From: Pseudomonadota bacterium
Lineage (GTDB): Bacteria > Desulfobacterota > Desulfovibrionia > Desulfovibrionales > Desulfomicrobiaceae
Direction: 5' to 3'
Assembly: GCA_018902545.1 (NCBI GenBank)
Contig: JAHIQM010000005.1
Location: 62,001 to 126,000, forward strand
Length of the DNA stretch: 64,000 nucleotides
Position 1 is the stretch's first letter; every line of letters begins with the position of its first letter. The position numbers were made by a program, and so were the translations under genes. The notes beneath the pieces are model-generated. The model saw nothing but the letters and a program-made list of their open reading frames with translations. It did not search any database and was not told where the DNA came from. This document shows positions 1 to 64,000 of this stretch, piece after piece.

Positions 1-571
1 GGCGGATGCGTCCCGTGCCGATGCCAACCACGGCCGCCGCCGTGGGGTTGGAGGCCACGGCGCGCATGCTCAGGCCAAGCGAGGTGCGGTGAAAGAACCA
101 GGTCAGGATCGCGATGGCGACCACGGTCAGGCCCAGAATCCACAAGGCCTGCGGCAGTACGCTCGCGCCCAGGATCTGCACCGGGACATCCGGGGTCAGC
201 GGGGGAAGCGCCATGCGGTTCGTGCCCCACACGATCTTGATGATCCCGCGCAGGATGATGGACAGGCCCACGGTCAGAAAGATGAGCACCAGATGGTTGT
301 CCGAGCGCGCTGGCCGAAGCCCCACGCGCTCGACGACCATGGCGGTGATGGCAACTAAAATCACTGCCAGCCCCAGGGACGGGATGGTGGGCAGACCCAG
401 GGCGAAGAGGGCCGAGAACATGAACATCCCGCCCAGGGTGACAAAATCCACCTGGATGAAGTTGACTATGCCCATGGTGTTGCTGACCACGCAGAAGCCC
501 AGGGCGATAAGGGCGTAGATGGCCCCACTGGTCAGCCCGCCGAAAATGTATTGCAAAAGATCGGTGTACAA
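1..571 (-). CDS. livH: Branched-chain amino acid ABC transporter permease, LivH type (partial, runs off the left edge)
   Basis: Reading the minus strand from 571 gives an uninterrupted hydrophobic protein beginning YTDLLQYIFGGLTSGAIYAL, followed by ALGFCVVSNTMGIVNFIQVD and, near the window edge, RAVASNPTAAAVVGIG. These are hallmarks of the LivH inner-membrane permease, which with LivM forms the channel of a Liv/HAAT-type importer. The gene is cut at base 1, so only about 190 residues are visible. There is no ATG. I chose TTG at 569-571 because GGA lies about 8 bases upstream. A second in-frame TTG at 581-583 would add METI. No substrate-binding gene precedes it here; livM and the ATPases would be expected to the left of the window. 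Confidence 0.85.
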   Translation of the reverse strand, partial: MYTDLLQYIFGGLTSGAIYALIALGFCVVSNTMGIVNFIQVDFVTLGGMFMFSALFALGLPTIPSLGLAVILVAITAMVVERVGLRPARSDNHLVLIFLTVGLSIILRGIIKIVWGTNRMALPPLTPDVPVQILGASVLPQALWILGLTVVAIAILTWFFHRTSLGLSMRAVASNPTAAAVVGIGTGRIR

Positions 572-1361
572 AATTGTTTCCAACTGCTTGAAATGTGAAG
601 GTGGTTTCGTGTAATGGAGATGGCAGGGAATTTCAAGGATTCCTGCGGGCCTCTCCCGATGCGTTTTGGCCGGACCCTGTCGAAAGTGCTTAAATAAGGT
701 TTATGATCTGGACAAATGCTAAATTCAGCCAATGACCGAAAAATCATTTATGGCTTAGTCGGCAAGCTCGATTTTTGTCTTACACATATTGTATGACAAA
801 TTTCAGGGCTACTCTCTCCATTGATCGAAGGCGCGTATCGCTGAATATCTTAGGCAAATTTCAGTCATCCAGTTGAAATCAACTTCTCTATAGTTTGCTT
901 GGACAAATGTTTTGACTTTTAGCGCATCTTGAGAAAAAAATTGTCTTACAAGTAACCCTTGCTCATAAAAATTTGGCTACTTTATAGTAGTCGCAGGGAT
1001 GTATCGAGAGGCCACTGTAACAAGTCGCGAATGAATCTGGAGGTCATTCTAGCTGAGGAATAATTACTTTTTTATCAGATATTTAAGAATAGATACGTCA
1101 TCCTTCTTCAAAGAGATGACGACTTTTCGCGGACATCTCTATCAAGACCAATGTGAACGTCTCGGCTGTCAGACGAAATAATTTGAGTTCGAAATCAAGA
1201 TCGCGATGACCAAATGATCGCCAGTGGCGTCTTCATGAGTTTTTGCCAAAAATACCAAATTGTTAAAGGTATGCTTGAAATTATTACCCGCGTTGTCCCG
1301 ACAAACGATCTTCACATGGAGCCGGTGGTGATAATGATGTCGCAACTTTGCGGAGCCGGAC
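572..1361. other. AT-rich intergenic region with hairpins
   Basis: This is about 790 bases between the divergent livH and the first sensor kinase, clearly more AT-rich than its surroundings. I see no convincing gene; the short frames on either strand lack a good start and family features. Visible structure includes a 7-bp inverted repeat AGAGATG/CATCTCT (1112-1118 and 1134-1140, 15-base loop) and a 5-bp hairpin CTACT-TTAT-AGTAG (977-990). It presumably holds the promoters for both flanking genes, but I cannot assign -35/-10 boxes confidently. Confidence 0.5.
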
Positions 1362-3698
1362 ATGGCTCCTGAACTCCCTGCAAGACTACCCTCGCAACTT
1401 TTCGGGTTTCAAAATGTGGACGATCTGCTGCTGAACGCTCCCATCGGCATGTTCTCCTCCACTCCCGAAGGGCGATATCTGTACGTAAACCCAGCCTGGG
1501 TCAGCATATTCGGCTACGATTCGCTAGAGGACGTCCTTGTCTCGGTTACTGACATTGCCTCACAGCTTTATTTCAATCCTGACGAAAGGGAAGAATTCAA
1601 ACGGTTGCTTGAACTTCATGGCGAAGTCGTCAACTTCGAAAGCAAGTTCAAACGGCGGGACGGGTCCGTTATCTGGGTGTCCAGAACCGCCAGGACCGTC
1701 CGTAACGGCCAGGGCCAAGTCTCCCACTATCAGGGCTTCACCACGGACATCACCGCGCGCAAGCAATCTGAAGCGGCTCTGCACAAACAAAAAGTCATGC
1801 TGCAGCATCTGTTCGACAGCTCTCCGGAGGCCATCGCCATTGTTGATGAACAGGGTTGTGTTCTGCAGATCAACAAATCCTTCGCTGATCTTTTCGGGTA
1901 CGCATGGGAAGATGCGCCCGGCAAGCAAATAGACGACCTCATCTCCCAGGGCAGCTATCATGACGAAGCGGGGCGCTATTCGGATCTCGTTTTCAAAAAA
2001 GGGAAGATTGTCGAGACGGAAACAGTGCGTTGTAAAAAAGATGGCACCCCCCTCGATGTGGTCCTCATCGGGTATCCCATTCTCCTTGATGGATGCATCG
2101 TCGGCGCCTACGCCATTTACCGCGACATAACGGATCGAAAACAGGCCGAGAAGTCGCTTCTGGAGAGCGAAGCGCGCTTCAAGGCTCTGCACAATGCCTC
2201 TTTCGGGGGCATAACCATCCACGACAAGGGGATCATTCTCGATTGCAATCTGGGGTTGTCCGACATCACCGGATACTCTGTGGACGAACTTATCGGCATG
2301 AATGGGCTGCTGCTTATTGCTGAGATGTCGCGGGAAATGGTCATGAAGAATATTCTGGCCGGGTACGAGAAGCCATACGAGGCATTCGGCCTGCGCAAGA
2401 ACGGCCAGGAGTACCCGCTGCGCCTGGAGGCCAGAAACGTTCCGTACAAGGGCCGTATGGTGCGCATCGTTGAATTCCGGGACGACACCGAACGCAAAAA
2501 GGTCGAAGCTGAGCTGATCAAGGCCAGGGACGCGGCCCAGGCAGCCAACCAGGCCAAGTCTGAATTCTTGGCCAACATGAGTCATGAAATCCGCACCCCC
2601 CTCAACGGCGTCATGGGCCTGATGCAGCTTTTAAAGATCACCCGACTGGACCCCGAACAGCACGAATACGTTTCCATGGCCATGCGCTCCTCGGACCGTT
2701 TGGCGCGTCTGCTGACAGACCTGCTCGATATTTCCAAGATCGAGGCAGGCAAGATGGATGTGATCGACGAGGAATTCACGGTCAAAGAACTGGGCGATGC
2801 CGTGACCGAACTTTTTGCCGTCAATGCCGGTGAAAAAAATGTGTACCTTGAGTATTTCATCGATCCTGACCTGCCCCCGCTTCTGGTCGGCGGCGTGGCC
2901 AGGTTGCGCCAGATTCTTTTCAACCTGGTCGGCAACGCCCTCAAATTCACCGACAAGGGCCGGGTGCTGCTGGAGATGACGCCGCTTTCTTCATCCAGGG
3001 AAGACGAACTGCGGGTCCTTTTTTCCATTTACGACACCGGGATCGGCATTCCCCAGGAAAAGCTCAAAGACCTGTTCAAGCCGTTCGCGCAGGTTGAAGG
3101 TTCCTACACCCGCAAATACCAGGGCGCGGGCCTCGGACTGGCCATCGTGCGGCGTCTGGTCGAGCTCATGCGTGGACACATTTTCATGGAGAGCGTGCTG
3201 GGGGAGGGGACCGAGGTGCACATGGTCTTGCCGTTCAAGACACTGCCGGGAATCGCCCCGGCAAGGATGCGGGAACTTGCTGATCAAAGAAATCCCGCAA
3301 CCCTGCGCATTCTGATGGCCGAAGACGACCCGTCCAATCAGGTTGCCATCTGCAAGCTGCTGGAAAAATCCGGCCATACGGTGACCCTGGCCGAGAATGG
3401 CCTCAAAGCGCTGGAACTTTTGCGCAACGAGGAGTTTGACATGGTGCTCATGGATATCCAGATGCCTGTCATGGGCGGTCTGGAGGCCACCGCGGCCATC
3501 CGCAGCGCCCTCGACCTTGGCGCACGCAAGCACATCCCCATCATCGCCCTGACCGCCTACTCCATGACCGGAGACCGGGAAAAATTTCTTGCCTCGGGAA
3601 TGGACGATTATCTCGCCAAACCGGTCGGCCTGGAGAGCCTGAAGCGAGTTATTAAAAAGCATGCTCCCCGTGCGGGAAGTCATGATGTGCATTCGTGA
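1362..3698 (+). CDS. Hybrid sensor histidine kinase (3x PAS, HisKA, HATPase, receiver)
   Basis: A 778-residue cytoplasmic hybrid kinase with no signal peptide or membrane span. Three PAS domains (about 15-135, 145-260, 270-385) each end in a DIT/DDT-x-RK type linker. They are followed by a HisKA H-box ([12 protein letters not shown]) with phospho-acceptor His408, an HATPase with GIGIP and [16 protein letters not shown] boxes, and a C-terminal receiver (MAEDD, Asp698 in LMDIQMPV, conserved Lys in YLAKP). The start has GGAG 7 bases upstream. It is first in a run of five sensory genes, with 54 bases to the next. No HPt protein or DNA-binding regulator is adjacent, so its output partner is unknown. 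Confidence 0.93.
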
Positions 3699-3752
3699 CG
3701 CCACAGTTTTTTTGATGCGGAACCTATTGAAACCGAAGCTCGAGGTCGCTGA

Positions 3753-6700
3753 ATGACAAAAAAATATTCCCGTAAGCCCAAGAAACCTGCTTCCGCCGCT
3801 TCCAACGCTCAGGCATTGCGTAAACCCTCCCTCTACGTTGCGGTGGGAGCGTCTGCTGGTGGCCTGGAAGCCATCGAAGCCTTCTTCTCCGGCATGGCCT
3901 CGGACAGCGGAATGGCCTTTATCGTCATCCAGCACCTTTCCCCGGACTACAAGAGTTTGATGGTCGAGATCCTGTCCAAGAAGACAAGCATGAAAGTGCA
4001 CCGGGCCGAAGACGGCATGCCGGTCCTGCCGGACAACGTGTATCTGATCCCGCCCAAGAAGAATCTGACCATATTTCACGGCAAGCTGCTTTTAAACGAC
4101 CAGGAGCACGTCAAAGGCATTATCAACCTGCCCATCGACATTTTTATTCGTTCCCTGGCCGAGGATCAGGGGGACAAGGCCGTGGCGGTCATCCTTTCGG
4201 GATCGGGCAGCGATGGCATGCGCGGAGTGCGGGCCATCAAGGAATTCGGCGGCATGGTCATGGTCCAGAGCGAAAACTCGGCCAAGTTCGACAGCATGCC
4301 CAGGGCGGCCATCTCCACCGGCCTGGTGGATTTCATCCTGCCCCCCGAGGAGATGCCGGAACGTCTGCTCTCCTACGCCAAACACCCGTTTGTCATCAAG
4401 GCCGAACGCTCGGAGACGGTCATCAGCGACGAGGACGCGCTGACCCGCATCTTCGCCATCCTGCGCGACAAGTTCAAGGCCGACTTCACCTATTATAAGC
4501 CCAGCACCGTAACCAGGCGCATCGAGCGCCGCATGTCCATCAACCGCATCGACGAGATCCGGGACTATGTAGCCTACATGCAGCATTACCCCGGAGAGGC
4601 GGGCACGCTGTTTCGTGAATTTTTGATCGGCGTGACCAGATTCTTCCGGGACCGGGAGGTTTTCGATTCCCTGAAGGAAAAATGGCTTCCCGAAGTTCTG
4701 GATCGGGCCGCAGGTAAGGAGAGCCGGTTCTGGATCGCCGGATGCTCCACGGGCGAAGAGGCCTACACCCTGGCCATCCTGGCCAAGGAGTACATGCTCC
4801 AGGCCGGGATCAACCGCGACCTGAAAATCTTCGCCACGGATATCGACCGCGACGCCGTCCTGTTTGCGGCCAACGGCATTTATCCGGAAAGCATCGCTGC
4901 GGATGTTCCCCAGGAATTGCTGGCCAAGTATTTCTACCGCAAGCAGGAAAGCTACCAGATCTCGCGCAATATCCGCGAGATGGTCGTCTTTGCGCAGCAC
5001 AACCTGATTAAGGACCCCCCATTTACCAACATCGACCTCATCTCCTGCCGCAACCTGCTCATCTACCTGCAGCCCGTCCTGCAGCGCAAGGTTCTGGAAT
5101 TTTTCAATTTTTCTTTGACCGCGAAGGGTGTCCTGCTGCTGGGCACCAGCGAGACCATCGGCGAAATGGGCGATTGTTTCGAGAGCCTCGACCACAAATA
5201 CAAGATCTACCGCACCAAGGGCCGCTTCAAACACAGCCTCGATTCTTCTGATCTGCCCCAGGTTCCGGGGGCGAAGTATCGCGATATTGGCAGCCGTTTC
5301 CCGGCGCTGCGAAGGGAAACGAGCAGCGGTGACGAGCGCATTCTGGAGCGTTTTCTGGAAGCGCTGAGCGCGGAACTCTTCCAACTGGCCGTGGTGGTCA
5401 ACGAGCAGATGGAGGTTTTGCATGTCTTCGGAGACACTACGGGCTATTTCAAGCTGCCTTCTGGCAAACTCTCCAGGGATATTTCCAAAATGGCGGCCCG
5501 GGATCTGGCCATTCCTCTGTCAACCGGCATTCAGAAGGTTTTTCGCAAGCAGGAGGCGCTTCGCTTCTCCAACATCAAATTGCGTGACCTTGATACTCTC
5601 AAAATAGTGGACCTGCGCATTCTGCCTCTGCCCCAGAAAAAAGGGCAGGAGCCGCTGGCGGCGGTCTTTCTGGAAGAGGTCAACCGGCCCGACGTGCTGG
5701 ACAAGAACCAAACCATCCAGGCCTACGACCTGTCCATGGAGGCCGAGCAGCGCATCAGCGACCTGGAGCAGGAACTACAGTTCACCCGCGAGAACCTGCA
5801 GGCCACGGTGGAGGAGCTGGAGACCGCCAACGAGGAGCTTCAGGCCACCAACGAGGAGCTGCTGGCCAGCAACGAGGAACTGCAATCGACCAACGAGGAA
5901 TTGCAGTCCACCAATGAAGAGCTCTATTCCGTCAATTCCGAGTACCAGACCAAGATCGTCGAACTGAGCGAGCTGCACAACGACGTGGACAACCTTTTGA
6001 GCGTCAGCCAGATCGGAAAGCTTCTTCTCGACGAAAATATGGAGATCAGGCGCTTCTCGCCTAAAGTGGCCGATATCTTCAAGGTGCTGGACACGGACAT
6101 TGGTCGCCCCCTGTCACATATTTCCCACCTGCTTGATGATGTCGATCCCGTGCGCATCATCGAGAAGGTGCAGAAGCTTGGCAAGATGACCGAACACGAA
6201 GTGCGCACCAGGGATGGACACTGGTTTCTGATGCGCGTGGTGCCATATTCGGTGGGGCCGAAGGTCTTTTCGGGCACGCTGGTGTCCTTTGTGGACATCA
6301 CGCGCATCAAGCATGGGGAAGAGGCGCTACGCGCAAGCGAAGAAGAGTTCAGAACCCTTTTCGAAACCCTGCCCCTGGGTGTGGTTTACCACGCGGCCGA
6401 GGGCTCCATCATCTCGGCCAATCCCGCTGCGGCGCAGATTCTCGGTCTCACTTTCGACCAACTGCTGGGCAAGACGTCCATGGATCCGCGCTGGCGGATG
6501 ATCCGGGAGGATGGGACCAACGTCCCGGGACATCACCACCCGGCCATGATCGCCCTGCGGACGGGACACCAAGAGGGGCCGGTCGTGCGCGGAGTTTTCC
6601 ACCCGGACATGAACACGCACATCTGGCTCTCCATCACCGCCACGCCGCTCTTCAAACCCGGCAACGGCACTTCGCACCAAGTTTACGCCATCTTCGAGGA

Positions 6701-7115
6701 CATCACCGAAAAAAGGCGGGTGGAGCAGGACTATCAAGTGCTTTTCCGCCAGATGTTCAACGGCTTTTCGGTGCACGACATCATCTGCGATGAGAAAGGG
6801 CATCCCGTGGACTATCGTTTTCTGGCCGTGAATCCGGCTTTTGAGAGGATAACGGGGCTTCGGGGTGATGTTATTCTGGGCAGAACCGTCCTTGAAATCC
6901 TGCCGGGCACCGAGAAAGCCTGGATCGAGTCTTGCGGGCACGTGGCGTTGACCGGCAATCCCGCGCGCTTCGAGCACTATTCTTCGGATCTTGGCAAATA
7001 TTTCCAGGTTTCGGTTTTCCAGCCGGCCCTTGGTCAATTTGCGTGCATCTTTGCCGAGATCGAATGCTCTGAAGCATGCGCCAAACCCGCAAGCGCCCCT
7101 GACCAGGACTCTTGA
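3753..7115 (+). CDS. CheB/CheR fusion protein with coiled coil and PAS domains
   Basis: A 1120-residue fusion. Residues about 20-210 are a CheB-type methylesterase with the nucleophile Ser34 in GASAGG, the IQHLSPD histidine and the SGSGSDGMRG aspartate. Residues about 225-490 are a CheR-type SAM methyltransferase (VTRFFRD, AGCSTGEEAYTLA, ISCRNLLIYL). Then comes a heptad coiled coil of repeated NEEL units (about 660-745) and three PAS modules to the C-terminus. There is no histidine kinase or receiver, so any link to the neighbouring kinases would be through protein contacts or methylation. The architecture is common among two-component-associated CheBR-PAS hybrids. The last PAS closely resembles one in the kinase at 31663. 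The target is not shown by the sequence; it could be a neighbouring sensor or a receptor. Confidence 0.92.
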   Translation: MTKKYSRKPKKPASAASNAQALRKPSLYVAVGASAGGLEAIEAFFSGMASDSGMAFIVIQHLSPDYKSLMVEILSKKTSMKVHRAEDGMPVLPDNVYLIPPKKNLTIFHGKLLLNDQEHVKGIINLPIDIFIRSLAEDQGDKAVAVILSGSGSDGMRGVRAIKEFGGMVMVQSENSAKFDSMPRAAISTGLVDFILPPEEMPERLLSYAKHPFVIKAERSETVISDEDALTRIFAILRDKFKADFTYYKPSTVTRRIERRMSINRIDEIRDYVAYMQHYPGEAGTLFREFLIGVTRFFRDREVFDSLKEKWLPEVLDRAAGKESRFWIAGCSTGEEAYTLAILAKEYMLQAGINRDLKIFATDIDRDAVLFAANGIYPESIAADVPQELLAKYFYRKQESYQISRNIREMVVFAQHNLIKDPPFTNIDLISCRNLLIYLQPVLQRKVLEFFNFSLTAKGVLLLGTSETIGEMGDCFESLDHKYKIYRTKGRFKHSLDSSDLPQVPGAKYRDIGSRFPALRRETSSGDERILERFLEALSAELFQLAVVVNEQMEVLHVFGDTTGYFKLPSGKLSRDISKMAARDLAIPLSTGIQKVFRKQEALRFSNIKLRDLDTLKIVDLRILPLPQKKGQEPLAAVFLEEVNRPDVLDKNQTIQAYDLSMEAEQRISDLEQELQFTRENLQATVEELETANEELQATNEELLASNEELQSTNEELQSTNEELYSVNSEYQTKIVELSELHNDVDNLLSVSQIGKLLLDENMEIRRFSPKVADIFKVLDTDIGRPLSHISHLLDDVDPVRIIEKVQKLGKMTEHEVRTRDGHWFLMRVVPYSVGPKVFSGTLVSFVDITRIKHGEEALRASEEEFRTLFETLPLGVVYHAAEGSIISANPAAAQILGLTFDQLLGKTSMDPRWRMIREDGTNVPGHHHPAMIALRTGHQEGPVVRGVFHPDMNTHIWLSITATPLFKPGNGTSHQVYAIFEDITEKRRVEQDYQVLFRQMFNGFSVHDIICDEKGHPVDYRFLAVNPAFERITGLRGDVILGRTVLEILPGTEKAWIESCGHVALTGNPARFEHYSSDLGKYFQVSVFQPALGQFACIFAEIECSEACAKPASAPDQDS

Positions 7116-7187
7116 CCGAAACCCGGCGCATGCTCATTTAATCTGTGATCCGACCATGATAACTGACAACCCGGAGACAAGAAGAAT

Positions 7188-9203
7188 ATGACCGACTCCT
7201 TTGAAGCCAAGAAAAGAATCCTGCGTGAGCAGGCCGAAGCTCGCTTGGCACAATCAATCAGCACGGTCGAAAGTCTTTCCATGGAAGAGATCAAAACCCT
7301 GTTCCATGAGTATCAGGTCCACCAGATCGAGCTTGAGCTCCAGAACGAGGAACTGCGTAATACCCAAAAGCAGTATGAAATCACGCGGGACCGCTTTGCG
7401 CGCCTCTTCAACGACGCCCCGGTCGGCTATCTGAGCGTCGATAAGAGCGGGGTCATAGCCCAGGCCAATCAGACTTTCGCCGACATGGTCGAAAAGGAGC
7501 CACACACCATTTCTGGGAAGGCGATGGTTGATTTCATTGCCACGGCCGACCGTTCGGCCTTTCTCGGGCGCTTCAAGGCATTCTACAAAAATCCTGTGGG
7601 CAAGGAACTCAGCTTCGCGCTGCTCGGCAAGGGCCGGCTGGTACGCTGTGTCGGCCGGATCGAGACCAAGGGACTTGAAACGGGCCAACGGCTTCTGCTG
7701 ATCCTCAGCGACATCAGCGAGCAGGTCCGGGCGGAAGAGGCCCTGCAGGAGCGGGAGCGTTTTCTGACGTCCATTTTGGAAACCACCCAGGACGGTTTCT
7801 GGGTCATCGATGCAAGCGGCGGTCTGATCGATGTCAACGAAGCCTATTGCCACATGACGGGTTATACGAAAGCGGAGCTTGCAGAGCTGCGCATTGCAGA
7901 TCTCGATGCCCTCGAAGATGACGAGGTGACCGAGGCTCGCATCGAACGCATCGTGAAAAACGGCTCCGAGCGCTTTGAAACCAGGCATCGCCGGAAGGAC
8001 GGCACCCTTTTCGATGTGGAAGTCTCCGCTTCCTTCCTGGACCAACACGGGGGCATGCTCGTCTGCTTTTGCCGCGATATTTCAGATCGCAAATCAGCGG
8101 AATTGGCTTGCCGAGAAAGCGAAATACGTTACCGGCTGCTTTCCGATCTGAGCATGGAGGGGATTGTCATCCACAAGAAGGGCATCGCCATGGATTTGAA
8201 TGCCGCCCTGGCCAGACTTCTCGGTTATGAACCGAAGGAACTACTCGGCAAGAACATGCTCGAATTGATAGTTCATGAGCAGGACCGGGACATTGTCCGT
8301 AAGAGTATTGTTAAGGATTACGCACGGCCATACGTTGTCAGATTTGTGAAGAAAAACGGGGAAGTCTTTTTTGTCGAGCTTGAGGCGCGAAATTTTGAAA
8401 TCAACGGCGAGATCATGCGCGTGGCTTCAGTGCGGGACATCACCGAGCGCAAAAAGTCCGAAGAGGAAATAAGGCGGGTCAATGCGGAACTGCGAAATGC
8501 AATTGCTGAAAAGGACAAATTTTTCTCCATCATCGCCCACGACCTCAAATCTCCCATTTCCGGCTTTCTCTCGCTGACCAAGATCCTGGTCGAAAATTTC
8601 GAGGAATTGACTGTCAAAGAGGTCAACAAGTCTTTGGACGCGTTGTATGCAAGCTCTGTTCGCGTTTACGCGTTGCTGGAAAATCTTCTGGAGTGGGCCA
8701 GAGTCCAGCAAGGGCTGCTGACCTGTTCGCCAAGTCACTTTCTGCTGAAAGGGGTCGTCAGATCGAGCCTTGATTTCAACCACTCCGTCGCCGACCAGAA
8801 AGGAATCGTCTTGCGCGACGAAACCCCGGACGATCTGGTTGTATGCATCGACCCGCCTATGATAGGTACCGTGCTCAGGAACATTGTTTCCAATGCCCTG
8901 AAGTTCTCAAATCGGGGCGGACAGGTGCTTATAACGGCTCGTCAAGATGGAAACATGGTCACCGTTGCGGTGCGGGATGAAGGCGTGGGCATGGACCACC
9001 ACGCCCTGTCCATGCTCTTTTCCCTCGACAACAAGATCACGCGGCCCGGCACCGAGGGCGAAGTGAGCACGGGCCTTGGGCTCATCCTCTGCAAGGAGTT
9101 CATCGAGAAGCACGGCGGCAAGATCTGGGCGGAGAGCAGCCCCGGACAGGGCACCACATTCTATTTTACGCTACCGATCGCCAACAAGGAATGCGCCGTT
9201 TAA
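7188..9203 (+). CDS. PAS sensor histidine kinase without receiver
   Basis: A 671-residue soluble kinase. An N-terminal helical segment (HEYQVHQIELELQNEELR) precedes three PAS domains (about 65-180, 187-305, 310-425). The HisKA box is IIAHDLKSPISG with His451, unlike the SHEIRTPL box of the hybrid neighbours, and the HATPase ends with GLGLILCKEFIEKHGGKI. No receiver follows, so this is a classical kinase whose partner must be a separate receiver; none is adjacent, but free CheY-like proteins lie at 37975 and 20350. It is 72 bases downstream of the CheB/CheR fusion. The start ATG has GGAGA about 15 bases upstream, a rather weak site. Confidence 0.92.
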   Translation: MTDSFEAKKRILREQAEARLAQSISTVESLSMEEIKTLFHEYQVHQIELELQNEELRNTQKQYEITRDRFARLFNDAPVGYLSVDKSGVIAQANQTFADMVEKEPHTISGKAMVDFIATADRSAFLGRFKAFYKNPVGKELSFALLGKGRLVRCVGRIETKGLETGQRLLLILSDISEQVRAEEALQERERFLTSILETTQDGFWVIDASGGLIDVNEAYCHMTGYTKAELAELRIADLDALEDDEVTEARIERIVKNGSERFETRHRRKDGTLFDVEVSASFLDQHGGMLVCFCRDISDRKSAELACRESEIRYRLLSDLSMEGIVIHKKGIAMDLNAALARLLGYEPKELLGKNMLELIVHEQDRDIVRKSIVKDYARPYVVRFVKKNGEVFFVELEARNFEINGEIMRVASVRDITERKKSEEEIRRVNAELRNAIAEKDKFFSIIAHDLKSPISGFLSLTKILVENFEELTVKEVNKSLDALYASSVRVYALLENLLEWARVQQGLLTCSPSHFLLKGVVRSSLDFNHSVADQKGIVLRDETPDDLVVCIDPPMIGTVLRNIVSNALKFSNRGGQVLITARQDGNMVTVAVRDEGVGMDHHALSMLFSLDNKITRPGTEGEVSTGLGLILCKEFIEKHGGKIWAESSPGQGTTFYFTLPIANKECAV

Positions 9204-9310
9204 AACACAAATGAAATCGGCCTGTTGTCTTTTAAATAACGGAGCATCTCATGTCGCCATCACACGCATCCTCCAAAAATGGGGACCGGAATAATCTTGC
9301 GGAGCCGAGA

Positions 9311-9427
9311 ATGATACGGTGGTCAGCGGTGATTTCGACGGTAAAGGAAAGCGATCCCGGTCTCTCCGGCACGCGCAGAGAATGCATGTCCCTTGCTTCG
9401 ACGAGGGCTCAAAAGGAGTCTCGATGA
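9311..9427 (+). CDS. Possible 38-codon leader ORF coupled to the next kinase gene
   Basis: An ATG at 9311 preceded by GGAG (9301-9304, 6-base spacing) opens a 38-codon frame. Its TGA (9425-9427) overlaps the ATG of the downstream kinase (9424) as ATGA. The predicted peptide starts MIRWSAVISTVKESD and resembles nothing I know. The overlap suggests translational coupling or a leader peptide, but a chance frame of this length is quite possible. The kinase has its own strong ribosome site, which lies inside this frame. Confidence 0.3.
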   Translation: MIRWSAVISTVKESDPGLSGTRRECMSLASTRAQKESR

Positions 9428-12258
9428 CTTTTGTGAACGGCGAGCAGCAAAGCTTGATCGACCACCTTGCCTCAATGCTCAAGGCCTACGCATTGACCGG
9501 CAGGGTGGTGGTCGAGGCACGGGATGAGGTGCGTCTGGTGGAAGATGTCTGTCAGGCGCTGGTTTCGACCCGTGGTTACCGTAACGCCTGGATCATCATC
9601 CTTGACTGTGAAGGCAAGGTGGACCGCTGGTTCCAGGCCGGTGTCGGCGAGGAGTTCTCAGCCATTCTGGCCCGCTTTCTGGAAGGCAGGCTGACCGCAT
9701 GCGCCGAGCGAGCCTTGAAATCCGGACAGGTCATCAGCGTGATGGACCCGGCGCAGGAGTGCGGAGATTGCCCCATGGCCCGCGTTTATGAGGATCAGTC
9801 CGGGTTTTCCATGCGGCTCGAATCCGAAGGGGAAATTTTGGGGATACTCTCCGTGTCCATACCGCGGTATCTGGCCATGGAGGACCGGGAGCGCGAGCTT
9901 TTTAAGGATTTGGGCGAGAGCGTGGTTCACGGGATACGGCGTCTGCGCCAAAGCGCACTTGTGCGCGAGCAGACGGAGAGGCTGCTGCATTACGAGAGGA
10001 TCATCTCTCGGACCAGCGACCGCATGTCCATCGTGAACAGACGCTACGAGTATGTGGTGGTCAACGCCGCATACGAACGCGAGTTCGGCAAGCCGCGTCA
10101 GGAGATCGAAGGGTGCTCCGTGGCCCAGTTCATGGGCGAGGATATCTTCCATGCGAGGATAAAGCCGCGTCTTGATGCGGCATTCGCCGGCAACGAGTGT
10201 GACTTTGAAGACGAGTATCCCGGAAAGTCCGGCCAAACCCTGTTCCGGAGAGTTCTCTACCAACCGTTCTATGATGCGAGTGGAAACGTACCGGAAGTGA
10301 TCGTCACCGCGCGCGACATCACCGAACGCAAGCGCATGGAGAAGGCGCTGCTGGAAAAGCAGCAGGAGCTGGACCGCTACTTCACGAGCAGCCTGGATCT
10401 GCTTTGCATCGCGAGCAATGAGGGCGAGTTCGTGCGGCTCAACCCTCAATGGACAACGGTGCTCGGCTACACCCTGCCGGAGCTGGAGGGGCGCAAATTC
10501 ATGGAGTTTGTCCATCCCGAGGATGTGGAGAAGACGCGAGAGATCGTTTCGCGCCTCAATAATCAGGAAGAGGTGCTCAATTTCGAAAATCGCTTCCTCT
10601 GCCGGGACGGCTCCTACAGATGGATCGAATGGCGCTCCAGATCGGTCGGGAGGCTCATCTACGCGGTGGCACGGGACGTCACCGTTCGAAAACAAACCGA
10701 GGAAGCCCTCCGCAGCAGTCGCGAACAGTTTGAACTGGCCATTCACGGCTCCAATGACGGGATATGGGACTGGGACCTGCGCACGAGCACCCTCTTTCTC
10801 TCGGAAAAGTGGAAGGAGCAGCTCGGGTATGCGGACCATGAAATACCGAACGAATTCATGACATTCGAAAATCTCCTCCACCCCGACGACAGACCCGCGG
10901 TGCTGGGCAAAATCGAGCGTTTTTTGAGCGACAGGTTCGATCGCTACTCGCACGAATTTCGCATGCTGCACAAGGACGGAACGGTGCGCTGGATTCACGC
11001 CAAGGGCGAGGCCGTGCGCAACGCTCGGGGGTCGGTGGAGCGTCTGGCCGGTTCGCATACGGACATCACCGCACGCAAGCAGGCCGAGGAGGAACTTCGC
11101 AGCGCCAAGGAGCAGGCCATGGCCGCGAACCAGGCCAAGTCCGAATTCCTGGCCAACATGAGCCACGAGTTGCGCACCCCCTTAAACGGCATCATGGGCA
11201 TGTTGCAGCTTCTCGGGCTGACCGGCCTCAATGCCGAACAGGAGGATTATGCGCTGACGGGCCTTCAGTCCTGTGAGCGGTTGATCCGCCTTCTGACCGA
11301 TATCCTCGACCTGTCCAGGATCGAATCCGGGAAGATGAACATCCGGAGCGAACCCCTGGAGCTGCGCCAGCTCCTCGATCAGCTCAAAGCTCTTTTCATT
11401 CCCGTCATCAGGCAAGACGGAATTTCATTCGAACTTGAAATCGATCAGGCCATCCCGCTTCGGCTGCTGGGCGATGCCGCCCGCCTGCAGCAGGTTCTGA
11501 CCAATATGGTCGGCAACGCGCTCAAGTTCACCCACGGCGGCAGCGTGAAGCTGCAAGCCTCCCTTCTGCCCCTGTCCAGAAATGGCCAATGCAGGGTGCT
11601 CTTCTCCATTGCCGACACCGGCATCGGCATCCCGGACGACAAACTGGGGATTCTTTTCAGACCTTTCTCCCAGGTCAGCCAGGGCTACACGCGCAGCTAT
11701 CAGGGTGCGGGGCTTGGGCTCTCCATCTGCAAGCGATTGGTTGAACTGATGGGCGGAAACATTTCCGTGGAGAGCGAGGAGGGGGCAGGCACGACCATGC
11801 ATTTTACGGCCACTTTCGACATGGCCCCGCCTCTGGAAATGGATGCGTTCCAATCCGAGCCGTCGCAGGACAAAGTCCGTGAAGGGCTTAAAATACTGGT
11901 TGTCGAGGACGACCACGTCAGCAGCGTCTCGGTGTCCATGATCCTGCGCAAATTCAAAACCGAGCCAACCCAGGTCGAAGACGGTCGCCAGGCTCTGGCC
12001 GCCCTCCGCCTGAAAACGTTTGATCTGGTGCTCATGGACGTCCAGATGCCAGTCATGGACGGTCTGGAAACAACCCAGGCCATCCGCGCCGGATCGGCCG
12101 GAGAAGTAATGAAATCCATCCCCATCATCGCCATCACCGCCTACGCCATGAGCGGAGACCGGGAAAGGTTTCTGGAGGCCGGAATGGACGATTATATTGC
12201 CAAACCTGTGAACATGGCGGACCTGAAGAATATACTTCTGAAGTACTCACAGGCATAA
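9424..12258 (+). CDS. Hybrid sensor histidine kinase (GAF, 3x PAS, HisKA, HATPase, receiver)
   Basis: A 944-residue soluble hybrid kinase. The frame is open further upstream to 9319, but I start at 9424 because AAGGAG (9413-9418) sits 5 bases before this ATG. A GAF-like domain (about 25-180) carries a CGDCPM cysteine pair. Three PAS domains (about 190-305, 318-435, 440-560) follow. Then come the H-box NMSHELRTPLNG (His581), an HATPase with GIGIP and GAGLGLSICKRLVELM, and a receiver with Asp872 in LMDVQMPVMDG and the YIAKP lysine. It lies 220 bases after the previous kinase and 46 bases before the small kinase at 12305. The signal is unknown; the GAF/PAS combination suits a small ligand or redox cue. 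Confidence 0.93.
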   Translation: MTFVNGEQQSLIDHLASMLKAYALTGRVVVEARDEVRLVEDVCQALVSTRGYRNAWIIILDCEGKVDRWFQAGVGEEFSAILARFLEGRLTACAERALKSGQVISVMDPAQECGDCPMARVYEDQSGFSMRLESEGEILGILSVSIPRYLAMEDRERELFKDLGESVVHGIRRLRQSALVREQTERLLHYERIISRTSDRMSIVNRRYEYVVVNAAYEREFGKPRQEIEGCSVAQFMGEDIFHARIKPRLDAAFAGNECDFEDEYPGKSGQTLFRRVLYQPFYDASGNVPEVIVTARDITERKRMEKALLEKQQELDRYFTSSLDLLCIASNEGEFVRLNPQWTTVLGYTLPELEGRKFMEFVHPEDVEKTREIVSRLNNQEEVLNFENRFLCRDGSYRWIEWRSRSVGRLIYAVARDVTVRKQTEEALRSSREQFELAIHGSNDGIWDWDLRTSTLFLSEKWKEQLGYADHEIPNEFMTFENLLHPDDRPAVLGKIERFLSDRFDRYSHEFRMLHKDGTVRWIHAKGEAVRNARGSVERLAGSHTDITARKQAEEELRSAKEQAMAANQAKSEFLANMSHELRTPLNGIMGMLQLLGLTGLNAEQEDYALTGLQSCERLIRLLTDILDLSRIESGKMNIRSEPLELRQLLDQLKALFIPVIRQDGISFELEIDQAIPLRLLGDAARLQQVLTNMVGNALKFTHGGSVKLQASLLPLSRNGQCRVLFSIADTGIGIPDDKLGILFRPFSQVSQGYTRSYQGAGLGLSICKRLVELMGGNISVESEEGAGTTMHFTATFDMAPPLEMDAFQSEPSQDKVREGLKILVVEDDHVSSVSVSMILRKFKTEPTQVEDGRQALAALRLKTFDLVLMDVQMPVMDGLETTQAIRAGSAGEVMKSIPIIAITAYAMSGDRERFLEAGMDDYIAKPVNMADLKNILLKYSQA

Positions 12259-12304
12259 AGCGCACTTACGATTCTGATCAACATTTTCACATAAGCGACC
12301 CACA

Positions 12305-13450
12305 ATGAATGACACATGCGAAACTCTGTGCGCTCCCGGCGAACGCCTGCCCATACATGAAATTCAGCAGGAAAATGCCCAGATCGGAAATCATCTGTGT
12401 TCGCAATATTTCGATTTCTTTCCGCTGCCTCTTCTGGTGCTGAACTCGCTGCGCCAGATCATCTTCAGCAACAAAGCCTTTACCGACCTTGTGGGCACCA
12501 GCGACATCGGGTCATTTCTGGGCAAGCGCCCGGGCGAGGCCGTTGGCTGCGCCTATGCGGCAGCAGGGCCAAACGGATGCGGCACGTCCGACTATTGCCG
12601 CGAGTGCGGAGCGCTGCAGGCGATACTTGAGAGCATGTTCACCAGGGAAAAAACCGTGCACGAATGCCAGCTCCTGTGCCGGGATGAACACGGTGCGACC
12701 ATTGCCCGGGATCTGCGGGTTTTCGCCTCTCCGTGGGAAGCCGGGGAGGGCACGTATTGTGTGCTCACGCTCATTGACATCGGGGATGAAAAACGCCGCC
12801 AGGCGCTGGAACGGATCTTTTTTCACGATATCCTGAACTCCGCCGGCGGGGCCAGAAATCTGGTCGACATCCTCCTGAAAGAGGTGCCCGAGGACGCCAG
12901 GGAGATAGCCCATATGGCCCGGTCCTCACTTTTCGCCCTGGTCGACGAGATTCAGAAACAGAAGCAGCTTTTGTCCGCGGAAAGAAATGAATACGAGATT
13001 TCAAAGATCACGCTGCAGGGCCTGGAGATCGTGCAATCCGTTGTCAAAGAATTCCGCTCCCACCCCAAGGCGCTGGGCAAGCGCATCCACCTTGACGCGG
13101 ACAGCGTCAACGTCGCCGTGCATTCCGACTTCTCCTTGCTGCGCAGGATTCTGGTCAACATGCTTTTAAACGCCCTGGAAGCCACTCCAGCGGCCGGAGT
13201 CGTCAGCGCGGGCCTATACCGGGAGGAGGGCAGGGCGGTGTTCTGGGTTGCCAATCCCGCCGTCATGCCGGAATCGGTCAAGTTGCAGGTGTTCAAAAGA
13301 TCGTTTTCGACCAAAGGCCACGACCGTGGTCTGGGCACGTATTCCATCAAGCTGTTGGCGGAAAATTATCTCGGAGGGAAGGTCGGCTTCACGTCCGAGG
13401 AACCGGCAGGCACGACATTCTGGATGCGGCTACCGGCTCTTGAAGCCTGA
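12305..13450 (+). CDS. Small sensor kinase with cysteine-rich PAS-like domain
   Basis: A 381-residue protein. The N-terminal PAS-like domain (about 35-160) carries Cys82, Cys92, Cys98 and Cys101 in a GCGTSDYCRECG context. The phospho-acceptor region is FFHDILNSAGG (His174), a non-standard H-box that I have seen in kinases of sulfate reducers. An HATPase follows, with NMLLNALEAT (N-box), DRGLGTYSIKLLAENY (G-box region) and a terminal GTTFWMRLP. There is no membrane span and no receiver. The cysteines could bind metal, hold an Fe-S cluster or act as a redox switch; that is inference. The start lacks a strong Shine-Dalgarno. It is the last gene of the plus-strand sensor run and converges on the kinase ending at 13614. 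Confidence 0.88.
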   Translation: MNDTCETLCAPGERLPIHEIQQENAQIGNHLCSQYFDFFPLPLLVLNSLRQIIFSNKAFTDLVGTSDIGSFLGKRPGEAVGCAYAAAGPNGCGTSDYCRECGALQAILESMFTREKTVHECQLLCRDEHGATIARDLRVFASPWEAGEGTYCVLTLIDIGDEKRRQALERIFFHDILNSAGGARNLVDILLKEVPEDAREIAHMARSSLFALVDEIQKQKQLLSAERNEYEISKITLQGLEIVQSVVKEFRSHPKALGKRIHLDADSVNVAVHSDFSLLRRILVNMLLNALEATPAAGVVSAGLYREEGRAVFWVANPAVMPESVKLQVFKRSFSTKGHDRGLGTYSIKLLAENYLGGKVGFTSEEPAGTTFWMRLPALEA

Positions 13451-13473
13451 TTGCGTGGACTTGCGGAGAGATA

Positions 13474-13617
13474 ATGGGCCTTCAATTCAAGGAGGTCTTT
13501 ATGAAATCTCAGTTTGCACAGAATTAGGCGGCACTCTATCCGTCTTGTTGCCAGGCACAGGTAATTGAATACCTGCGGCAACTTGTCCTGCTCCACGTGG
13601 TGCGTCTGCTTCCCTAA
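13474..13617 (+). pseudogene. Amber-interrupted small ORF with strong Shine-Dalgarno sites
   Basis: In the 163-base gap between convergent genes, ATG at 13474 (after GCGGAG) or 13501 (after a perfect AAGGAGGT at 13489-13496) starts a frame that hits TAG at 13525-13527. The same frame then stays open for 29 more codons (AALYPSCCQAQVIEYLRQLV...) to TAA at 13615-13617. The peptide is not one I recognise. It could be the remnant of a small gene or transposase-like element, a chance frame, or, much less likely, a readthrough product. Confidence 0.25.
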
Positions 13618-16211
13618 CGCCGCTGTTCTGCGAGCGTTTCGGCCATCATCTGCGTGAGGGTCTCCATATTTATGGGCTTTGCAACGTATCCGCTCATGCC
13701 CGCAGCCAGGAATTTCTCCTTATCCCCGGCCATGGCGTAGGCCGTCAGGGCGATGATCGGGATATCCCGTTTGTGGGAGTTTCTGGAGCCTCGGATGCGC
13801 TGGCAGGCCTCGATGCCATCCATGACCGGCATCGATACGTCCATGAGGATGAGGTCGAAATCATGCGACTCATGCAGTTCCAGGGCTTCCTGTCCGTTGT
13901 GGGCCATGGTCACGCTGTGCCCGGACTTTTCCAACAGCCTGCTGATACTGAAACCCGTTGTCTCGTCGTCTTCGGCCAAAAGGATTTGGAGGGACGCTGG
14001 CGGCGCAGTACGTTTCTCTAGCGCAGCCTCGTCGTCATGAGGCCGCACTTCCTTGCTGAAGGTCACGCAAAAAGCAAAGGTCGTGCCCACTCCCTCCTCA
14101 CTCGCCACGGCCATGTTGCCGCCCATGAGGGCCACCAGTTGCTTGCTGATGGTCAGGCCCAATCCGGCACCCTGGTGGTTCCGAGTATATCCCTGGCTTA
14201 CCTGGGTGAAGGGTTGAAACAGATTCCCAAGTTCTTCATCCGCAATGCCGCATCCCGTATCTTCAATGGCGAAGAAAACTCTGAAGGTATCTTTGCGGCG
14301 AGACGGAAGCGGATAGGCCTCGACGTGCACGTGCCCGCGCTTGGTGAATTTGAAGGAGTTGCCGATCAGATTGGTAAGCACCTGTTGTAGCCTGAGGGAA
14401 TCTCCAACAACCCAAATCGGGAGGCCAGGGTCAAGATGACGTGTTAATGTGACACCGGTCTGGACGGCGACTGGTGCGAAAAGATCAATGATTTGAGTCA
14501 GTACGCTGCGCAGGTCAAAGCGTTTGGAACGGATGAGCATCATGCTCGCCTCGACCCGGGAGAGGTCCAAAATGTCTGAGAGCAGGCTGGTCAGACGGTT
14601 GGTGGACTGGATGGCCAAGGCACAAAACTTCAACTCTTCCTTATCCTGCACGGATGTCTCGAGAAGCTGAAGCATGCCCAGGATGCCGTTCAAGGGAGTA
14701 CGGATTTCATGACTCATGTTGGCCAGGAATTCCGACTTGGCCCGGTTAGCTGCTTCGGCCTGCTCCTTGGCCAGCAGCAGCTCCTCCTCCTCCCGCTTGC
14801 GCTCGGTGATGTCCTGGACCATGCCGACGGAGCGGGTGATCGTGCCTTCGGCATCCCGCTCATGGACGCAGCGTTCGATTACAAAACGGATTTCTCCGTC
14901 GTCCCTGCGTACAATGCGATGCTCGATCTCGTAGCGGTCCCTATTTTCCTTAATGGAGGAGGTATAAGCATGATCAACGGCGGCGCGGTCGTCAGGGTGC
15001 ACGAGGGTCATAAACAGCTCGTAGCTGGGCTCAACTTCGTCCTGCGTTGCGCCAAAGATGCGGTAGGCTTCGTCCGACCATGTCAGGCGGTTTTCGACCA
15101 GGTCCAGCCGCCAGCTGCCCATGCGGCCGATGCTTTGAGCCTGCTCCAGGATGGCCTGGCTTGTGCGCAGCCGTGCCTGGCTTTCCAGGATAGCCGAAAT
15201 GGCCTGACGGAATTCTCGTTCGATGAGGCCCAGTTCCTGGAAGGGAGCCGGCGCAGGCGGGTCGGGCTGTTGCGAGGTAGCCAGACCGGTCATGGACTTT
15301 GAAAACTCCACGATCGGGCGTATGATCCGCAGGTTCAGGGTCCGCCTAACCGAGAGGAAGAGGATCAAGAAGTAGGCGACGAGCAGGATCTCGATGGTCG
15401 CTACGATCTTGAGGGTGTCGGACATGGTGTGCCATAGGCTCGTGGACAGGATGACCTTCCACTTGTGTCCGGGCAGTTGGGCGACGGTGTCGGACACGAA
15501 GCTGCCGTCCCTGAAGGCTAGTGCGCTGAACGCCCCTGCGTCGGAAGCCTCCTTGAATATCCGCCAGTCCCCTATGTTGGTCTGCTGGCGCACTAGGGCC
15601 ATGTCCGGGTGCGCGATGAGGTTGCCGAATCCGTCGGTGGCTGCCACCACTGTGCCGTGAAGGTCCAATGAGAAATGGTGCAAATGTTCAAGCAGAGCGT
15701 TTAGATTTAGCTCCCCGGCTATCATTTGCCCCGAAGCGGTTTTCGCCCGCATGAGGATAGTCAGACTGCCCGTATCAGAAGAATAGAGCGGCCGGGACAT
15801 GGTCGAGTTCGATTCCGGGGGAAAGAGGACAGGGAAGTCTACCCCCACGAACCCAGGCGGGTGTGTGAACCGCACGATGCCGTCCGCATCGACCAAGACG
15901 ATGCGCTGGAAACGGGTCAGGGATTCCTGCGTCTGCCTGATGGCTGCGAGGATGTGGTCGGGTTCGCTCCTGCCCTCAAGCCGTGCAAGTGAGGCGAGGT
16001 TCGAATGGGCGTCCGAAACGAAGATGTCGAGGTAGCGGCAAAGCGCAGTCGCCAAGTGTTCGTTGGTTTCTCTGGCCTTCTTGACGCCTTCCGTGAGCAG
16101 GGCGAGTCCGAGGGCGAAGACGACAATGATGCATGGGCCCAGCAACCATACGGCCAAGGTCCCGCGCAACAGGGAAACTGCTGGTGCAGGCGCTTTAGCG
16201 GATCGTTTCAT
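13614..16211 (-). CDS. Membrane hybrid histidine kinase with periplasmic sensor domain
   Basis: A 865-residue protein starting at ATG 16209-16211. The open frame extends to 16520, but that stretch overlaps the upstream gene and reads like a shadow. TM1 is about 17-40, a Cache-like periplasmic domain spans about 41-267, and TM2 about 268-288. A PAS domain (about 345-465, GSWRLDLVENRLTW) follows. Next are HisKA with His501 in [12 protein letters not shown], an HATPase (GCGIA, GAGLGLTISKQLVALM) and a receiver with Asp791 in LMDVSMPVMDG and the YVAKP lysine. Its start lies inside the end of the substrate-binding lipoprotein gene (17-base overlap), implying coupled translation and a shared sensory role. 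Confidence 0.9.
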   Translation of the reverse strand: MKRSAKAPAPAVSLLRGTLAVWLLGPCIIVVFALGLALLTEGVKKARETNEHLATALCRYLDIFVSDAHSNLASLARLEGRSEPDHILAAIRQTQESLTRFQRIVLVDADGIVRFTHPPGFVGVDFPVLFPPESNSTMSRPLYSSDTGSLTILMRAKTASGQMIAGELNLNALLEHLHHFSLDLHGTVVAATDGFGNLIAHPDMALVRQQTNIGDWRIFKEASDAGAFSALAFRDGSFVSDTVAQLPGHKWKVILSTSLWHTMSDTLKIVATIEILLVAYFLILFLSVRRTLNLRIIRPIVEFSKSMTGLATSQQPDPPAPAPFQELGLIEREFRQAISAILESQARLRTSQAILEQAQSIGRMGSWRLDLVENRLTWSDEAYRIFGATQDEVEPSYELFMTLVHPDDRAAVDHAYTSSIKENRDRYEIEHRIVRRDDGEIRFVIERCVHERDAEGTITRSVGMVQDITERKREEEELLLAKEQAEAANRAKSEFLANMSHEIRTPLNGILGMLQLLETSVQDKEELKFCALAIQSTNRLTSLLSDILDLSRVEASMMLIRSKRFDLRSVLTQIIDLFAPVAVQTGVTLTRHLDPGLPIWVVGDSLRLQQVLTNLIGNSFKFTKRGHVHVEAYPLPSRRKDTFRVFFAIEDTGCGIADEELGNLFQPFTQVSQGYTRNHQGAGLGLTISKQLVALMGGNMAVASEEGVGTTFAFCVTFSKEVRPHDDEAALEKRTAPPASLQILLAEDDETTGFSISRLLEKSGHSVTMAHNGQEALELHESHDFDLILMDVSMPVMDGIEACQRIRGSRNSHKRDIPIIALTAYAMAGDKEKFLAAGMSGYVAKPINMETLTQMMAETLAEQRR

Positions 16212-17340
16212 GGGTTCGGAAGTCTCTTCCGGTGAATTCGATGATGTAATGGTCCCGGATGACATCGCCGAATTCGTCCAGGCGGAAAGGCGCGATGACT
16301 CCCGGGAGTTCCGGGAGGGTCTCCATGGCGGCCGGAAGACTTTTCGGATCCCCTGCGGCCTTGAGCATCCCCTGCAAAAAGGCCTGGGTCGCCTCGTAGG
16401 ATAGGGCAGCGGCAAAATTCGGGGCATAACCGAAGCGTTGCTGGTAACGCTGCTGGAAAAACAGGTGCTCGGGCCTCGTGTTGTCTTCACTGTACCCCAT
16501 GCCGAAAATCCATCCTCCACAGGCTTGACCGCAATCCACCACGAGTTCCCGGGTGGCCGCCCACATGGTGCTATAGACAGGGATCTTCAGGCTGCGAGAT
16601 ACGAAGGTTTTGGCCAATTTGGAAGCGTCCCGGGAGGAGAGGCTGACGAAGACCGCGTCCGGAGCGAGTCGCTCGATTTCTGCGGTGATGGTTTCCCAGG
16701 ATTCCAGGGACGAGGAGTGGATATTCCATTCCTTGAGCAGCGTCCCCCCGAGGCGCACGAATTCGGAACGGAAAGCGTCCCTGTAAGGGCCTGAAAAAGC
16801 ATCGTTGTCCATGTCGGCGACGATCACCACCGTGCGCAGCCCGGCTTTTTCCGTACCATAGCGGGCGAGGGCTCTGGCCCATTGGGAGTTTTCGCTGAGG
16901 ACCCTGAAGAAGAGGTCCTTTTTTCCCGTCAGCAAGGGTGTGCTCACGGTAGGCGAGATAAGCGGCAAGCGGTGCCCCGAAGCCTGTTCAAGGGCGGCTT
17001 TGGCAACGCCGCTGGTCATGGGGCCGATGACGGCCACGGCTTTGACTGCTGCCAGCCTGTCCACGGCCTGGCGGGCACCGTCGGGCGTATTGAGGTCGTC
17101 CTCGGCCATCAGACGGAATGTCACTCCCGGGACCAACTCCCGGGCGTTTGCTTCTTCCAGGGCCAACTGTGCCCCATTGCGCCCCTGCACGCCTAGGTCG
17201 GAATACTTCCCTTCCAAGGGGCCGAGAAACCCAACTGTCACTTCCGAATGGTCCGAGCAGGCCTGCAGGAGCAGGCAAAGGAGCAAAACTGCGAGGCGTA
17301 TGCGACTGATGATTCCTTGTGATAGTGGGCAGGCGTACAT
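16195..17340 (-). CDS. Periplasmic amino-acid/amide-type substrate-binding lipoprotein (Peripla_BP_6 family)
   Basis: A 381-residue protein with a lipoprotein signal (LAVLLLCLLLQAC, lipobox LLQAC) and the LivK-like fold pattern: VGFLGPLEGKYSDLGVQGRN near the N-terminus, AVIGPMTSGVAKAA, and a C-terminal YEATQAFLQGML. It binds a small solute in the periplasm, probably amino-acid-like, though the ligand is not deducible. No permease or ATPase is adjacent. Instead the next gene in the same direction is a membrane hybrid kinase overlapping it by 17 bases, so it is more likely the ligand-sensing partner of that kinase than part of a transporter. The start has only a weak ribosome site. Confidence 0.85.
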   Translation of the reverse strand: MYACPLSQGIISRIRLAVLLLCLLLQACSDHSEVTVGFLGPLEGKYSDLGVQGRNGAQLALEEANARELVPGVTFRLMAEDDLNTPDGARQAVDRLAAVKAVAVIGPMTSGVAKAALEQASGHRLPLISPTVSTPLLTGKKDLFFRVLSENSQWARALARYGTEKAGLRTVVIVADMDNDAFSGPYRDAFRSEFVRLGGTLLKEWNIHSSSLESWETITAEIERLAPDAVFVSLSSRDASKLAKTFVSRSLKIPVYSTMWAATRELVVDCGQACGGWIFGMGYSEDNTRPEHLFFQQRYQQRFGYAPNFAAALSYEATQAFLQGMLKAAGDPKSLPAAMETLPELPGVIAPFRLDEFGDVIRDHYIIEFTGRDFRTHETIR

Positions 17341-17420
17341 TTATTTTGCTGGCTGATTGTTTCGTTGAGTTGTGGGTGTTTCAGACGCTTTCCATGCGGA
17401 TTGGTGAGCGCTTACGGAGA

Positions 17421-18266
17421 TCATAGGCGCTGGTAGGTGGCCGGAGCCATCTGTTTGAGCGGCAGGTCCGCTCCGGCCAGACTTTCTGAATGGCCGATGA
17501 AGAGGTGACCGCCGGGTTCAAGGTGGTTGCAGAATTTCCGGACCAGCTCGTGCTGGGTCTTTCTGTCGAAATAGATCATCACGTTGCGGCAGAAGATGAG
17601 GTCCATCTTTTCGCGGAACTGAAAATCATCCATGAAATTGAGCCGTCTGAAGCTGACCTTGTCGCGCAGTTCCGGGAGCACGCGGACCATCCGCCTGCTC
17701 TTGTCCTTGCTGCGCAGCAGGAACCTGCGCCTGAACTCCAGCGGAATAGTCCCGATTCTTTCCTCTTCATAAATGGCGCGTGAGGCTTTTTTGAGGATAT
17801 CAGTGGAGATATCCGTGGCCACGATGCTGAAGCGCAGGGGGCTTATCCGCTCGTTGTAGTCCATGAGAGTCATGGCCGTGGTGTAGGGCTCCTCGCCTGA
17901 CGAGCAGCCCGCGTTCCAGACGGCGAAGGTCTGGCCGGCGTGTTTTTTCTGCCACTGGGGCAGCACGATCTGGGTAAGGTACTCGAAATGCTTCGGCTCG
18001 CGGAAGAAGCTGGTGGTGTTGGTGGTCACTGCGTCGACCATCTGCGGCAGCTCCACCTCCAGGCCTTTGAGCGACTGCAGATACTCCAGATACTGCCCAT
18101 AGGACTTCATGTTCAGGGTGCGCAGCCTGCGTTGCAGCCGGGCCTGCAACATGGTCCTCTTGGTCTGGGTGATCTTGATGCCGAGCTCCGAATAGATGAA
18201 CTCGCTGAACTGCTTCAGTTCCTTGTCGCTCATCAGCGGGGCGGTCTGGGTGTTCGGGTCGTACAT
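17421..18266 (-). CDS. cheR: Chemotaxis protein methyltransferase CheR
   Basis: A 281-residue two-domain CheR. The N-terminal helical domain (FSEFIYSELGIKITQTKR, RLQRRLRTLNMKSYGQYL) is followed by the SAM-binding methyltransferase (TNTTSFFREPKHFEYL, NAGCSSGEEPYTTAMTL, ATDIS, DLIFCRNVMIYFD). It methylates glutamates on chemoreceptors using S-adenosylmethionine. It is the last gene of the minus-strand chemosensory operon and starts 5 bases after the cheA stop, so it is probably translated by coupling; its own ribosome site is weak. A CheB partner lies about 20 kb away at 38393 and a CheD at 40296. Confidence 0.95.
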   Translation of the reverse strand: MYDPNTQTAPLMSDKELKQFSEFIYSELGIKITQTKRTMLQARLQRRLRTLNMKSYGQYLEYLQSLKGLEVELPQMVDAVTTNTTSFFREPKHFEYLTQIVLPQWQKKHAGQTFAVWNAGCSSGEEPYTTAMTLMDYNERISPLRFSIVATDISTDILKKASRAIYEEERIGTIPLEFRRRFLLRSKDKSRRMVRVLPELRDKVSFRRLNFMDDFQFREKMDLIFCRNVMIYFDRKTQHELVRKFCNHLEPGGHLFIGHSESLAGADLPLKQMAPATYQRL

Positions 18267-18271
18267 GGCTT

Positions 18272-20344
18272 TCAGGCGGTGAGGGCTGCGATATCAAGGA
18301 TGAGCGCCATGCTTCCGTCGCCCTTGATGGTCGCCCCGGAGATGCCGCGCACGTCCTGGTAGACCTTGCCCAGGCTCTTGATGACGGTCTGGTGCTCGCC
18401 GATGACCCGGTCCACCACAATGCCGATGCGCCGCCCCTGGGAATTGCAGACCACGACCTGCTCAATCTCCGGACTCTGTCCCGGGATGTCGAAGCCCGTG
18501 CGCAGGCTGACGTAGGGCACCATCTGCCCGCGCAGGTTGATGAGGTCGGCGCGGCCCTGGTCCTTGCGGATGAGTTCCACGCATTCTTCCACGGCGGACA
18601 GCGGCATGATGAAATAGCTGTCCTCGACCTGAACCTGTAGGCCGTCGATGATGGCCAGGGTCAGGGGGATGCGCACGGAAATGGTGGTGCCCTGTCCGGG
18701 CACGCTCTCAAGCGAGACGCGGCCGCGCAGGGCGTCGATGTTGCGCTTGACCACGTCCATGCCAACGCCCCGTCCGGAAACGCTGGTGACCTTTTCGGCC
18801 GTGGAAAACCCCGGTGCGAAGATGAGCATGAGGGTGTCTTTGTCGGAAATTAGGGCGTCCGGGGGAATGACCCCTTTTTCCACGGCCTTGGCCCGGATGC
18901 GCTCGGGATCAATCCCCGCGCCGTCGTCGATGATGCGGATGAGCACCTCGCCCCCGGAATGTTCGGCGGACAGCTCGATGCGGCCTTCGGGATTCTTGCC
19001 CCTGGCCTGGCGCTCCTCGGGGCTCTCGATGCCGTGGTCGATGCTGTTTCTGAGCAGGTGGACCAGCGGATCGTTCAAACGCTCGATGACGGTTTTGTCC
19101 AGTTCCGTGTCTTCACCGTGGGTTTCAAGCACGATGCGCTTGCCCAGTTCCTGGGACAGGTCGCGGACAAGCCGCTTTAAGCGGCTGAAGGTGGAGCCGA
19201 TGGGCAGCATGCGGATGCCCAGGGTGTTGTCGCGCAGTTCGTCGGACAGGCGTTCGATCTCCTCGGAGATGGCCTGCAGCCTGGCGTCGTTCTGTTCGCT
19301 GGCAAACTGGGTCAACCGCGCCTGGGCCGTGACCAGTTCGCCGACCAGATCGACCAGAAAATCAAGTTTTTGAGCCGGGACGCGGATGCTCGAAGTCTGC
19401 GCTTCGGCGCTGGCGGTCTGGCGCAGGCGCTTGACCTCCTGCTGTTCGACCAAAGCCGCCTCGACCTGGCTGGCGCTGACCAGTCCAGCTTCAGACAAGA
19501 GTTGCCCGATGGGCTTTCGTTCCAGCAGAATGCGTTCAAGGGCGTCCTTGGTGATGTCGTTTTTCTCGACCAGGATCTGACCGATGAGCTTGTAGGATTC
19601 CTCGTCGATGCCCTGGCAGCTTCCGACCATCTGGATGGTCAGGTCGCTGTCCTCCTCCACGAAGATGAACACGTCGCGGATATCGTCCTCGCTCCTGGCC
19701 GTGGTCAGGATGACGTCCCACCACACCATGCAGTCCTCGGGGTTGAACCGGGACAGGGGGGGGATATCCTTGGTGTGCATGATGACGTGATGTTCGCCCA
19801 TCTCGCACAGCTCTTCCAGCAGGGAAGCGGGGTTGGTCCCGCTCATGAACAGATTTTTCGGCGGGGCAAAGCGAATGCGCCAGGTGTTCATGGACGGGTC
19901 GGTGGCGCAGGTCGCGGAACCATCCCGGACTGCAGGGCTTTTCTGCGCAGGCTCCTGGACCGGAGTCAGGGCCTTGAGGCCCCTGATGACCTCTCCGGCC
20001 CGCTCGCCCAGACCGTGTTCCTCGCCTTCGAGCATGGACAGGATGTGGTCCCTGGCCAAGAGCGTCAGATCAAGGAGCTCTTTGGAAACTGAAATCTGAC
20101 CATTACGCGCCAGGTCGAAAACAGTCTCGACCTCATGCGTGAAGGAGGCGATGTCCTCGAAGCCGAACATGGCGCCGGAACCCTTGATGGTGTGCATGGC
20201 GCGAAAGACGCGGTTGATGACTTCGTCATTGGCGGGATCTTCCTCCAGTTCGAGGAGGGATGTCTCCAATTCGCCAAGAAGCTCCAGGGCTTCTTCCTTG
20301 AACGCCTGCCGGTTCAGTTCTTCTCTGGACATGTTTTGCTCCAC
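18272..20344 (-). CDS. cheA: Chemotaxis histidine kinase CheA
   Basis: A 690-residue CheA. It has an HPt domain with His51 in AMHTIKGSGAMFGF; a central region (about 150-245) in the P2 position; and two tandem MshEN-like units (about 252-304, IGQILVEKNDIT and IGQLLSEAGLVS). These are followed by the dimerisation helix (QKLDFLVDLVGELVTAQARL), an HATPase (HLLRNSIDHGIE, DDGAGID, GRGVGMDVVKRNI) and a CheW-like domain (VVCNSQGRRIGIVVDRVIGE). It autophosphorylates and passes phosphate to CheY and CheB. ATG at 20342-20344 is the longest start, but Met5 (20332) is better placed after GGAG. The gene sits between cheY and cheR. The MshEN-like insertion is not in classical CheA. Confidence 0.95.
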   Translation of the reverse strand: MEQNMSREELNRQAFKEEALELLGELETSLLELEEDPANDEVINRVFRAMHTIKGSGAMFGFEDIASFTHEVETVFDLARNGQISVSKELLDLTLLARDHILSMLEGEEHGLGERAGEVIRGLKALTPVQEPAQKSPAVRDGSATCATDPSMNTWRIRFAPPKNLFMSGTNPASLLEELCEMGEHHVIMHTKDIPPLSRFNPEDCMVWWDVILTTARSEDDIRDVFIFVEEDSDLTIQMVGSCQGIDEESYKLIGQILVEKNDITKDALERILLERKPIGQLLSEAGLVSASQVEAALVEQQEVKRLRQTASAEAQTSSIRVPAQKLDFLVDLVGELVTAQARLTQFASEQNDARLQAISEEIERLSDELRDNTLGIRMLPIGSTFSRLKRLVRDLSQELGKRIVLETHGEDTELDKTVIERLNDPLVHLLRNSIDHGIESPEERQARGKNPEGRIELSAEHSGGEVLIRIIDDGAGIDPERIRAKAVEKGVIPPDALISDKDTLMLIFAPGFSTAEKVTSVSGRGVGMDVVKRNIDALRGRVSLESVPGQGTTISVRIPLTLAIIDGLQVQVEDSYFIMPLSAVEECVELIRKDQGRADLINLRGQMVPYVSLRTGFDIPGQSPEIEQVVVCNSQGRRIGIVVDRVIGEHQTVIKSLGKVYQDVRGISGATIKGDGSMALILDIAALTA

Positions 20345-20349
20345 GGGGG

Positions 20350-20712
20350 TTAACGCAGCAATTTCTTGGCTACTGCCAGGAGCTGATCGGGCTTGAACGG
20401 CTTGACGATCCAGCCGGTGGCCCCGGCGGCCTTGCCTTCTTCCTTGGTAGAAGCCTGGGATTCCGTGGTCAGCATGACGATGGGCACGAACTTGTACTGG
20501 GGCGTGGCGCGTACAGCGCGGATAAATTCGATGCCGTTCATGTTGGGCATATTGAGGTCGGTCACGATCATGTCCACCGGTCCGGTCAGTTTGGCCAGCG
20601 CATCCTTGCCGTCGCAGGCCTCAATGACCGTATAACCGGCGTCTTTGAGTGTCAGGCTGACCATCTGACGGACGCTGGCTGAATCATCAACCGTCATTAT
20701 GGTTTTGCTCAT
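20350..20712 (-). CDS. cheY: Chemotaxis response regulator CheY
   Basis: A single receiver domain of 120 residues with the acidic pair in TVDDSASVRQM, the phospho-acceptor in MIVTDLNMPNMNG, the signalling Thr/Ser in MLTTESQ and the lysine in WIVKPFKPDQL. The sequence is of the PleD/CheY type found in chemosensory operons of deltaproteobacteria. It would diffuse from CheA to the flagellar switch or another effector. Its ATG overlaps the stop of the STAS gene (ATGA), and GAGGA lies upstream. The stop is 5 bases before the cheA start. Confidence 0.95.
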   Translation of the reverse strand: MSKTIMTVDDSASVRQMVSLTLKDAGYTVIEACDGKDALAKLTGPVDMIVTDLNMPNMNGIEFIRAVRATPQYKFVPIVMLTTESQASTKEEGKAAGATGWIVKPFKPDQLLAVAKKLLR

Positions 20713-21026
20713 ACGTTTTCCTCTGTTCGGCTCGATATTTCCTTGATGAGGCTGTCCGCTCCAAGGCTCGCCGCAGTCTCAAAGAGATGGGCGGGCAGGT
20801 TCGCGAAGATGGTCGTTGTGTTCGGTTCCTTGAGCAGGGCGCATAAAATCTGAACGAAAGACAGATCCGACTTGTCCGTTTCCCCCAGGTCAAGGGTTAC
20901 GGAGCCGTTTTTGGGCAGGCGGGCCAGCAGTTCAGAGTGAATTTCCCTGCAGTGTTCCAGGGTCAGGCTGCCGGAAAGCTGTATGATCGGATGGTCCGCA
21001 GCGCCCGTGACTGTGCATGAAAACAT
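20709..21026 (-). CDS. STAS-domain protein
   Basis: A 105-residue protein resembling STAS/anti-sigma-antagonist proteins: PIIQLSGSLTLEHCREIHSEL, then SVTLDLGETDKSDLSFVQIL and a C-terminal amphipathic helix region. The DLS..DLSF segment sits where phosphorylatable Ser/Thr occurs in SpoIIAA-like proteins. AGGAG precedes the ATG, and the stop overlaps cheY as ATGA. STAS proteins in chemosensory operons are known, but their role varies; here it may modulate the CheA complex or a separate partner-switch. No RsbW-like kinase is in the window. Confidence 0.8.
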   Translation of the reverse strand: MFSCTVTGAADHPIIQLSGSLTLEHCREIHSELLARLPKNGSVTLDLGETDKSDLSFVQILCALLKEPNTTTIFANLPAHLFETAASLGADSLIKEISSRTEENV

Positions 21027-21041
21027 GAAAGGCTCCTGGTT

Positions 21042-22952
21042 TTAGAAAAGTTCCACGTTGTCGCCGAGATCCTCTTCCGGTTCCGGCCGCTTTTTTCCGC
21101 TGCCTGGCGGGGTGCCCGCCTTGGACGCCGCGGGCTGGTCATCAAAAAGCTCCACGTTGTCGTCACCGAAAAGCTCAACATCGCCGTCGTCAAAAAGATC
21201 GACATCGCCACCGTCCTGAACGTCGCCGTGGTGGTGGCCGAGCACGGACAAGTGAACCAGACGCTCGCTGTCCATGGTGTAGCGGGAGAGCTGCTCCCGC
21301 AATTTTTCAGGCTGTCCGGCCGAGTCCAGCAGCGTCTGGAAGGGGACGAAACGGTCCTCCAACACCTTGACTTCCTTTTCAAGCGCCAACAGCTGTTCCG
21401 CTACCAGTTCATGGAAATGGATGGAAGATGTCAAGGCGCTGATTTGCGAGACCAGCCCCGTGCCGAGCCCCGAGAGCTGCCGGATGTCTTTTTCAAGCTT
21501 CGCATCCAGGCTGGAGAGTTGACTGAGCACGGTTTCAAAGCGGCCCTGCAGGGCTCCCACCATCTCGGACACGTCCGAAGATCTGGCCAGGGAGGAGAGG
21601 CGATCGGCCACAGCGGAAATTTGGTTCAGGATCTCGGCCACTGTGGCCGTCCTGGTGCGGGCGCTTAAGGAAAGATTCTGGATTTCCATGGCGATCACGC
21701 CCAGGGTGCGCCCCTGCTCCCCGGTGTGAGCGGCCTTGACCCGGGCATTCAATGCGATGAGTTCAATTTCGGACCCGATATCCTCGATGCCGCGCACAAA
21801 CGTGCTGACCGTGGAAATGGTCTCGGCCATGTGCGACATGGTTTTGGATGTTTCCGAGATCTGCGTGCTCGTGGTCCGCATGGCGTTCATCACTTCGGCA
21901 ATGTGGTGCCGGATGGCGTCAAGAATGGAGCCGCCACCTTTGGTGTCGGCGTAGGCCACGGCGGTGATCTTGCCGTGCAGGCCCGTGATGCCGTGGCCGA
22001 TGGAGTCCAGGTTGCCGATCAATTCATCTACGGCTCCGGAGAACATCTCCTGGGCTTGACGCAGTTGGGGAGCCTGGAGCCTCAGCACGTCTCGCACCCA
22101 GGAAGCCAGCCCTGCATCGACGTTTTCCTTGTCCGCCTGGGAAAGCTCATGGGCGGCCTGATGCAGAATCTCCTCAACGTGTTCGACCTGTTGGCGGGTG
22201 ATGTCGTGGAATTGCACCGAGGCGATAACCTGCCCCATGCTTTCGGTCACCTGCCGCGAGCCTAGGGCCAGATCCTGAACCAGGCCGGCCGACTCGGCGC
22301 GCATGGATTCAAGTTCGGAAATTCCGGCGAAAAGCTGGGTAAACATGTCTTCGACGATGCGCTTGCGGGATGCGGCCTGCATCTTGCCGCGTTCCCCGGC
22401 AACAGAGACCTGGGTCATGAGCTGGGTCGAATGCACGCGGATCTTCTCGGTGTGATCGTCGATGGTCGTGCCCAACGCCCTGACGTCATCGGCCAGGGTG
22501 GTGAACCCGGACCCGGCGCTGCCAAGACGCGCGCTCTCGATGCGCGTGGTGATCTCAAGCACCTTCAAGGTCTGCACCAGGGTGAAAAATTGGGCCATGG
22601 CCTGATCAAGGCCGCGGATCAGCCCCAGCACCTCGGCCATGCCTTCCAGTTGTTCGGTGGAAGAAACAGAAGAAAACACGGCCCTCGCTTCGTCGGCGCG
22701 GGCCTGCAGTTCGCCGATAGCCGCCTGCAGGGCGCCCTCGCCCACGGAAGAGGCCATGGCGGATGCCGTTGAGGAAAACGTGTTCGCTTGCGAGTTGATT
22801 CCGAAAATAGTGGCGCCGAGACCGAGAAAGTCATCCTCCCTGTCCTTGATGACGCTTGCAAGGCGAGGCAGCAGCACGGGCAGGTCGTTGGCGGATCCCT
22901 GCATCACGGATCCGAGTCCGGACAGAGGAGGCGCGGTGTCGTCTTGAGGCAT
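21042..22952 (-). CDS. Soluble MCP-like coiled-coil protein with CheZ-type motif
   Basis: A 636-residue protein with no membrane span. I start at Met 22952 (AAGGAC upstream); the longer start at 23003 lies inside a hairpin. Numbered from 22952, it contains two MCP-tip-like hairpins: one at about 126-166 (ITTRIESARLGSAGSGF, LADDVRALG) and one at about 394-435 (IELIALNARVKAAHTGEQGR). Between them is QFHDITRQQVEHVEEIL, in which Asp250 and Gln254 match the DxxxQ spacing of the CheZ phosphatase site. The tail holds four V-D/E-L-F units at about 584-587, 592-595, 600-603 and 633-636, the last at the extreme C-terminus. It lies between cheW and the STAS gene. It may be a cytoplasmic receptor, a CheY-P phosphatase, or both. 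Confidence 0.8.
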   Translation of the reverse strand: MPQDDTAPPLSGLGSVMQGSANDLPVLLPRLASVIKDREDDFLGLGATIFGINSQANTFSSTASAMASSVGEGALQAAIGELQARADEARAVFSSVSSTEQLEGMAEVLGLIRGLDQAMAQFFTLVQTLKVLEITTRIESARLGSAGSGFTTLADDVRALGTTIDDHTEKIRVHSTQLMTQVSVAGERGKMQAASRKRIVEDMFTQLFAGISELESMRAESAGLVQDLALGSRQVTESMGQVIASVQFHDITRQQVEHVEEILHQAAHELSQADKENVDAGLASWVRDVLRLQAPQLRQAQEMFSGAVDELIGNLDSIGHGITGLHGKITAVAYADTKGGGSILDAIRHHIAEVMNAMRTTSTQISETSKTMSHMAETISTVSTFVRGIEDIGSEIELIALNARVKAAHTGEQGRTLGVIAMEIQNLSLSARTRTATVAEILNQISAVADRLSSLARSSDVSEMVGALQGRFETVLSQLSSLDAKLEKDIRQLSGLGTGLVSQISALTSSIHFHELVAEQLLALEKEVKVLEDRFVPFQTLLDSAGQPEKLREQLSRYTMDSERLVHLSVLGHHHGDVQDGGDVDLFDDGDVELFGDDNVELFDDQPAASKAGTPPGSGKKRPEPEEDLGDNVELF

Positions 22953-22972
22953 GAGCCGGTCCTTATTCGTGA

Positions 22973-23005
22973 TGCGGGCCGGGCCTTCTGACCTGGCCCG
23001 CATTG
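22973..23005 (-). other. GC-rich hairpin between cheW and the MCP-like gene
   Basis: On the minus strand a perfect 9-bp inverted repeat ATGCGGGCC/GGCCCGCAT flanks a 14-base loop, directly after the cheW stop. There is no T-run, so it is not a clear terminator. It covers the upstream alternative start at 23003 and could set the relative expression of cheW and the downstream gene. Confidence 0.5.
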
Positions 23006-23008
23006 TTT

Positions 23009-23500
23009 CTAGTTTGCCGTTTCCAATTCTTCAGTGCTGCGCATGACCTGCAACTCCTCCGCGGAGAAGACCTTGCCGATGTCGAGGATCATGATGAACT
23101 CCTCGTTCTGCTTGCCCATGCCTCGGATGAAGTCCGCGCGGATGGACGTGCCCATGCGCGGCGGCGGGTTGATCTGGTCGCTGGTCATCTCGAAGACTTC
23201 GCGTACCGAGTCAACTATCGCGCCCATGTAGCAGTTTTCTCCTTCGACTTCCACATCAACTATGATGATGCAAGTATTTACCGTGTCGGCAACCTTGGGC
23301 ATGTCGAATTTGATGCGCAGGTCGACCACGGGAACTGCGTGGCCGCGCAGGTTGATGACCCCGCGCATATACGGCGGAGTCTTGGGAATGCGGGTCACGG
23401 ACACGAGTTCGATGACCTCGCGCACCGATCCCGTCTCCAGTGCGAATACCTCCTCGCCAAGGCCGAAGGTCAGGTACTGCAGGGTAGTGTTGTCACTCAT
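23009..23500 (-). CDS. cheW: Chemotaxis coupling protein CheW
   Basis: A 163-residue single CheW domain: YLTFGLGEEVFALETGSVREV at the start, then RGVINLRGHAVPVVDLRIKF and CYMGAIVDSVREVFEMTSDQI, all typical. It bridges chemoreceptors and CheA. A near-perfect AAGGAGGTGA precedes the ATG. It is the second gene of the operon, 23 bases after the MCP gene. Confidence 0.96.
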   Translation of the reverse strand: MSDNTTLQYLTFGLGEEVFALETGSVREVIELVSVTRIPKTPPYMRGVINLRGHAVPVVDLRIKFDMPKVADTVNTCIIIVDVEVEGENCYMGAIVDSVREVFEMTSDQINPPPRMGTSIRADFIRGMGKQNEEFIMILDIGKVFSAEELQVMRSTEELETAN

Positions 23501-23523
23501 GAGTCACCTCCTTGGTCCCCCGG

Positions 23524-25554
23524 TTAGAAGCGTTCGAATTCATCGTCTTCATCGTCCCGTCCCATGTCGAGAGCCAAGCCGCTGGAGGCACCTTTGGAGG
23601 CCAGGGCCTTGGGAGCCTTTTTGGCGGCCTGGGGCTTGCCTCGCCGAGATGTCGCCTGGCGCGTGACGCGTGCCGTCGTGGCGCCCAGATGGAAGAAGGC
23701 GATGGAGGACTGCAGCTGTTCGGCCTGACTGGACAGCTCTTCGGAGGTGGAAGCCATCTCCTCGGAGGCCGATGCGTTCTGCTGAATGACCTGGTCGAGC
23801 TGCTGCAGGGCCTTGTTGATCTGCTCTGCGCCCGCGTTCTGTTCGTTGGACGCGGCGGAGATCTCCTGCACCAATTCGGCTGTACGCTGAATGTCCGGAA
23901 CCAGCTTGATCAGCATCTGCCCGGCCTGGTCGGCAACGGTCACCGTGGAGGAGGACAGTTCGCTGATCTCGGCTGCGGCCGTACCGCTGCGTTCGGCCAG
24001 CTTGCGCACTTCCGCCGCGACTACGGCAAAACCCTTGCCGTGTTCACCGGCGCGGGCGGCCTCAATGGCGGCGTTAAGCGCCAGCAGGTTGGTCTGGCGG
24101 GCGATCTCTTCGACGATGGAGATCTTTTCCGCGATGTTCTTCATGGCGCCCACGGCCTGAACCACGGCCTTGCCGCCAGCTTCGGCGTCCAGCGCGGCCT
24201 TGAGCGCGATTTTCTCGGTCTGGGTGGCGTTGTCGGCGTTCTGGCGGATGTTGGAACCCATCTCTTCCATGCTCGACGATACTTCTTCCACAGAGGCGGC
24301 CTGCTCGGTCGCACCCTGGGAGAGCTGTTCAGCAGAGGCGCTCAGCTCCTCAGAGCCCGAGGCCACGTTGTCCGAGGCCGACTGCACCTCGCCGACGATC
24401 TCACGCAATTTCGCGACCATGTCGCGCAGGGCTTGGGCCAGGATGCCCACTTCGTCTTTCTGGTCCACATCGAGCTTGGCGGTCAGGTCGCCCTGGGCCA
24501 GCTTGCGGGCGAATTCCACACCCTTCTGCACCGGACCGGTTATGCCCTTGGTCAGGAAGATGGCGACGACGATGCCGATCAGCACGCCGATGGCGAGTCC
24601 GCCGATCATGACCCGTTCGGCCATGGCCAGGTTGGCCACCGCGACATCGGCGATCTTCTTGGTGCCGTCGAGCCCTGCCACCGCTGTGTCCTGAGCGGCC
24701 TCCAGGGCTTCTGTACCGACCTTAGCGCGTTGTACGTTGATGCCCTCAAGGGTGGACCAGTTCTTTTGCAGGCTGAGCATAGCAGCGCGATAGTCGGCGC
24801 CGGCTTTCTGGACCGCCTCCATCTGCCTGAGGTTGGCGGGGTTGCGGATCGTCGGAGTCAGCTGGGTGAAGACGGCGTCGATCTTGACGAAATTCTCCAT
24901 AGCCTTGTCGATCTGGGCGAGTTCGCGTGTGGCTTGCGCACGCCAGACACTGATCCGGGTTTCATTGCCCAGATCAACGACTTCGTTCATGAGATTGATT
25001 TTCCAAACCCGCTCTTTGAGGGCCTCGGGCGCGGCGTTCTCTGAGATTTCCCTTTCCATGGCCTCGTTCATGCTTCCCAGAAAGGCTGCACAGTTTTCCA
25101 TGAAGGAGGCTGCGGCACTGTTCAAGGCGTCGCGGTCGGCATTCATGGCGTTGACCAGGGTCTCTGTCTGTTCCGAGAGGGCTGCGTAGGCGTCGACCCG
25201 TTCCCTGGCTTCCTGTGCGTGTTCCTTGAGGGCAACAAGGGCCGGGTAGGTTTCGGCGTGCTTTTTAGCCTGATCCAGGGCCTGTAGGGTCGCGGCGAGC
25301 TGTTTCTTGCCTTCGACCAGGAAGGATTCCTGTTCGGTGAAGGCGTATCCGCGCCAGGCGTACATGGTCAGCAGGGCCGAGCGTTCCACCAGGTTGGCGA
25401 TGCCGACTTCAGGTACATACTCGTTGGCCAGCCGGCTTGAATCTTTCTCCACGTTCATCATGTTGACCACGGCCATTGCGCCAAGGGCGCATGCGATCAG
25501 AATCAACACACCAAATCCGCCCCCGATCTTGATCCCCAACTTGATGTTTTTCAT
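23524..25554 (-). CDS. Transmembrane methyl-accepting chemotaxis protein
   Basis: A 676-residue receptor. I start at ATG 25552-25554 because AAGGAGGGGGGG is immediately upstream; the longer frame to 25608 has no site. TM1 is about 8-30, followed by a helical periplasmic domain, TM2 ([20 protein letters not shown]), HAMP, and the MCP signalling domain with the conserved tip [20 protein letters not shown] and [18 protein letters not shown]. The C-terminal tail is a long basic/flexible linker ending [10 protein letters not shown]. Its last five residues (EFERF) match the x-aromatic-xx-aromatic pattern of CheR/CheB tethers. It is the first gene of the operon and presumably its dedicated receptor; the ligand is unknown. 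Confidence 0.94.
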
Positions 25555-25689
25555 TCCCCCCCTCCTTGTGAGTGAAGCAGCGAAAATTCGCCTGTCAGGA
25601 TACACCACGCTCCGATTGGACGGACTTGAACGGTCTCGATGCCGAGAAGGCCAGGTTCTTCCTACACGGATTTATTCATCAAAAGCCAG

Positions 25690-25711
25690 AAAAAAATGAA
25701 CTCACCGTTCA
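25690..25711 (-). terminator. Weak intrinsic terminator after the HTH-PAS gene
   Basis: On the minus strand the end of the HTH-PAS gene reads TGAAC-GGTGA-GTTCA followed by TTTTTTT. The stem is only 5 bp and begins in the stop codon, but the T-run is good. It separates this gene from the chemosensory operon. Confidence 0.4.
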
Positions 25712-27661
25712 CTGCGGGCTACCGGCCAGCAGTTCGAGAGCCTTTCTGGCCTCTATGTCCTCCACAAATACGTCATAATGCAGCAGCGCTCCGCGTGCGT
25801 CGCGGACCACGCGGATGGTGCGCGAGGTCCAGCGTGCCGAGCCATCGGCGCGACGAATGCTGCACTCGAATCCAAAAATTTCATCCTGCGCACGGATCAT
25901 CTCGCCCAGCTGTTCCAGGTCCCGCGGGGATTCGAAAAGTTCCGCCACGGAACGCACCGAGTGCATCATTTCCCGGGACGAGGCATAACCGTAGATTCGG
26001 GCGTAACTCGTGTTCATGGACACGAAGCGGCCCTTGGCATCCACCGTGCACATGCCGATGGGAGCGCCTTCGTAGATGCTGTGATATTTGCTCTCAACTT
26101 CGGTCAGCGCCTGCTGAATCTGCCTCTTGGAGGAAATGTCGCGCACGAAGACGATGACTCCGGTGACCGCGCCGCTTTGCGCGTCCTTGATGGGATAGGA
26201 GTTGAACTCGATGGCTCTGAGCGCGGTGGAAGACATGATCTCAAGCACCTCGAACTCGTTGCATCCCGTGCGCAGGGAGCGCACCGCCGGGCAGCGGGAG
26301 CAGCACTGACCGAGGCGATGAAAAGCCTGGTGGCATTTGCGGCCGACCACGGGCGTTTCCTCGGCGTACCAGCGGATCATGGTCTGGTTGGCGTAGCGCA
26401 CCGTCATGTCCGGGGCGATCACGCTTATACCCTCATCGATACTTCCGAGCAGGTTTTCCAAAAAGGCTTCGTTGGCCAGGATCTGCTCTTCGGCGGCTTT
26501 GCGCTGACTCATGTCGTAGTGCGTCCCGATGATGCGCACCGGCGAGCCTGTGGCGCTTTTTTCCATCAGCTTTCCGCGGGAGTGGATCCATTTAAAAGAG
26601 CCGTCGCTGCAGCGCAGGCGGTACTCGAAGTCATAGCGTTCAGTCTCGCCCCTGAAATGGGAGGAAAGCATGTTCAGGGCGGGGACACGGTCCTCGGGGT
26701 GCAGCAGGGCTTCCCACTGGGAGATGGTCGGTTCAAGTTCCCCTTCCCGGTAACCAAGCATGGTGAACCACATGGGCGAACACTGCAGCCTCCCCGAAGG
26801 CACGTCGTAATCCCAGACCGCCTCCTGCGCTCCCTCCAGGGCGAATTTCCAGCGTTCCTCGCTGGCCTCCAGCGCCTGCTTGGCCTGCATGAGTCCCGTG
26901 ACCTCGAACTGCATGTGCACGATCTGGGTCACCTCACCCTGGGCGTCCAGCACAGGGGCGCTGCGCAAGAGCCAGTGCTTGCCGTCGGGGGAGCGGTAGG
27001 CCCCGTTCTGCACGGTCCTGCTCTTCAAGGCCCGCCAGGCCGTGCAGAAGGCGCCGCTCTCGGATGCGATCTTATTGTCCTGATTGTTCAGGACCCCGTG
27101 TTCGGTGGAGTTCAGGATGCTGGAAGGGCTTTCGGTGACCGGGGAATTCGACCACAGGATGTGGAACTGGGAATCCAGCAGGGTCACCGACACGTCCTGC
27201 AAATTTTCCAGAATGGTGCGCTGCACCCGTTGCTGTCCACGCAGCTGCGATTCGAGAATCTGGCGCTCCCGGATTTCGTCGCGCAGCAACCTGGTCAGCT
27301 CTTCGAGTTCGCTTTTGCGCTGATCCAGGCTTTGGACCGGATTGACGGCAACGATGCCAGACACTTTCTCAAGGGCCGACATGCTTTCCAGAAAGGCGAC
27401 TGGATTTGTGCGGATAAGCCCGGTGATGCGATCGGGCAACTTCCCGGACAAGGCCATGAGCAGGTCCGGGTCTTCGCCCAGGAGCCTGGCCAGAGCGTGG
27501 ATGCGTTCTTCGGTCAGCGGGGCGTTTTCGCCGCGTTCGAGCTTGCTCAGATACGAATGATGAATGCCAATACGCTTGGCAACACTGCGGATTGAATACC
27601 CTGAATGTTTGGCGGCGAGAGCTTTTCTGCGCTCGGTGAGATAACTTCCTAGTGCGCTCAT
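25709..27661 (-). CDS. HTH (XRE-type) regulator with four PAS domains
   Basis: A 650-residue protein starting MSALGSYLTERRKAL (ATG 27661; a TTG at 27697 is an alternative). Residues about 5-65 form an XRE/Cro-type helix-turn-helix (YSIRSVAKRIGIHHSYLSKL). A helical linker is followed by four PAS domains, the third carrying KCHQAFHRLGQCCSRCP, a cysteine pattern suited to metal, Fe-S or redox sensing. There is no HisKA, HATPase, receiver, GGDEF or sigma-54 AAA domain. It therefore looks like a one-component transcription factor that reads signals through PAS, an unusual pairing. It is transcribed away from the receiver at 28031, and inverted repeats in the shared spacer are candidate operators. 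Confidence 0.85.
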   Translation of the reverse strand: MSALGSYLTERRKALAAKHSGYSIRSVAKRIGIHHSYLSKLERGENAPLTEERIHALARLLGEDPDLLMALSGKLPDRITGLIRTNPVAFLESMSALEKVSGIVAVNPVQSLDQRKSELEELTRLLRDEIRERQILESQLRGQQRVQRTILENLQDVSVTLLDSQFHILWSNSPVTESPSSILNSTEHGVLNNQDNKIASESGAFCTAWRALKSRTVQNGAYRSPDGKHWLLRSAPVLDAQGEVTQIVHMQFEVTGLMQAKQALEASEERWKFALEGAQEAVWDYDVPSGRLQCSPMWFTMLGYREGELEPTISQWEALLHPEDRVPALNMLSSHFRGETERYDFEYRLRCSDGSFKWIHSRGKLMEKSATGSPVRIIGTHYDMSQRKAAEEQILANEAFLENLLGSIDEGISVIAPDMTVRYANQTMIRWYAEETPVVGRKCHQAFHRLGQCCSRCPAVRSLRTGCNEFEVLEIMSSTALRAIEFNSYPIKDAQSGAVTGVIVFVRDISSKRQIQQALTEVESKYHSIYEGAPIGMCTVDAKGRFVSMNTSYARIYGYASSREMMHSVRSVAELFESPRDLEQLGEMIRAQDEIFGFECSIRRADGSARWTSRTIRVVRDARGALLHYDVFVEDIEARKALELLAGSPQ

Positions 27662-28030
27662 GTGTCTATCATAAAGTAGCCGCTTTTTCCTGGGCAAGCA
27701 TTTATTTGTCGGACGCGCAAATTATTTATTGGCGAAGGATTGCGGTCCTGAGCGTCACTTTTGGGCCGCTTCTGGTGAACCTTTTGTCGGACAAAGAGAG
27801 AATACTCGCAAAAAATGATGGTTTCTGTGGGGATGCATGACGGCGGAGCACAAGGCCTGCGCCGGAATCATTGGCGACATCGGACAGGCATTTTTTTCAA
27901 AAAACATGTTGACCGCAAAACATTGGCTATTTCATACTCGCCAATAGGAGTAGCTAAATTTTTTCCTAGGAATTGGCCCGCGCATCGGCGTGAATTCAGG
28001 CGTTGAAAACCCAACAAGGAATCAGTCCGC
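27662..28030. promoter_or_regulatory. Divergent promoter region with TTGGC/GCCAA repeats
   Basis: This 369-base AT-richer spacer separates the HTH-PAS regulator from the membrane receiver gene. ATTGGCGA at 27728-27735 is repeated in inverse as TCGCCAAT at 27938-27945. A close inverted pair TTGGC-N12-GCCAA lies at 27923-27944. XRE regulators often bind inverted repeats near their own gene, so these are candidate operators; that is inference. No coding frame in the spacer looks real. Confidence 0.4.
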
Positions 28031-28852
28031 ATGAAGAGACAGCATTCTCCCCTTTTCTATGCTGCGTTGGCACTGATCCTCGCTCTATTTTTAGGACACT
28101 TTTATCTGGGCGTCCTGTTCGAGAATGCCAGGCATAACAAGCAGTTGGCCATTCCCGGCGGGGAGAGGCTGCTTACGGTATCGCCACGGGAAGAGCCTTC
28201 CCGAAGCATGTCTCTGACCGGTTATAGTCTTGTCGCCGTTTTCGCTGTTGTGGTCGCCGGGCTCTGTTTTTACGTCTTGCGGGGCCGGAACAGGATTGTG
28301 GCGCAGGCCGAAGAGCTTGAGCGCGTGAACGCCGCATTGGCCCGCGACATCGCCCGGCGCGAACAGATCGAGCAGGACCTGCATGTGCAAGTCAAGCTGT
28401 CGCAAGGCGAGGCGGGCATCGCCGGAAGTGAAGAGGAAAAAAAGGCTGCGGCGCTTAACAAAAAGGGGCGGAATTGGCGCATCCTCCTGGCTGAGGATGA
28501 CATCACCAACATGACCATGCTGACCCGCCTGCTGGAAAAGCTGGGCTGCGAGGTCACCCAGGCGGGCAATGGGCTGGAAGCGGTGCAGTTGATGGAAAAG
28601 AGTGATGTGGATATTGTGCTCATGGACATCCAGATGCCCGTCATGGATGGGGTCGAGGCAACCAGGCGCATCCGTTCCGACGCGAACCTCGGCGAACGGT
28701 CCAGGGTCCCGATCATCGCCGTGACCGCCTTTGCCATGAGCGGGGACCGGGAGAGATTCCTGCAGGCGGGCATGAACGACTACTTGGCCAAGCCCCTGAG
28801 CGTCAAAACGCTGGTGGCGGCCATGGACAGGGCCGTGGCCGGGGGAACCTGA
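28031..28852 (+). CDS. Membrane-anchored receiver-domain protein
   Basis: A 273-residue protein with two membrane spans (about 8-29 and 62-84), a short periplasmic loop between them, and a coiled-coil segment (about 88-125, EELERVNAALARDIARR). A receiver follows, with LLAEDDITNMTMLTRLL, the phospho-acceptor in [12 protein letters not shown] and YLAKP. It resembles a hybrid kinase from which PAS, HisKA and HATPase are missing. Nothing indicates a frameshift within the gene. It sits 49 bases before a membrane hybrid kinase (28902) in the same direction, so it may be an accessory phosphate acceptor for that system. AAGGA lies 13 bases upstream of the start, slightly far. Confidence 0.82.
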   Translation: MKRQHSPLFYAALALILALFLGHFYLGVLFENARHNKQLAIPGGERLLTVSPREEPSRSMSLTGYSLVAVFAVVVAGLCFYVLRGRNRIVAQAEELERVNAALARDIARREQIEQDLHVQVKLSQGEAGIAGSEEEKKAAALNKKGRNWRILLAEDDITNMTMLTRLLEKLGCEVTQAGNGLEAVQLMEKSDVDIVLMDIQMPVMDGVEATRRIRSDANLGERSRVPIIAVTAFAMSGDRERFLQAGMNDYLAKPLSVKTLVAAMDRAVAGGT

Positions 28853-28901
28853 ACCGTCCTTGACGGCAATGAGCGGAGACGAGAATGAGTGGAGTGTGAG
28901 C

Positions 28902-31616
28902 ATGAAAACCAAGTACGCCTGCGTTTTGGGCGCAATCCTGAAGATGCATTGCATGCTTCTCACAGTTCTTGCCGTCCTTTTTCTGACCCTACCCGTCGCG
29001 GCAGACCATGACCGGCCTCCCAGAATTCTTGTCCTGCATTCCTACCATCAGGGCCTTGAGTGGACGGACGCATTGCAGCGGGGGATCAGCCGCGTCTTTG
29101 CCGAAACCAAAGCAAAAGTGGACCTTGATATCCATTATCTTGACATGGCTCGGCTGGGCCCGATGATTGGCAAGGATCTCGTCGAAGCTGACTTTGTGGA
29201 CCATCTGAAAAACGTTCACCACGATCTCGATTATGACCTTGTGCTGGTTTCGGACAACGACGCTCTGGAGACGATCCTGCGCCACCGCGAGACGGTTGCG
29301 CCGGGGGCTCCGGTCGTCTTCTGCGGGGTGAACAATTTTTCGCAGTCCATGATCAGCGGCCACTCCGGCATTACGGGCGTGGCCGAAACCCCTTCCTTCG
29401 ACAAGACCTTTGAACTGGCCGCAGCCCTGTGGCCGGGGCTCAGCAAAGTGCTCGTGCTTGGAGAGGATACCGCCACGGGCCAACAGAATCTGTCCATTCT
29501 GAAGATGCAGATGGCAAACGCATCATCTCGACCGGAATTGCATTTTTCAACCGAAACCGACATCGCCGCTCTTGAAGAGCGTCTGGCCGTACTGACCCCG
29601 GAATGGGCGGTCCTGCCCATGTGCCGCCCCTTCGAGGACGCCCGGCTTTTGTCCGTGGCCGAAGCCTCGGCCAGACTGAGCAAGGCGTCGCCGGTCCCTT
29701 TGTTCGCGGCCTGGGATTTCTGGATGAATCATGGCCCCATGGGCGGCGTGGCCGTTTCCTCCGCTTCCCAGGGCGGGGCGGCGGCCAGCATCGCCCTGCG
29801 CATCCTGCAAGGCGAGCCTGTGGACTCAATCCCCGTACTCGAAGATAGCCCCAATCTCGTCATCCTGGACCAGAATGCGCTGGATCGGTTCAGTATACCT
29901 GCCGCCCGCGTTCCACGCGAATCAACCATTTTGAACCACGAGCCGTCCTTTTACGAGCAACACCACACCCTGGTCTGGACCTACGGCCTGTTGAGCCTGG
30001 CGGGAACAGTGCTTTGCCTCCTGCTGGCCTTGAACGTCGTGGCGCGCAGAAAAGCCGATGCCTCACTCAAGCGGCAGTTGCTTTTCACCGAAACCCTGTT
30101 GCGGGCCATTCCTTCACCCATCTTCTACAAGGACACCTTTGGCCGCTATCTTGGATGCAACAAAGCCTTTGCCGACTTTCACGAATTGAGTGAAATCAAG
30201 GTCAAGGGCAGAACCGTGCACGAGTTGTTTCCGGGCAGTCAGGGAGCTTTATTCGAAGCCAAGGACCGGGAACTGCTGCTGAGCGAAGGTGTGCAGTGCT
30301 ATGAACACAGCCTGCAGACGCATCGCGGCCCAAGGGAAGTAATCATCTGCAAATCCGTCTTCTCGGACGAGCACGGCCATCCGGCAGGCATCGTCGGGAT
30401 GATCACGGACATCACCGACCGCAAGGCCATGGAACTCGAACTTCTCAGCGTGCGTGACGCGGCCCTGGCCGCCAGTGTCGTCAAGAGCGCGTTCCTGGCC
30501 AACATGAGCCATGAGATCCGCACACCGCTGAATGGCCTCATGGGCATGCTGCAATTGCTCGAATCGTCCTCCCAGACAGACGAGCAGAATGAGTTCATAG
30601 GCATGGCCCTTGTCTCGGGCAAACGCCTCACGGCCCTCTTGTCCGACATTCTGGATATTTCGAGGATTGAAGCCGACAAGTTGACGATCACAAAACTTCC
30701 CTTTGACCTTGGGGAAATGCGCGCATCCATCGAAACCCTGTTCTCCTTTTCAGCCATGGAAAAGGGTATCGAGTTCGATGTGCAGTTTGACGAAAATCTT
30801 CCTCGAACGTTGGTCGGGGACGAATTGCGCCTGCGTCAGATACTTTTCAATCTGGTCGGCAATGCGATCAAATTCACCACCCAAGGTTACGCGCGGGTGC
30901 AGATATCCATGCAGCCGGGAAAGCCGGAAGACGAGTGCAGGATTCTGTGTTGCGTCAGCGACAGCGGCCCAGGCATCAGCGATAACATTCTGGCCAAAGT
31001 TTTCGAGCCCTTCGTGCAGGGTGAGGATTCATACGTGCAGGGTCATCAGGGCGCGGGCCTTGGCTTGGCCATTGTGGCCAGGCTAGTGAATCTGATGGGC
31101 GGAACCCTGTCCATCGACACTTCGGAAACTGGCACGACCATCTGCTGTTCCCTGCCTCTGCAGATTTCGCCCAAGGACGCGCAAGAGTTCAAGACCTGTC
31201 GAACGGACGACCAACCCGGTCCCGCGAGGCTGCGCATCCTGCTGGCCGAAGACGACCCCGTGAACATGTTCGCCGCCACACGCATCCTGGAAAAGGCGGG
31301 TCATGTTGTCGCTGAGGCCTCGGACGGCGAGCAGGCGCTCACGCTGCTGCGGGAGGCGGACTTTGATCTTATTCTCATGGACATCCAGATGCCGCTCATG
31401 GACGGCATGCAGGCCACGGCCCTGATTCGAAGCGATGCCTCCCTGGGGGGCAAGTCCCGCATCCCCATCGTGGCCATGACGGCCTACGCCATGAGGGGGG
31501 ACGCAGAGAAATTTTTGTCCGGCGGCATGGACGGCTATATCGCCAAGCCGCTGGACAGCAAGGACCTGTTTGAGGTCATCAGGGATGTCGTATCCCGGAG
31601 GAAAGCTTGCAGATAA
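28902..31616 (+). CDS. Hybrid histidine kinase with periplasmic ABC-substrate-binding-like sensor
   Basis: A 904-residue membrane kinase. I start at ATG 28902 (GGAG upstream), which gives a proper signal peptide ending LFLTLPVAA; the frame is open to 28860. The periplasmic sensor (about 37-330, ILVLHSYHQGLEWTDAL, VFCGVNNF) resembles the ABC_sub_bind family. A membrane span (about 355-378) and a PAS domain (about 396-510) follow. Then come HisKA with His537 in [12 protein letters not shown], an HATPase ([21 protein letters not shown]) and a receiver with Asp827 in LMDIQMPLMDG and the YIAKP lysine. The sensor fold suggests a soluble periplasmic ligand. It follows the membrane receiver gene and precedes two more hybrid kinases. 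Confidence 0.92.
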   Translation: MKTKYACVLGAILKMHCMLLTVLAVLFLTLPVAADHDRPPRILVLHSYHQGLEWTDALQRGISRVFAETKAKVDLDIHYLDMARLGPMIGKDLVEADFVDHLKNVHHDLDYDLVLVSDNDALETILRHRETVAPGAPVVFCGVNNFSQSMISGHSGITGVAETPSFDKTFELAAALWPGLSKVLVLGEDTATGQQNLSILKMQMANASSRPELHFSTETDIAALEERLAVLTPEWAVLPMCRPFEDARLLSVAEASARLSKASPVPLFAAWDFWMNHGPMGGVAVSSASQGGAAASIALRILQGEPVDSIPVLEDSPNLVILDQNALDRFSIPAARVPRESTILNHEPSFYEQHHTLVWTYGLLSLAGTVLCLLLALNVVARRKADASLKRQLLFTETLLRAIPSPIFYKDTFGRYLGCNKAFADFHELSEIKVKGRTVHELFPGSQGALFEAKDRELLLSEGVQCYEHSLQTHRGPREVIICKSVFSDEHGHPAGIVGMITDITDRKAMELELLSVRDAALAASVVKSAFLANMSHEIRTPLNGLMGMLQLLESSSQTDEQNEFIGMALVSGKRLTALLSDILDISRIEADKLTITKLPFDLGEMRASIETLFSFSAMEKGIEFDVQFDENLPRTLVGDELRLRQILFNLVGNAIKFTTQGYARVQISMQPGKPEDECRILCCVSDSGPGISDNILAKVFEPFVQGEDSYVQGHQGAGLGLAIVARLVNLMGGTLSIDTSETGTTICCSLPLQISPKDAQEFKTCRTDDQPGPARLRILLAEDDPVNMFAATRILEKAGHVVAEASDGEQALTLLREADFDLILMDIQMPLMDGMQATALIRSDASLGGKSRIPIVAMTAYAMRGDAEKFLSGGMDGYIAKPLDSKDLFEVIRDVVSRRKACR

Positions 31617-31662
31617 CGGGCTTTTGTCGGAAGAAATGCTTGAAATCCCTGCTTGAGGTTGC

Positions 31663-34557
<2,895 letters not shown>

Positions 34558-34597
34558 ATCAAGACGGCCTGGAAATCACCCGCAGCCGGAGCCGCCC

Positions 34598-37500
34598 ATG
34601 AATACTTCCCAGCTGCCGGAGAAATGCGTCCTGCTGCTTTTCGAGGATTTTTTTGATCTCGAAGAGATTCAGAAGGTCCAGGACAGTTTCGCCCTGGCCA
34701 CGGGCGTGGCTTCCCTTATCACCGCCCCCGACGGCAGGCCGCTGACAAGGCCGAGCAATTTCACCAGGCTGTGCAGCAGGATCATCCGGGAATCCACGGC
34801 AGGAAAAGAAAACTGCATGCGCTCCGACGCTCTGCTTGGAGCGTACAACCCCCATGGCCCGAACATAAGCCGGTGCATGAGCGGGGCCCTTTGGGACGCG
34901 GGGGTGAGCATCACCGTGGGCGGACGGCATGTCGCCAGCTGGCTCATCGGGCAGGTGCGCTCCAGCGTTCTCGATGATGACGCCATGTACGGCTATGCGC
35001 GGACCATCGGCGTCGATCCTCAGGAATACCGGGAGGCCATGGCGGAGGTGCCTGTCATGGACGAAGAGCAGTTTCGTCGCGTGGCCGACGCCCTTTTCGT
35101 CATCGCCAATTCCCTGTCCGAAAAGGCCTACCAGCAGGCCCTGCTGCTGGAGGAGAAAAGGGAGCGCCAGAAAATGGACGCCATGCGCTCCATGCTCATG
35201 GACCGCAGCCTCGACGCCATTGTCGTCATCAACGAGCATCACCGCGTGATCGAGGCCAACAAACGTTTCGCGGACATGCTCGGCTACGCCCCGGAAGAGG
35301 TGATCGGTCTTTACACCTGGGACTACGAAGCGACCATGAACGAGGCAATGGTCAGGGACCTGTTCCCCGATTTTTCACAAGTCAATTCCGTGTTCGAATC
35401 CAGACACCGCAAAAAGGACGGCACGGTCTTCGACGTGGAGGTGACCACCGCCGGAGCCTCCATTGACGGCCACTCCTGCGTTCTGACTTTTAGCCGGGAC
35501 ATCACCGCGCGCAAAGAGGCCGAGCGGCAGCTGAGCCAGAGCGAGAAGCATTTTCGGACCCTGTTCGAACTGAGCCGCGACGGATTCATCCTGGCCGACC
35601 CGGAAGGCCGGTTTCTGGACGCGAACAAGGCCTATTGCGACATGACGGGCTATTCGGTGCCGGAGCTGCGCGCCCTTGGCGATTTTTACGCCATCACCCC
35701 CGGGAAATGGCGAAATTGGCAGCGCGAGGAGATCTGGACGAGGCTGTTTCTGACCGGCGATACAGGGGTTTACGAGAAGGAATACATCCACAGGGACGGA
35801 CACGTATTTCCGGTGGAACTGCGGGATTTCGCGGTCCATGACGACCACGGCGTCGTCAGGTACGCCTGGGGCACCGTGCGCGACATTTCAAAACGCGTGC
35901 GGACCGAGGAGCACATGCGCTCCCTGCTGCAGATGGTTGAACAGAGCCCGGCCTGCATCGTCATGACCGATCCGAAGGGCAACATCGAATACGTCAATCC
36001 CAAGTTCACGGAACTTTCGGGGTACACCTTTGCCGAGGTCCGGGGACAGAATCCGCGCATCCTCGGTTCGGGCTACAAGTCCCGCGGGGAGTACGAGGAG
36101 CTGTGGCGGACCATCGAATCCGGGCGGCAGTGGCGGGGCGAGTTCCGCAACCGGCACAAGGACGGCAGCCTGTACTGGGAAGCCGCCCTCATTTCGCCCA
36201 TCCTCGAACCCGACGGCCGCATCACTCATTACGTGGCCATCAAGGAAGACATCACCCAGCACCGCCACACCCAGGAAGAGCTGCGCAAGCGTGACATCAA
36301 TTTCAAGAAGATCGTGGATATCCTGCCCCAGCTGGTATCCTACGTTGACAGGAACCTGCGCTACCGCTTCGTCAACGCCGCCTATTCCAGTTTTTTCTCC
36401 TCCAGCGATCTCGTCGGCCTGACCGTTCCGGAGGTCATCGGGGAAGAGGCCTTCGAGATTGCGCAGGAACATGTGCAGCAGGTCTTTCAGGGCAAGACCG
36501 TTCATTACGGGGCCACGCTGCCGTATCCGGAGATGGGCGAACGCTTTGTCGATGTGTATCTGATTCCCGACTATTCAGGCTCGGGGGAAGTGGAGGGCTA
36601 CTATTCCATCCTCAACGACCTGACCCATCTGAAGAAAATCGAGGATTCCCTGCGACTGGCCAAGGATGAGGCTGAAGCCGCCAACAAGCTCAAGTCCGAA
36701 TTTCTGGCCAACATGAGCCACGAAATCCGCACGCCTTTGAATGGCATCCTTGGCATGCTGCAGCTCATGCAGAGCACGAACCTGGATGCGGAGCAGCAAG
36801 AATGCCTGCAGACGGCCATCAAGTCATCGGAGCGTCTGACCCGGCTTCTGAGCGACATTCTCGACATTTCAAAGATCGAGGCGGACAAACTGGTGTTCCG
36901 GGACCACGCCTTTGAGATCCGGGATGTGGAAAAGGCGCTCGGGGAACTGTTCGGACAGGCGGTCAAGGAGAAGGGCATCGATTACACCTTCCGCGCCGAC
37001 CCGCGCCTGCCGGAAAAGGTTATGGGCGATGAGGCGCGCCTGGTGCAGGTGCTCTTCAACCTGGTCGGCAATTCCCTCAAGTTCACGGAACAGGGCAGCG
37101 TGTGCGTCGAAGCCACGGTGCTGCCGTTTACTGCGGGAGCGCCGCTGCGCCTGCTTTTTTCCGTAACCGACACAGGCCTTGGCATGTCGGACCAGATCCA
37201 GCGCGACATCTTCGAACCATTCATTCAAAATGACGGCTCCTATACCAGGCGATATCAGGGGGTAGGGCTGGGGCTGACCATCGTGCGCAAGCTCGTGCAA
37301 CGCATGGGCGGCAGCCTCTGCCTGGATTCAACATCCGGCCAGGGCTCGGCCATTTTTGTTTCCCTGCCTTTCGGGCTGTGCTGCGAGCATGCCGGGGAAG
37401 ACGCCTGCGGCGGTGAATCCAATACAATACCCGGACTGCGTGTGCTGATGGTCGAGGACGATGCGGTCAACCTGCTCTGCGGACAGCGGCTTCTGGAAAA

Positions 37501-37834
37501 ATCAGGGTATGTGGTCAGCACGGCCTGCGACGGCCAGGATGCCCTTGAAAAGCTCATGACCGAGAATTTCGATCTGGTGCTCATGGACATCCAGATGCCG
37601 GTGCTGGATGGGATACAGACGACAAAGGCCATCCGTCATGCCGCGCCCTTCGCGCACGTTTCGGACATCCCCATTATCGCTCTGACCGCGCACGCCATGG
37701 CCGGGGATCAGGAAAAATTTCTGGCCGCCGAAATGGACGGGTACCTGAGCAAACCTTATGATCTTGGCAAGATCAATCAGGAGATAGCACGAGTCATTTC
37801 CCTGCCCCGCAGGGGAGCGCGACAGGCGGATTGA
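34598..37834 (+). CDS. Hybrid histidine kinase with N-terminal PocR domain and four PAS domains
   Basis: A 1078-residue soluble kinase. The frame is open to 34472, but that stretch overlaps the previous gene; I start at ATG 34598 (GGAG about 9 bases upstream). Residues about 8-175 match the PocR sensor (EIQKVQDSFALATGVASLIT, cysteines in RLCSRII, KENCMRSD and SRCMSG), a family thought to sense small hydrocarbon-derived compounds. Four PAS domains (about 200-310, 318-435, 443-560, 570-690) follow. HisKA has His708 in [12 protein letters not shown], then an HATPase (GLGMS, GVGLGLTIVRKLVQRM) and a receiver with Asp997 in [11 protein letters not shown] and YLSKP. A free receiver gene lies 140 bases downstream. 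Confidence 0.92.
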   Translation: MNTSQLPEKCVLLLFEDFFDLEEIQKVQDSFALATGVASLITAPDGRPLTRPSNFTRLCSRIIRESTAGKENCMRSDALLGAYNPHGPNISRCMSGALWDAGVSITVGGRHVASWLIGQVRSSVLDDDAMYGYARTIGVDPQEYREAMAEVPVMDEEQFRRVADALFVIANSLSEKAYQQALLLEEKRERQKMDAMRSMLMDRSLDAIVVINEHHRVIEANKRFADMLGYAPEEVIGLYTWDYEATMNEAMVRDLFPDFSQVNSVFESRHRKKDGTVFDVEVTTAGASIDGHSCVLTFSRDITARKEAERQLSQSEKHFRTLFELSRDGFILADPEGRFLDANKAYCDMTGYSVPELRALGDFYAITPGKWRNWQREEIWTRLFLTGDTGVYEKEYIHRDGHVFPVELRDFAVHDDHGVVRYAWGTVRDISKRVRTEEHMRSLLQMVEQSPACIVMTDPKGNIEYVNPKFTELSGYTFAEVRGQNPRILGSGYKSRGEYEELWRTIESGRQWRGEFRNRHKDGSLYWEAALISPILEPDGRITHYVAIKEDITQHRHTQEELRKRDINFKKIVDILPQLVSYVDRNLRYRFVNAAYSSFFSSSDLVGLTVPEVIGEEAFEIAQEHVQQVFQGKTVHYGATLPYPEMGERFVDVYLIPDYSGSGEVEGYYSILNDLTHLKKIEDSLRLAKDEAEAANKLKSEFLANMSHEIRTPLNGILGMLQLMQSTNLDAEQQECLQTAIKSSERLTRLLSDILDISKIEADKLVFRDHAFEIRDVEKALGELFGQAVKEKGIDYTFRADPRLPEKVMGDEARLVQVLFNLVGNSLKFTEQGSVCVEATVLPFTAGAPLRLLFSVTDTGLGMSDQIQRDIFEPFIQNDGSYTRRYQGVGLGLTIVRKLVQRMGGSLCLDSTSGQGSAIFVSLPFGLCCEHAGEDACGGESNTIPGLRVLMVEDDAVNLLCGQRLLEKSGYVVSTACDGQDALEKLMTENFDLVLMDIQMPVLDGIQTTKAIRHAAPFAHVSDIPIIALTAHAMAGDQEKFLAAEMDGYLSKPYDLGKINQEIARVISLPRRGARQAD

Positions 37835-37921
37835 CGCGGACATAATTTTGCGGAAAATCGCCATTTCTTTTTTGCAGGCGGCCTGCGATGCTCAATGGAG
37901 CCAGCCCGGAAAAACGATTAA

Positions 37922-37937
37922 ATAAGTAATGACTTAT
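37922..37937 (+). promoter_or_regulatory. Inverted repeat before the free receiver gene
   Basis: ATAAGT-AATG-ACTTAT is a perfect 6-bp inverted repeat about 40 bases before the receiver start. It could be an operator or a small RNA hairpin; there is no T-run directly after it. Confidence 0.3.
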
Positions 37938-37974
37938 CCGAACTTGAAATACCGACAGAAACAGAGAGGTTTCA

Positions 37975-38370
37975 ATGCGAATTCTGATTGTTGAAGACGA
38001 TTTTGTCGGCCGTAAGGTCATGCACCAGTTGCTGCTTGAATATGGGGAATGCGACGTGGCCGTGGACGGGCTTGAAGCCGTCAAGGCCTTCGATCTGGCC
38101 TGTGAAGCGGGCCAGCCCTATGATGTCATGTTCCTGGACATCATGATGCCGAACATGAGCGGGCACGAGGCTTTAAAGATCATCCGGGACAAGGAGAAGG
38201 AGCGTGGGGTGACCCCGCAGAATGAAGTGAAGGTCATCATGACCAGCGCTCTGGATGACGTGAAGAACGTGACCCAGTCCTTTTTCCAGGGAGGGGCCTC
38301 GGCCTATCTGGTCAAGCCCATCGAACGGCGCAAGGTCATCGAAGAATTGCGAAAGCTCGGCATGATTTAA
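37975..38370 (+). CDS. Single-domain response regulator (CheY-like)
   Basis: A 131-residue receiver: ILIVEDDFVGRKVMHQLL, phospho-acceptor in VMFLDIMMPNMSG, MTSALDD for the switch Thr/Ser, and YLVKPIERRKV for the lysine. No output domain. AGAGG precedes the start. It follows the PocR-type hybrid kinase on the same strand and converges on cheB. It is a possible phosphate acceptor for the surrounding kinases or a second CheY; context cannot decide. Confidence 0.92.
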   Translation: MRILIVEDDFVGRKVMHQLLLEYGECDVAVDGLEAVKAFDLACEAGQPYDVMFLDIMMPNMSGHEALKIIRDKEKERGVTPQNEVKVIMTSALDDVKNVTQSFFQGGASAYLVKPIERRKVIEELRKLGMI

Positions 38371-38392
38371 ACGGCCAAGGCCAGGGCGAGCA

Positions 38393-39466
38393 TCAGGATC
38401 GGCACAGCTGCAGCACCAGAGGCGCTATCTGGGTCAGCGGGACAACCTTGTCCACACCGCCGAGCTTGATGGCCTCGCCGGGCATGCCGAAGACAACGCA
38501 TGAGACCTCATCCTGGGCAACGGTCACGGCTCCGGCCTCATGCATTTCCAGCATGGCCTTGGCTCCGTCGTCGCCCATGCCGGTCATGATCACGCCCACG
38601 GCGTTCCTGCCCGCATAGCGTGCAGCCGAACGGAATAGCACGTCCACGGAGGGGCGGTGCCGCGAAACAAGCGGCCCCTCCTTGACCTGCACGTAGTATC
38701 TGGCCCCGCTGCGCTTTAAGAGCATGTGCAGATTGCCCGGAGCGATGAGGGCTTGGCCGCGCAGCACGGTATCGTTGTCAGCAGCCTCCTTGACCACGAT
38801 ATCGCACAGCGTGTTCAGGCGCTGGGCAAAGGCGGCCGTGAATTTCTCGGGCATGTGCTGGACGATGACGATGCCCGGACAATCGACGGGCATGGCCTGC
38901 AAGAGAGTCAGGAGAGCTTCGGTCCCGCCTGTGGAGGCTCCGACCACGATGATCTTTTCCGTGGTCTGAATCATGGCGTTTCCGGTGGCTTTGGGCAGCA
39001 CCGCGTCGGCGGTGAGCTTCTGGCTGACTTTAAGGGTGCGGGGAATGTATTTCTTCACCTTGGCCTTGGCCGCCGCCTTGACCGCGTCGCAGAGCATGAT
39101 CTTCGATTCCTCCATGAACTGCTTGGTGCCTACCTTGGGCTTCTGGATGATGGACACCGCCCCGTACTCCAGGGCCTTCATGGTCGTTTCGGCGTTTTTT
39201 TCGGTCAGGGTGGAGCAGATGATGGTCGGAATGGGATGCTGGGTCATGATCTTTTTCAGGAAGGTGATCCCGTCCATGCGCGGCATCTCCACATCCAGGG
39301 AAAGCACGTCCGGCATATGCTCGCGCATGATCTCCGCCGCCGCATAGGGGTCTCCGGCTGCGCCGATGACCTCGATCTCCGGATCTGAGGAATAGATGGA
39401 GGTCAGGGTCTGACGGACCAGGGCCGAATCATCGACGATAAGTATTCGTATTTTTTTATTGCCCAT
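38393..39466 (-). CDS. cheB: Chemotaxis protein-glutamate methylesterase/glutaminase CheB
   Basis: A 357-residue CheB: receiver ([13 protein letters not shown]; phospho-acceptor Asp58 in [18 protein letters not shown]) joined by a linker to the methylesterase domain, with the nucleophile Ser in [12 protein letters not shown], His in [11 protein letters not shown] and Asp in IMTGMGDDG. It removes methyl groups from chemoreceptors when phosphorylated by CheA. ATG 39466 is used; a GTG at 39472 is possible, and both follow GGAG. It is about 13 kb from the main che operon but lies beside a CheR-like gene and cheD. Confidence 0.95.
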
Positions 39467-39559
39467 GCGCACGGACTCCGGATTTGATTACAATGATGCG
39501 ATTTTTTTGATTATATACCTAAAAATGCGGGGAGTAAATCGGGATCTGGCGTTTCGTGC

Positions 39560-40219
39560 CTAGACCGCCTGATACAGAGCGTGGTCCAATTGCCGGAAAC
39601 CGGGCAGCTTGCGCATCGGTGCACCCAGAGCCAGGATTCCCCCTGGCGCCAGATAGCGGCGCAACCTTCCGGCCAGGACCAGGGCGAGACCGGGGTGGAA
39701 ATGATGCAGGACCTGACGGCAGACGATGACATCCATGGGTTCGCGCAGGGCGAAGGGCTCGAAAATATCCTGACAGCGGAAATTGACCCGGGAACGCACA
39801 CCGGGCTTCACCCGGACCAGGTTCGCATCCGTACCGCGGCTGCGCAGGAAATAACGCTTGAGCAGAGTCTCCGGCAAATCGCGGACGCTCGACCAGCCAT
39901 AGACCCCGCGTTTGGCCTGGTTCAGATTGGTGGGCAAAAAGTCCGTTGCCAGGATGGAAAAACCCAGGCCCGCGTGTTCTTTTGCCTCTTCCAGCAAGGT
40001 GATGCACAGGCTGTAGGCGTCCAGCCCGCGATCGCAGCCGGCCACGAGAAAGGAGCACAGCGGGGGCGCCCCGTGACGATGATTGTCCGCGACGATTTCC
40101 CCCAGGAACTCAAACTGCCGGGCGTCATGCAGAAATCCATGGTCCTTGCCCAGGGCATCAACAAGGTAGGGCAGTTCCAGGCGCAAACCGGAGCGAAATG
40201 TGTTTTCTTCTGGTGACAT
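39560..40219 (-). CDS. CheR-like methyltransferase, truncated and degenerate
   Basis: A 219-residue protein resembling only the catalytic half of CheR: LVAGCDRGLDAYSLCITLLEE, ILATDFLPTNLNQAKRGVY, YFLRSRG and DVIVCRQVLHHFHPGLA. The all-helical N-terminal receptor-binding domain of CheR is absent. The SAM loop is altered (AGCDRGLDAY instead of AGCSxGEEPY), as is the CRNVLIYF box (CRQVLHHF). It may be an inactive or re-purposed methyltransferase. The ribosome site is weak. It lies 93 bases upstream of cheB on the same strand and is divergent from cheD. Confidence 0.75.
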   Translation of the reverse strand: MSPEENTFRSGLRLELPYLVDALGKDHGFLHDARQFEFLGEIVADNHRHGAPPLCSFLVAGCDRGLDAYSLCITLLEEAKEHAGLGFSILATDFLPTNLNQAKRGVYGWSSVRDLPETLLKRYFLRSRGTDANLVRVKPGVRSRVNFRCQDIFEPFALREPMDVIVCRQVLHHFHPGLALVLAGRLRRYLAPGGILALGAPMRKLPGFRQLDHALYQAV

Positions 40220-40295
40220 CTGTATGGAGAAGGGTTAGTTTTATTCTCAACGTGGATACTCATCCTAACGTACACCCAAGGTTTCCCGGTCCGCA

Positions 40296-40856
40296 ATGCA
40301 AAGAATCGCCAAAAACAAAATGACCGTCCCGGCCCAGGCCTCAAACGGTCTTGAAGACTGCCGCGAGCTGCCTCACGACTATCTTTTGGTCGGGCAGGGG
40401 GGGATCTACACCGCCCCGACTCTGGTGCAGACGGTGCTGGGATCGTGCGTGTCGGTGACCATGTATTGCTCGAAATACCACTGGGGCGCAATTTTTCACG
40501 CCCTGCTGCCGCGCGTGGGTGATTTTCCGAAGAACAAGGCCATCGGGGATCATTTCCGATATGTCGATTCGTCCATCTGGCATCTGCTGCGAGAGTTCGC
40601 CAAGTCGGGAATTTCTGCAAAAAGTCTGGAATGCAAGATTTTTGGCGGAGCCTCGCCCCTGCATCAGCACAGCAATACCTCGGCCGGTAATCGCAACGTC
40701 AAGGTCGCCATGGAAATCCTGGCCCAGGAGGGCGTGACGGTCAGCGCTTCCAGCGTGGGCGGCAATGGCGGACGCAAGCTTTTCTTCCGCACGGACACGG
40801 GTCTGGTCCTGCAGAAGCGCTTCGATGTCCAGGCCTGCCGCGATTACGGCAGTTGA
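40296..40856 (+). CDS. cheD: Chemoreceptor glutamine deamidase CheD
   Basis: A 186-residue CheD. The catalytic Cys51 is in TVLGSCVSVTMY and His68 in GAIFHALLP, with the 17-residue spacing of known CheD. KIFGGASPL, GNRNVKVAMEIL and GGNGGRKLFF are also family features. It deamidates receptor glutamines and can interact with CheC/CheX-type phosphatases where present; none was seen here. A start at Met9 (40320) is possible, and neither start has a strong Shine-Dalgarno. It is divergent from the CheR-like gene. Confidence 0.92.
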   Translation: MQRIAKNKMTVPAQASNGLEDCRELPHDYLLVGQGGIYTAPTLVQTVLGSCVSVTMYCSKYHWGAIFHALLPRVGDFPKNKAIGDHFRYVDSSIWHLLREFAKSGISAKSLECKIFGGASPLHQHSNTSAGNRNVKVAMEILAQEGVTVSASSVGGNGGRKLFFRTDTGLVLQKRFDVQACRDYGS

Positions 40857-40871
40857 CCGCAACGCCGAATC

Positions 40872-40916
40872 CGTAGGGGCAAAAAATTGTTGGGGCAAAA
40901 AATTTTTTGCCCTTAC
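40872..40916. repeat. Palindromic repeat/bidirectional terminator between cheD and glpK
   Basis: A perfect 20-base palindrome GGGC-A6-T6-GCCC (40893-40912) is preceded by a direct copy of GGGGCAAAAAATT (40877-40889). An alternative longer stem pairs GTAGGGGCAAAAAATT with AATTTTTTGCCCTTAC (one mismatch). It lies between convergent cheD and glpK and can act as a terminator both ways. The form resembles dispersed REP-like palindromes of many bacteria. Confidence 0.65.
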
Positions 40917-40948
40917 AATGAACGTCTGCGACCCGAAACCTTCCCCGT

Positions 40949-42460
40949 CTATTCCACCCAATCAAACGTCCTGGTCACGGCCTTTTGCCAGCCAGCGAAC
41001 AGCGCCCTGCGTTTTTCTTCGGCCATGTCCGGAATCCAGCGCTTGTCTTCTTCCCAGTTGTTGTAGAGCTCCTCGCGTCCGGACCAGAAGCCCGAGGCGA
41101 TGCCCGCCGCGTAGGCCGCGCCCAGGCAGGTGGTTTCGGCCACCTTGGGCCGGACCACGGGCACGTTCAGGATATCCGCCTGGAACTGCATGAGTAGTTC
41201 GTTGAAAACCATGCCCCCGTCAGCCTTGAGCGTTTTAAGCTCCACGCCGGAGTCCTTGTTCATGGCCAGAACGATGTCCTTGGTCTGGTAGGCCGTGGCT
41301 TCAAGCACGGCGCGGGCGAAATGGTTGCGATTGATGTAGCGGGTCAGGCCGACCATGGCCCCGCGTGCGTCGGGCCGCCAGTACGGGGCATAAAGGCCGG
41401 AAAAAGCCGGGACGATGTACATGCCGCCTGTGTCCTCGACCTGACGGGCCAGGACCTCGATCTCCGGAGCGGAAGAGAACATCTGCAGGTTGTCGCGCAG
41501 CCACTGCACCAGGGCTCCGGCGATGGCGATGGACCCTTCGAGGCAGTAGGACGGTTTGCGGCCGCTGAACTGGTAGGCCAGGGTGGTGATCAGGCCGTGC
41601 CGGGACTGGATGGGCTCATGGCCGGTGTGCATGAGCAGGAAACAGCCCGTGCCGTAGGTATTCTTGGCCTCGCCGGGAGCAAAGCAGGTCTGCCCGACCA
41701 GCGCCGCCTGCTGGTCGCCCACGGCTCCGCAGACCGGTACGCGCGCGCCAAGGGGGCCGTCCTCGCTGGTGGGGCCCCAGGTGTCGCTGTCGGAGGAGGG
41801 CACGATGCGCGCCAGGCCCTGCAGCGGAATGCCCATGATTTTGAGGATTTCTTCGTCCCAGCTTAAGGTCTTCAAGTCCATGAGCATGGTCCGGCTGGCG
41901 TTGGTCACGTCGGTCACGTGCGCCCCGCCCTTGGGTCCGCCGGTCAGCCACCAGATGATCCAGGTCTCGATGGTGCCAAAGAGGGCGTTGCCCTTGTCAG
42001 CGGCGGCGCGGGCCTCGGGCACGTTGTCCAGAATCCAGCGCATCTTGGGCCCGGAAAAATAGGTCGCCACGGGCAGCCCGGTCACGAGGCGGAAGCGGTC
42101 CTGGCCGCCGTCGGCTATGAGCTGCTTGCAGATGTCGTGAGTGCGGGTGCACTGCCACACGATGGCGTTGTAGTAGGGCTTGCCGGTGAAGCGGTCCCAG
42201 ACCACGGTGGTTTCACGCTGGTTGGTGATGCCGATGGAGGACAGCTCCGCGCCCTTGATCCCGGACTTGGCCAGGGCGCCCCGGATGACGTCCTGCGTGT
42301 TGCGCCAGATCTCCATGGGGTCGTGTTCCACCCAGCCGGGCCTCGGGTAGATCTGCTCGTGCTCTTTTTGATCCATGCCGACAATGCGGCCATGCTCGTC
42401 GAAAATGATGAAGCGGCTGCTGGTGGTTCCCTGATCGACTGCGCCTACGTAACGGGCCAT
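40949..42460 (-). CDS. glpK: Glycerol kinase
   Basis: A 503-residue FGGY kinase that phosphorylates glycerol to sn-glycerol-3-phosphate with ATP. Seen: [18 protein letters not shown] at the N-terminus, [35 protein letters not shown] and YGTGCFLL, and the C-terminal [14 protein letters not shown] and [15 protein letters not shown]. The ATG at 42458-42460 follows AAGGAGGAGC, so the longer open frame to 42565 is rejected. It is the last gene of the glpAB-(membrane protein)-(HdrB-like)-glpK operon, 46 bases after the HdrB-like gene. It feeds GlpAB directly. Confidence 0.97.
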
Positions 42461-42506
42461 GTGCTCCTCCTTGGGTTGGATCTTCCTACAAAATTTTGCG
42501 ACGTTC

Positions 42507-43337
42507 TCAAACCGCGAGGCGGACCCAGGCCTCGCCGGGCTCGATTCCAAGCCGCTTGGGCTCAAGCCCCAGGGCCAGTCCCAGGATCTGGGAAAAGAGA
42601 ACGGCCGGGATGGATTGGTCCGGGTGATGATTTTCTCCGCCGAACTGGAGCTGACAATACGTGCAGGCCGTGGCCAGCACGTCGGCTCCGGACGCTTTCG
42701 CCCCGGCCATTTTCCTGGCCGCGAGCAGGCCCGAGATGGTTTCGTCGCGGCCGCGAAGCGGATAACCGCAACACTCCAGACTCAGATCCCAGGGCAGGGC
42801 AGAGGCTCCGGTCAGAGCGACCAGACGCTCGAAAATAGTGGGCGCGAAAGGATCGTCGAAATGGGTGATGTTTTCCGGTCGCAGGGCATGGCAGCCGTAA
42901 TGGCAGGCGACTTTGAGCCCTTTTTGCGGACGCCGCACCGCGTCCTCGACCAGGCTGCGATTGTCATCAAGGACTTGCAGGAAGTGGCGCACGCGGGTCG
43001 TTTCTGGAAAATCGAGCCCTTCGTCGGCCAGCAAATCTTTCATGCGAAGCTTTAACTTTTCATCGTGCCCAACCTGATGCAGCGCATGCCGAAAATTGCC
43101 GAAACAGCATTTGCAGGGGGTCATGAGCTCAAGACCGAGCCGGGCGCAGAGGGCAAGGCTGCGCAGGGCGGAGTAGACCGAGGCGTCCCGGCTTTCCTGG
43201 CGCACTGGGTAGCCGCAGCAGCTGAACTCGGGTTTGTGGAGTTCAAGACCCAGATGGGCGCAGACGGCTTCCACGCTCTTGCCGTGGGCGGGGAGGTGAT
43301 GGGCGATCTTGCACCCCGGGAAATACGCGTATTTCAT
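42507..43337 (-). CDS. HdrB-like CCG-domain iron-sulfur protein
   Basis: A 276-residue protein with two CCG domains. The first has Cys9, Cys40-Cys41-Gly, Cys75 and Cys78; the second has Cys145, Cys149, Cys189-Cys190-Gly, Cys225 and Cys228. This is the pattern of heterodisulfide reductase subunit B and of the C-terminal half of GlpC, which bind unusual [4Fe-4S] clusters. It starts [20 protein letters not shown], a typical HdrB start. Its start overlaps the preceding membrane Fe-S gene by 4 bases. With that gene it most likely replaces a one-piece GlpC as the electron-transfer and membrane-anchoring module of anaerobic glycerol-3-phosphate dehydrogenase. Confidence 0.88.
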
Positions 43338-44929
43338 GCGCGCCCCTCTTTTTTACGCAGATTGTCCGCGCCCAGCTGCCTGAGCTCATACAGGATATCG
43401 GCCACGGGCACGCCCTGGGGGCAGTGCTCCTGGCATTTGTAGCAGGTCGTGCAGCTCCAGACCATGCGCGCCCCCAGAGTCTGGGCCTTGAGTCCCATGC
43501 GCAGCAGGTTCATGATCTGCTGCGGGGCGAGGTCCAGGTCGCGGGACGGGTCTTCGCTGACCGCCACCACCGGACATACGCCCGTGCAGGTGGTGCACTG
43601 CACGCAGCCCCAGAACGATTCGGCGCGGTCCGCGAGCCCCGCTCCCGTACTCCCAATCCTGCCCAGATTGCGCGACGAAAAGTCCCTGGCCCATTCTGCG
43701 GCCGTGCTCTTGCGGATCTCCCCATCGACTCCGGCCCGGCCCGCTTCGGTCAGAACCTTTTTGGACGTTGCCCAGAGGTCCTGCAGATCGATTCCGGCGG
43801 AGCAGACCTGCGTGCAGCGCAGGCATTCGGTGCAGATGTGACTTCCCTCCACCAGCGCTGCGGTCCCGGTCGGGGAAAGACTGCCGTCCAGGTGCTGACG
43901 CAGGTCCAAGAGCTTGTCCATGGGCAGGATGTCCCGGTTGCCAAGGACCTTGTGGATGGGCGCGACACTGCAATGCAGGCTGCATTGCCCGCAGCGTGTG
44001 CAGGCATCCAGGGCCAGGCCGCTTGAGAACGATGAATTGCCCGCGCTGCTGGTCCGTGAGCCTCCTCGCACGAGCAGATTGGCGGCGGTGGCGACGGGAT
44101 GAAAGAACTTGCCCCAGGGCAGCAGGCCCAGGGCGATGAAGGCCAGAGCCACGTGCGCGTACCACAAGACCGTGCGCCCCTGGTCGGCGATATTCATGGA
44201 ACTGGGCACAAGGGCGGTCATGGAGCGCGACACGAAGGCGGTGGCCGTGGGCGCGTGGCATCCGGCGCAGCGGTCCTCGTGCAGCTGTGCGCCTAGCTCC
44301 GTGATTTCCGGGGCCGTGGGCAGAAAAATCGTGAACCGCACCCCGTTTTCCCTGGCCCAGTAGGTTTTGAGGGCCAGCAGTTCTTCGGATTCGGCCTCGG
44401 GGAAATAATCATCGGTCATGCGCGTGAAGTCGCCGGGAGACATGATCTTGAACGATTCGAGGAAAAATCCGGAGACGAGCACCCCGCCGATCACGGCAAG
44501 CAGGGCCCAGTCCTGCGCAATGCTTTCATGCTTGAGTCTTGTGATGCGGTGCATGGCCAGAATCGCCAGTCCGGTGAGAGAAATCAGCCCAAAAAGGTTG
44601 CGCAGGAATTGCCAGGGATCAAGGGTCGGTTCGTAGGCGGAGAAGATGGGCCGGGTGACGACATCGTCCATGGCGTGCAGAAAAATGAGGGGCAGAAAAC
44701 CGAGCACCAGAAGCATGTGGCCGGTCCAGCGAGCGGGTCCGTCACGCAGGGTGCGGCGCAGCAGGATGACATCGGCCAGTCCGCCGACGAATCGGCGAAA
44801 CACGCCCGGCCCGGTATTGCCGCCCTTTGCGAAAGCCTTTCCGCGCAAAAACCAGGTGCGCACCCGCCAGAGAGCTCCGCCTGCAGCGCTTACGCAGGCA
44901 AGGGTGAGGCCGATGGAAAAAAAGTCCAT
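43334..44929 (-). CDS. Membrane cytochrome b/haem c/4x[4Fe-4S] HdrC-like fusion protein
   Basis: A 531-residue protein. About five membrane spans (about 4-26, 68-88, 108-127, 141-160, 253-275) with histidines suggest a NarI/HdrE-like b-type cytochrome. Between spans 4 and 5 is a c-type haem site, Cys221-Cys224-His225 (CAGCH). The soluble C-terminal half has four CxxCxxCxxxC ferredoxin motifs starting at Cys310, Cys366, Cys442 and Cys493, the last two in the HdrC-like arrangement. It probably passes electrons from glycerol-3-phosphate oxidation between the Fe-S subunits and the quinone or periplasmic pool. Four cluster motifs plus haem c in one chain is richer than ordinary HdrC or GlpC. It is 19 bases after glpB. 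Confidence 0.85.
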   Translation of the reverse strand: MDFFSIGLTLACVSAAGGALWRVRTWFLRGKAFAKGGNTGPGVFRRFVGGLADVILLRRTLRDGPARWTGHMLLVLGFLPLIFLHAMDDVVTRPIFSAYEPTLDPWQFLRNLFGLISLTGLAILAMHRITRLKHESIAQDWALLAVIGGVLVSGFFLESFKIMSPGDFTRMTDDYFPEAESEELLALKTYWARENGVRFTIFLPTAPEITELGAQLHEDRCAGCHAPTATAFVSRSMTALVPSSMNIADQGRTVLWYAHVALAFIALGLLPWGKFFHPVATAANLLVRGGSRTSSAGNSSFSSGLALDACTRCGQCSLHCSVAPIHKVLGNRDILPMDKLLDLRQHLDGSLSPTGTAALVEGSHICTECLRCTQVCSAGIDLQDLWATSKKVLTEAGRAGVDGEIRKSTAAEWARDFSSRNLGRIGSTGAGLADRAESFWGCVQCTTCTGVCPVVAVSEDPSRDLDLAPQQIMNLLRMGLKAQTLGARMVWSCTTCYKCQEHCPQGVPVADILYELRQLGADNLRKKEGRA

Positions 44930-44948
44930 GCAGGCTCCCGTTTTGAAA

Positions 44949-46193
44949 TTACAAAGAAGCCACTGCCTTGTACGCGGTGGCGATAGCCAGCCCGGCTCCG
45001 CATTTCATGCGCATCCAGTCCTGGTGCGCCAGAATCGCCCCGGCCGCATGCAGACGGGGGTGAAAAGGCTTCCCGTCCGCGCCTAAGGGTCGCAGGCCCG
45101 CATCTGTTTCCAGCCCGGCCTGATTGATCTCATGACCCTGCGGGTCGAAAAAGGCGGGTCTGTGCCACCGGCCCCGGTTTTCGGGCTGGGTCACGGGCAG
45201 ATCAAAGATTGCCTCGTGAATGTGGTGACGGTCCGCCTTGAGGCCCTTGCCGAAAAAACGGCCGCTGGCAAGGATGGCGCTGCGTGCGGAAATATCCACT
45301 GACGTTGACCCGCTGCCGGCTGTAAAATGGAACCCAGCCTCCGAAGACTCCGCCCTGGTGACCAGCTTTTGAGTGCAGGTGCGCACTCCCAAACCCGGCA
45401 AACCCCGGTCGAAAGCCGCGCGCAGACGGGGCCCGGCGATGGAAGGCGGCAGGGTCGGGATCTCGAACACCGGCCTGCCGAGCAGTTCCTCCATATGCCG
45501 CAGCACAATCGAGGTGTCGGTCATGCCCAGGATGGCCGGAAAGCCTACGTACTGCGCCTCCACGGCCAGCGGGGCGACCATCTCGGCCAGCTCCGCCCGG
45601 CGCGCGGGGTCGGCCAGGCTCCAGGCCATGTGCTCGGGATAGAGTTCGCCGCCCATGCCCGGAAAATTGATTCGCGCCGTCTTCAGGTTCGGCCAGTCTT
45701 TGCGCACTTCGGCGATCTGCCGGGCGCTCAAACCCTTGAGGCCGTGAAAATCGACAATGAGGGTGTTGGCCTTTTTTTCCCGGGCCTCGACCCCGTTCCA
45801 GAGGGTGCAGGGCAGCAGGTAAGTCGGCTTCAGGGTTCCGGCGGAGGTCAAGGCCAGGGTGTTTTTTTTGTCCCGGCCCCGGTAGCACAGGCCGTGCTGG
45901 CCCAAAAAATTCGTGAACTCCTGCAGCGCCAGGGAAATCTCGTCGTCGCTGACCCGGCAGTAGGGGTGCGCGGGAAGGTCGCGGCGCAGGGCGGCCAGGG
46001 CGGCGAAGGGGTCTTCCCAGACCTTTTGTTCGGCAATGGGATGCACGGCCAGAAGATCGATGAACCCGGTGCTGAAATCGATGCCGCCCGTGGCCCCGGT
46101 CTGGACCACGGACAGACCGCGATTGGCGGCGAAAAGGGCTGCCGCCATGCCCGCGAAGCCCGAACCGATGACCATGACGTCGTATGTTTTCAT
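44949..46193 (-). CDS. glpB: Anaerobic glycerol-3-phosphate dehydrogenase subunit B
   Basis: A 414-residue flavoprotein starting MKTYDVMVIGSGFAGMAAAL (Rossmann GxGxxG). The internal features PGMGGELYPEH, VGFPAILG, AILASGRFFGKGLKAD and the C-terminal AAGAILAHQDWMRMKCGAGLA match the GlpB family. With GlpA it oxidises sn-glycerol-3-phosphate to dihydroxyacetone phosphate and passes electrons on to the Fe-S/membrane subunits encoded next. ATG 46193 overlaps the glpA stop (ATGA), so translation is coupled; the longer frame to 46217 is not needed. Confidence 0.93.
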   Translation of the reverse strand: MKTYDVMVIGSGFAGMAAALFAANRGLSVVQTGATGGIDFSTGFIDLLAVHPIAEQKVWEDPFAALAALRRDLPAHPYCRVSDDEISLALQEFTNFLGQHGLCYRGRDKKNTLALTSAGTLKPTYLLPCTLWNGVEAREKKANTLIVDFHGLKGLSARQIAEVRKDWPNLKTARINFPGMGGELYPEHMAWSLADPARRAELAEMVAPLAVEAQYVGFPAILGMTDTSIVLRHMEELLGRPVFEIPTLPPSIAGPRLRAAFDRGLPGLGVRTCTQKLVTRAESSEAGFHFTAGSGSTSVDISARSAILASGRFFGKGLKADRHHIHEAIFDLPVTQPENRGRWHRPAFFDPQGHEINQAGLETDAGLRPLGADGKPFHPRLHAAGAILAHQDWMRMKCGAGLAIATAYKAVASL

Positions 46194-47803
46194 GGCTGCT
46201 CCTTGGCGGCGAGGCATTTCTCGCTCTCCTCGTCCAGGGTCGAGGGCGGGGGGCCAAATTCCAGATCCATGGCTCCGCAGTACAGCGCCTCCTGCAGTTC
46301 GGCCTGCATCAGCGGCACGCCCCAGAGAATGGGCGAAAAACCCCTCCAGCGGCGTTCGGTGAAGGTCTTGAGCTCCGCCAATCCCTGCGTACTTGTAGCC
46401 GTCCCCCGGTCATAGAGGTGGCCGGTGATGCGCGGCCCGCAGAATCCGCCCTGGCAGGGGCCTTTGCCGACCCGGCTGCGCATGCCGACGGCCTTGAGCA
46501 TGGAGCGGCCGCGCATGGCCCCGGCCTCGTCGATGATCGAGTCGATGACGCCACGCGAAACCATCTCGCATTCGCACAGCACGATGTCGTCCTCGGTGCG
46601 GCTCTCCACCCAGCTCCTGGGGCCGCGTCCGGGCTCGGTCCATTTGCCCAGGGTCGAGGAGGGCAGGATTTCCGTGCTGGTCCGGCACGGGGCCGAGACG
46701 CCGAGTTTGGCGCAGGCCATATCGGCGGCCTTCTCGGCCATGAGCCGGTAGGTGGTCAGCTTGCCGCCGGTGATGGTCAGAAAATTTTCCACGCCCTCGG
46801 CGGCGTGGTCGATGAGGGAAAATCCGCGGCTGACCGCGCGGTCGTCACCGGCCGGACCCAAGGAAACCAGAGGGCGCACTCCGGCGTAGGCGCGGATGTA
46901 GCGGGTGCGTTCCAGGATGGGCAGCATGAGGCGGGCGTCGTCGATGATGCTGTTTGTCTCGGCCACGCTTGGCCTGCAGCCGTCGGGTGAGGACACGCGG
47001 ATGGACGTGGTGCCAAGGATCGACACGGTGCCGCCGGGCACGAGGATGTCCGCATCCGCAGGCGGGCGCAGGCGATTGATGACCTGGGTGGTGATGCGGT
47101 CCTGGGTGACGATCAGGCTGCCCATGGAGTAGAGAATATCGATATGCCTCCCGGCCAGGGCCGCGATCATTCCCGCCCAGGCTCCGGAGGCGTTGATCAC
47201 GATTTCAGCCTCGATGAACACCTCTTCGCCGGTGGTAATGTCCCGGCAGCGGACGCGGGTTATGCGGCCCCCGGACACGTCCATGGAAATGGCGGCCAGG
47301 TTGCGCCGCATGGAGCATCCAAGGCCAAGACCCTGGGAGATGTTGTCCAGGGAGAGCATGAAGGGGTCCACCGCCCCGTCCTGCACCGCAAAGGCGGCGA
47401 TGAGATTCTCCGAAAGGGCCGGTTCGACAAGGCGGGCCGTGCCCGGATCAAGGCCCCGGCAAGGGATGCCGCTGGCCGCGCAGAGCGAGGGAAAATCGGC
47501 GACATAGCGCTCGTCATCGCCGCGTACGGCAACAAAGAGTCCCCCGGTGTCATCAATGCACTGCGGGGCAATTCGGCGCAGGATAGCGCCTTCCTCCCGG
47601 CATTCGACGGCGGCCTCTCGGTCCGAGGCCACATAGCGCGCCCCGCTGTGCAAAAGACCGTGGTTTCCGCCCGACGCACCGGAATTGACGTCGCGCTGCT
47701 CGATGAGAAGGGCCTGTACGCCGCGCAAAGCCAGATCGCGCAGCAATCCCGCGCCGGTGACACCGGCGCCGATGATCAGAACGCGGGTTGTGACTGTGAT
47801 CAT
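46190..47803 (-). CDS. glpA: Anaerobic glycerol-3-phosphate dehydrogenase subunit A
   Basis: A 537-residue FAD enzyme. The N-terminal ITVTTRVLIIGAGVTGAGLL is a GxGxxG dinucleotide fold, followed by RDVNSGASGGNHGLLHSGAR, GLFVAVRGDDERY, INASGAWAG and TITGGKLTTYRLMAEKAAD, typical of the GlpA/GlpD DAO family. The C-terminal part has a BFD-like [2Fe-2S] region (LCECEMVSRG, CQGGFCGPR), which distinguishes GlpA from GlpD. ATG 47803 follows AGGGA. It is first in the five-gene glp operon and divergent from glpR. An AAACGAAC word upstream may be a GlpR site. Confidence 0.95.
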   Translation of the reverse strand: MITVTTRVLIIGAGVTGAGLLRDLALRGVQALLIEQRDVNSGASGGNHGLLHSGARYVASDREAAVECREEGAILRRIAPQCIDDTGGLFVAVRGDDERYVADFPSLCAASGIPCRGLDPGTARLVEPALSENLIAAFAVQDGAVDPFMLSLDNISQGLGLGCSMRRNLAAISMDVSGGRITRVRCRDITTGEEVFIEAEIVINASGAWAGMIAALAGRHIDILYSMGSLIVTQDRITTQVINRLRPPADADILVPGGTVSILGTTSIRVSSPDGCRPSVAETNSIIDDARLMLPILERTRYIRAYAGVRPLVSLGPAGDDRAVSRGFSLIDHAAEGVENFLTITGGKLTTYRLMAEKAADMACAKLGVSAPCRTSTEILPSSTLGKWTEPGRGPRSWVESRTEDDIVLCECEMVSRGVIDSIIDEAGAMRGRSMLKAVGMRSRVGKGPCQGGFCGPRITGHLYDRGTATSTQGLAELKTFTERRWRGFSPILWGVPLMQAELQEALYCGAMDLEFGPPPSTLDEESEKCLAAKEQP

Positions 47804-47834
47804 GGATGTCCCTGTAGCATCAAAAAACAAAGAA

Positions 47835-47871
47835 AAACGAACAAAAAAATCCAGCTCGTCCGTATGCGGAC
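47835..47871 (-). promoter_or_regulatory. glpA leader: candidate GlpR half-site and hairpin
   Basis: Upstream of glpA an AAACGAAC word (47835-47842, plus strand) resembles AAACGAAA found before glpR and, inverted, before the transporter operon. Further upstream lies a GTCCG-TATG-CGGAC hairpin (47858-47871). On the minus strand the hairpin is followed 8 bases later by seven Ts, so it might also act as an attenuator. Confidence 0.35.
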
Positions 47872-48016
47872 AGAAGGGCGAACGCGGGGCAAATCCTGCT
47901 GGTCATGGGAAACAAGCCGTGATAACTGCTTTCGCGAAGCATGCCGCCCTCTGGGGGTTGTTTTTAGCATGAGCCGTTGTTTTCTGCCAGATTTTTTTTC
48001 TTAAAACGACACGGGA

Positions 48017-48043
48017 TTTCATTTTATTTTCAGAAACGAAAGG
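48017..48043 (+). promoter_or_regulatory. Candidate GlpR operator before glpR
   Basis: The 34 bases before glpR contain TTTCATTTTATTTTCAG (48017-48033) and AAACGAAAGG (48034-48043). The same words recur, in direct and inverted form, before the transporter operon at 48911-48944. This suggests autoregulation by the DeoR-type repressor. The ribosome site AAGGA overlaps the right end. Confidence 0.4.
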
Positions 48044-48050
48044 AAACGCT

Positions 48051-48878
48051 ATGAGTGATCCACGCCCAGGCAAAAGTGACGGTCAGGACACCGGGGCCCG
48101 GCACGTCACGGTCCGCCAGCGCCACGCCGAGATGATCCGCATGGTCCGGGAAACGGGGTTCGCCACCATCCAGTCCCTGGCCGACCATTTCGGCATCACT
48201 CCGCAGTCCGTACGCCGCGACATCAATACGCTGAACTCGAGGGGCCTTCTGCAACGCTATCACGGCGGAGCGGGGCCCTGTCTGAGCACGGAGAACATGG
48301 ACTACATGGATCGCAAGGTGCTCTGCCTGGCGGAGAAAAAGGTCATCGGAAAGATGGTGGCCAGGGCCATCCCCAACAAGTCTTCCCTGTTCATCAATAT
48401 CGGCACGACCACGGAGGAGGTCGCCCGGGCACTGGGCGGACACAAGAACCTGCGGGTCATCACCAATAGCCTGAACGTTGCCACCATCCTGACCGGAAAC
48501 CCTGAGGTGGAGATCATCGTCGCCGGCGGCCTGATCCGTCACCACGACGGGGGCATCGTCGGCGAGGCGGCCATCGACTTCATCCGTCAGTTCAAGGTCG
48601 ATTTCGGGATCATTGGCATCAGCGGCATCGACATGGACGGCACGCTGCTGGACTTCGACTACCGGGAAGTGCGCGCCGCCCGGGCCATCATGGAGAATTC
48701 CCGGCAGGTCTTTTTGGTCACCGACCACACCAAGTTCGGCCGCAACGCCATGGTGCGCCTTGGCAACATAGAGGAGATCGAATCCCTTTTCACGGACAAG
48801 AGACCCCCGATCGGGGTGCTGGAACAGATGAAACGCGGCGATGTGCGACTGCATGTCGGTGAAGAGATGCAAAACTGA
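48051..48878 (+). CDS. glpR: DeoR-family glycerol regulon repressor
   Basis: A 275-residue DeoR/GlpR regulator. The N-terminal winged helix (RQRHAEMIRMVRETGFATIQSLAD, HFGITPQSVRRDINTLNSRG, YHGGA) is followed by the sugar-phosphate-sensing DeoRC domain (SLFINIGTTTEEVARAL, NSLNVATIL, VAGGLIR, GISGIDMDGTLLDFDYREV, LVTDHTKFGRNAMVRL). By family it represses until glycerol-3-phosphate binds. AAGGA lies 6 bases before the start. It sits between the divergent glpA operon and the transporter operon that follows on its own strand, the usual place for the regulator of both. Confidence 0.93.
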   Translation: MSDPRPGKSDGQDTGARHVTVRQRHAEMIRMVRETGFATIQSLADHFGITPQSVRRDINTLNSRGLLQRYHGGAGPCLSTENMDYMDRKVLCLAEKKVIGKMVARAIPNKSSLFINIGTTTEEVARALGGHKNLRVITNSLNVATILTGNPEVEIIVAGGLIRHHDGGIVGEAAIDFIRQFKVDFGIIGISGIDMDGTLLDFDYREVRAARAIMENSRQVFLVTDHTKFGRNAMVRLGNIEEIESLFTDKRPPIGVLEQMKRGDVRLHVGEEMQN

Positions 48879-48910
48879 GCGTTTACGAAAAAAATAGGTT
48901 GGCTGACCAA

Positions 48911-48952
48911 TTTTCATTTTCAGTTGAGAAAATAATTTTCGTTTGCTATGGA
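48911..48952 (+). promoter_or_regulatory. Promoter and candidate GlpR operator of the glycerol transporter operon
   Basis: TTGAGA (48924-48929), a 17-base spacer and TATGGA (48947-48952) form a plausible sigma-70 promoter about 65 bases before glpS. TTTTCATTTTCAG (48911-48923) and TTTTCGTTT (48936-48944, inverse of the glpR AAACGAAA word) overlap it, as expected for a repressor site. Confidence 0.45.
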
Positions 48953-49016
48953 CTTTCGAACACGGTCCGACCCTGACCCAGGTGCCGGACTTTTCATCCC
49001 GCCACGGAGGAGCCGC

Positions 49017-50120
49017 ATGGGGCTTCAGCTCGATTTCATTGACAGAATTGTGGAAGGCGAAACGCACCTCAAAGACGTTTCCCTCAATTTTGAGACAGGC
49101 CAACGCTATGTACTGCTCGGCCGCACCCAGGCCGGCAAGACCTCGCTGCTGCGCATCATGGCCGGTCTCGATCGCCCGTCAAAGGGCAGGGTCCTGGCCG
49201 ACGGCAAGGACGTGACAGGCATGTCGGTGCGCCGCCGCAGCGTGGCCATGGTTTACCAGCAGTTCATCAACTATCCTTCGCAGACGGTTTTCGACAACAT
49301 CGCCTCACCATTGCGCATCGCGGGAACGCCCAAGGCCGAGATAAAAAGGCGCGTCATGGAGACGGCCCGCATGCTGCACCTGGAGCCGCTGCTGTCGCGA
49401 TTGCCGGCGGAACTGTCCGGCGGTCAGCAGCAGCGCACGGCCATCGCCCGGGCCCTGGTCAAGGAGGCCCAGCTTCTGCTCCTGGACGAACCCCTAGTCA
49501 ACCTCGACTACAAGCTGCGCGAGGAACTGCGCGACGAACTGCAACTGATCTTCGGTCAGCGCGAATCGGTTGTCGTCTATACCACCACCGAACCTACCGA
49601 GGCCCTCATGCTCGGCGGCAACATCATCATCATGCATGAAGGCAGGGTGCTGCAGACCGGTCCCACGGCCGAAGTGTACCACAGACCGGCCACCACGCAG
49701 GTGGCCGAGGTGTTCAGCGATCCACCCATCAACTTCATCACCGCCGAGGTCGACGACGCCAAGGCCCATCTGCGCATCGGCATCGACCTGCCGCTGACCG
49801 GACACCTTTGCGATCTGCCTCCCGGCGTCTACAAATTCGGCATCCGCTCCCACCACTTCAACCTGGTCCGCAAGACCGTCGATGACGTGGAAATCCGCAC
49901 CACCGTCGAACTGGCCGAGATCAACGGTTCCGAAACCTTTGTTCATTTCCGCTACCGCAACCGGTCGTTAGTTCTGCAGGAGCAGGGGGTACGGATTTTC
50001 AAGGCCGGCCAGGAGGTTTCGGTCTTCGTCCGGCCGTGCGATGTCTACGTGTTCGGTGAGGACGACCGTCTGGTCAAGGCACCCCAGTGTCCCGCCACCT
50101 GCGCCACAGGCGCCAATTAA
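49017..50120 (+). CDS. glpS: Glycerol ABC transporter ATP-binding protein 1
   Basis: A 367-residue ABC ATPase of the carbohydrate (MalK/UgpC) type. Walker A is LLGRTQAGKTSLLR, the Q-loop QQFINYPSQTVFDN, the signature ELSGGQQQRTAIARAL and Walker B LLLLDEPLVNLD; the switch His is replaced (YTTTEPTEALML). A C-terminal TOBE-like regulatory domain follows. ATG 49017 has GGAGG upstream, and the earlier frame to 48948 would overlap the promoter. Paired with a second ATPase, two permeases, a small membrane protein and a binding protein, it matches the GlpSTPQUV glycerol importer described in rhizobia. The missing H-loop histidine suggests an asymmetric ATPase pair. Confidence 0.9.
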   Translation: MGLQLDFIDRIVEGETHLKDVSLNFETGQRYVLLGRTQAGKTSLLRIMAGLDRPSKGRVLADGKDVTGMSVRRRSVAMVYQQFINYPSQTVFDNIASPLRIAGTPKAEIKRRVMETARMLHLEPLLSRLPAELSGGQQQRTAIARALVKEAQLLLLDEPLVNLDYKLREELRDELQLIFGQRESVVVYTTTEPTEALMLGGNIIIMHEGRVLQTGPTAEVYHRPATTQVAEVFSDPPINFITAEVDDAKAHLRIGIDLPLTGHLCDLPPGVYKFGIRSHHFNLVRKTVDDVEIRTTVELAEINGSETFVHFRYRNRSLVLQEQGVRIFKAGQEVSVFVRPCDVYVFGEDDRLVKAPQCPATCATGAN

Positions 50121-50131
50121 AGGATTCTTTC

Positions 50132-51211
50132 ATGGCCAAAATCGAACTTGAGAACATCGCTCACAGCTACCAGCCAAAACCCGCAAGCGATGACGATTTC
50201 GCGCTCAAGAAAGTGCACACGGTCTGGGAGGACGGGGGGGCCTACGCTCTCCTGGGCTCCAGCGGGTGCGGCAAGACCACCATGCTCAATGTCATCTCGG
50301 GCCTTTTGACCCCGAGCCAGGGCCGCGTGCTCTTCGACGGCAAAGACGTGACCAAGCTGCCGCCGGAAAAACGCAATATCGCGCAGGTTTTCCAGTTCCC
50401 CGTACTCTACGACACCATGACGGTGTTCGACAACCTGGCCTTTCCCTTGCGCAACCGCAAAGTGGAGGAGGGCGAGGTCAAGAGCCGCGTGCACGAGATC
50501 GCCGAAATTCTGGACTTAAGCCCCTATCTGAACAAACGGGCCAGCGGCCTGGCCGCCGACGCCAAGCAGAAGATCTCGCTGGGCAGGGGCCTGGTGCGCA
50601 AGGACGTGGCCGCCATTCTTTTCGACGAACCCCTGACCGTCATCGACCCGCACCTTAAATGGCAACTGCGCCGCAAGCTCAAGGAAATCCACACGCAGTT
50701 CGGGCTGACGCTCATCTACGTGACCCACGATCAGACCGAGGCCATGACCTTCGCCGACAAGATCGTCATCATGTACGATGGGGCGCTCCTGCAGATTGGA
50801 TCTCCCGACGAACTCTTCGAGGACCCGGCGCACACCTTTGTCGGGTATTTTATTGGCAGCCCGGGCATGAACCTTTTGCCGTGCACCGTTGAAGGCAACC
50901 GGGCCGTGCTCGATTGCGGCAGCATCCCCCTTGACCCGGCCGTGGCCGCCAAGGCGGGGCAGGGCGAATTCAAGATCGGCATCCGTCCGCTGTATCTCGA
51001 ACTTGGCGAGCAGCCTTGTGACGGAGCCGTGGCCGGACGTGTCGTCTCCGTTGAGTTCGAGGGCAGCAGCAGCATCGTGACCGTCGAGTCGGGCTGCTCC
51101 AAGTTCAAGGTCAGGACGCCCGAAGGGCGCCCTGTTCCGGCTGACAGCTGCTGGGTTTATTTTCCGCCGGAGCGGACCAAGCTTTTTCGCGACCAGCGTC
51201 TGGTCAAGTAG
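50132..51211 (+). CDS. glpT: Glycerol ABC transporter ATP-binding protein 2
   Basis: A 359-residue ABC ATPase, partner of GlpS. Walker A LLGSSGCGKTTMLN, Q-loop QVFQFPVLYDTMTVFDN, Walker B AAILFDEPLTVIDP and H-loop YVTHDQTEAMTFADKI are intact. The signature is degenerate (SGLAADAKQKISLGRGLV instead of LSGGQ). A TOBE-like domain follows. Because GlpS has the good signature but lacks the H-loop His, while this protein has the reverse, the heterodimer probably has one consensus ATP site. It starts 11 bases after glpS, with AAAGGA upstream. The name follows rhizobial glpSTPQUV, not the E. coli glpT antiporter. Confidence 0.9.
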   Translation: MAKIELENIAHSYQPKPASDDDFALKKVHTVWEDGGAYALLGSSGCGKTTMLNVISGLLTPSQGRVLFDGKDVTKLPPEKRNIAQVFQFPVLYDTMTVFDNLAFPLRNRKVEEGEVKSRVHEIAEILDLSPYLNKRASGLAADAKQKISLGRGLVRKDVAAILFDEPLTVIDPHLKWQLRRKLKEIHTQFGLTLIYVTHDQTEAMTFADKIVIMYDGALLQIGSPDELFEDPAHTFVGYFIGSPGMNLLPCTVEGNRAVLDCGSIPLDPAVAAKAGQGEFKIGIRPLYLELGEQPCDGAVAGRVVSVEFEGSSSIVTVESGCSKFKVRTPEGRPVPADSCWVYFPPERTKLFRDQRLVK

Positions 51212-51220
51212 GAGATGGGC

Positions 51221-52090
51221 ATGGAAAAATGGGAAAACAACAGGGCTTGGTTTCTGATCCTGCCCGTCTTTGTCATCGTGGCTTTCAGCGCCATCATCCC
51301 GCTCATGACCGTGGTCAATTATTCGGTCCAGGATATCCTGGGGCCGGGTCAGCGCATTTTCGTCGGCACGGAATGGTTTCGCGAAATGCTGACCAATTCG
51401 CGCCTCCATGACGCCCTCATCAAACAGCTCATTTTTTCGGGGCTCGTGCTGCTCATTGAGATTCCGCTCGGCATCGCCATCGCCCTGACCATGCCCCACA
51501 AGGGCTGGACGGCCTCGGTCTGCCTTGTGCTGCTGGCCTTGCCGTTGCTCATACCCTGGAACGTCATCGGCACCATCTGGATCATCTTCACCCGGCCCGA
51601 TATCGGCCTCTTCGGCGCGACCATAAACACCCTGGGGCTGGCCTTCGACCATACAGCCAATCCCCTGCACGCCTGGATCACGGTCCTGCTCATGGAAGTG
51701 TGGCACTGGACCCCGCTGGTGGTCCTGCTGGCCTATGCGGGTTTGCGCTCCATCCCTGACGCCTATTACCAGGCCGCCAAGATCGACGGAGCCAGCCGCT
51801 GGGCCGTGTTCCGCTACATCCAGCTGCCCAAGATGCGCGGGGTGCTGACCATCGCGGTGCTGCTCAGATTCATGGACAGCTTCCTCATCTACGCCGAGCC
51901 CTTCGTGCTCACCGGCGGCGGTCCCGGCAACGCGACGACCTTTTTGTCCATCTATCTGGTCAAGCTCTCGACAGCCATGGACCTCGGGCCCGCCGCAGCC
52001 TTCTCCATCATCTACTTCCTCATCGTCCTGCTGTTCTGCTGGATCTTCTACCAGGCCCTGCAGGCTGTGGGCACGGGGGACAAGTCATGA
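51221..52090 (+). CDS. glpP: Glycerol ABC transporter permease 1
   Basis: A 289-residue inner-membrane permease of the MalF/UgpA family: six hydrophobic spans beginning FLILPVFVIVAFSAIIPLMT, and the EAA loop (AYYQAAKIDGASRWAVFRYIQLPKMRG) that docks with the ATPases. AGGAG lies about 7 bases before ATG 51221; the ATG at 51215 is too close to it. It forms the channel with GlpQ, whose start overlaps its stop. Confidence 0.93.
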   Translation: MEKWENNRAWFLILPVFVIVAFSAIIPLMTVVNYSVQDILGPGQRIFVGTEWFREMLTNSRLHDALIKQLIFSGLVLLIEIPLGIAIALTMPHKGWTASVCLVLLALPLLIPWNVIGTIWIIFTRPDIGLFGATINTLGLAFDHTANPLHAWITVLLMEVWHWTPLVVLLAYAGLRSIPDAYYQAAKIDGASRWAVFRYIQLPKMRGVLTIAVLLRFMDSFLIYAEPFVLTGGGPGNATTFLSIYLVKLSTAMDLGPAAAFSIIYFLIVLLFCWIFYQALQAVGTGDKS

Positions 52091-52884
52091 GAAAACGCCA
52101 TTTCATCCTGGTCTTCTACCTCATCCTTCTCATGCTGCCCATCTATTGGATGCTGAACATGTCCCTGCGCACCAACGCGGACATCATGCGCTCCTTCGAG
52201 CTCTTCCCCAGCTCCATGACGCTCGACAATTACATCAAGATATTCTCGGATTCGTCCTGGTATTCCGGGTATATCAACAGCATGATCTACGTCAGCATCA
52301 ACACGGTCATCTCCCTGGTCACCGCACTCCCGGCGGCCTACGCCTTCTCGCGCTTCCGCTTCATCGGCGACAAGCACGTCTTCTTCTGGCTGCTGACCAA
52401 CCGCATGGCCCCGCCAGCGGTCTTCCTGCTACCGTTCTTCCAGCTTTACTCGACATTCGGCCTCATCGACACGCACATCGCCGTGGCCCTGGCGCACTGC
52501 CTCTTCAACGTGCCGCTGGCGGTCTGGATTCTGGAAGGTTTCATGTCCGGAGTGCCGCGCGAGATCGACGAGACGGCCTTCATCGACGGGTACAGCTTCC
52601 CGCGCTTCTTTCTTGCGGTCTTCATCCCGCTCATTCGCGCCGGGATAGGCGTGACCGCGTTCTTCTGCTTCATGTTCAGCTGGGTCGAACTGCTCCTGGC
52701 CCGCACCTTGACCACAACGGTCGCAAAGCCCATCGCCGCGACCATGACCCGCACGGTCAGCGCATCGGGGCTGGACTGGGGCCTGCTGGCCGCGGCCGGC
52801 ATCCTGACCATCGTGCCGGGCGCGCTGGTCATCTGGTTTGTACGCAACCATCTGGCCAAGGGCTTCGCCCTGGGCCGGGTCTAG
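52087..52884 (+). CDS. glpQ: Glycerol ABC transporter permease 2
   Basis: A 265-residue permease of the MalG/UgpE family. Seen: an N-terminal span (FILVFYLILLMLPIYWMLNM), ALPAAYAFSRFRF, and the EAA loop ETAFIDGYSFPRFFLAVFIPL that contacts the ATPases, then two more spans. It partners GlpP, overlapping it by 4 bases (ATGA), so the two are made together. The name follows the rhizobial operon and is not the E. coli phosphodiesterase glpQ. Confidence 0.93.
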   Translation: MRKRHFILVFYLILLMLPIYWMLNMSLRTNADIMRSFELFPSSMTLDNYIKIFSDSSWYSGYINSMIYVSINTVISLVTALPAAYAFSRFRFIGDKHVFFWLLTNRMAPPAVFLLPFFQLYSTFGLIDTHIAVALAHCLFNVPLAVWILEGFMSGVPREIDETAFIDGYSFPRFFLAVFIPLIRAGIGVTAFFCFMFSWVELLLARTLTTTVAKPIAATMTRTVSASGLDWGLLAAAGILTIVPGALVIWFVRNHLAKGFALGRV

Positions 52885-52894
52885 GAGGTCTGCC

Positions 52895-53173
52895 ATGGAT
52901 ATCGGCTGGATGGCCTGGACGCCCGTCACGGCGGGCTTCTTCACCTTCATCGTGCTCATGCTCATCGGCATGACAGTGTGGCAGATCGTCTCCCCGAGCA
53001 TCGCTCGCCGGGGATTCCTGCCGCTCGTCACCACCCGTGGGGACCGTCTGTTCATAAGCCTTCTGGGCAGCGCTTTCATCCATCTGGCCTGGCTTGGCCT
53101 GACGGATCTGGCTGTCTGGATCGCTACCATGATATCCGTCTGCTTTCTTGTCACCGTCATGCGCTGGGGCTGA
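52895..53173 (+). CDS. glpU: Small integral membrane protein of the glycerol transporter operon (DUF2160-like)
   Basis: A 92-residue protein with three predicted spans (about 8-30, 48-67, 70-90), starting MDIGWMAWTPVTAGFFTFIV and ending VMRWG. It lies exactly where GlpU (DUF2160) occurs in GlpSTPQUV operons, between the permease and binding-protein genes. AGGAGGT lies 5 bases before the ATG, which supports this start over the earlier frame. Its function is unknown; it may stabilise or modulate the permease. Confidence 0.85.
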   Translation: MDIGWMAWTPVTAGFFTFIVLMLIGMTVWQIVSPSIARRGFLPLVTTRGDRLFISLLGSAFIHLAWLGLTDLAVWIATMISVCFLVTVMRWG

Positions 53174-53255
53174 GATCAGGGCACCTGCGCGGTGGAAAGG
53201 GGAGGGCGGAAGCGGCGTTTGGGGTTTGTTGGAATAACCGCAAGTGGAGGTCCGT

Positions 53256-54995
<1,740 letters not shown>

Positions 54996-55021
54996 TGTAA
55001 GCTCGGCATTGCAGTACGAAA

Positions 55022-55054
55022 GAAGGGGGGTGTCAGGCGACACTCCCTTTTTTT
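55022..55054 (+). terminator. Intrinsic terminator of the glycerol transporter operon
   Basis: About 27 bases after glpV, AAGGGGGGTGTC and GACACTCCCTTT pair across an AGGC loop in a 12-bp stem with two G-T pairs, followed by a T-run. This is a textbook rho-independent terminator. Confidence 0.85.
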
Positions 55055-55123
55055 GACGCCGGATCACAAGAAAGACTTGCGCCTGAAGTCTTTAAAGGGG
55101 AAGGCGTGGCGTCACCCCAGTCT

Positions 55124-55588
55124 TTAGTAGTGGTACGTCCTGCCTGCCATGATAGTCGTGGCGCGGAAGAGCTGCTCGTAGAGCACCACCTGGGCCAGCT
55201 CGTGGGGCATGGTCAGGGGGCTCAGGCTGAGCTGATGGTTGGAGCGGGCCAGGAGTTCCGGCGACAGGCCCAGGGCCCCGCCGATGACGAAACAGCAATC
55301 TCCGGACGGGGTTTCAAGCAGGGGGCGTAAAAAGGACGCGAATTCAACGGAAGTGAACAGCCGTCCCGCCTCGTGCAGGGCGACCAGTGTGTCCCGAGGC
55401 CCGACTTTTTCCAGAATGCGCTCGGATTCATGGCGTTTTCTCTCCGCGCCTTCAGCCTGTGGACAATCCTTGACATTATGGACATCGATGCGCACGACTG
55501 GCCTGAGCATTTTTGAGTAGTGGGCAATGGCCTCAAGGTAGTAATTTTTTTTTATTCTACCAACGGCGATAATTTTTAGTCTGTACAT
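55124..55588 (-). CDS. rlmH: 23S rRNA pseudouridine-1915 N3-methyltransferase
   Basis: A 154-residue SPOUT methyltransferase: KIIAVGRIKKNYYLEAIAHY at the N-terminus, FVIGGALGL (SAM site) and the highly conserved tail MPHELAQVVLYEQLFRATTI. It methylates pseudouridine 1915 in helix 69 of 23S rRNA. The usual family length (about 155) supports ATG 55588, which has GGAA upstream, rather than the longer frame to 55738. It is a lone housekeeping gene, divergent from the PilZ operon and convergent with the glycerol operon. Confidence 0.96.
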   Translation of the reverse strand: MYRLKIIAVGRIKKNYYLEAIAHYSKMLRPVVRIDVHNVKDCPQAEGAERKRHESERILEKVGPRDTLVALHEAGRLFTSVEFASFLRPLLETPSGDCCFVIGGALGLSPELLARSNHQLSLSPLTMPHELAQVVLYEQLFRATTIMAGRTYHY

Positions 55589-55663
55589 GTTTTTCCGGCA
55601 ATCCTGCGGGCTGAAGGTCGGCGAGACACTGGATTGTCTTTTTTTTGTGTTGGCGTCGAGGGA

Positions 55664-55693
55664 TTGATTTTCAATAAAATCAAGGGCAATAAT
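55664..55693 (+). promoter_or_regulatory. Candidate promoter of the PilZ operon
   Basis: TTGATT (55664-55669), an 18-base spacer and AATAAT (55688-55693) lie about 90 bases before the PilZ start, in a locally AT-rich 194-base spacer between divergent genes. Only a motif match. Confidence 0.3.
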
Positions 55694-55782
55694 ACAGCAT
55701 TGCCAATCGTTGCCCGCCGGAATATTTCGGCCCGGCATCGGGTCATGGATAATTTTCCAGCCACGGTCTTTGGAGGTGTTGC

Positions 55783-56238
55783 ATGAACAGCAAGGTAGGA
55801 CAAGGCGATCAGAACGTGAACATGGACTCGGGGAGCGAAGACTCCAGCCTGCTCATCGCCTGCGAAAAAGAAAAAGAGGACAAGAAGATTGTCCGCAAGT
55901 CTTTTCGCGTTCCGGTGCCCCAGGGGCTGGTCACCATGGATCATGGCGGTCTGAAACACAGTGTCAAGGACCTCTCCATGTACGGGATCGGCCTGTCGGT
56001 GACGAGTCCGGACGCATTTACCGTGGGCAGCATTCTGGATGGGGTACAGATCACCTTTCCCGACCGTTCCTTTCACGTCGACGTGCGCATCGTGCACATC
56101 TCTCCCTACGCGGGGGATACTCTCATCTGCGGCATGGAAATTATAAATACCCATGATTCCGGATATATCGACTGGATGACCAGGGTCATGAGCGAAATCA
56201 AGACCTCCGTGCTGTCCAGCGTGACAAAATCCTCTTGA
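55783..56238 (+). CDS. PilZ-domain protein
   Basis: A 151-residue soluble protein. A charged N-terminal stretch is followed by a PilZ domain with both c-di-GMP signature elements: RxxxR at Arg38-Arg42 (RKSFR) and DxSxxG at Asp63-Ser65-Gly68 (DLSMYG). It should therefore be able to bind c-di-GMP. It is the first gene of a three-gene operon, 13 bases before a small RHH-like protein and then a ParA-type ATPase, which suggests that c-di-GMP affects a positioning or partition machine. Confidence 0.85.
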   Translation: MNSKVGQGDQNVNMDSGSEDSSLLIACEKEKEDKKIVRKSFRVPVPQGLVTMDHGGLKHSVKDLSMYGIGLSVTSPDAFTVGSILDGVQITFPDRSFHVDVRIVHISPYAGDTLICGMEIINTHDSGYIDWMTRVMSEIKTSVLSSVTKSS

Positions 56239-56251
56239 AAGGGAAAAACTC

Positions 56252-56647
56252 ATGAGCGCAAGCGAGCAAAAGGACATCCTCGGCGAACTTTTCCGGGGAG
56301 ATCAGTACGTTACAGATATTCCGGGTCTTGAGGAGCTTGACTCGCTGATTCATGCGTGTCTGCCATCTGCCGCTCCAAAGCCCAAGCCAAGAAAAAATAT
56401 CCTGCCCCTGAAGGCCAAGGCGGGTGCCAGCAGAAAGAAGACGACCCACTACCTGCGCGAGGACGTGTTCGACGGGCTGACCCAGGCCAAGCTGATACTC
56501 AAGCGACTCTTGCCCGACGGCTCCAAAGGCCGTGCGTCCAAATCGAATCTGGTCAATTACGCGGTCAATACTTTGCTCAGGGAAATCGAGGAAAAGGGCG
56601 TGGATAGCGCCGTCATCAAAACCATCCTCGAAAAAAAATTGAAGTAA
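56252..56647 (+). CDS. Small ParA-associated protein, possibly ribbon-helix-helix
   Basis: A 131-residue protein I do not recognise with confidence. The N-terminal half is acidic then proline/lysine-rich (AAPKPKPRKNILPLKAK). The C-terminal half (KKTTHYLREDVFDGLTQAK, SKSNLVNYAVNTLLREIEEKG) reads as a strand followed by two helices, like a ribbon-helix-helix DNA-binding fold. Being 16 bases before a ParA-type ATPase, it may be the adaptor or DNA-binding partner, with the basic linker stimulating ATPase as in ParA/ParB pairs. That role is inference. Confidence 0.6.
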   Translation: MSASEQKDILGELFRGDQYVTDIPGLEELDSLIHACLPSAAPKPKPRKNILPLKAKAGASRKKTTHYLREDVFDGLTQAKLILKRLLPDGSKGRASKSNLVNYAVNTLLREIEEKGVDSAVIKTILEKKLK

Positions 56648-56663
56648 CGGCAGGAGGCTGTCA

Positions 56664-57569
56664 ATGAAGGTGATCTGTCCGCAGTGCAAAAAAGAGCATA
56701 ACGTCGATGAGTCCAAGATACCGGCGGGTGCCACCGTCGCGCAGTGCAGGGCCTGCGGCCATCGATTCCCGCTTTTTGAACCTGCCCCCGAGATAGAGGC
56801 TCCAAAAACCGCACCGCGCAGGATCGGGGTGACTTTAAGCAAGGGCGGCGTGGGCAAGACCACCACCTCCGTCAACCTTGCCGCCGGGCTTGCCCTGGCC
56901 GGGTACAAGGTTCTGCTGGTGGACACCGACACCCAGGGCCAGGCCGCCTATCTGCTGGGCCAGAAACCCAAAGTCGGCCTCACAGAGCTGGTCACGGGAG
57001 AACTTCCGCCGTCCGAGGCCATCGTCCAGGCCCGGGAGAATCTGTGGCTGCTGGCCGGAGGACGATCCCTGGCCGGAGTCAAGCGCCTCATCGACCGCAA
57101 GGATTTCGGCGGTGAACTGACCCTGGTCGAGGCGCTGGAACCCATTGAAAAGGATTACGACTACATCATCGTCGATACCTCGCCGGGCTGGGATCCGCTG
57201 ACGGTCAACGTCCTTTTTTATGTGTACGAGCTCATCACCCCCGTGTCCCTGGAAGTCATGACCCTTCAAGGATTGGTTGAATTCTTGAAAAGCCTTTCCT
57301 CCATCCAGAAATACCGCAGCGAAGTGACCCTCAACTACATCCTGCCGACCTTTCTGGACAAGCGCATCAAGAACCCCGATGCCATCCTCGAAAAGCTCAA
57401 AGACCTCTATGGAGAATATGTCTGTACGCCTATCCGCTACAATGTCCGGCTCTCGGAATCTCCGGCCTACGGGAAGACCATTTTCGAGTACGCCCCCGGC
57501 TCCCACGGCTCCCAGGATTACCGTGATCTGGTGCGCAAGATCACCGGACGACCGGAACTTTTCAGCTGA
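56664..57569 (+). CDS. ParA/MinD-type ATPase with N-terminal zinc ribbon
   Basis: A 301-residue protein. An MJ0042-type zinc ribbon (Cys5, Cys8, Cys28, Cys31) opens it, then a short linker leads to a ParA ATPase with deviant Walker A SKGGVGKTTTSVNLAAGLA (about 59-77), VDTDTQGQA, and IIVDTSPGWD. ParA proteins position DNA, protein arrays or appendages by dimerising on ATP. The zinc-ribbon fusion and the PilZ and RHH-like neighbours are not those of chromosomal parAB. Possible roles are placement of a chemosensory array, a pilus or a stress compartment; none can be chosen from sequence. A clear terminator follows. Confidence 0.85.
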   Translation: MKVICPQCKKEHNVDESKIPAGATVAQCRACGHRFPLFEPAPEIEAPKTAPRRIGVTLSKGGVGKTTTSVNLAAGLALAGYKVLLVDTDTQGQAAYLLGQKPKVGLTELVTGELPPSEAIVQARENLWLLAGGRSLAGVKRLIDRKDFGGELTLVEALEPIEKDYDYIIVDTSPGWDPLTVNVLFYVYELITPVSLEVMTLQGLVEFLKSLSSIQKYRSEVTLNYILPTFLDKRIKNPDAILEKLKDLYGEYVCTPIRYNVRLSESPAYGKTIFEYAPGSHGSQDYRDLVRKITGRPELFS

Positions 57570-57589
57570 TATGTGTTTTCCCGCTTTTC

Positions 57590-57625
57590 AAATCCCCGCG
57601 CATCCCTGTGCGCGGGGATTTTTTC
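57590..57625 (+). terminator. Intrinsic terminator of the PilZ-ParA operon
   Basis: A perfect 13-bp stem AAATCCCCGCGCA/TGCGCGGGGATTT (57590-57602 and 57609-57621) with a 6-base loop is followed by more Ts, about 20 bases after the ParA stop. Confidence 0.9.
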
Positions 57626-57689
57626 TTCGGCAATGTCTGGTCTGGCCGTCACGCGCACTTCATGAGCGTTCCCGGTTCCGGAGGCTCAC

Positions 57690-59552
57690 GTGTCAAGGAC
57701 GCTGATCATCGCCGAGAAGCCTTCGGTGGCTCGTGAACTGGCTGGAGTTTTGGGGGTCAAGGGGCGCGGGGACGGCTGCCTGCAGAACCCGCAGTACGTG
57801 GTCACCTGGGCCGTGGGGCATCTGGTCAACATCGCCGAACCGGCCGAGCAGAACCCGGCATGGTCGGGCCGGTGGTCCATGCGCCAACTGCCCATGCTTC
57901 CCGCCCGCTTCACCCTTGGCATCCTGCCTTCCACCGCCAAACAATACGAAATCATCCGCAAATTCCTGCTTGAAGACGACATCGCGTCCGTGATCAACGC
58001 CACGGACGCGGGCCGGGAAGGGGAGCTCATTTTTCGCCGCATCTACCTGCTGGCCGGAAGCACCAAGCCCATCAAACGCCTGTGGGCCAACGACATGACC
58101 GAAAAGGGCCTGCAAAAAGCCTTCGCCGGCATGGTCAGCGGAGAAGAGAAAAGAAATCTGGGCCACGCCGCCTTTGCCCGGGCCGAGGCGGACTGGCTGG
58201 TGGGCATGAACTTTTCGCGCCTCTTCACCCTGCGCGCGGGCAGCCTCATTACCGTTGGGCGAGTGCAGACCCCGGTCCTGAAGCTGCTGGTCGAACGCCG
58301 GCGCGAAATCGAGAATTTCGAGCCCAGGGATTACTGGACCGTGGAAGGGGAATTCGGACACCAGAGCGAGACGTTCAAGGCGACCTGGTATGCGCCGCAG
58401 GATTTCAAGGACTCCAAGATCTGGAAGGCCGAGGAAGGGCAGATCGTGGTCGACGCCTGTGTCGGCAGGGACGGGGAAGTGCTTGAAATGGAAAAGAAGA
58501 AGGGCAGGCAGAAACCGCCCTTGCTCTTCGACCTGACCAATCTGCAGAAGGAGGCCAACTCCAGGCTCGGCCTGTCGGCCCAGCAGACCCTGTCCATCGC
58601 CCAGGATCTCTACGAAAAGAGAAAACTCGTCACCTATCCACGTACGGATTCCAGGTATCTGACCAAAGAACTTTTCGCCGAATGCCTGGACAACATGCGC
58701 GCGGTCTACGCCAATTTTCCCGAAATATCCCAGGCTGCTGCGGCGAATATCAAAAGCGGCAAGAAGAAGTTTGAATGCGTCAACGACAAGAAGGTTTCGG
58801 ATCACCACGCCATCATTCCCACGACCCTGCGCGCCAACCCGGCAACGCTGGGCAAAGAGGAATGGGCGGTGTACGAGATGATCTGCAGGCGCTTCGCGGC
58901 GGCCTTCATGGATGACGCCGTGTTTGCCGGCTCGACGCTGTGGATCGGAGTTGAAGGGCATCGCTACCGGGCCACAGGCAAAATCTTTCAGGACAAGGGC
59001 TGGCTTGAAGCCGAACCCTGGCGCGCCTCCGAAGACAACCCGCTGCCGAATCTGCGCAAGGGCGACGCGGTCACGGCGCAGAGCCTCGAACTGGCGGCGC
59101 ACAAGACCAAGCCCCCGGCGCACTTCACCGACGCCACGCTTTTGGGGGCCATGGAGACGGCGGGCAAGCTGGTAGACGACGAGGAGTTGCGGGAGGCCAT
59201 GAAAGAACGCGGACTCGGCACCCCGGCCACCCGCGCCCAGATCATTGAAACCCTGCTCGCAAGGAAGTACATTGCCAAGGACGGCAAGCGTCTGGTGGCC
59301 ACGGACCTGGGATGCTGGGCGGTGGACGTGGTCTGCTCCTTGATCCCCCATGTGGCCTCGCCGGAGCTGACCGGCGAATGGGAAAAGCGGCTCAAGGAAA
59401 TGGAGCAGGGGACCTACGCCTACGGCGTGTTCATGCACCAGGTCCGGGAAATGGTCAGCTCCGGAGTGGGCAGGGTCAAGGGCTGCAACGTGCGTCCGCC
59501 CACGTGCCCGGTGGTTCCAGAGAGACGGGCAACAAACGGAGAGAATTCATGA
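57690..59552 (+). CDS. topB: DNA topoisomerase III
   Basis: A 620-residue type IA topoisomerase: Toprim domain (TLIIAEKPSVARELA, NATDAGREGELIFRRIY), active-site Tyr316 in VTYPRTDSRYL, and the SDHHAIIPT and ERGLGTPATRAQIIE boxes. It relaxes and decatenates DNA through a single-strand break. The start is GTG at 57690 with GGAGG upstream. It is shorter than many TopB and ends soon after the catalytic core, with no cysteine-rich zinc tail. Its TGA overlaps the ATG of the next gene. Confidence 0.94.
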   Translation: MSRTLIIAEKPSVARELAGVLGVKGRGDGCLQNPQYVVTWAVGHLVNIAEPAEQNPAWSGRWSMRQLPMLPARFTLGILPSTAKQYEIIRKFLLEDDIASVINATDAGREGELIFRRIYLLAGSTKPIKRLWANDMTEKGLQKAFAGMVSGEEKRNLGHAAFARAEADWLVGMNFSRLFTLRAGSLITVGRVQTPVLKLLVERRREIENFEPRDYWTVEGEFGHQSETFKATWYAPQDFKDSKIWKAEEGQIVVDACVGRDGEVLEMEKKKGRQKPPLLFDLTNLQKEANSRLGLSAQQTLSIAQDLYEKRKLVTYPRTDSRYLTKELFAECLDNMRAVYANFPEISQAAAANIKSGKKKFECVNDKKVSDHHAIIPTTLRANPATLGKEEWAVYEMICRRFAAAFMDDAVFAGSTLWIGVEGHRYRATGKIFQDKGWLEAEPWRASEDNPLPNLRKGDAVTAQSLELAAHKTKPPAHFTDATLLGAMETAGKLVDDEELREAMKERGLGTPATRAQIIETLLARKYIAKDGKRLVATDLGCWAVDVVCSLIPHVASPELTGEWEKRLKEMEQGTYAYGVFMHQVREMVSSGVGRVKGCNVRPPTCPVVPERRATNGENS

Positions 59553-60715
59553 ATTCCATTCTGATCGTGGATACAGACGGCAAGGCCCTGGCTGACCTGC
59601 AGCGCAGGCTGCGCAAGAAATTCACGACCCATATCGCCCTGGGACCGCGCCTTGGCCTGCAACGAATCCAGGAAGAGGGGCCGTTTGCGCTGGTGCTGGC
59701 CGAATTCTCCATGTCCGAGATGGACGGCGTCGATTTCATGGCCAAGGCCGGGGAACTCTGTCCCGAGAGCACCCGCGTGCTCTACAGCCGCGCCGCCCTG
59801 GATGCCGGGGACCTGATGCGGGCAATCAACGAAGCAAGGGTCTTTCATGTTCTTCCTGCGTCCTGTGACGAGCAGACCCTGACCGAAGTCGTGCAGGAAG
59901 GCATCGACCGCTTCAAGCGCACCTCGACCTCGGTTGCGACCATGAACGAAGTGCACGCCATCTTCGCCAAGGCCGTGCACGAGCTGGTGTGCTGGCTGCG
60001 CGGCGACGTACGCGACATGATCAGCCCCGTGTTGCCCCTGCTGCGCGGACTGTGCCGCAACACGCGGCACAAGGATCCGACGTTGACGGAGACGGCCTTT
60101 CTTCTGTCCGTCATCGGGCTCATCGCCTTGCCCCCCACGGTGCTGCAAAAAATTGCCGCAGGCGAAACGCTCACGGAAGACGAACGGCTGATTCTCGCGC
60201 AACATCCGGAACACGCCGTGGAGTGGGTTCGTCATCTTCCGCAATTGGACGAGGTGGTCGCAATCCTGCAGGGATACGCCGATTTCATGCGCCTGGCCCT
60301 GCAGCCTGGCGCGGATACGTCAGGCATCCCTCAAAGTTCGGCGCTGCTGGCCATGTCCATGGAATTCAGGCTCGCCGGATATGGGAAACTGGAAGACGGG
60401 GCCATCCTCGCACGCATGCGCGGCGCGGGAGTGTACACCCAGGCATTGCTTAAAGCCATGGAAACGGAACTGACCCGCATGGACCAGAGCGAGATAGAGA
60501 TCGAACAGAGCAAGCTGCAACCGGGTATGGTGCTGGCCAGATCCGTGATCGGGACACGGGAAGGCGGGGATGTCGTCCTGGTGCCCGAAGGCTACGAACT
60601 GTCCCGGACGACCATTGTCTTCCTGCGCCAGGCGGCGCGCCATGGCCAGCTCCGGGATCCCTTTTTCATCCGCAAGATGAGTCTTACTCCTCCAGAAGGT
60701 AATGATACCGCTTGA
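59549..60715 (+). CDS. Degenerate receiver/HD-GYP-like protein
   Basis: A 388-residue protein starting MNSILIVDTDGKALADLQ. Residues 1-120 have a receiver fold, but the phospho-acceptor is Glu (VLAEFSMSEMDG) and the conserved lysine is missing (HVLPASC). The middle part (about 150-310) resembles an HD/HD-GYP helical domain (AFLLSVIGLIAL, HPEHAVEWVRHLP) without the HD and GYP catalytic motifs. The C-terminal LQPGMVLARSVIG...VLVPEGYEL is the tail usual in RpfG-type proteins. It is probably a non-catalytic relative of RpfG regulators. It overlaps topB by 4 bases, and its end overlaps the convergent secreted protein by 32 bases. Confidence 0.75.
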   Translation: MNSILIVDTDGKALADLQRRLRKKFTTHIALGPRLGLQRIQEEGPFALVLAEFSMSEMDGVDFMAKAGELCPESTRVLYSRAALDAGDLMRAINEARVFHVLPASCDEQTLTEVVQEGIDRFKRTSTSVATMNEVHAIFAKAVHELVCWLRGDVRDMISPVLPLLRGLCRNTRHKDPTLTETAFLLSVIGLIALPPTVLQKIAAGETLTEDERLILAQHPEHAVEWVRHLPQLDEVVAILQGYADFMRLALQPGADTSGIPQSSALLAMSMEFRLAGYGKLEDGAILARMRGAGVYTQALLKAMETELTRMDQSEIEIEQSKLQPGMVLARSVIGTREGGDVVLVPEGYELSRTTIVFLRQAARHGQLRDPFFIRKMSLTPPEGNDTA

Positions 60716-61196
60716 GGTTGGAATACGCCCACTCCAGAATCTTCTGCATTTCCGCAGCAACCCCCTCGGTGTGAACCTGCCCCTGATAATGATTCAGGTA
60801 ATAGGTTAACGTTCCAGCATCCTCTTGATATACCAGCACAATTGAATACTGCGAGGCAATGCTCGGCCGATCCGGGAATTCAGCCTGTGTGATCACATGC
60901 AGGACGAATTTCTTCTTCTCCGAGACCTTGAGATCAAAAAGCTTGCTGGCGATGACCTCTTCTTTCAGCTTGTAGGACAGCAGCGTGCCGCTCTGGTCGG
61001 TGCCACGGCCCTGAATGTCGAGGGGAAATTTGCCGGTGGAGCCACCCGTGGGAGCGACCTCCAACGCGGGGGCAGCAGTTTGTTCCTGCACGGGCTTAGC
61101 GATGCCCGGGGTCGAATTGTCCTGCGTTTCAGCCAAGGCCGGCAGCCCGAGAAGCAAAAGTGTCAAAGCGATGAAAAAGATCCGGGTGCATTTCAT
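60684..61196 (-). CDS. Hypothetical exported protein
   Basis: A 170-residue protein with a clear signal peptide (MKCTRIFFIALTLLLLGLPALA, cleavage before ETQD). A low-complexity linker follows, then a compact C-terminal domain (SYKLKEEVIASKLFDLKV, FVLHVITQAEFPDRPS, YYLNHYQGQVH). It looks periplasmic. I do not recognise a family. It is transcribed towards the receiver/HD-like gene and overlaps its 3' end by 32 bases. Upstream lies the TGGAC-rich repeat region. Confidence 0.75.
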   Translation of the reverse strand: MKCTRIFFIALTLLLLGLPALAETQDNSTPGIAKPVQEQTAAPALEVAPTGGSTGKFPLDIQGRGTDQSGTLLSYKLKEEVIASKLFDLKVSEKKKFVLHVITQAEFPDRPSIASQYSIVLVYQEDAGTLTYYLNHYQGQVHTEGVAAEMQKILEWAYSNLKRYHYLLEE

Positions 61197-61565
61197 GGGA
61201 GACCCTCATGTTGCAGGTTCATTTCAAGCAGGCGGTGCCCGTGGCTTAGCCGCATATCGATTCCTAGCAAAAGAGGAGCGACATAGGCAATGCTCCGGCA
61301 TTCCACAACCTTGCCGTTTATTAAAGTTAACATAATTTTCATTATGAGACAAAAGAAAGGATCACTGAGAAGATGGACCTGGTGGACTTTATGGACCCGA
61401 ATGGACGAAATGGACTGGCACAGACGCCACAAAAAACCGGGTCAACGCCTCTGCGCCAACCCGGTCGATCTGAACAAGCCTATAAGTCTAATGGACTATC
61501 GGTGCACACTGTCCGTGTTAGTCCGTGTTAGTTCATCCCGTCCATTTTAGGTCCATCCCCGTCCA
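61197..61565. repeat. TGGAC-rich inverted repeat region with terminator
   Basis: This 369-base non-coding gap contains an arm with five TGGAC words (61374-61417) and an opposing arm of GTCCA/GTCCG words (61508-61564). A terminator hairpin lies between them. The two arms are broadly complementary. A small minus-strand frame through the left arm (VHKVHQVHL) simply translates the repeat and is not accepted as a gene. Confidence 0.55.
61431..61465 (-). terminator. Intrinsic terminator downstream of the transaldolase gene
   Basis: On the minus strand, ACCGGGT...ACCCGGT (7-bp stem, 16-base interior) is followed directly by TTTTTT. It lies about 100 bases past the stop of the folK-YHS-transaldolase gene set. 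Confidence 0.7.
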
Positions 61566-62213
61566 TCATTTCCCAACCTTCTTCTCCCAGTCCTTCAGAA
61601 ACGCCTCGATCCCCTTGTCCGTCAATGGATGCGCCATCAGTTGCGTCAGGATCTTGTAAGGCACTGTGGCGATATGCGCTCCGGCCATGGCTGCGTCCAG
61701 GACGTGCAAGGGGCTGCGCACGCTGGCGACGATGATCTTGGTGGCAAATCCGTAATTCGAGTAAATGCCCAGGATCTGGTGCACCAGTTCCATGCCGTCC
61801 TGACCCACGTCATCAAGGCGGCCCAGGAACGGGCTGACGTAGGCCGCGCCAGCTTTGGCCGCCAGCAGAGCCTGGTTGGCCGAGAAAATCAGCGTCACGT
61901 TGGTTTCGATGTCCATGGATTTCAGGATGCGCACGGCTTTGAGGCCCTCGGCCGTCATAGGCACCTTGACCACCACGTTGGGGCCGTACTGCACCAGGTC
62001 TTTGGCTTCGCGGACCATGCCTTCGGCATCCAGGGCGATAACCTCCAGGCTGACCGGTCCCGGCACCAGTTTGCAGATTTCCCCGGCGATTTCGCGCCAG
62101 TCGGCAGCTTCCTTGCTCATGAGCGTCGGATTGGTGGTCACCCCGTCCACAAGCCCCATATCCATGGCGGCCCTGATTTCGCTCAGGTTCGCGGTATCGA
62201 TGAAAAATTGCAT
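61566..62213 (-). CDS. Transaldolase / fructose-6-phosphate aldolase family protein
   Basis: A 215-residue TIM-barrel aldolase of the short TalC/FsaA class: [33 protein letters not shown], the Schiff-base lysine Lys83 in [27 protein letters not shown] and [11 protein letters not shown]. It either transfers a dihydroxyacetone unit (transaldolase) or cleaves fructose-6-phosphate. Short members do both, and I cannot decide. It is the last gene of a minus-strand set with folK and the YHS protein, 22 bases after the latter. A nearby source of triose from glycerol catabolism is notable but may be coincidence. Confidence 0.92.
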
Positions 62214-62235
62214 AATCCCTCCTGGGGTCGGGCTT

Positions 62236-62487
62236 TTAGTCGACCATTTTCAGGTATTTGTCCCGGCATTCATAGCTGCAGAAACACTTGACCTCTTCGC
62301 CTTCCTTGATCCTGATGTCCGACTCCTTGGAAACATACGTCCCGCAGACGGGGTCTTTGACCAGCACGCCCTCCTGGGCAAGTTTCTCTTCCTGCTTGTT
62401 CTTGACATCGACTTTCTTCTTCTTGTCGTTGGTCACGAGTTTATAAAGAATAAAGCAGGCGACGGCCAGAATGACAAACTTGAGCAT
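62236..62487 (-). CDS. Small membrane-anchored YHS-domain protein
   Basis: An 83-residue protein: a single N-terminal membrane span (about 3-19), a lysine-rich linker, then a YHS/TRASH-like metal-binding domain with Cys48 (DPVCGTYV), Cys68, Cys70 and Cys74 ([12 protein letters not shown]). Such proteins bind a transition metal, often copper or iron, at the membrane. GAGGTGA precedes the start. It sits 3 bases after folK. Confidence 0.85.
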
Positions 62488-62490
62488 TGT

Positions 62491-63012
62491 TCACCTCGAG
62501 ATGACGTTTGTGGCCTGCAGGATCCGATCTTCTTTCAGTTCATACCGGAGCCGGGACAGCCACTGTGAAGGACAAAGATCCCGGATACGTATTTCCGGGG
62601 CCAGGTGCATGAGCGGAACAAGCACGAATGCCCGTTCGAACATGCGCGGATGAGGAATCTGCAGACGCGGAGAATCCCACTGCAGGTCTCCGAAAAGGAG
62701 GATATCTATGTCGATGGTCCGCGGACCCCAGCGTTCAGTGCGGACCCTGCCCATCTGTGCTTCGATGCCGGACAGGACATCAAGCAGCTCTTCGGGGGAA
62801 AACGCGTCATCGACATTCACGCGCGCAACGCAGTTGGCGAACCAAGCCTGATCACGCATGCCCTGGGGCTCGGTGCGAAAAATCGGAGACACGGCGTCCA
62901 CCGCCAGCCCCGCAGCATCATCCAGGGCTTTTACGGCATGTTGAATATTGGCCACGGGATCGCCCATGTTGGACCCCAAGCCGAGATATGCGCGGACGGT
63001 AAGTTTGGGCAT
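62491..63012 (-). CDS. folK: 2-amino-4-hydroxy-6-hydroxymethyldihydropteridine pyrophosphokinase
   Basis: A 173-residue HPPK of folate synthesis: AYLGLGSNMGDP, SPIFRTEPQG, WFANCVARV, RWGPRTIDIDILLFGD and PHPRMFERAFVLVPL, all conserved. It transfers pyrophosphate from ATP to the pterin. It is the first gene of the folK-YHS-transaldolase set and divergent from xerD. Confidence 0.96.
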   Translation of the reverse strand: MPKLTVRAYLGLGSNMGDPVANIQHAVKALDDAAGLAVDAVSPIFRTEPQGMRDQAWFANCVARVNVDDAFSPEELLDVLSGIEAQMGRVRTERWGPRTIDIDILLFGDLQWDSPRLQIPHPRMFERAFVLVPLMHLAPEIRIRDLCPSQWLSRLRYELKEDRILQATNVISR

Positions 63013-63074
63013 TGATCTAAAAAGGTACCTTTTTCAGCTTGTGCAGGCAAGGGGCCAGATGTACCTTGGCGGGA

Positions 63075-63953
63075 ATGCACGAAGAAATCGACGCCTATCT
63101 CCAGCACCTGACCGTCATTCGCGGCCTGGCCGAAAAAACCGTGGAGGCCTATGGCTCGGACCTGCTCTTCTTTCGCGAATTTCTCTCCGAACTGGGCGGC
63201 AGTTTGCACGGCATCGACGAGCACGCCCTCTTCCTTTATATGGTTCACCTGCGCCGCAAGGGGCTCAAAAATACCTCCATGGCCCGCAATCTCTCCAGTC
63301 TGCGCGGCTTTTTCGAATTTATGGTCCAGGAACGGATCATCCCCAGTAGCCCCGCCGCTCTGCTGGACAGTCCCAAGCTGGTCCGTAAATTACCGGAAGT
63401 GCTGTCCCGGAGCGAAGTGACCGCCCTCCTGGCCCGCCCGATCATGACCGACCGCCTGGGATTTCGCGACCGGACCATGCTCGAACTCCTCTATGCCTGC
63501 GGCCTGCGCGTCTCGGAACTGGTGACCCTGGCCGTGCCCGATTTCGACCCCCAGGCCGGACTGCTGCGCGTGCTGGGCAAGGGCAGCAAGGAGCGTTACG
63601 TGCCTCTGCACGACTCTGCGGTGGGCTTTCTCATGGCCTATCTGCGCCAGTGGCGCCCCCTGTTTGGCCCCAAGGCTGACACTGTCTTTCTGAACCGCTC
63701 GGGCCTTGGCCTGTCCAGACAGGGAGTCTGGAAACTGCTGCGCCGCTATGCGCTGGAAGCGGGCATAAATCGGCCCGTCTCGCCGCACACCCTGCGCCAC
63801 TCCTTTGCCACACACCTGCTCGAAGGCGGAGCCGATCTGCGCACCGTGCAGATCCTGCTCGGCCACAGCGACATCATGGCCACGGAAATATACACCCATG
63901 TGCAATCGGCGCGCATGGCCGCCCTGCACCGCAAATTCCACCCCCGATCCTGA
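63075..63953 (+). CDS. xerD: Site-specific tyrosine recombinase XerD
   Basis: A 292-residue Xer recombinase. The N-terminal SAM-like domain (IDAYLQHLTVIRGLAEKTVEAY) is followed by the catalytic domain with Arg in ACGLRVSELVTL, GKGSKERYVPL, the HxxR in SPHTLRHSFATHLLEGGADL, the LLGHSDIMATEIYTHV block and the nucleophilic Tyr. It resolves chromosome dimers at dif with XerC. No phage or integron genes are near, so it is the housekeeping enzyme; the match is closer to XerD than XerC. The start at 63075 has GCGGGA upstream; the longer frame from 63039 is less typical. Confidence 0.93.
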   Translation: MHEEIDAYLQHLTVIRGLAEKTVEAYGSDLLFFREFLSELGGSLHGIDEHALFLYMVHLRRKGLKNTSMARNLSSLRGFFEFMVQERIIPSSPAALLDSPKLVRKLPEVLSRSEVTALLARPIMTDRLGFRDRTMLELLYACGLRVSELVTLAVPDFDPQAGLLRVLGKGSKERYVPLHDSAVGFLMAYLRQWRPLFGPKADTVFLNRSGLGLSRQGVWKLLRRYALEAGINRPVSPHTLRHSFATHLLEGGADLRTVQILLGHSDIMATEIYTHVQSARMAALHRKFHPRS

Positions 63954-63954
63954 C

Positions 63955-64000
63955 ATGACCAAAGCCGCACCCCAGAAGACTGTCATCACCTGCCATGCCA
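63955..64000 (+). CDS. Start of a further gene (partial, runs off the right edge)
   Basis: An ATG at 63955, one base after the xerD stop, opens MTKAAPQKTVITCHA. Only 15 codons are visible. The VITCHA start recalls DHH phosphoesterase/poly(A) polymerase-CBS proteins of related bacteria (VIT-x-H-x-N-x-DFDAL), but this is a guess from very little sequence. Confidence 0.45.
   Translation, partial: MTKAAPQKTVITCHA

Follow-up and report, generated by a model that had tools for sequence, protein, structure and literature searches.

Introduction

In the chemotaxis scheme known from Escherichia coli, receptors control only the kinase and a separate protein carries out dephosphorylation. The mechanism of CheZ depends on two side chains, a Gln that is inserted into the CheY active site and places the attacking water, and an Asp that orients CheY. 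CheZ is described as a hairpin bundle that carries this D/Q pair together with a CheY-binding C-terminal helix and an AXXFQ motif beside DXXXQ (PMC7750401). The report on CheT of Sinorhizobium meliloti shows that there are remote DXXXQ phosphatases (PMC12654446). The three Geobacter genomes studied in PMC2577667 are described as having no cheZ, and of three cheA mutants of Desulfovibrio vulgaris, the cheA3 mutant alone is reported to have lost its motility halos (PMC3944678).

Here, we analyze a chemosensory operon within a 64,000-nucleotide stretch of DNA (the window). An earlier note on this DNA had proposed that the third gene of the operon encodes a soluble protein with two separate receptor-tip hairpins and a CheZ-type DxxxQ motif, which might serve both as cytoplasmic receptor or scaffold and as CheY-P phosphatase. 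Computation supports the anatomy, the duplication, the conservation, the synteny and, at the level of the family, a match to CheZ in the region of the motif.

Results

A receptor-like protein with two hairpins

The operon reads MCP, CheW, double-hairpin gene, STAS_2, CheY, CheA and CheR, with the double-hairpin gene in third place (Table 1). Its coordinates, reading frame and D250/Q254 numbering had been given correctly, and the statement that the operon is devoid of cheZ, cheC and cheX agrees with Pfam scans of the seven genes, which returned none of the three. The MCP of the operon ends in EFERF and the neighbouring double-hairpin protein in NVELF. The STAS_2 gene, located between the double-hairpin gene and cheY, overlaps cheY by four bases. 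The CheA contains two MshEN-like repeats of the c-di-GMP-binding type at about residues 250-310, between its Hpt and dimerisation domains (IGQILVEKNDITKDALERIL and IGQLLSEAGLVSASQVEAAL). These repeats match NCBIfam NF053729 with an E value of 5e-8 and 32.6 bits, under the cut-off of 38. Among 75 related CheA frames, a rough expression for such repeats found one or more in 30 and two or more in 5.

Table 1. Coordinates of the operon genes and of features in the double-hairpin protein (positions in the window; residues numbered from the start of that protein)
Feature	Position	Strand	Basis
HAMP-containing MCP ending EFERF, CheR-tether type	23524..25557	(-)	
cheW	23009..23500	(-)	PF01584
Double-hairpin MCP-like protein gene with CheZ-type motif, 636 aa	21042..22952	(-)	ATG at 22952 behind AAGGA
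Half A, residues 30-290, motif-bearing receptor-like hairpin	22083..22865	(-)	hhalign of A vs B; AF2 model of residues 20-292
Half A tip, residues 127-152, TRIESARLG..G.GF	22497..22574	(-)	Alignment; structural match to Tsr 340-441
CheZ-type motif QFHDITRQQVEHV, residues 247-259, D250/Q254 at the place of CheZ D143/Q147	22176..22214	(-)	Conservation and hhalign register
Half B, residues 291-555, second receptor-like hairpin	21288..22082	(-)	PF00015 best stretch 359-474; hhalign with half A
Half B tip IELIALNARVKAAHTGE, residues 394-419	21696..21773	(-)	
IHFHELVAEQ, residues 511-520, duplicated motif without the D/Q pair	21393..21422	(-)	
YTMDSER, residues 558-564, conserved Y[TV]M..[EQ]R element	21261..21281	(-)	
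Tail, four [DN]V[ED]LF copies, the last at the C-terminus (DNVELF)	21045..21230	(-)	pLDDT <50 for residues 573-636 (AF2 whole-protein model)
STAS_2 domain gene	20709..21026	(-)	PF13466
cheY, presumed substrate, phospho-acceptor Asp52 by homology	20350..20712	(-)	PF00072
cheA	18272..20344	(-)	Hpt, H-kinase_dim, HATPase_c and CheW domains
cheR	17421..18266	(-)	PF01739

Both MCP-like hairpins of the encoded protein (the window protein) are borne out by our analysis. The Pfam MCPsignal model (PF00015) scores 63.7 bits against a cut-off of 34.6, with its best stretch in half B; half A lies outside this stretch, and its AF2 model superposes on the cytoplasmic domains of MCPs. The same model matches all 12 relatives from a protein search at E values up to 1. 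Pfam detected no sensor domain in the window protein, no CheC or CheX family was among its Pfam matches, and the CheZ profile (PF04344) gave no row for it at E values up to 10. The maximum 19-residue hydropathy is 1.19, and the protein is therefore taken as soluble, as had been proposed. The tips of both halves are non-canonical for CheA/CheW contact (TRIESARLG in half A, LNARVKAAHTG in half B), presumably departing from MCPs at the contact positions themselves. Half B has K and H at what we take to be the places of Tsr E385 and R388, so array docking may be weak.

Fold models were used alongside the profiles. The AF2 model of the whole protein, built with 12 sequences (pLDDT 79.5, pTM 0.52), has helix breaks at residues 247 and 511-512 and a tail that is probably disordered, and half A modeled alone (pLDDT 76.8, pTM 0.41) passes through the motif with no helix break. 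Half A (residues 20-292) aligns with 2ch7_B at Z 13.5 and rmsd 3.3 with 257 aligned, and with Tsr 340-441 at rmsd 1.3 over 101 residues. The first five rows of its fold search are MCPs (Z 12.8-13.5), followed by an Smc coiled coil at 12.6, and the search with the full model placed the unrelated helical TTYH2 (Z 16.8) above the best MCP signalling domain (Z 9.7). Because unrelated helical proteins and Smc score near or above MCPs, Z values for helical bundles such as half A are only supportive. CheZ was not among the 50 matches listed in any of the fold searches.

The two halves look like a tandem duplication. Aligned to each other with hhalign, they match at 95.9% (E 5.6e-9) over 221 columns, in which the two tips coincide and FHD pairs with FHE. 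Our tree covers a selection of A and B halves (19 each), single-hairpin relatives (n=17) and ordinary MCPs (n=12), and it sets the A and B halves apart together from the remainder (support 0.876), with 0.999 for the B halves and 0.657 for the A halves; the single-hairpin relatives do not form one clade. In addition, the Y[TV]M..[EQ]R element, present in 42/42 double-hairpin proteins and 18/20 single-hairpin relatives, follows the motif by 304-339 residues in the former and by 49-59 residues in those 18 of the latter, a difference of about one hairpin.

Conservation of the motif

Relatives of the window protein were collected with the whole protein, tail included, as query. The 12 found in the protein search lie on contigs of Desulfomicrobium, Halodesulfovibrio, Nitratidesulfovibrio, Desulfovibrio, other sulfate-reducer bins and Geomesophilobacter; one comes from a bin labelled Bacteroidota, and its sequence is identical to one from a Deltaproteobacteria bin. 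A genome of the window's genus and a Desulfomicrobium contig encode an identical protein, which suggests that this genus is Desulfomicrobium. A class-wide genome search, also run with the tail included, found the double-hairpin form in 56 of 199 genomes (full-length rows, counted by hand).

The sequence QFHDITRQQ stands between the two MCP hairpins of the window protein. Its D250/Q254 spacing equals that of D143/Q147 in E. coli CheZ, as the earlier note had pointed out, and the two proteins have the F-x-D-[LI]-T-x-Q context in common. The DxxxQ pattern occurs three times in the window protein versus 2.6 times in shuffles, and the motif alone is therefore uninformative; QxxDxxxQ is expected 0.155 times. 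Our family alignment comprises 42 sequences (the window protein and 41 relatives, 40 of the 42 distinct). D250 and Q254 are kept in all of them, and the other two DxxxQ in just 4 and 11. Q247, H249, D250, I251, R253, Q254, E257 and H258 are invariant, and the residues of the CheZ context are found at frequencies of 42/42 for D and Q, 40/42 for F and 18/42 for T (V in 21). The second copy of the element has lost the pattern, as had also been noted, with E515 and E519 instead of D and Q. Burial of D250/Q254 in the coiled coil had been named as an observation that would speak against a phosphatase. On a helical wheel, which draws on sequence only, the hydrophobic face is 151-169 degrees away from D and Q in double- and single-hairpin forms, compared with 139-179 degrees in CheZ, so that a buried pair is not suggested and the predicted outward orientation resembles that of CheZ.

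Relatives with a single hairpin

A profile of residues 88-275 of the window protein, with the tail excluded, was searched across the genomes of the phylum. It matches in 221 of 395 genomes at E 1e-8, where many of the weak matches may be ordinary MCP arms. Beyond the order, 34 genomes still match with E values of 1e-33 or better. Twenty of these strong matches were fetched, and they are frames of 524-842 aa with a tail of the same type as in the window protein. Twenty intermediate matches, with frames of 410-491 aa, were hand-picked, other intermediate rows, among them those of G400, G434 and G442, being left out. In each of these single-hairpin relatives (n=20) the most hydrophobic stretch, with values of 1.8-2.7, falls close to the N-terminus, and a near-canonical MCP tip is seen in all 12 that were printed in full. 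Q-x-x-D-x-x-x-Q follows 113-117 residues past the tip, and each of the 20 ends in [IV][ETV][LFY]F, one with an extra Ser. An alignment of the module from 17 of these relatives, three near-duplicates being excluded, has only four invariant columns, the three specified residues of QxxDxxxQ and the Phe at the very end. A CheY-like match lies near all 20.

The same architecture is found on alpha- and betaproteobacterial plasmids, in Methylobacterium currus, Methylosinus trichosporium and Sphaerotilus sulfidivorans, where the motif lies 118-121 residues past the tip and the proteins end in PMIELF, PRIELF and PKIELF. The Methylosinus protein, which carries QFQDIVRQ ahead of its PRIELF end, is devoid of a hydrophobic segment. 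Its gene adjoins that of a response-regulator transcription factor, and no cheA is annotated in the 12.4 kb seen. A search with half A hit 15 plasmid records. Of the five that were inspected, two have the architecture, two from Azospirillum contain no QxxDxxxQ, and one from Salinivibrio has QLGDINYQ 86 residues past the tip and no such tail. A tblastn search of plasmids with the module of one single-hairpin relative (L166) returned nothing at E 0.01.

The link to CheZ runs through the single-hairpin relatives

For comparison with CheZ, we assembled a set of the 30 best-matching CheZ loci from the class and E. coli CheZ. The motif module of the single-hairpin relatives aligns with this set at 93.9% in hhalign (E 1.6e-7, one pairwise value that is uncalibrated against a database), with FQD..RQ on FQDLTGQ, and their tip region at 0.5%. 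The module scores 47.5, versus at most 19.8 for 150 column shuffles and 23.7 for the arms of 32 ordinary MCPs. The Pfam CheZ model matches two single-hairpin relatives across the motif with E values of 1.6e-4 and 2.8e-4, below the cut-off (best score 21.4 bits versus 30.7), and 2 of the 12 window-protein relatives with a best E value of 0.023. When the module profile was run against PDB sequences, CheZ (1kmi) appeared among unrelated coiled coils with a non-significant E value of 0.89.

Half A of the window protein aligns with the module of the single-hairpin relatives at 98.5% (E 2.1e-15) and with CheZ at 13.6%. Its score against CheZ, 23.8, is above shuffles (at most 19.9) and no better than the ordinary-MCP control of 23.7. 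We therefore do not propose direct CheZ homology for the window protein, and claim the CheZ link only through its single-hairpin relatives. As the window protein has neither a CheZ tail nor a CheZ score, it is not filed as a CheZ.

A C-terminal peptide that accompanies the motif

All 42 aligned double-hairpin sequences end in N[VI]ELF. The peptide is present in at least two copies in 21 of them and in up to eight in one protein of the window's genus, and tails of wider relatives also read NVDLF, NVEFF and GVELF. Co-occurrence of motif and tail was counted in 167 MCP-like proteins from loci selected for the motif, the single-hairpin proteins among them not being selected for the tail. A first scoring gave 101 proteins with motif and tail, 2 with the motif only, 1 with the tail only and 63 with neither. 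The motif-only rows (L084 and L110) are chance matches far ahead of the tip, and the tail-only row (L089) has QFHDITRQK behind Ala, which the regular expression missed; the corrected count is 102 with both and 65 with neither. A stricter recount, with the motif placed 95-140 residues past a recognised tip, gave 88 with both, 14 with the tail only and 65 with neither. In these 14 rows a diverged first tip was missed, and the 12 that were printed all contain the motif. Among 2270 other frames of the same loci, the motif occurs in none and the tail in 2.

Aromatic tether-type pentapeptides (EFERF and others) end 34 motif-free MCPs of the fetched loci. Since the tail travels with the motif and motif-free MCPs carry tether tails, we regard the tail as a separate docking peptide, for which CheY would be the first candidate partner, by likeness to CheZ. 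In the window's own genome DN[VIM]ELF followed by a stop was found once, and a looser tail-plus-stop pattern gave 8 matches across the whole genome versus 10 for a reversed control, which is no excess.

Neighbouring genes and other phosphatases

CheA lies on the same strand at 48/48 double-hairpin loci, with CheY at 43, CheR at 39 and CheB at 35, and BLAST finds a STAS gene near 11. No CheZ was found within 7.5 kb at these 48 loci, as far as the contigs extend. Five loci (L105, L106, L107, L109 and L114) have the double-hairpin gene and cheA with no detected CheY nearby. In neighbouring CheY frames of more than 50% identity (n=78), a regular expression found Asn at D+2 in all 78 and Glu at T+2 in 62, which we take to be the equivalents of N59 and E89 in E. 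coli CheY.

Within the window's genome, CheA matches are confined to C4 and C3; they are the CheA of the operon and, on C3, a frame of 1063 aa that shows similarity to receivers and lies next to CheB and CheR. The sole CheZ match lies at C18:43293-43592, a contig with no CheA match, three CheX are located on C14, C5 and C2, and a genome-wide search found no CheC match. More broadly, 51 of the 56 class genomes with the double-hairpin form also have CheZ (lists compared by eye; the CheZ-less G133, G135 and G148 were called negative by absence from the positive list). Among the 20 single-hairpin genomes, 10 have CheZ over the cut-off and 9 have CheX, and G251 and G306 have neither. With CheZ in 51 of the 56, we reject the idea that the window protein replaces a missing CheZ. 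The presence of CheZ and CheX elsewhere in the genome makes the argument from an absent cheZ weak, and the proposed site would be additional to other phosphatases and local to the array.

Discussion

Our preferred reading is that the window protein is an array-linked CheY-P phosphatase, built as a pseudo-dimer of receptor hairpins with a docking tail, to which we assign a probability of roughly 0.55. The receptor array itself may thus help to end the signal. The dual role put forward in the earlier note is retained in part: the conserved QxxDxxxQ, the adjacency of cheA and, at most loci, cheY, the D/Q pair predicted to face outward and the match of the single-hairpin relatives to CheZ speak for it, and the comparison of half A with CheZ, at the level of ordinary MCP arms, and the weakness of the cheZ-absence argument speak against it. 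The idea is plausible, and its support is stronger from the relatives than from the window protein itself. The note had not mentioned the conserved C-terminal tail with its repeats, the internal duplication or the single-hairpin receptor relatives.

Array docking, CheY binding and catalysis are steps that we infer for the window protein, and they could be connected as follows. Tandem duplication would have joined two chemoreceptor hairpins into a natural pseudo-dimer on a single chain, a soluble protein which likely sits with the CheA-CheW-receptor array. In hairpin A, the descending arm would bear the CheZ-type active site on its outside, with Gln254 reaching into the active site of CheY to position the attacking water and Asp250 orienting CheY. 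The N[VI]ELF C-terminal peptide, repeated in the window's genus, could keep CheY-P near, as the different peptide of CheZ does. Hairpin B, which has lost the D/Q pair, would be structural. The net result would be that the CheY of the operon is dephosphorylated at the array.

Other functions would fit parts of this evidence. The protein could be a CheY-docking scaffold or sink with no useful catalysis, in which the motif face and the tail concentrate CheY or CheY-P, or compete with the motor, and D and Q are retained for binding. The conserved tail, with its multiple copies in the window's genus, resembles avidity, and most genomes examined carry another CheY phosphatase, yet strict retention of a catalytic-type D and Q in single- and double-hairpin forms exceeds the needs of binding, and we consider this explanation unlikely. 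The site may instead act on another response regulator, such as CheB or a CheY-like protein, or the tail may bind the STAS protein, CheA or CheB. A STAS gene stands between the double-hairpin gene and cheY and recurs near a minority of the relatives (11/48), 5/48 loci have no detected CheY, and the Methylosinus relative adjoins a response-regulator transcription factor; against this, only CheA is a more constant neighbour than CheY-like genes (43/48 for the double and 20/20 for the single form), which leaves a different target quite improbable.

We give little credence to a third explanation, in which the protein is a diverged receptor or structural array component whose tail is an NWETF-type CheR tether and which has no phosphatase role. 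NVELF does have N, E and F in common with NWETF at the extreme C-terminus, cheR belongs to the operon, and MCPsignal matches the protein. A tether is nevertheless disfavoured, as tether-type tails (xFxxF) sit on the motif-free MCPs of the fetched loci and [IV]x[LF]F occurs there only with the motif, internal copies of the tail need no free C-terminus, and PMC2577667 gives EFEKF as the CheR tether of class 34H MCPs. That the motif is a chance DxxxQ in a coiled coil, unrelated to CheZ, would suit its unremarkable DxxxQ count and the low hhalign value of half A, but is highly improbable in view of its conservation in 42/42 sequences, its invariance in 17 single-hairpin relatives and the module of the latter, which beats its controls against CheZ.

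Returning to an array-linked phosphatase, a broader reading is that a second CheZ lineage has been built into chemoreceptors, in which MCPs and their soluble tandem-duplicated descendants carry a CheY-P phosphatase site within the signalling hairpin itself and a dedicated CheY-docking C-terminal peptide. We raise this tentatively and would not back it at even odds. If it is true, the array both drives phosphorylation and, possibly under signal control, ends it, and the double-hairpin form is a natural single-chain receptor dimer. A phosphatase site in a receptor hairpin would put the signal and the control of its termination at one place, would supply a phosphatase to clusters that have no cheZ of their own, and would make receptor regulation of CheY-P dephosphorylation directly testable. 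For annotation, the signature is an MCP hairpin, Q-x-x-D-x-x-x-Q 113-117 residues past the tip and a C-terminal [IV]x[LF]F, to which most single-hairpin forms add Y[TV]M..[EQ]R about 50 residues past the motif. Judged by titles and the openings of abstracts, none of the open-licence papers listed in our searches describes an MCP with a CheZ-type motif, a weak sign that this combination is unpublished.

Among known systems, CheZ (PF04344; 1KMI of E. coli) has the same-spaced F-x-D-[LI]-T-x-Q on a helix face that points outward by helical wheel, and both proteins have a linker and a conserved C-terminal peptide, with the CheZ likeness around the motif shown by the single-hairpin relatives. Unlike in CheZ, the site of the window protein is fused into MCP hairpins that are tandem duplicated, with one site per chain, its tail reads N[VI]ELF whereas the CheZ proteins from these genomes have VDDLL..LG or VDELL..LG at their C-termini, and it falls below the Pfam cut-off of the CheZ family (30.7 bits). 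Both halves align with the cytoplasmic hairpins of MCPs (PF00015), including the soluble 3g67 of Thermotoga, but the window protein differs from these in having two hairpins per chain, diverged tips and a CheZ-type motif, and in having no Pfam sensor domain, membrane-like segment or tether-type pentapeptide. CheT of S. meliloti, a remote DXXXQ phosphatase that acts on one of two CheY proteins and has a CheZ-like fold prediction, is likened to the window protein by description only; it is described in complex with CheR, and the parts of that report available to us do not mention receptor hairpins (PMC12654446). The engineered single-chain chemoreceptors described in PMC4692393 carry two receptor halves per polypeptide, as the window protein does, but are artificial.
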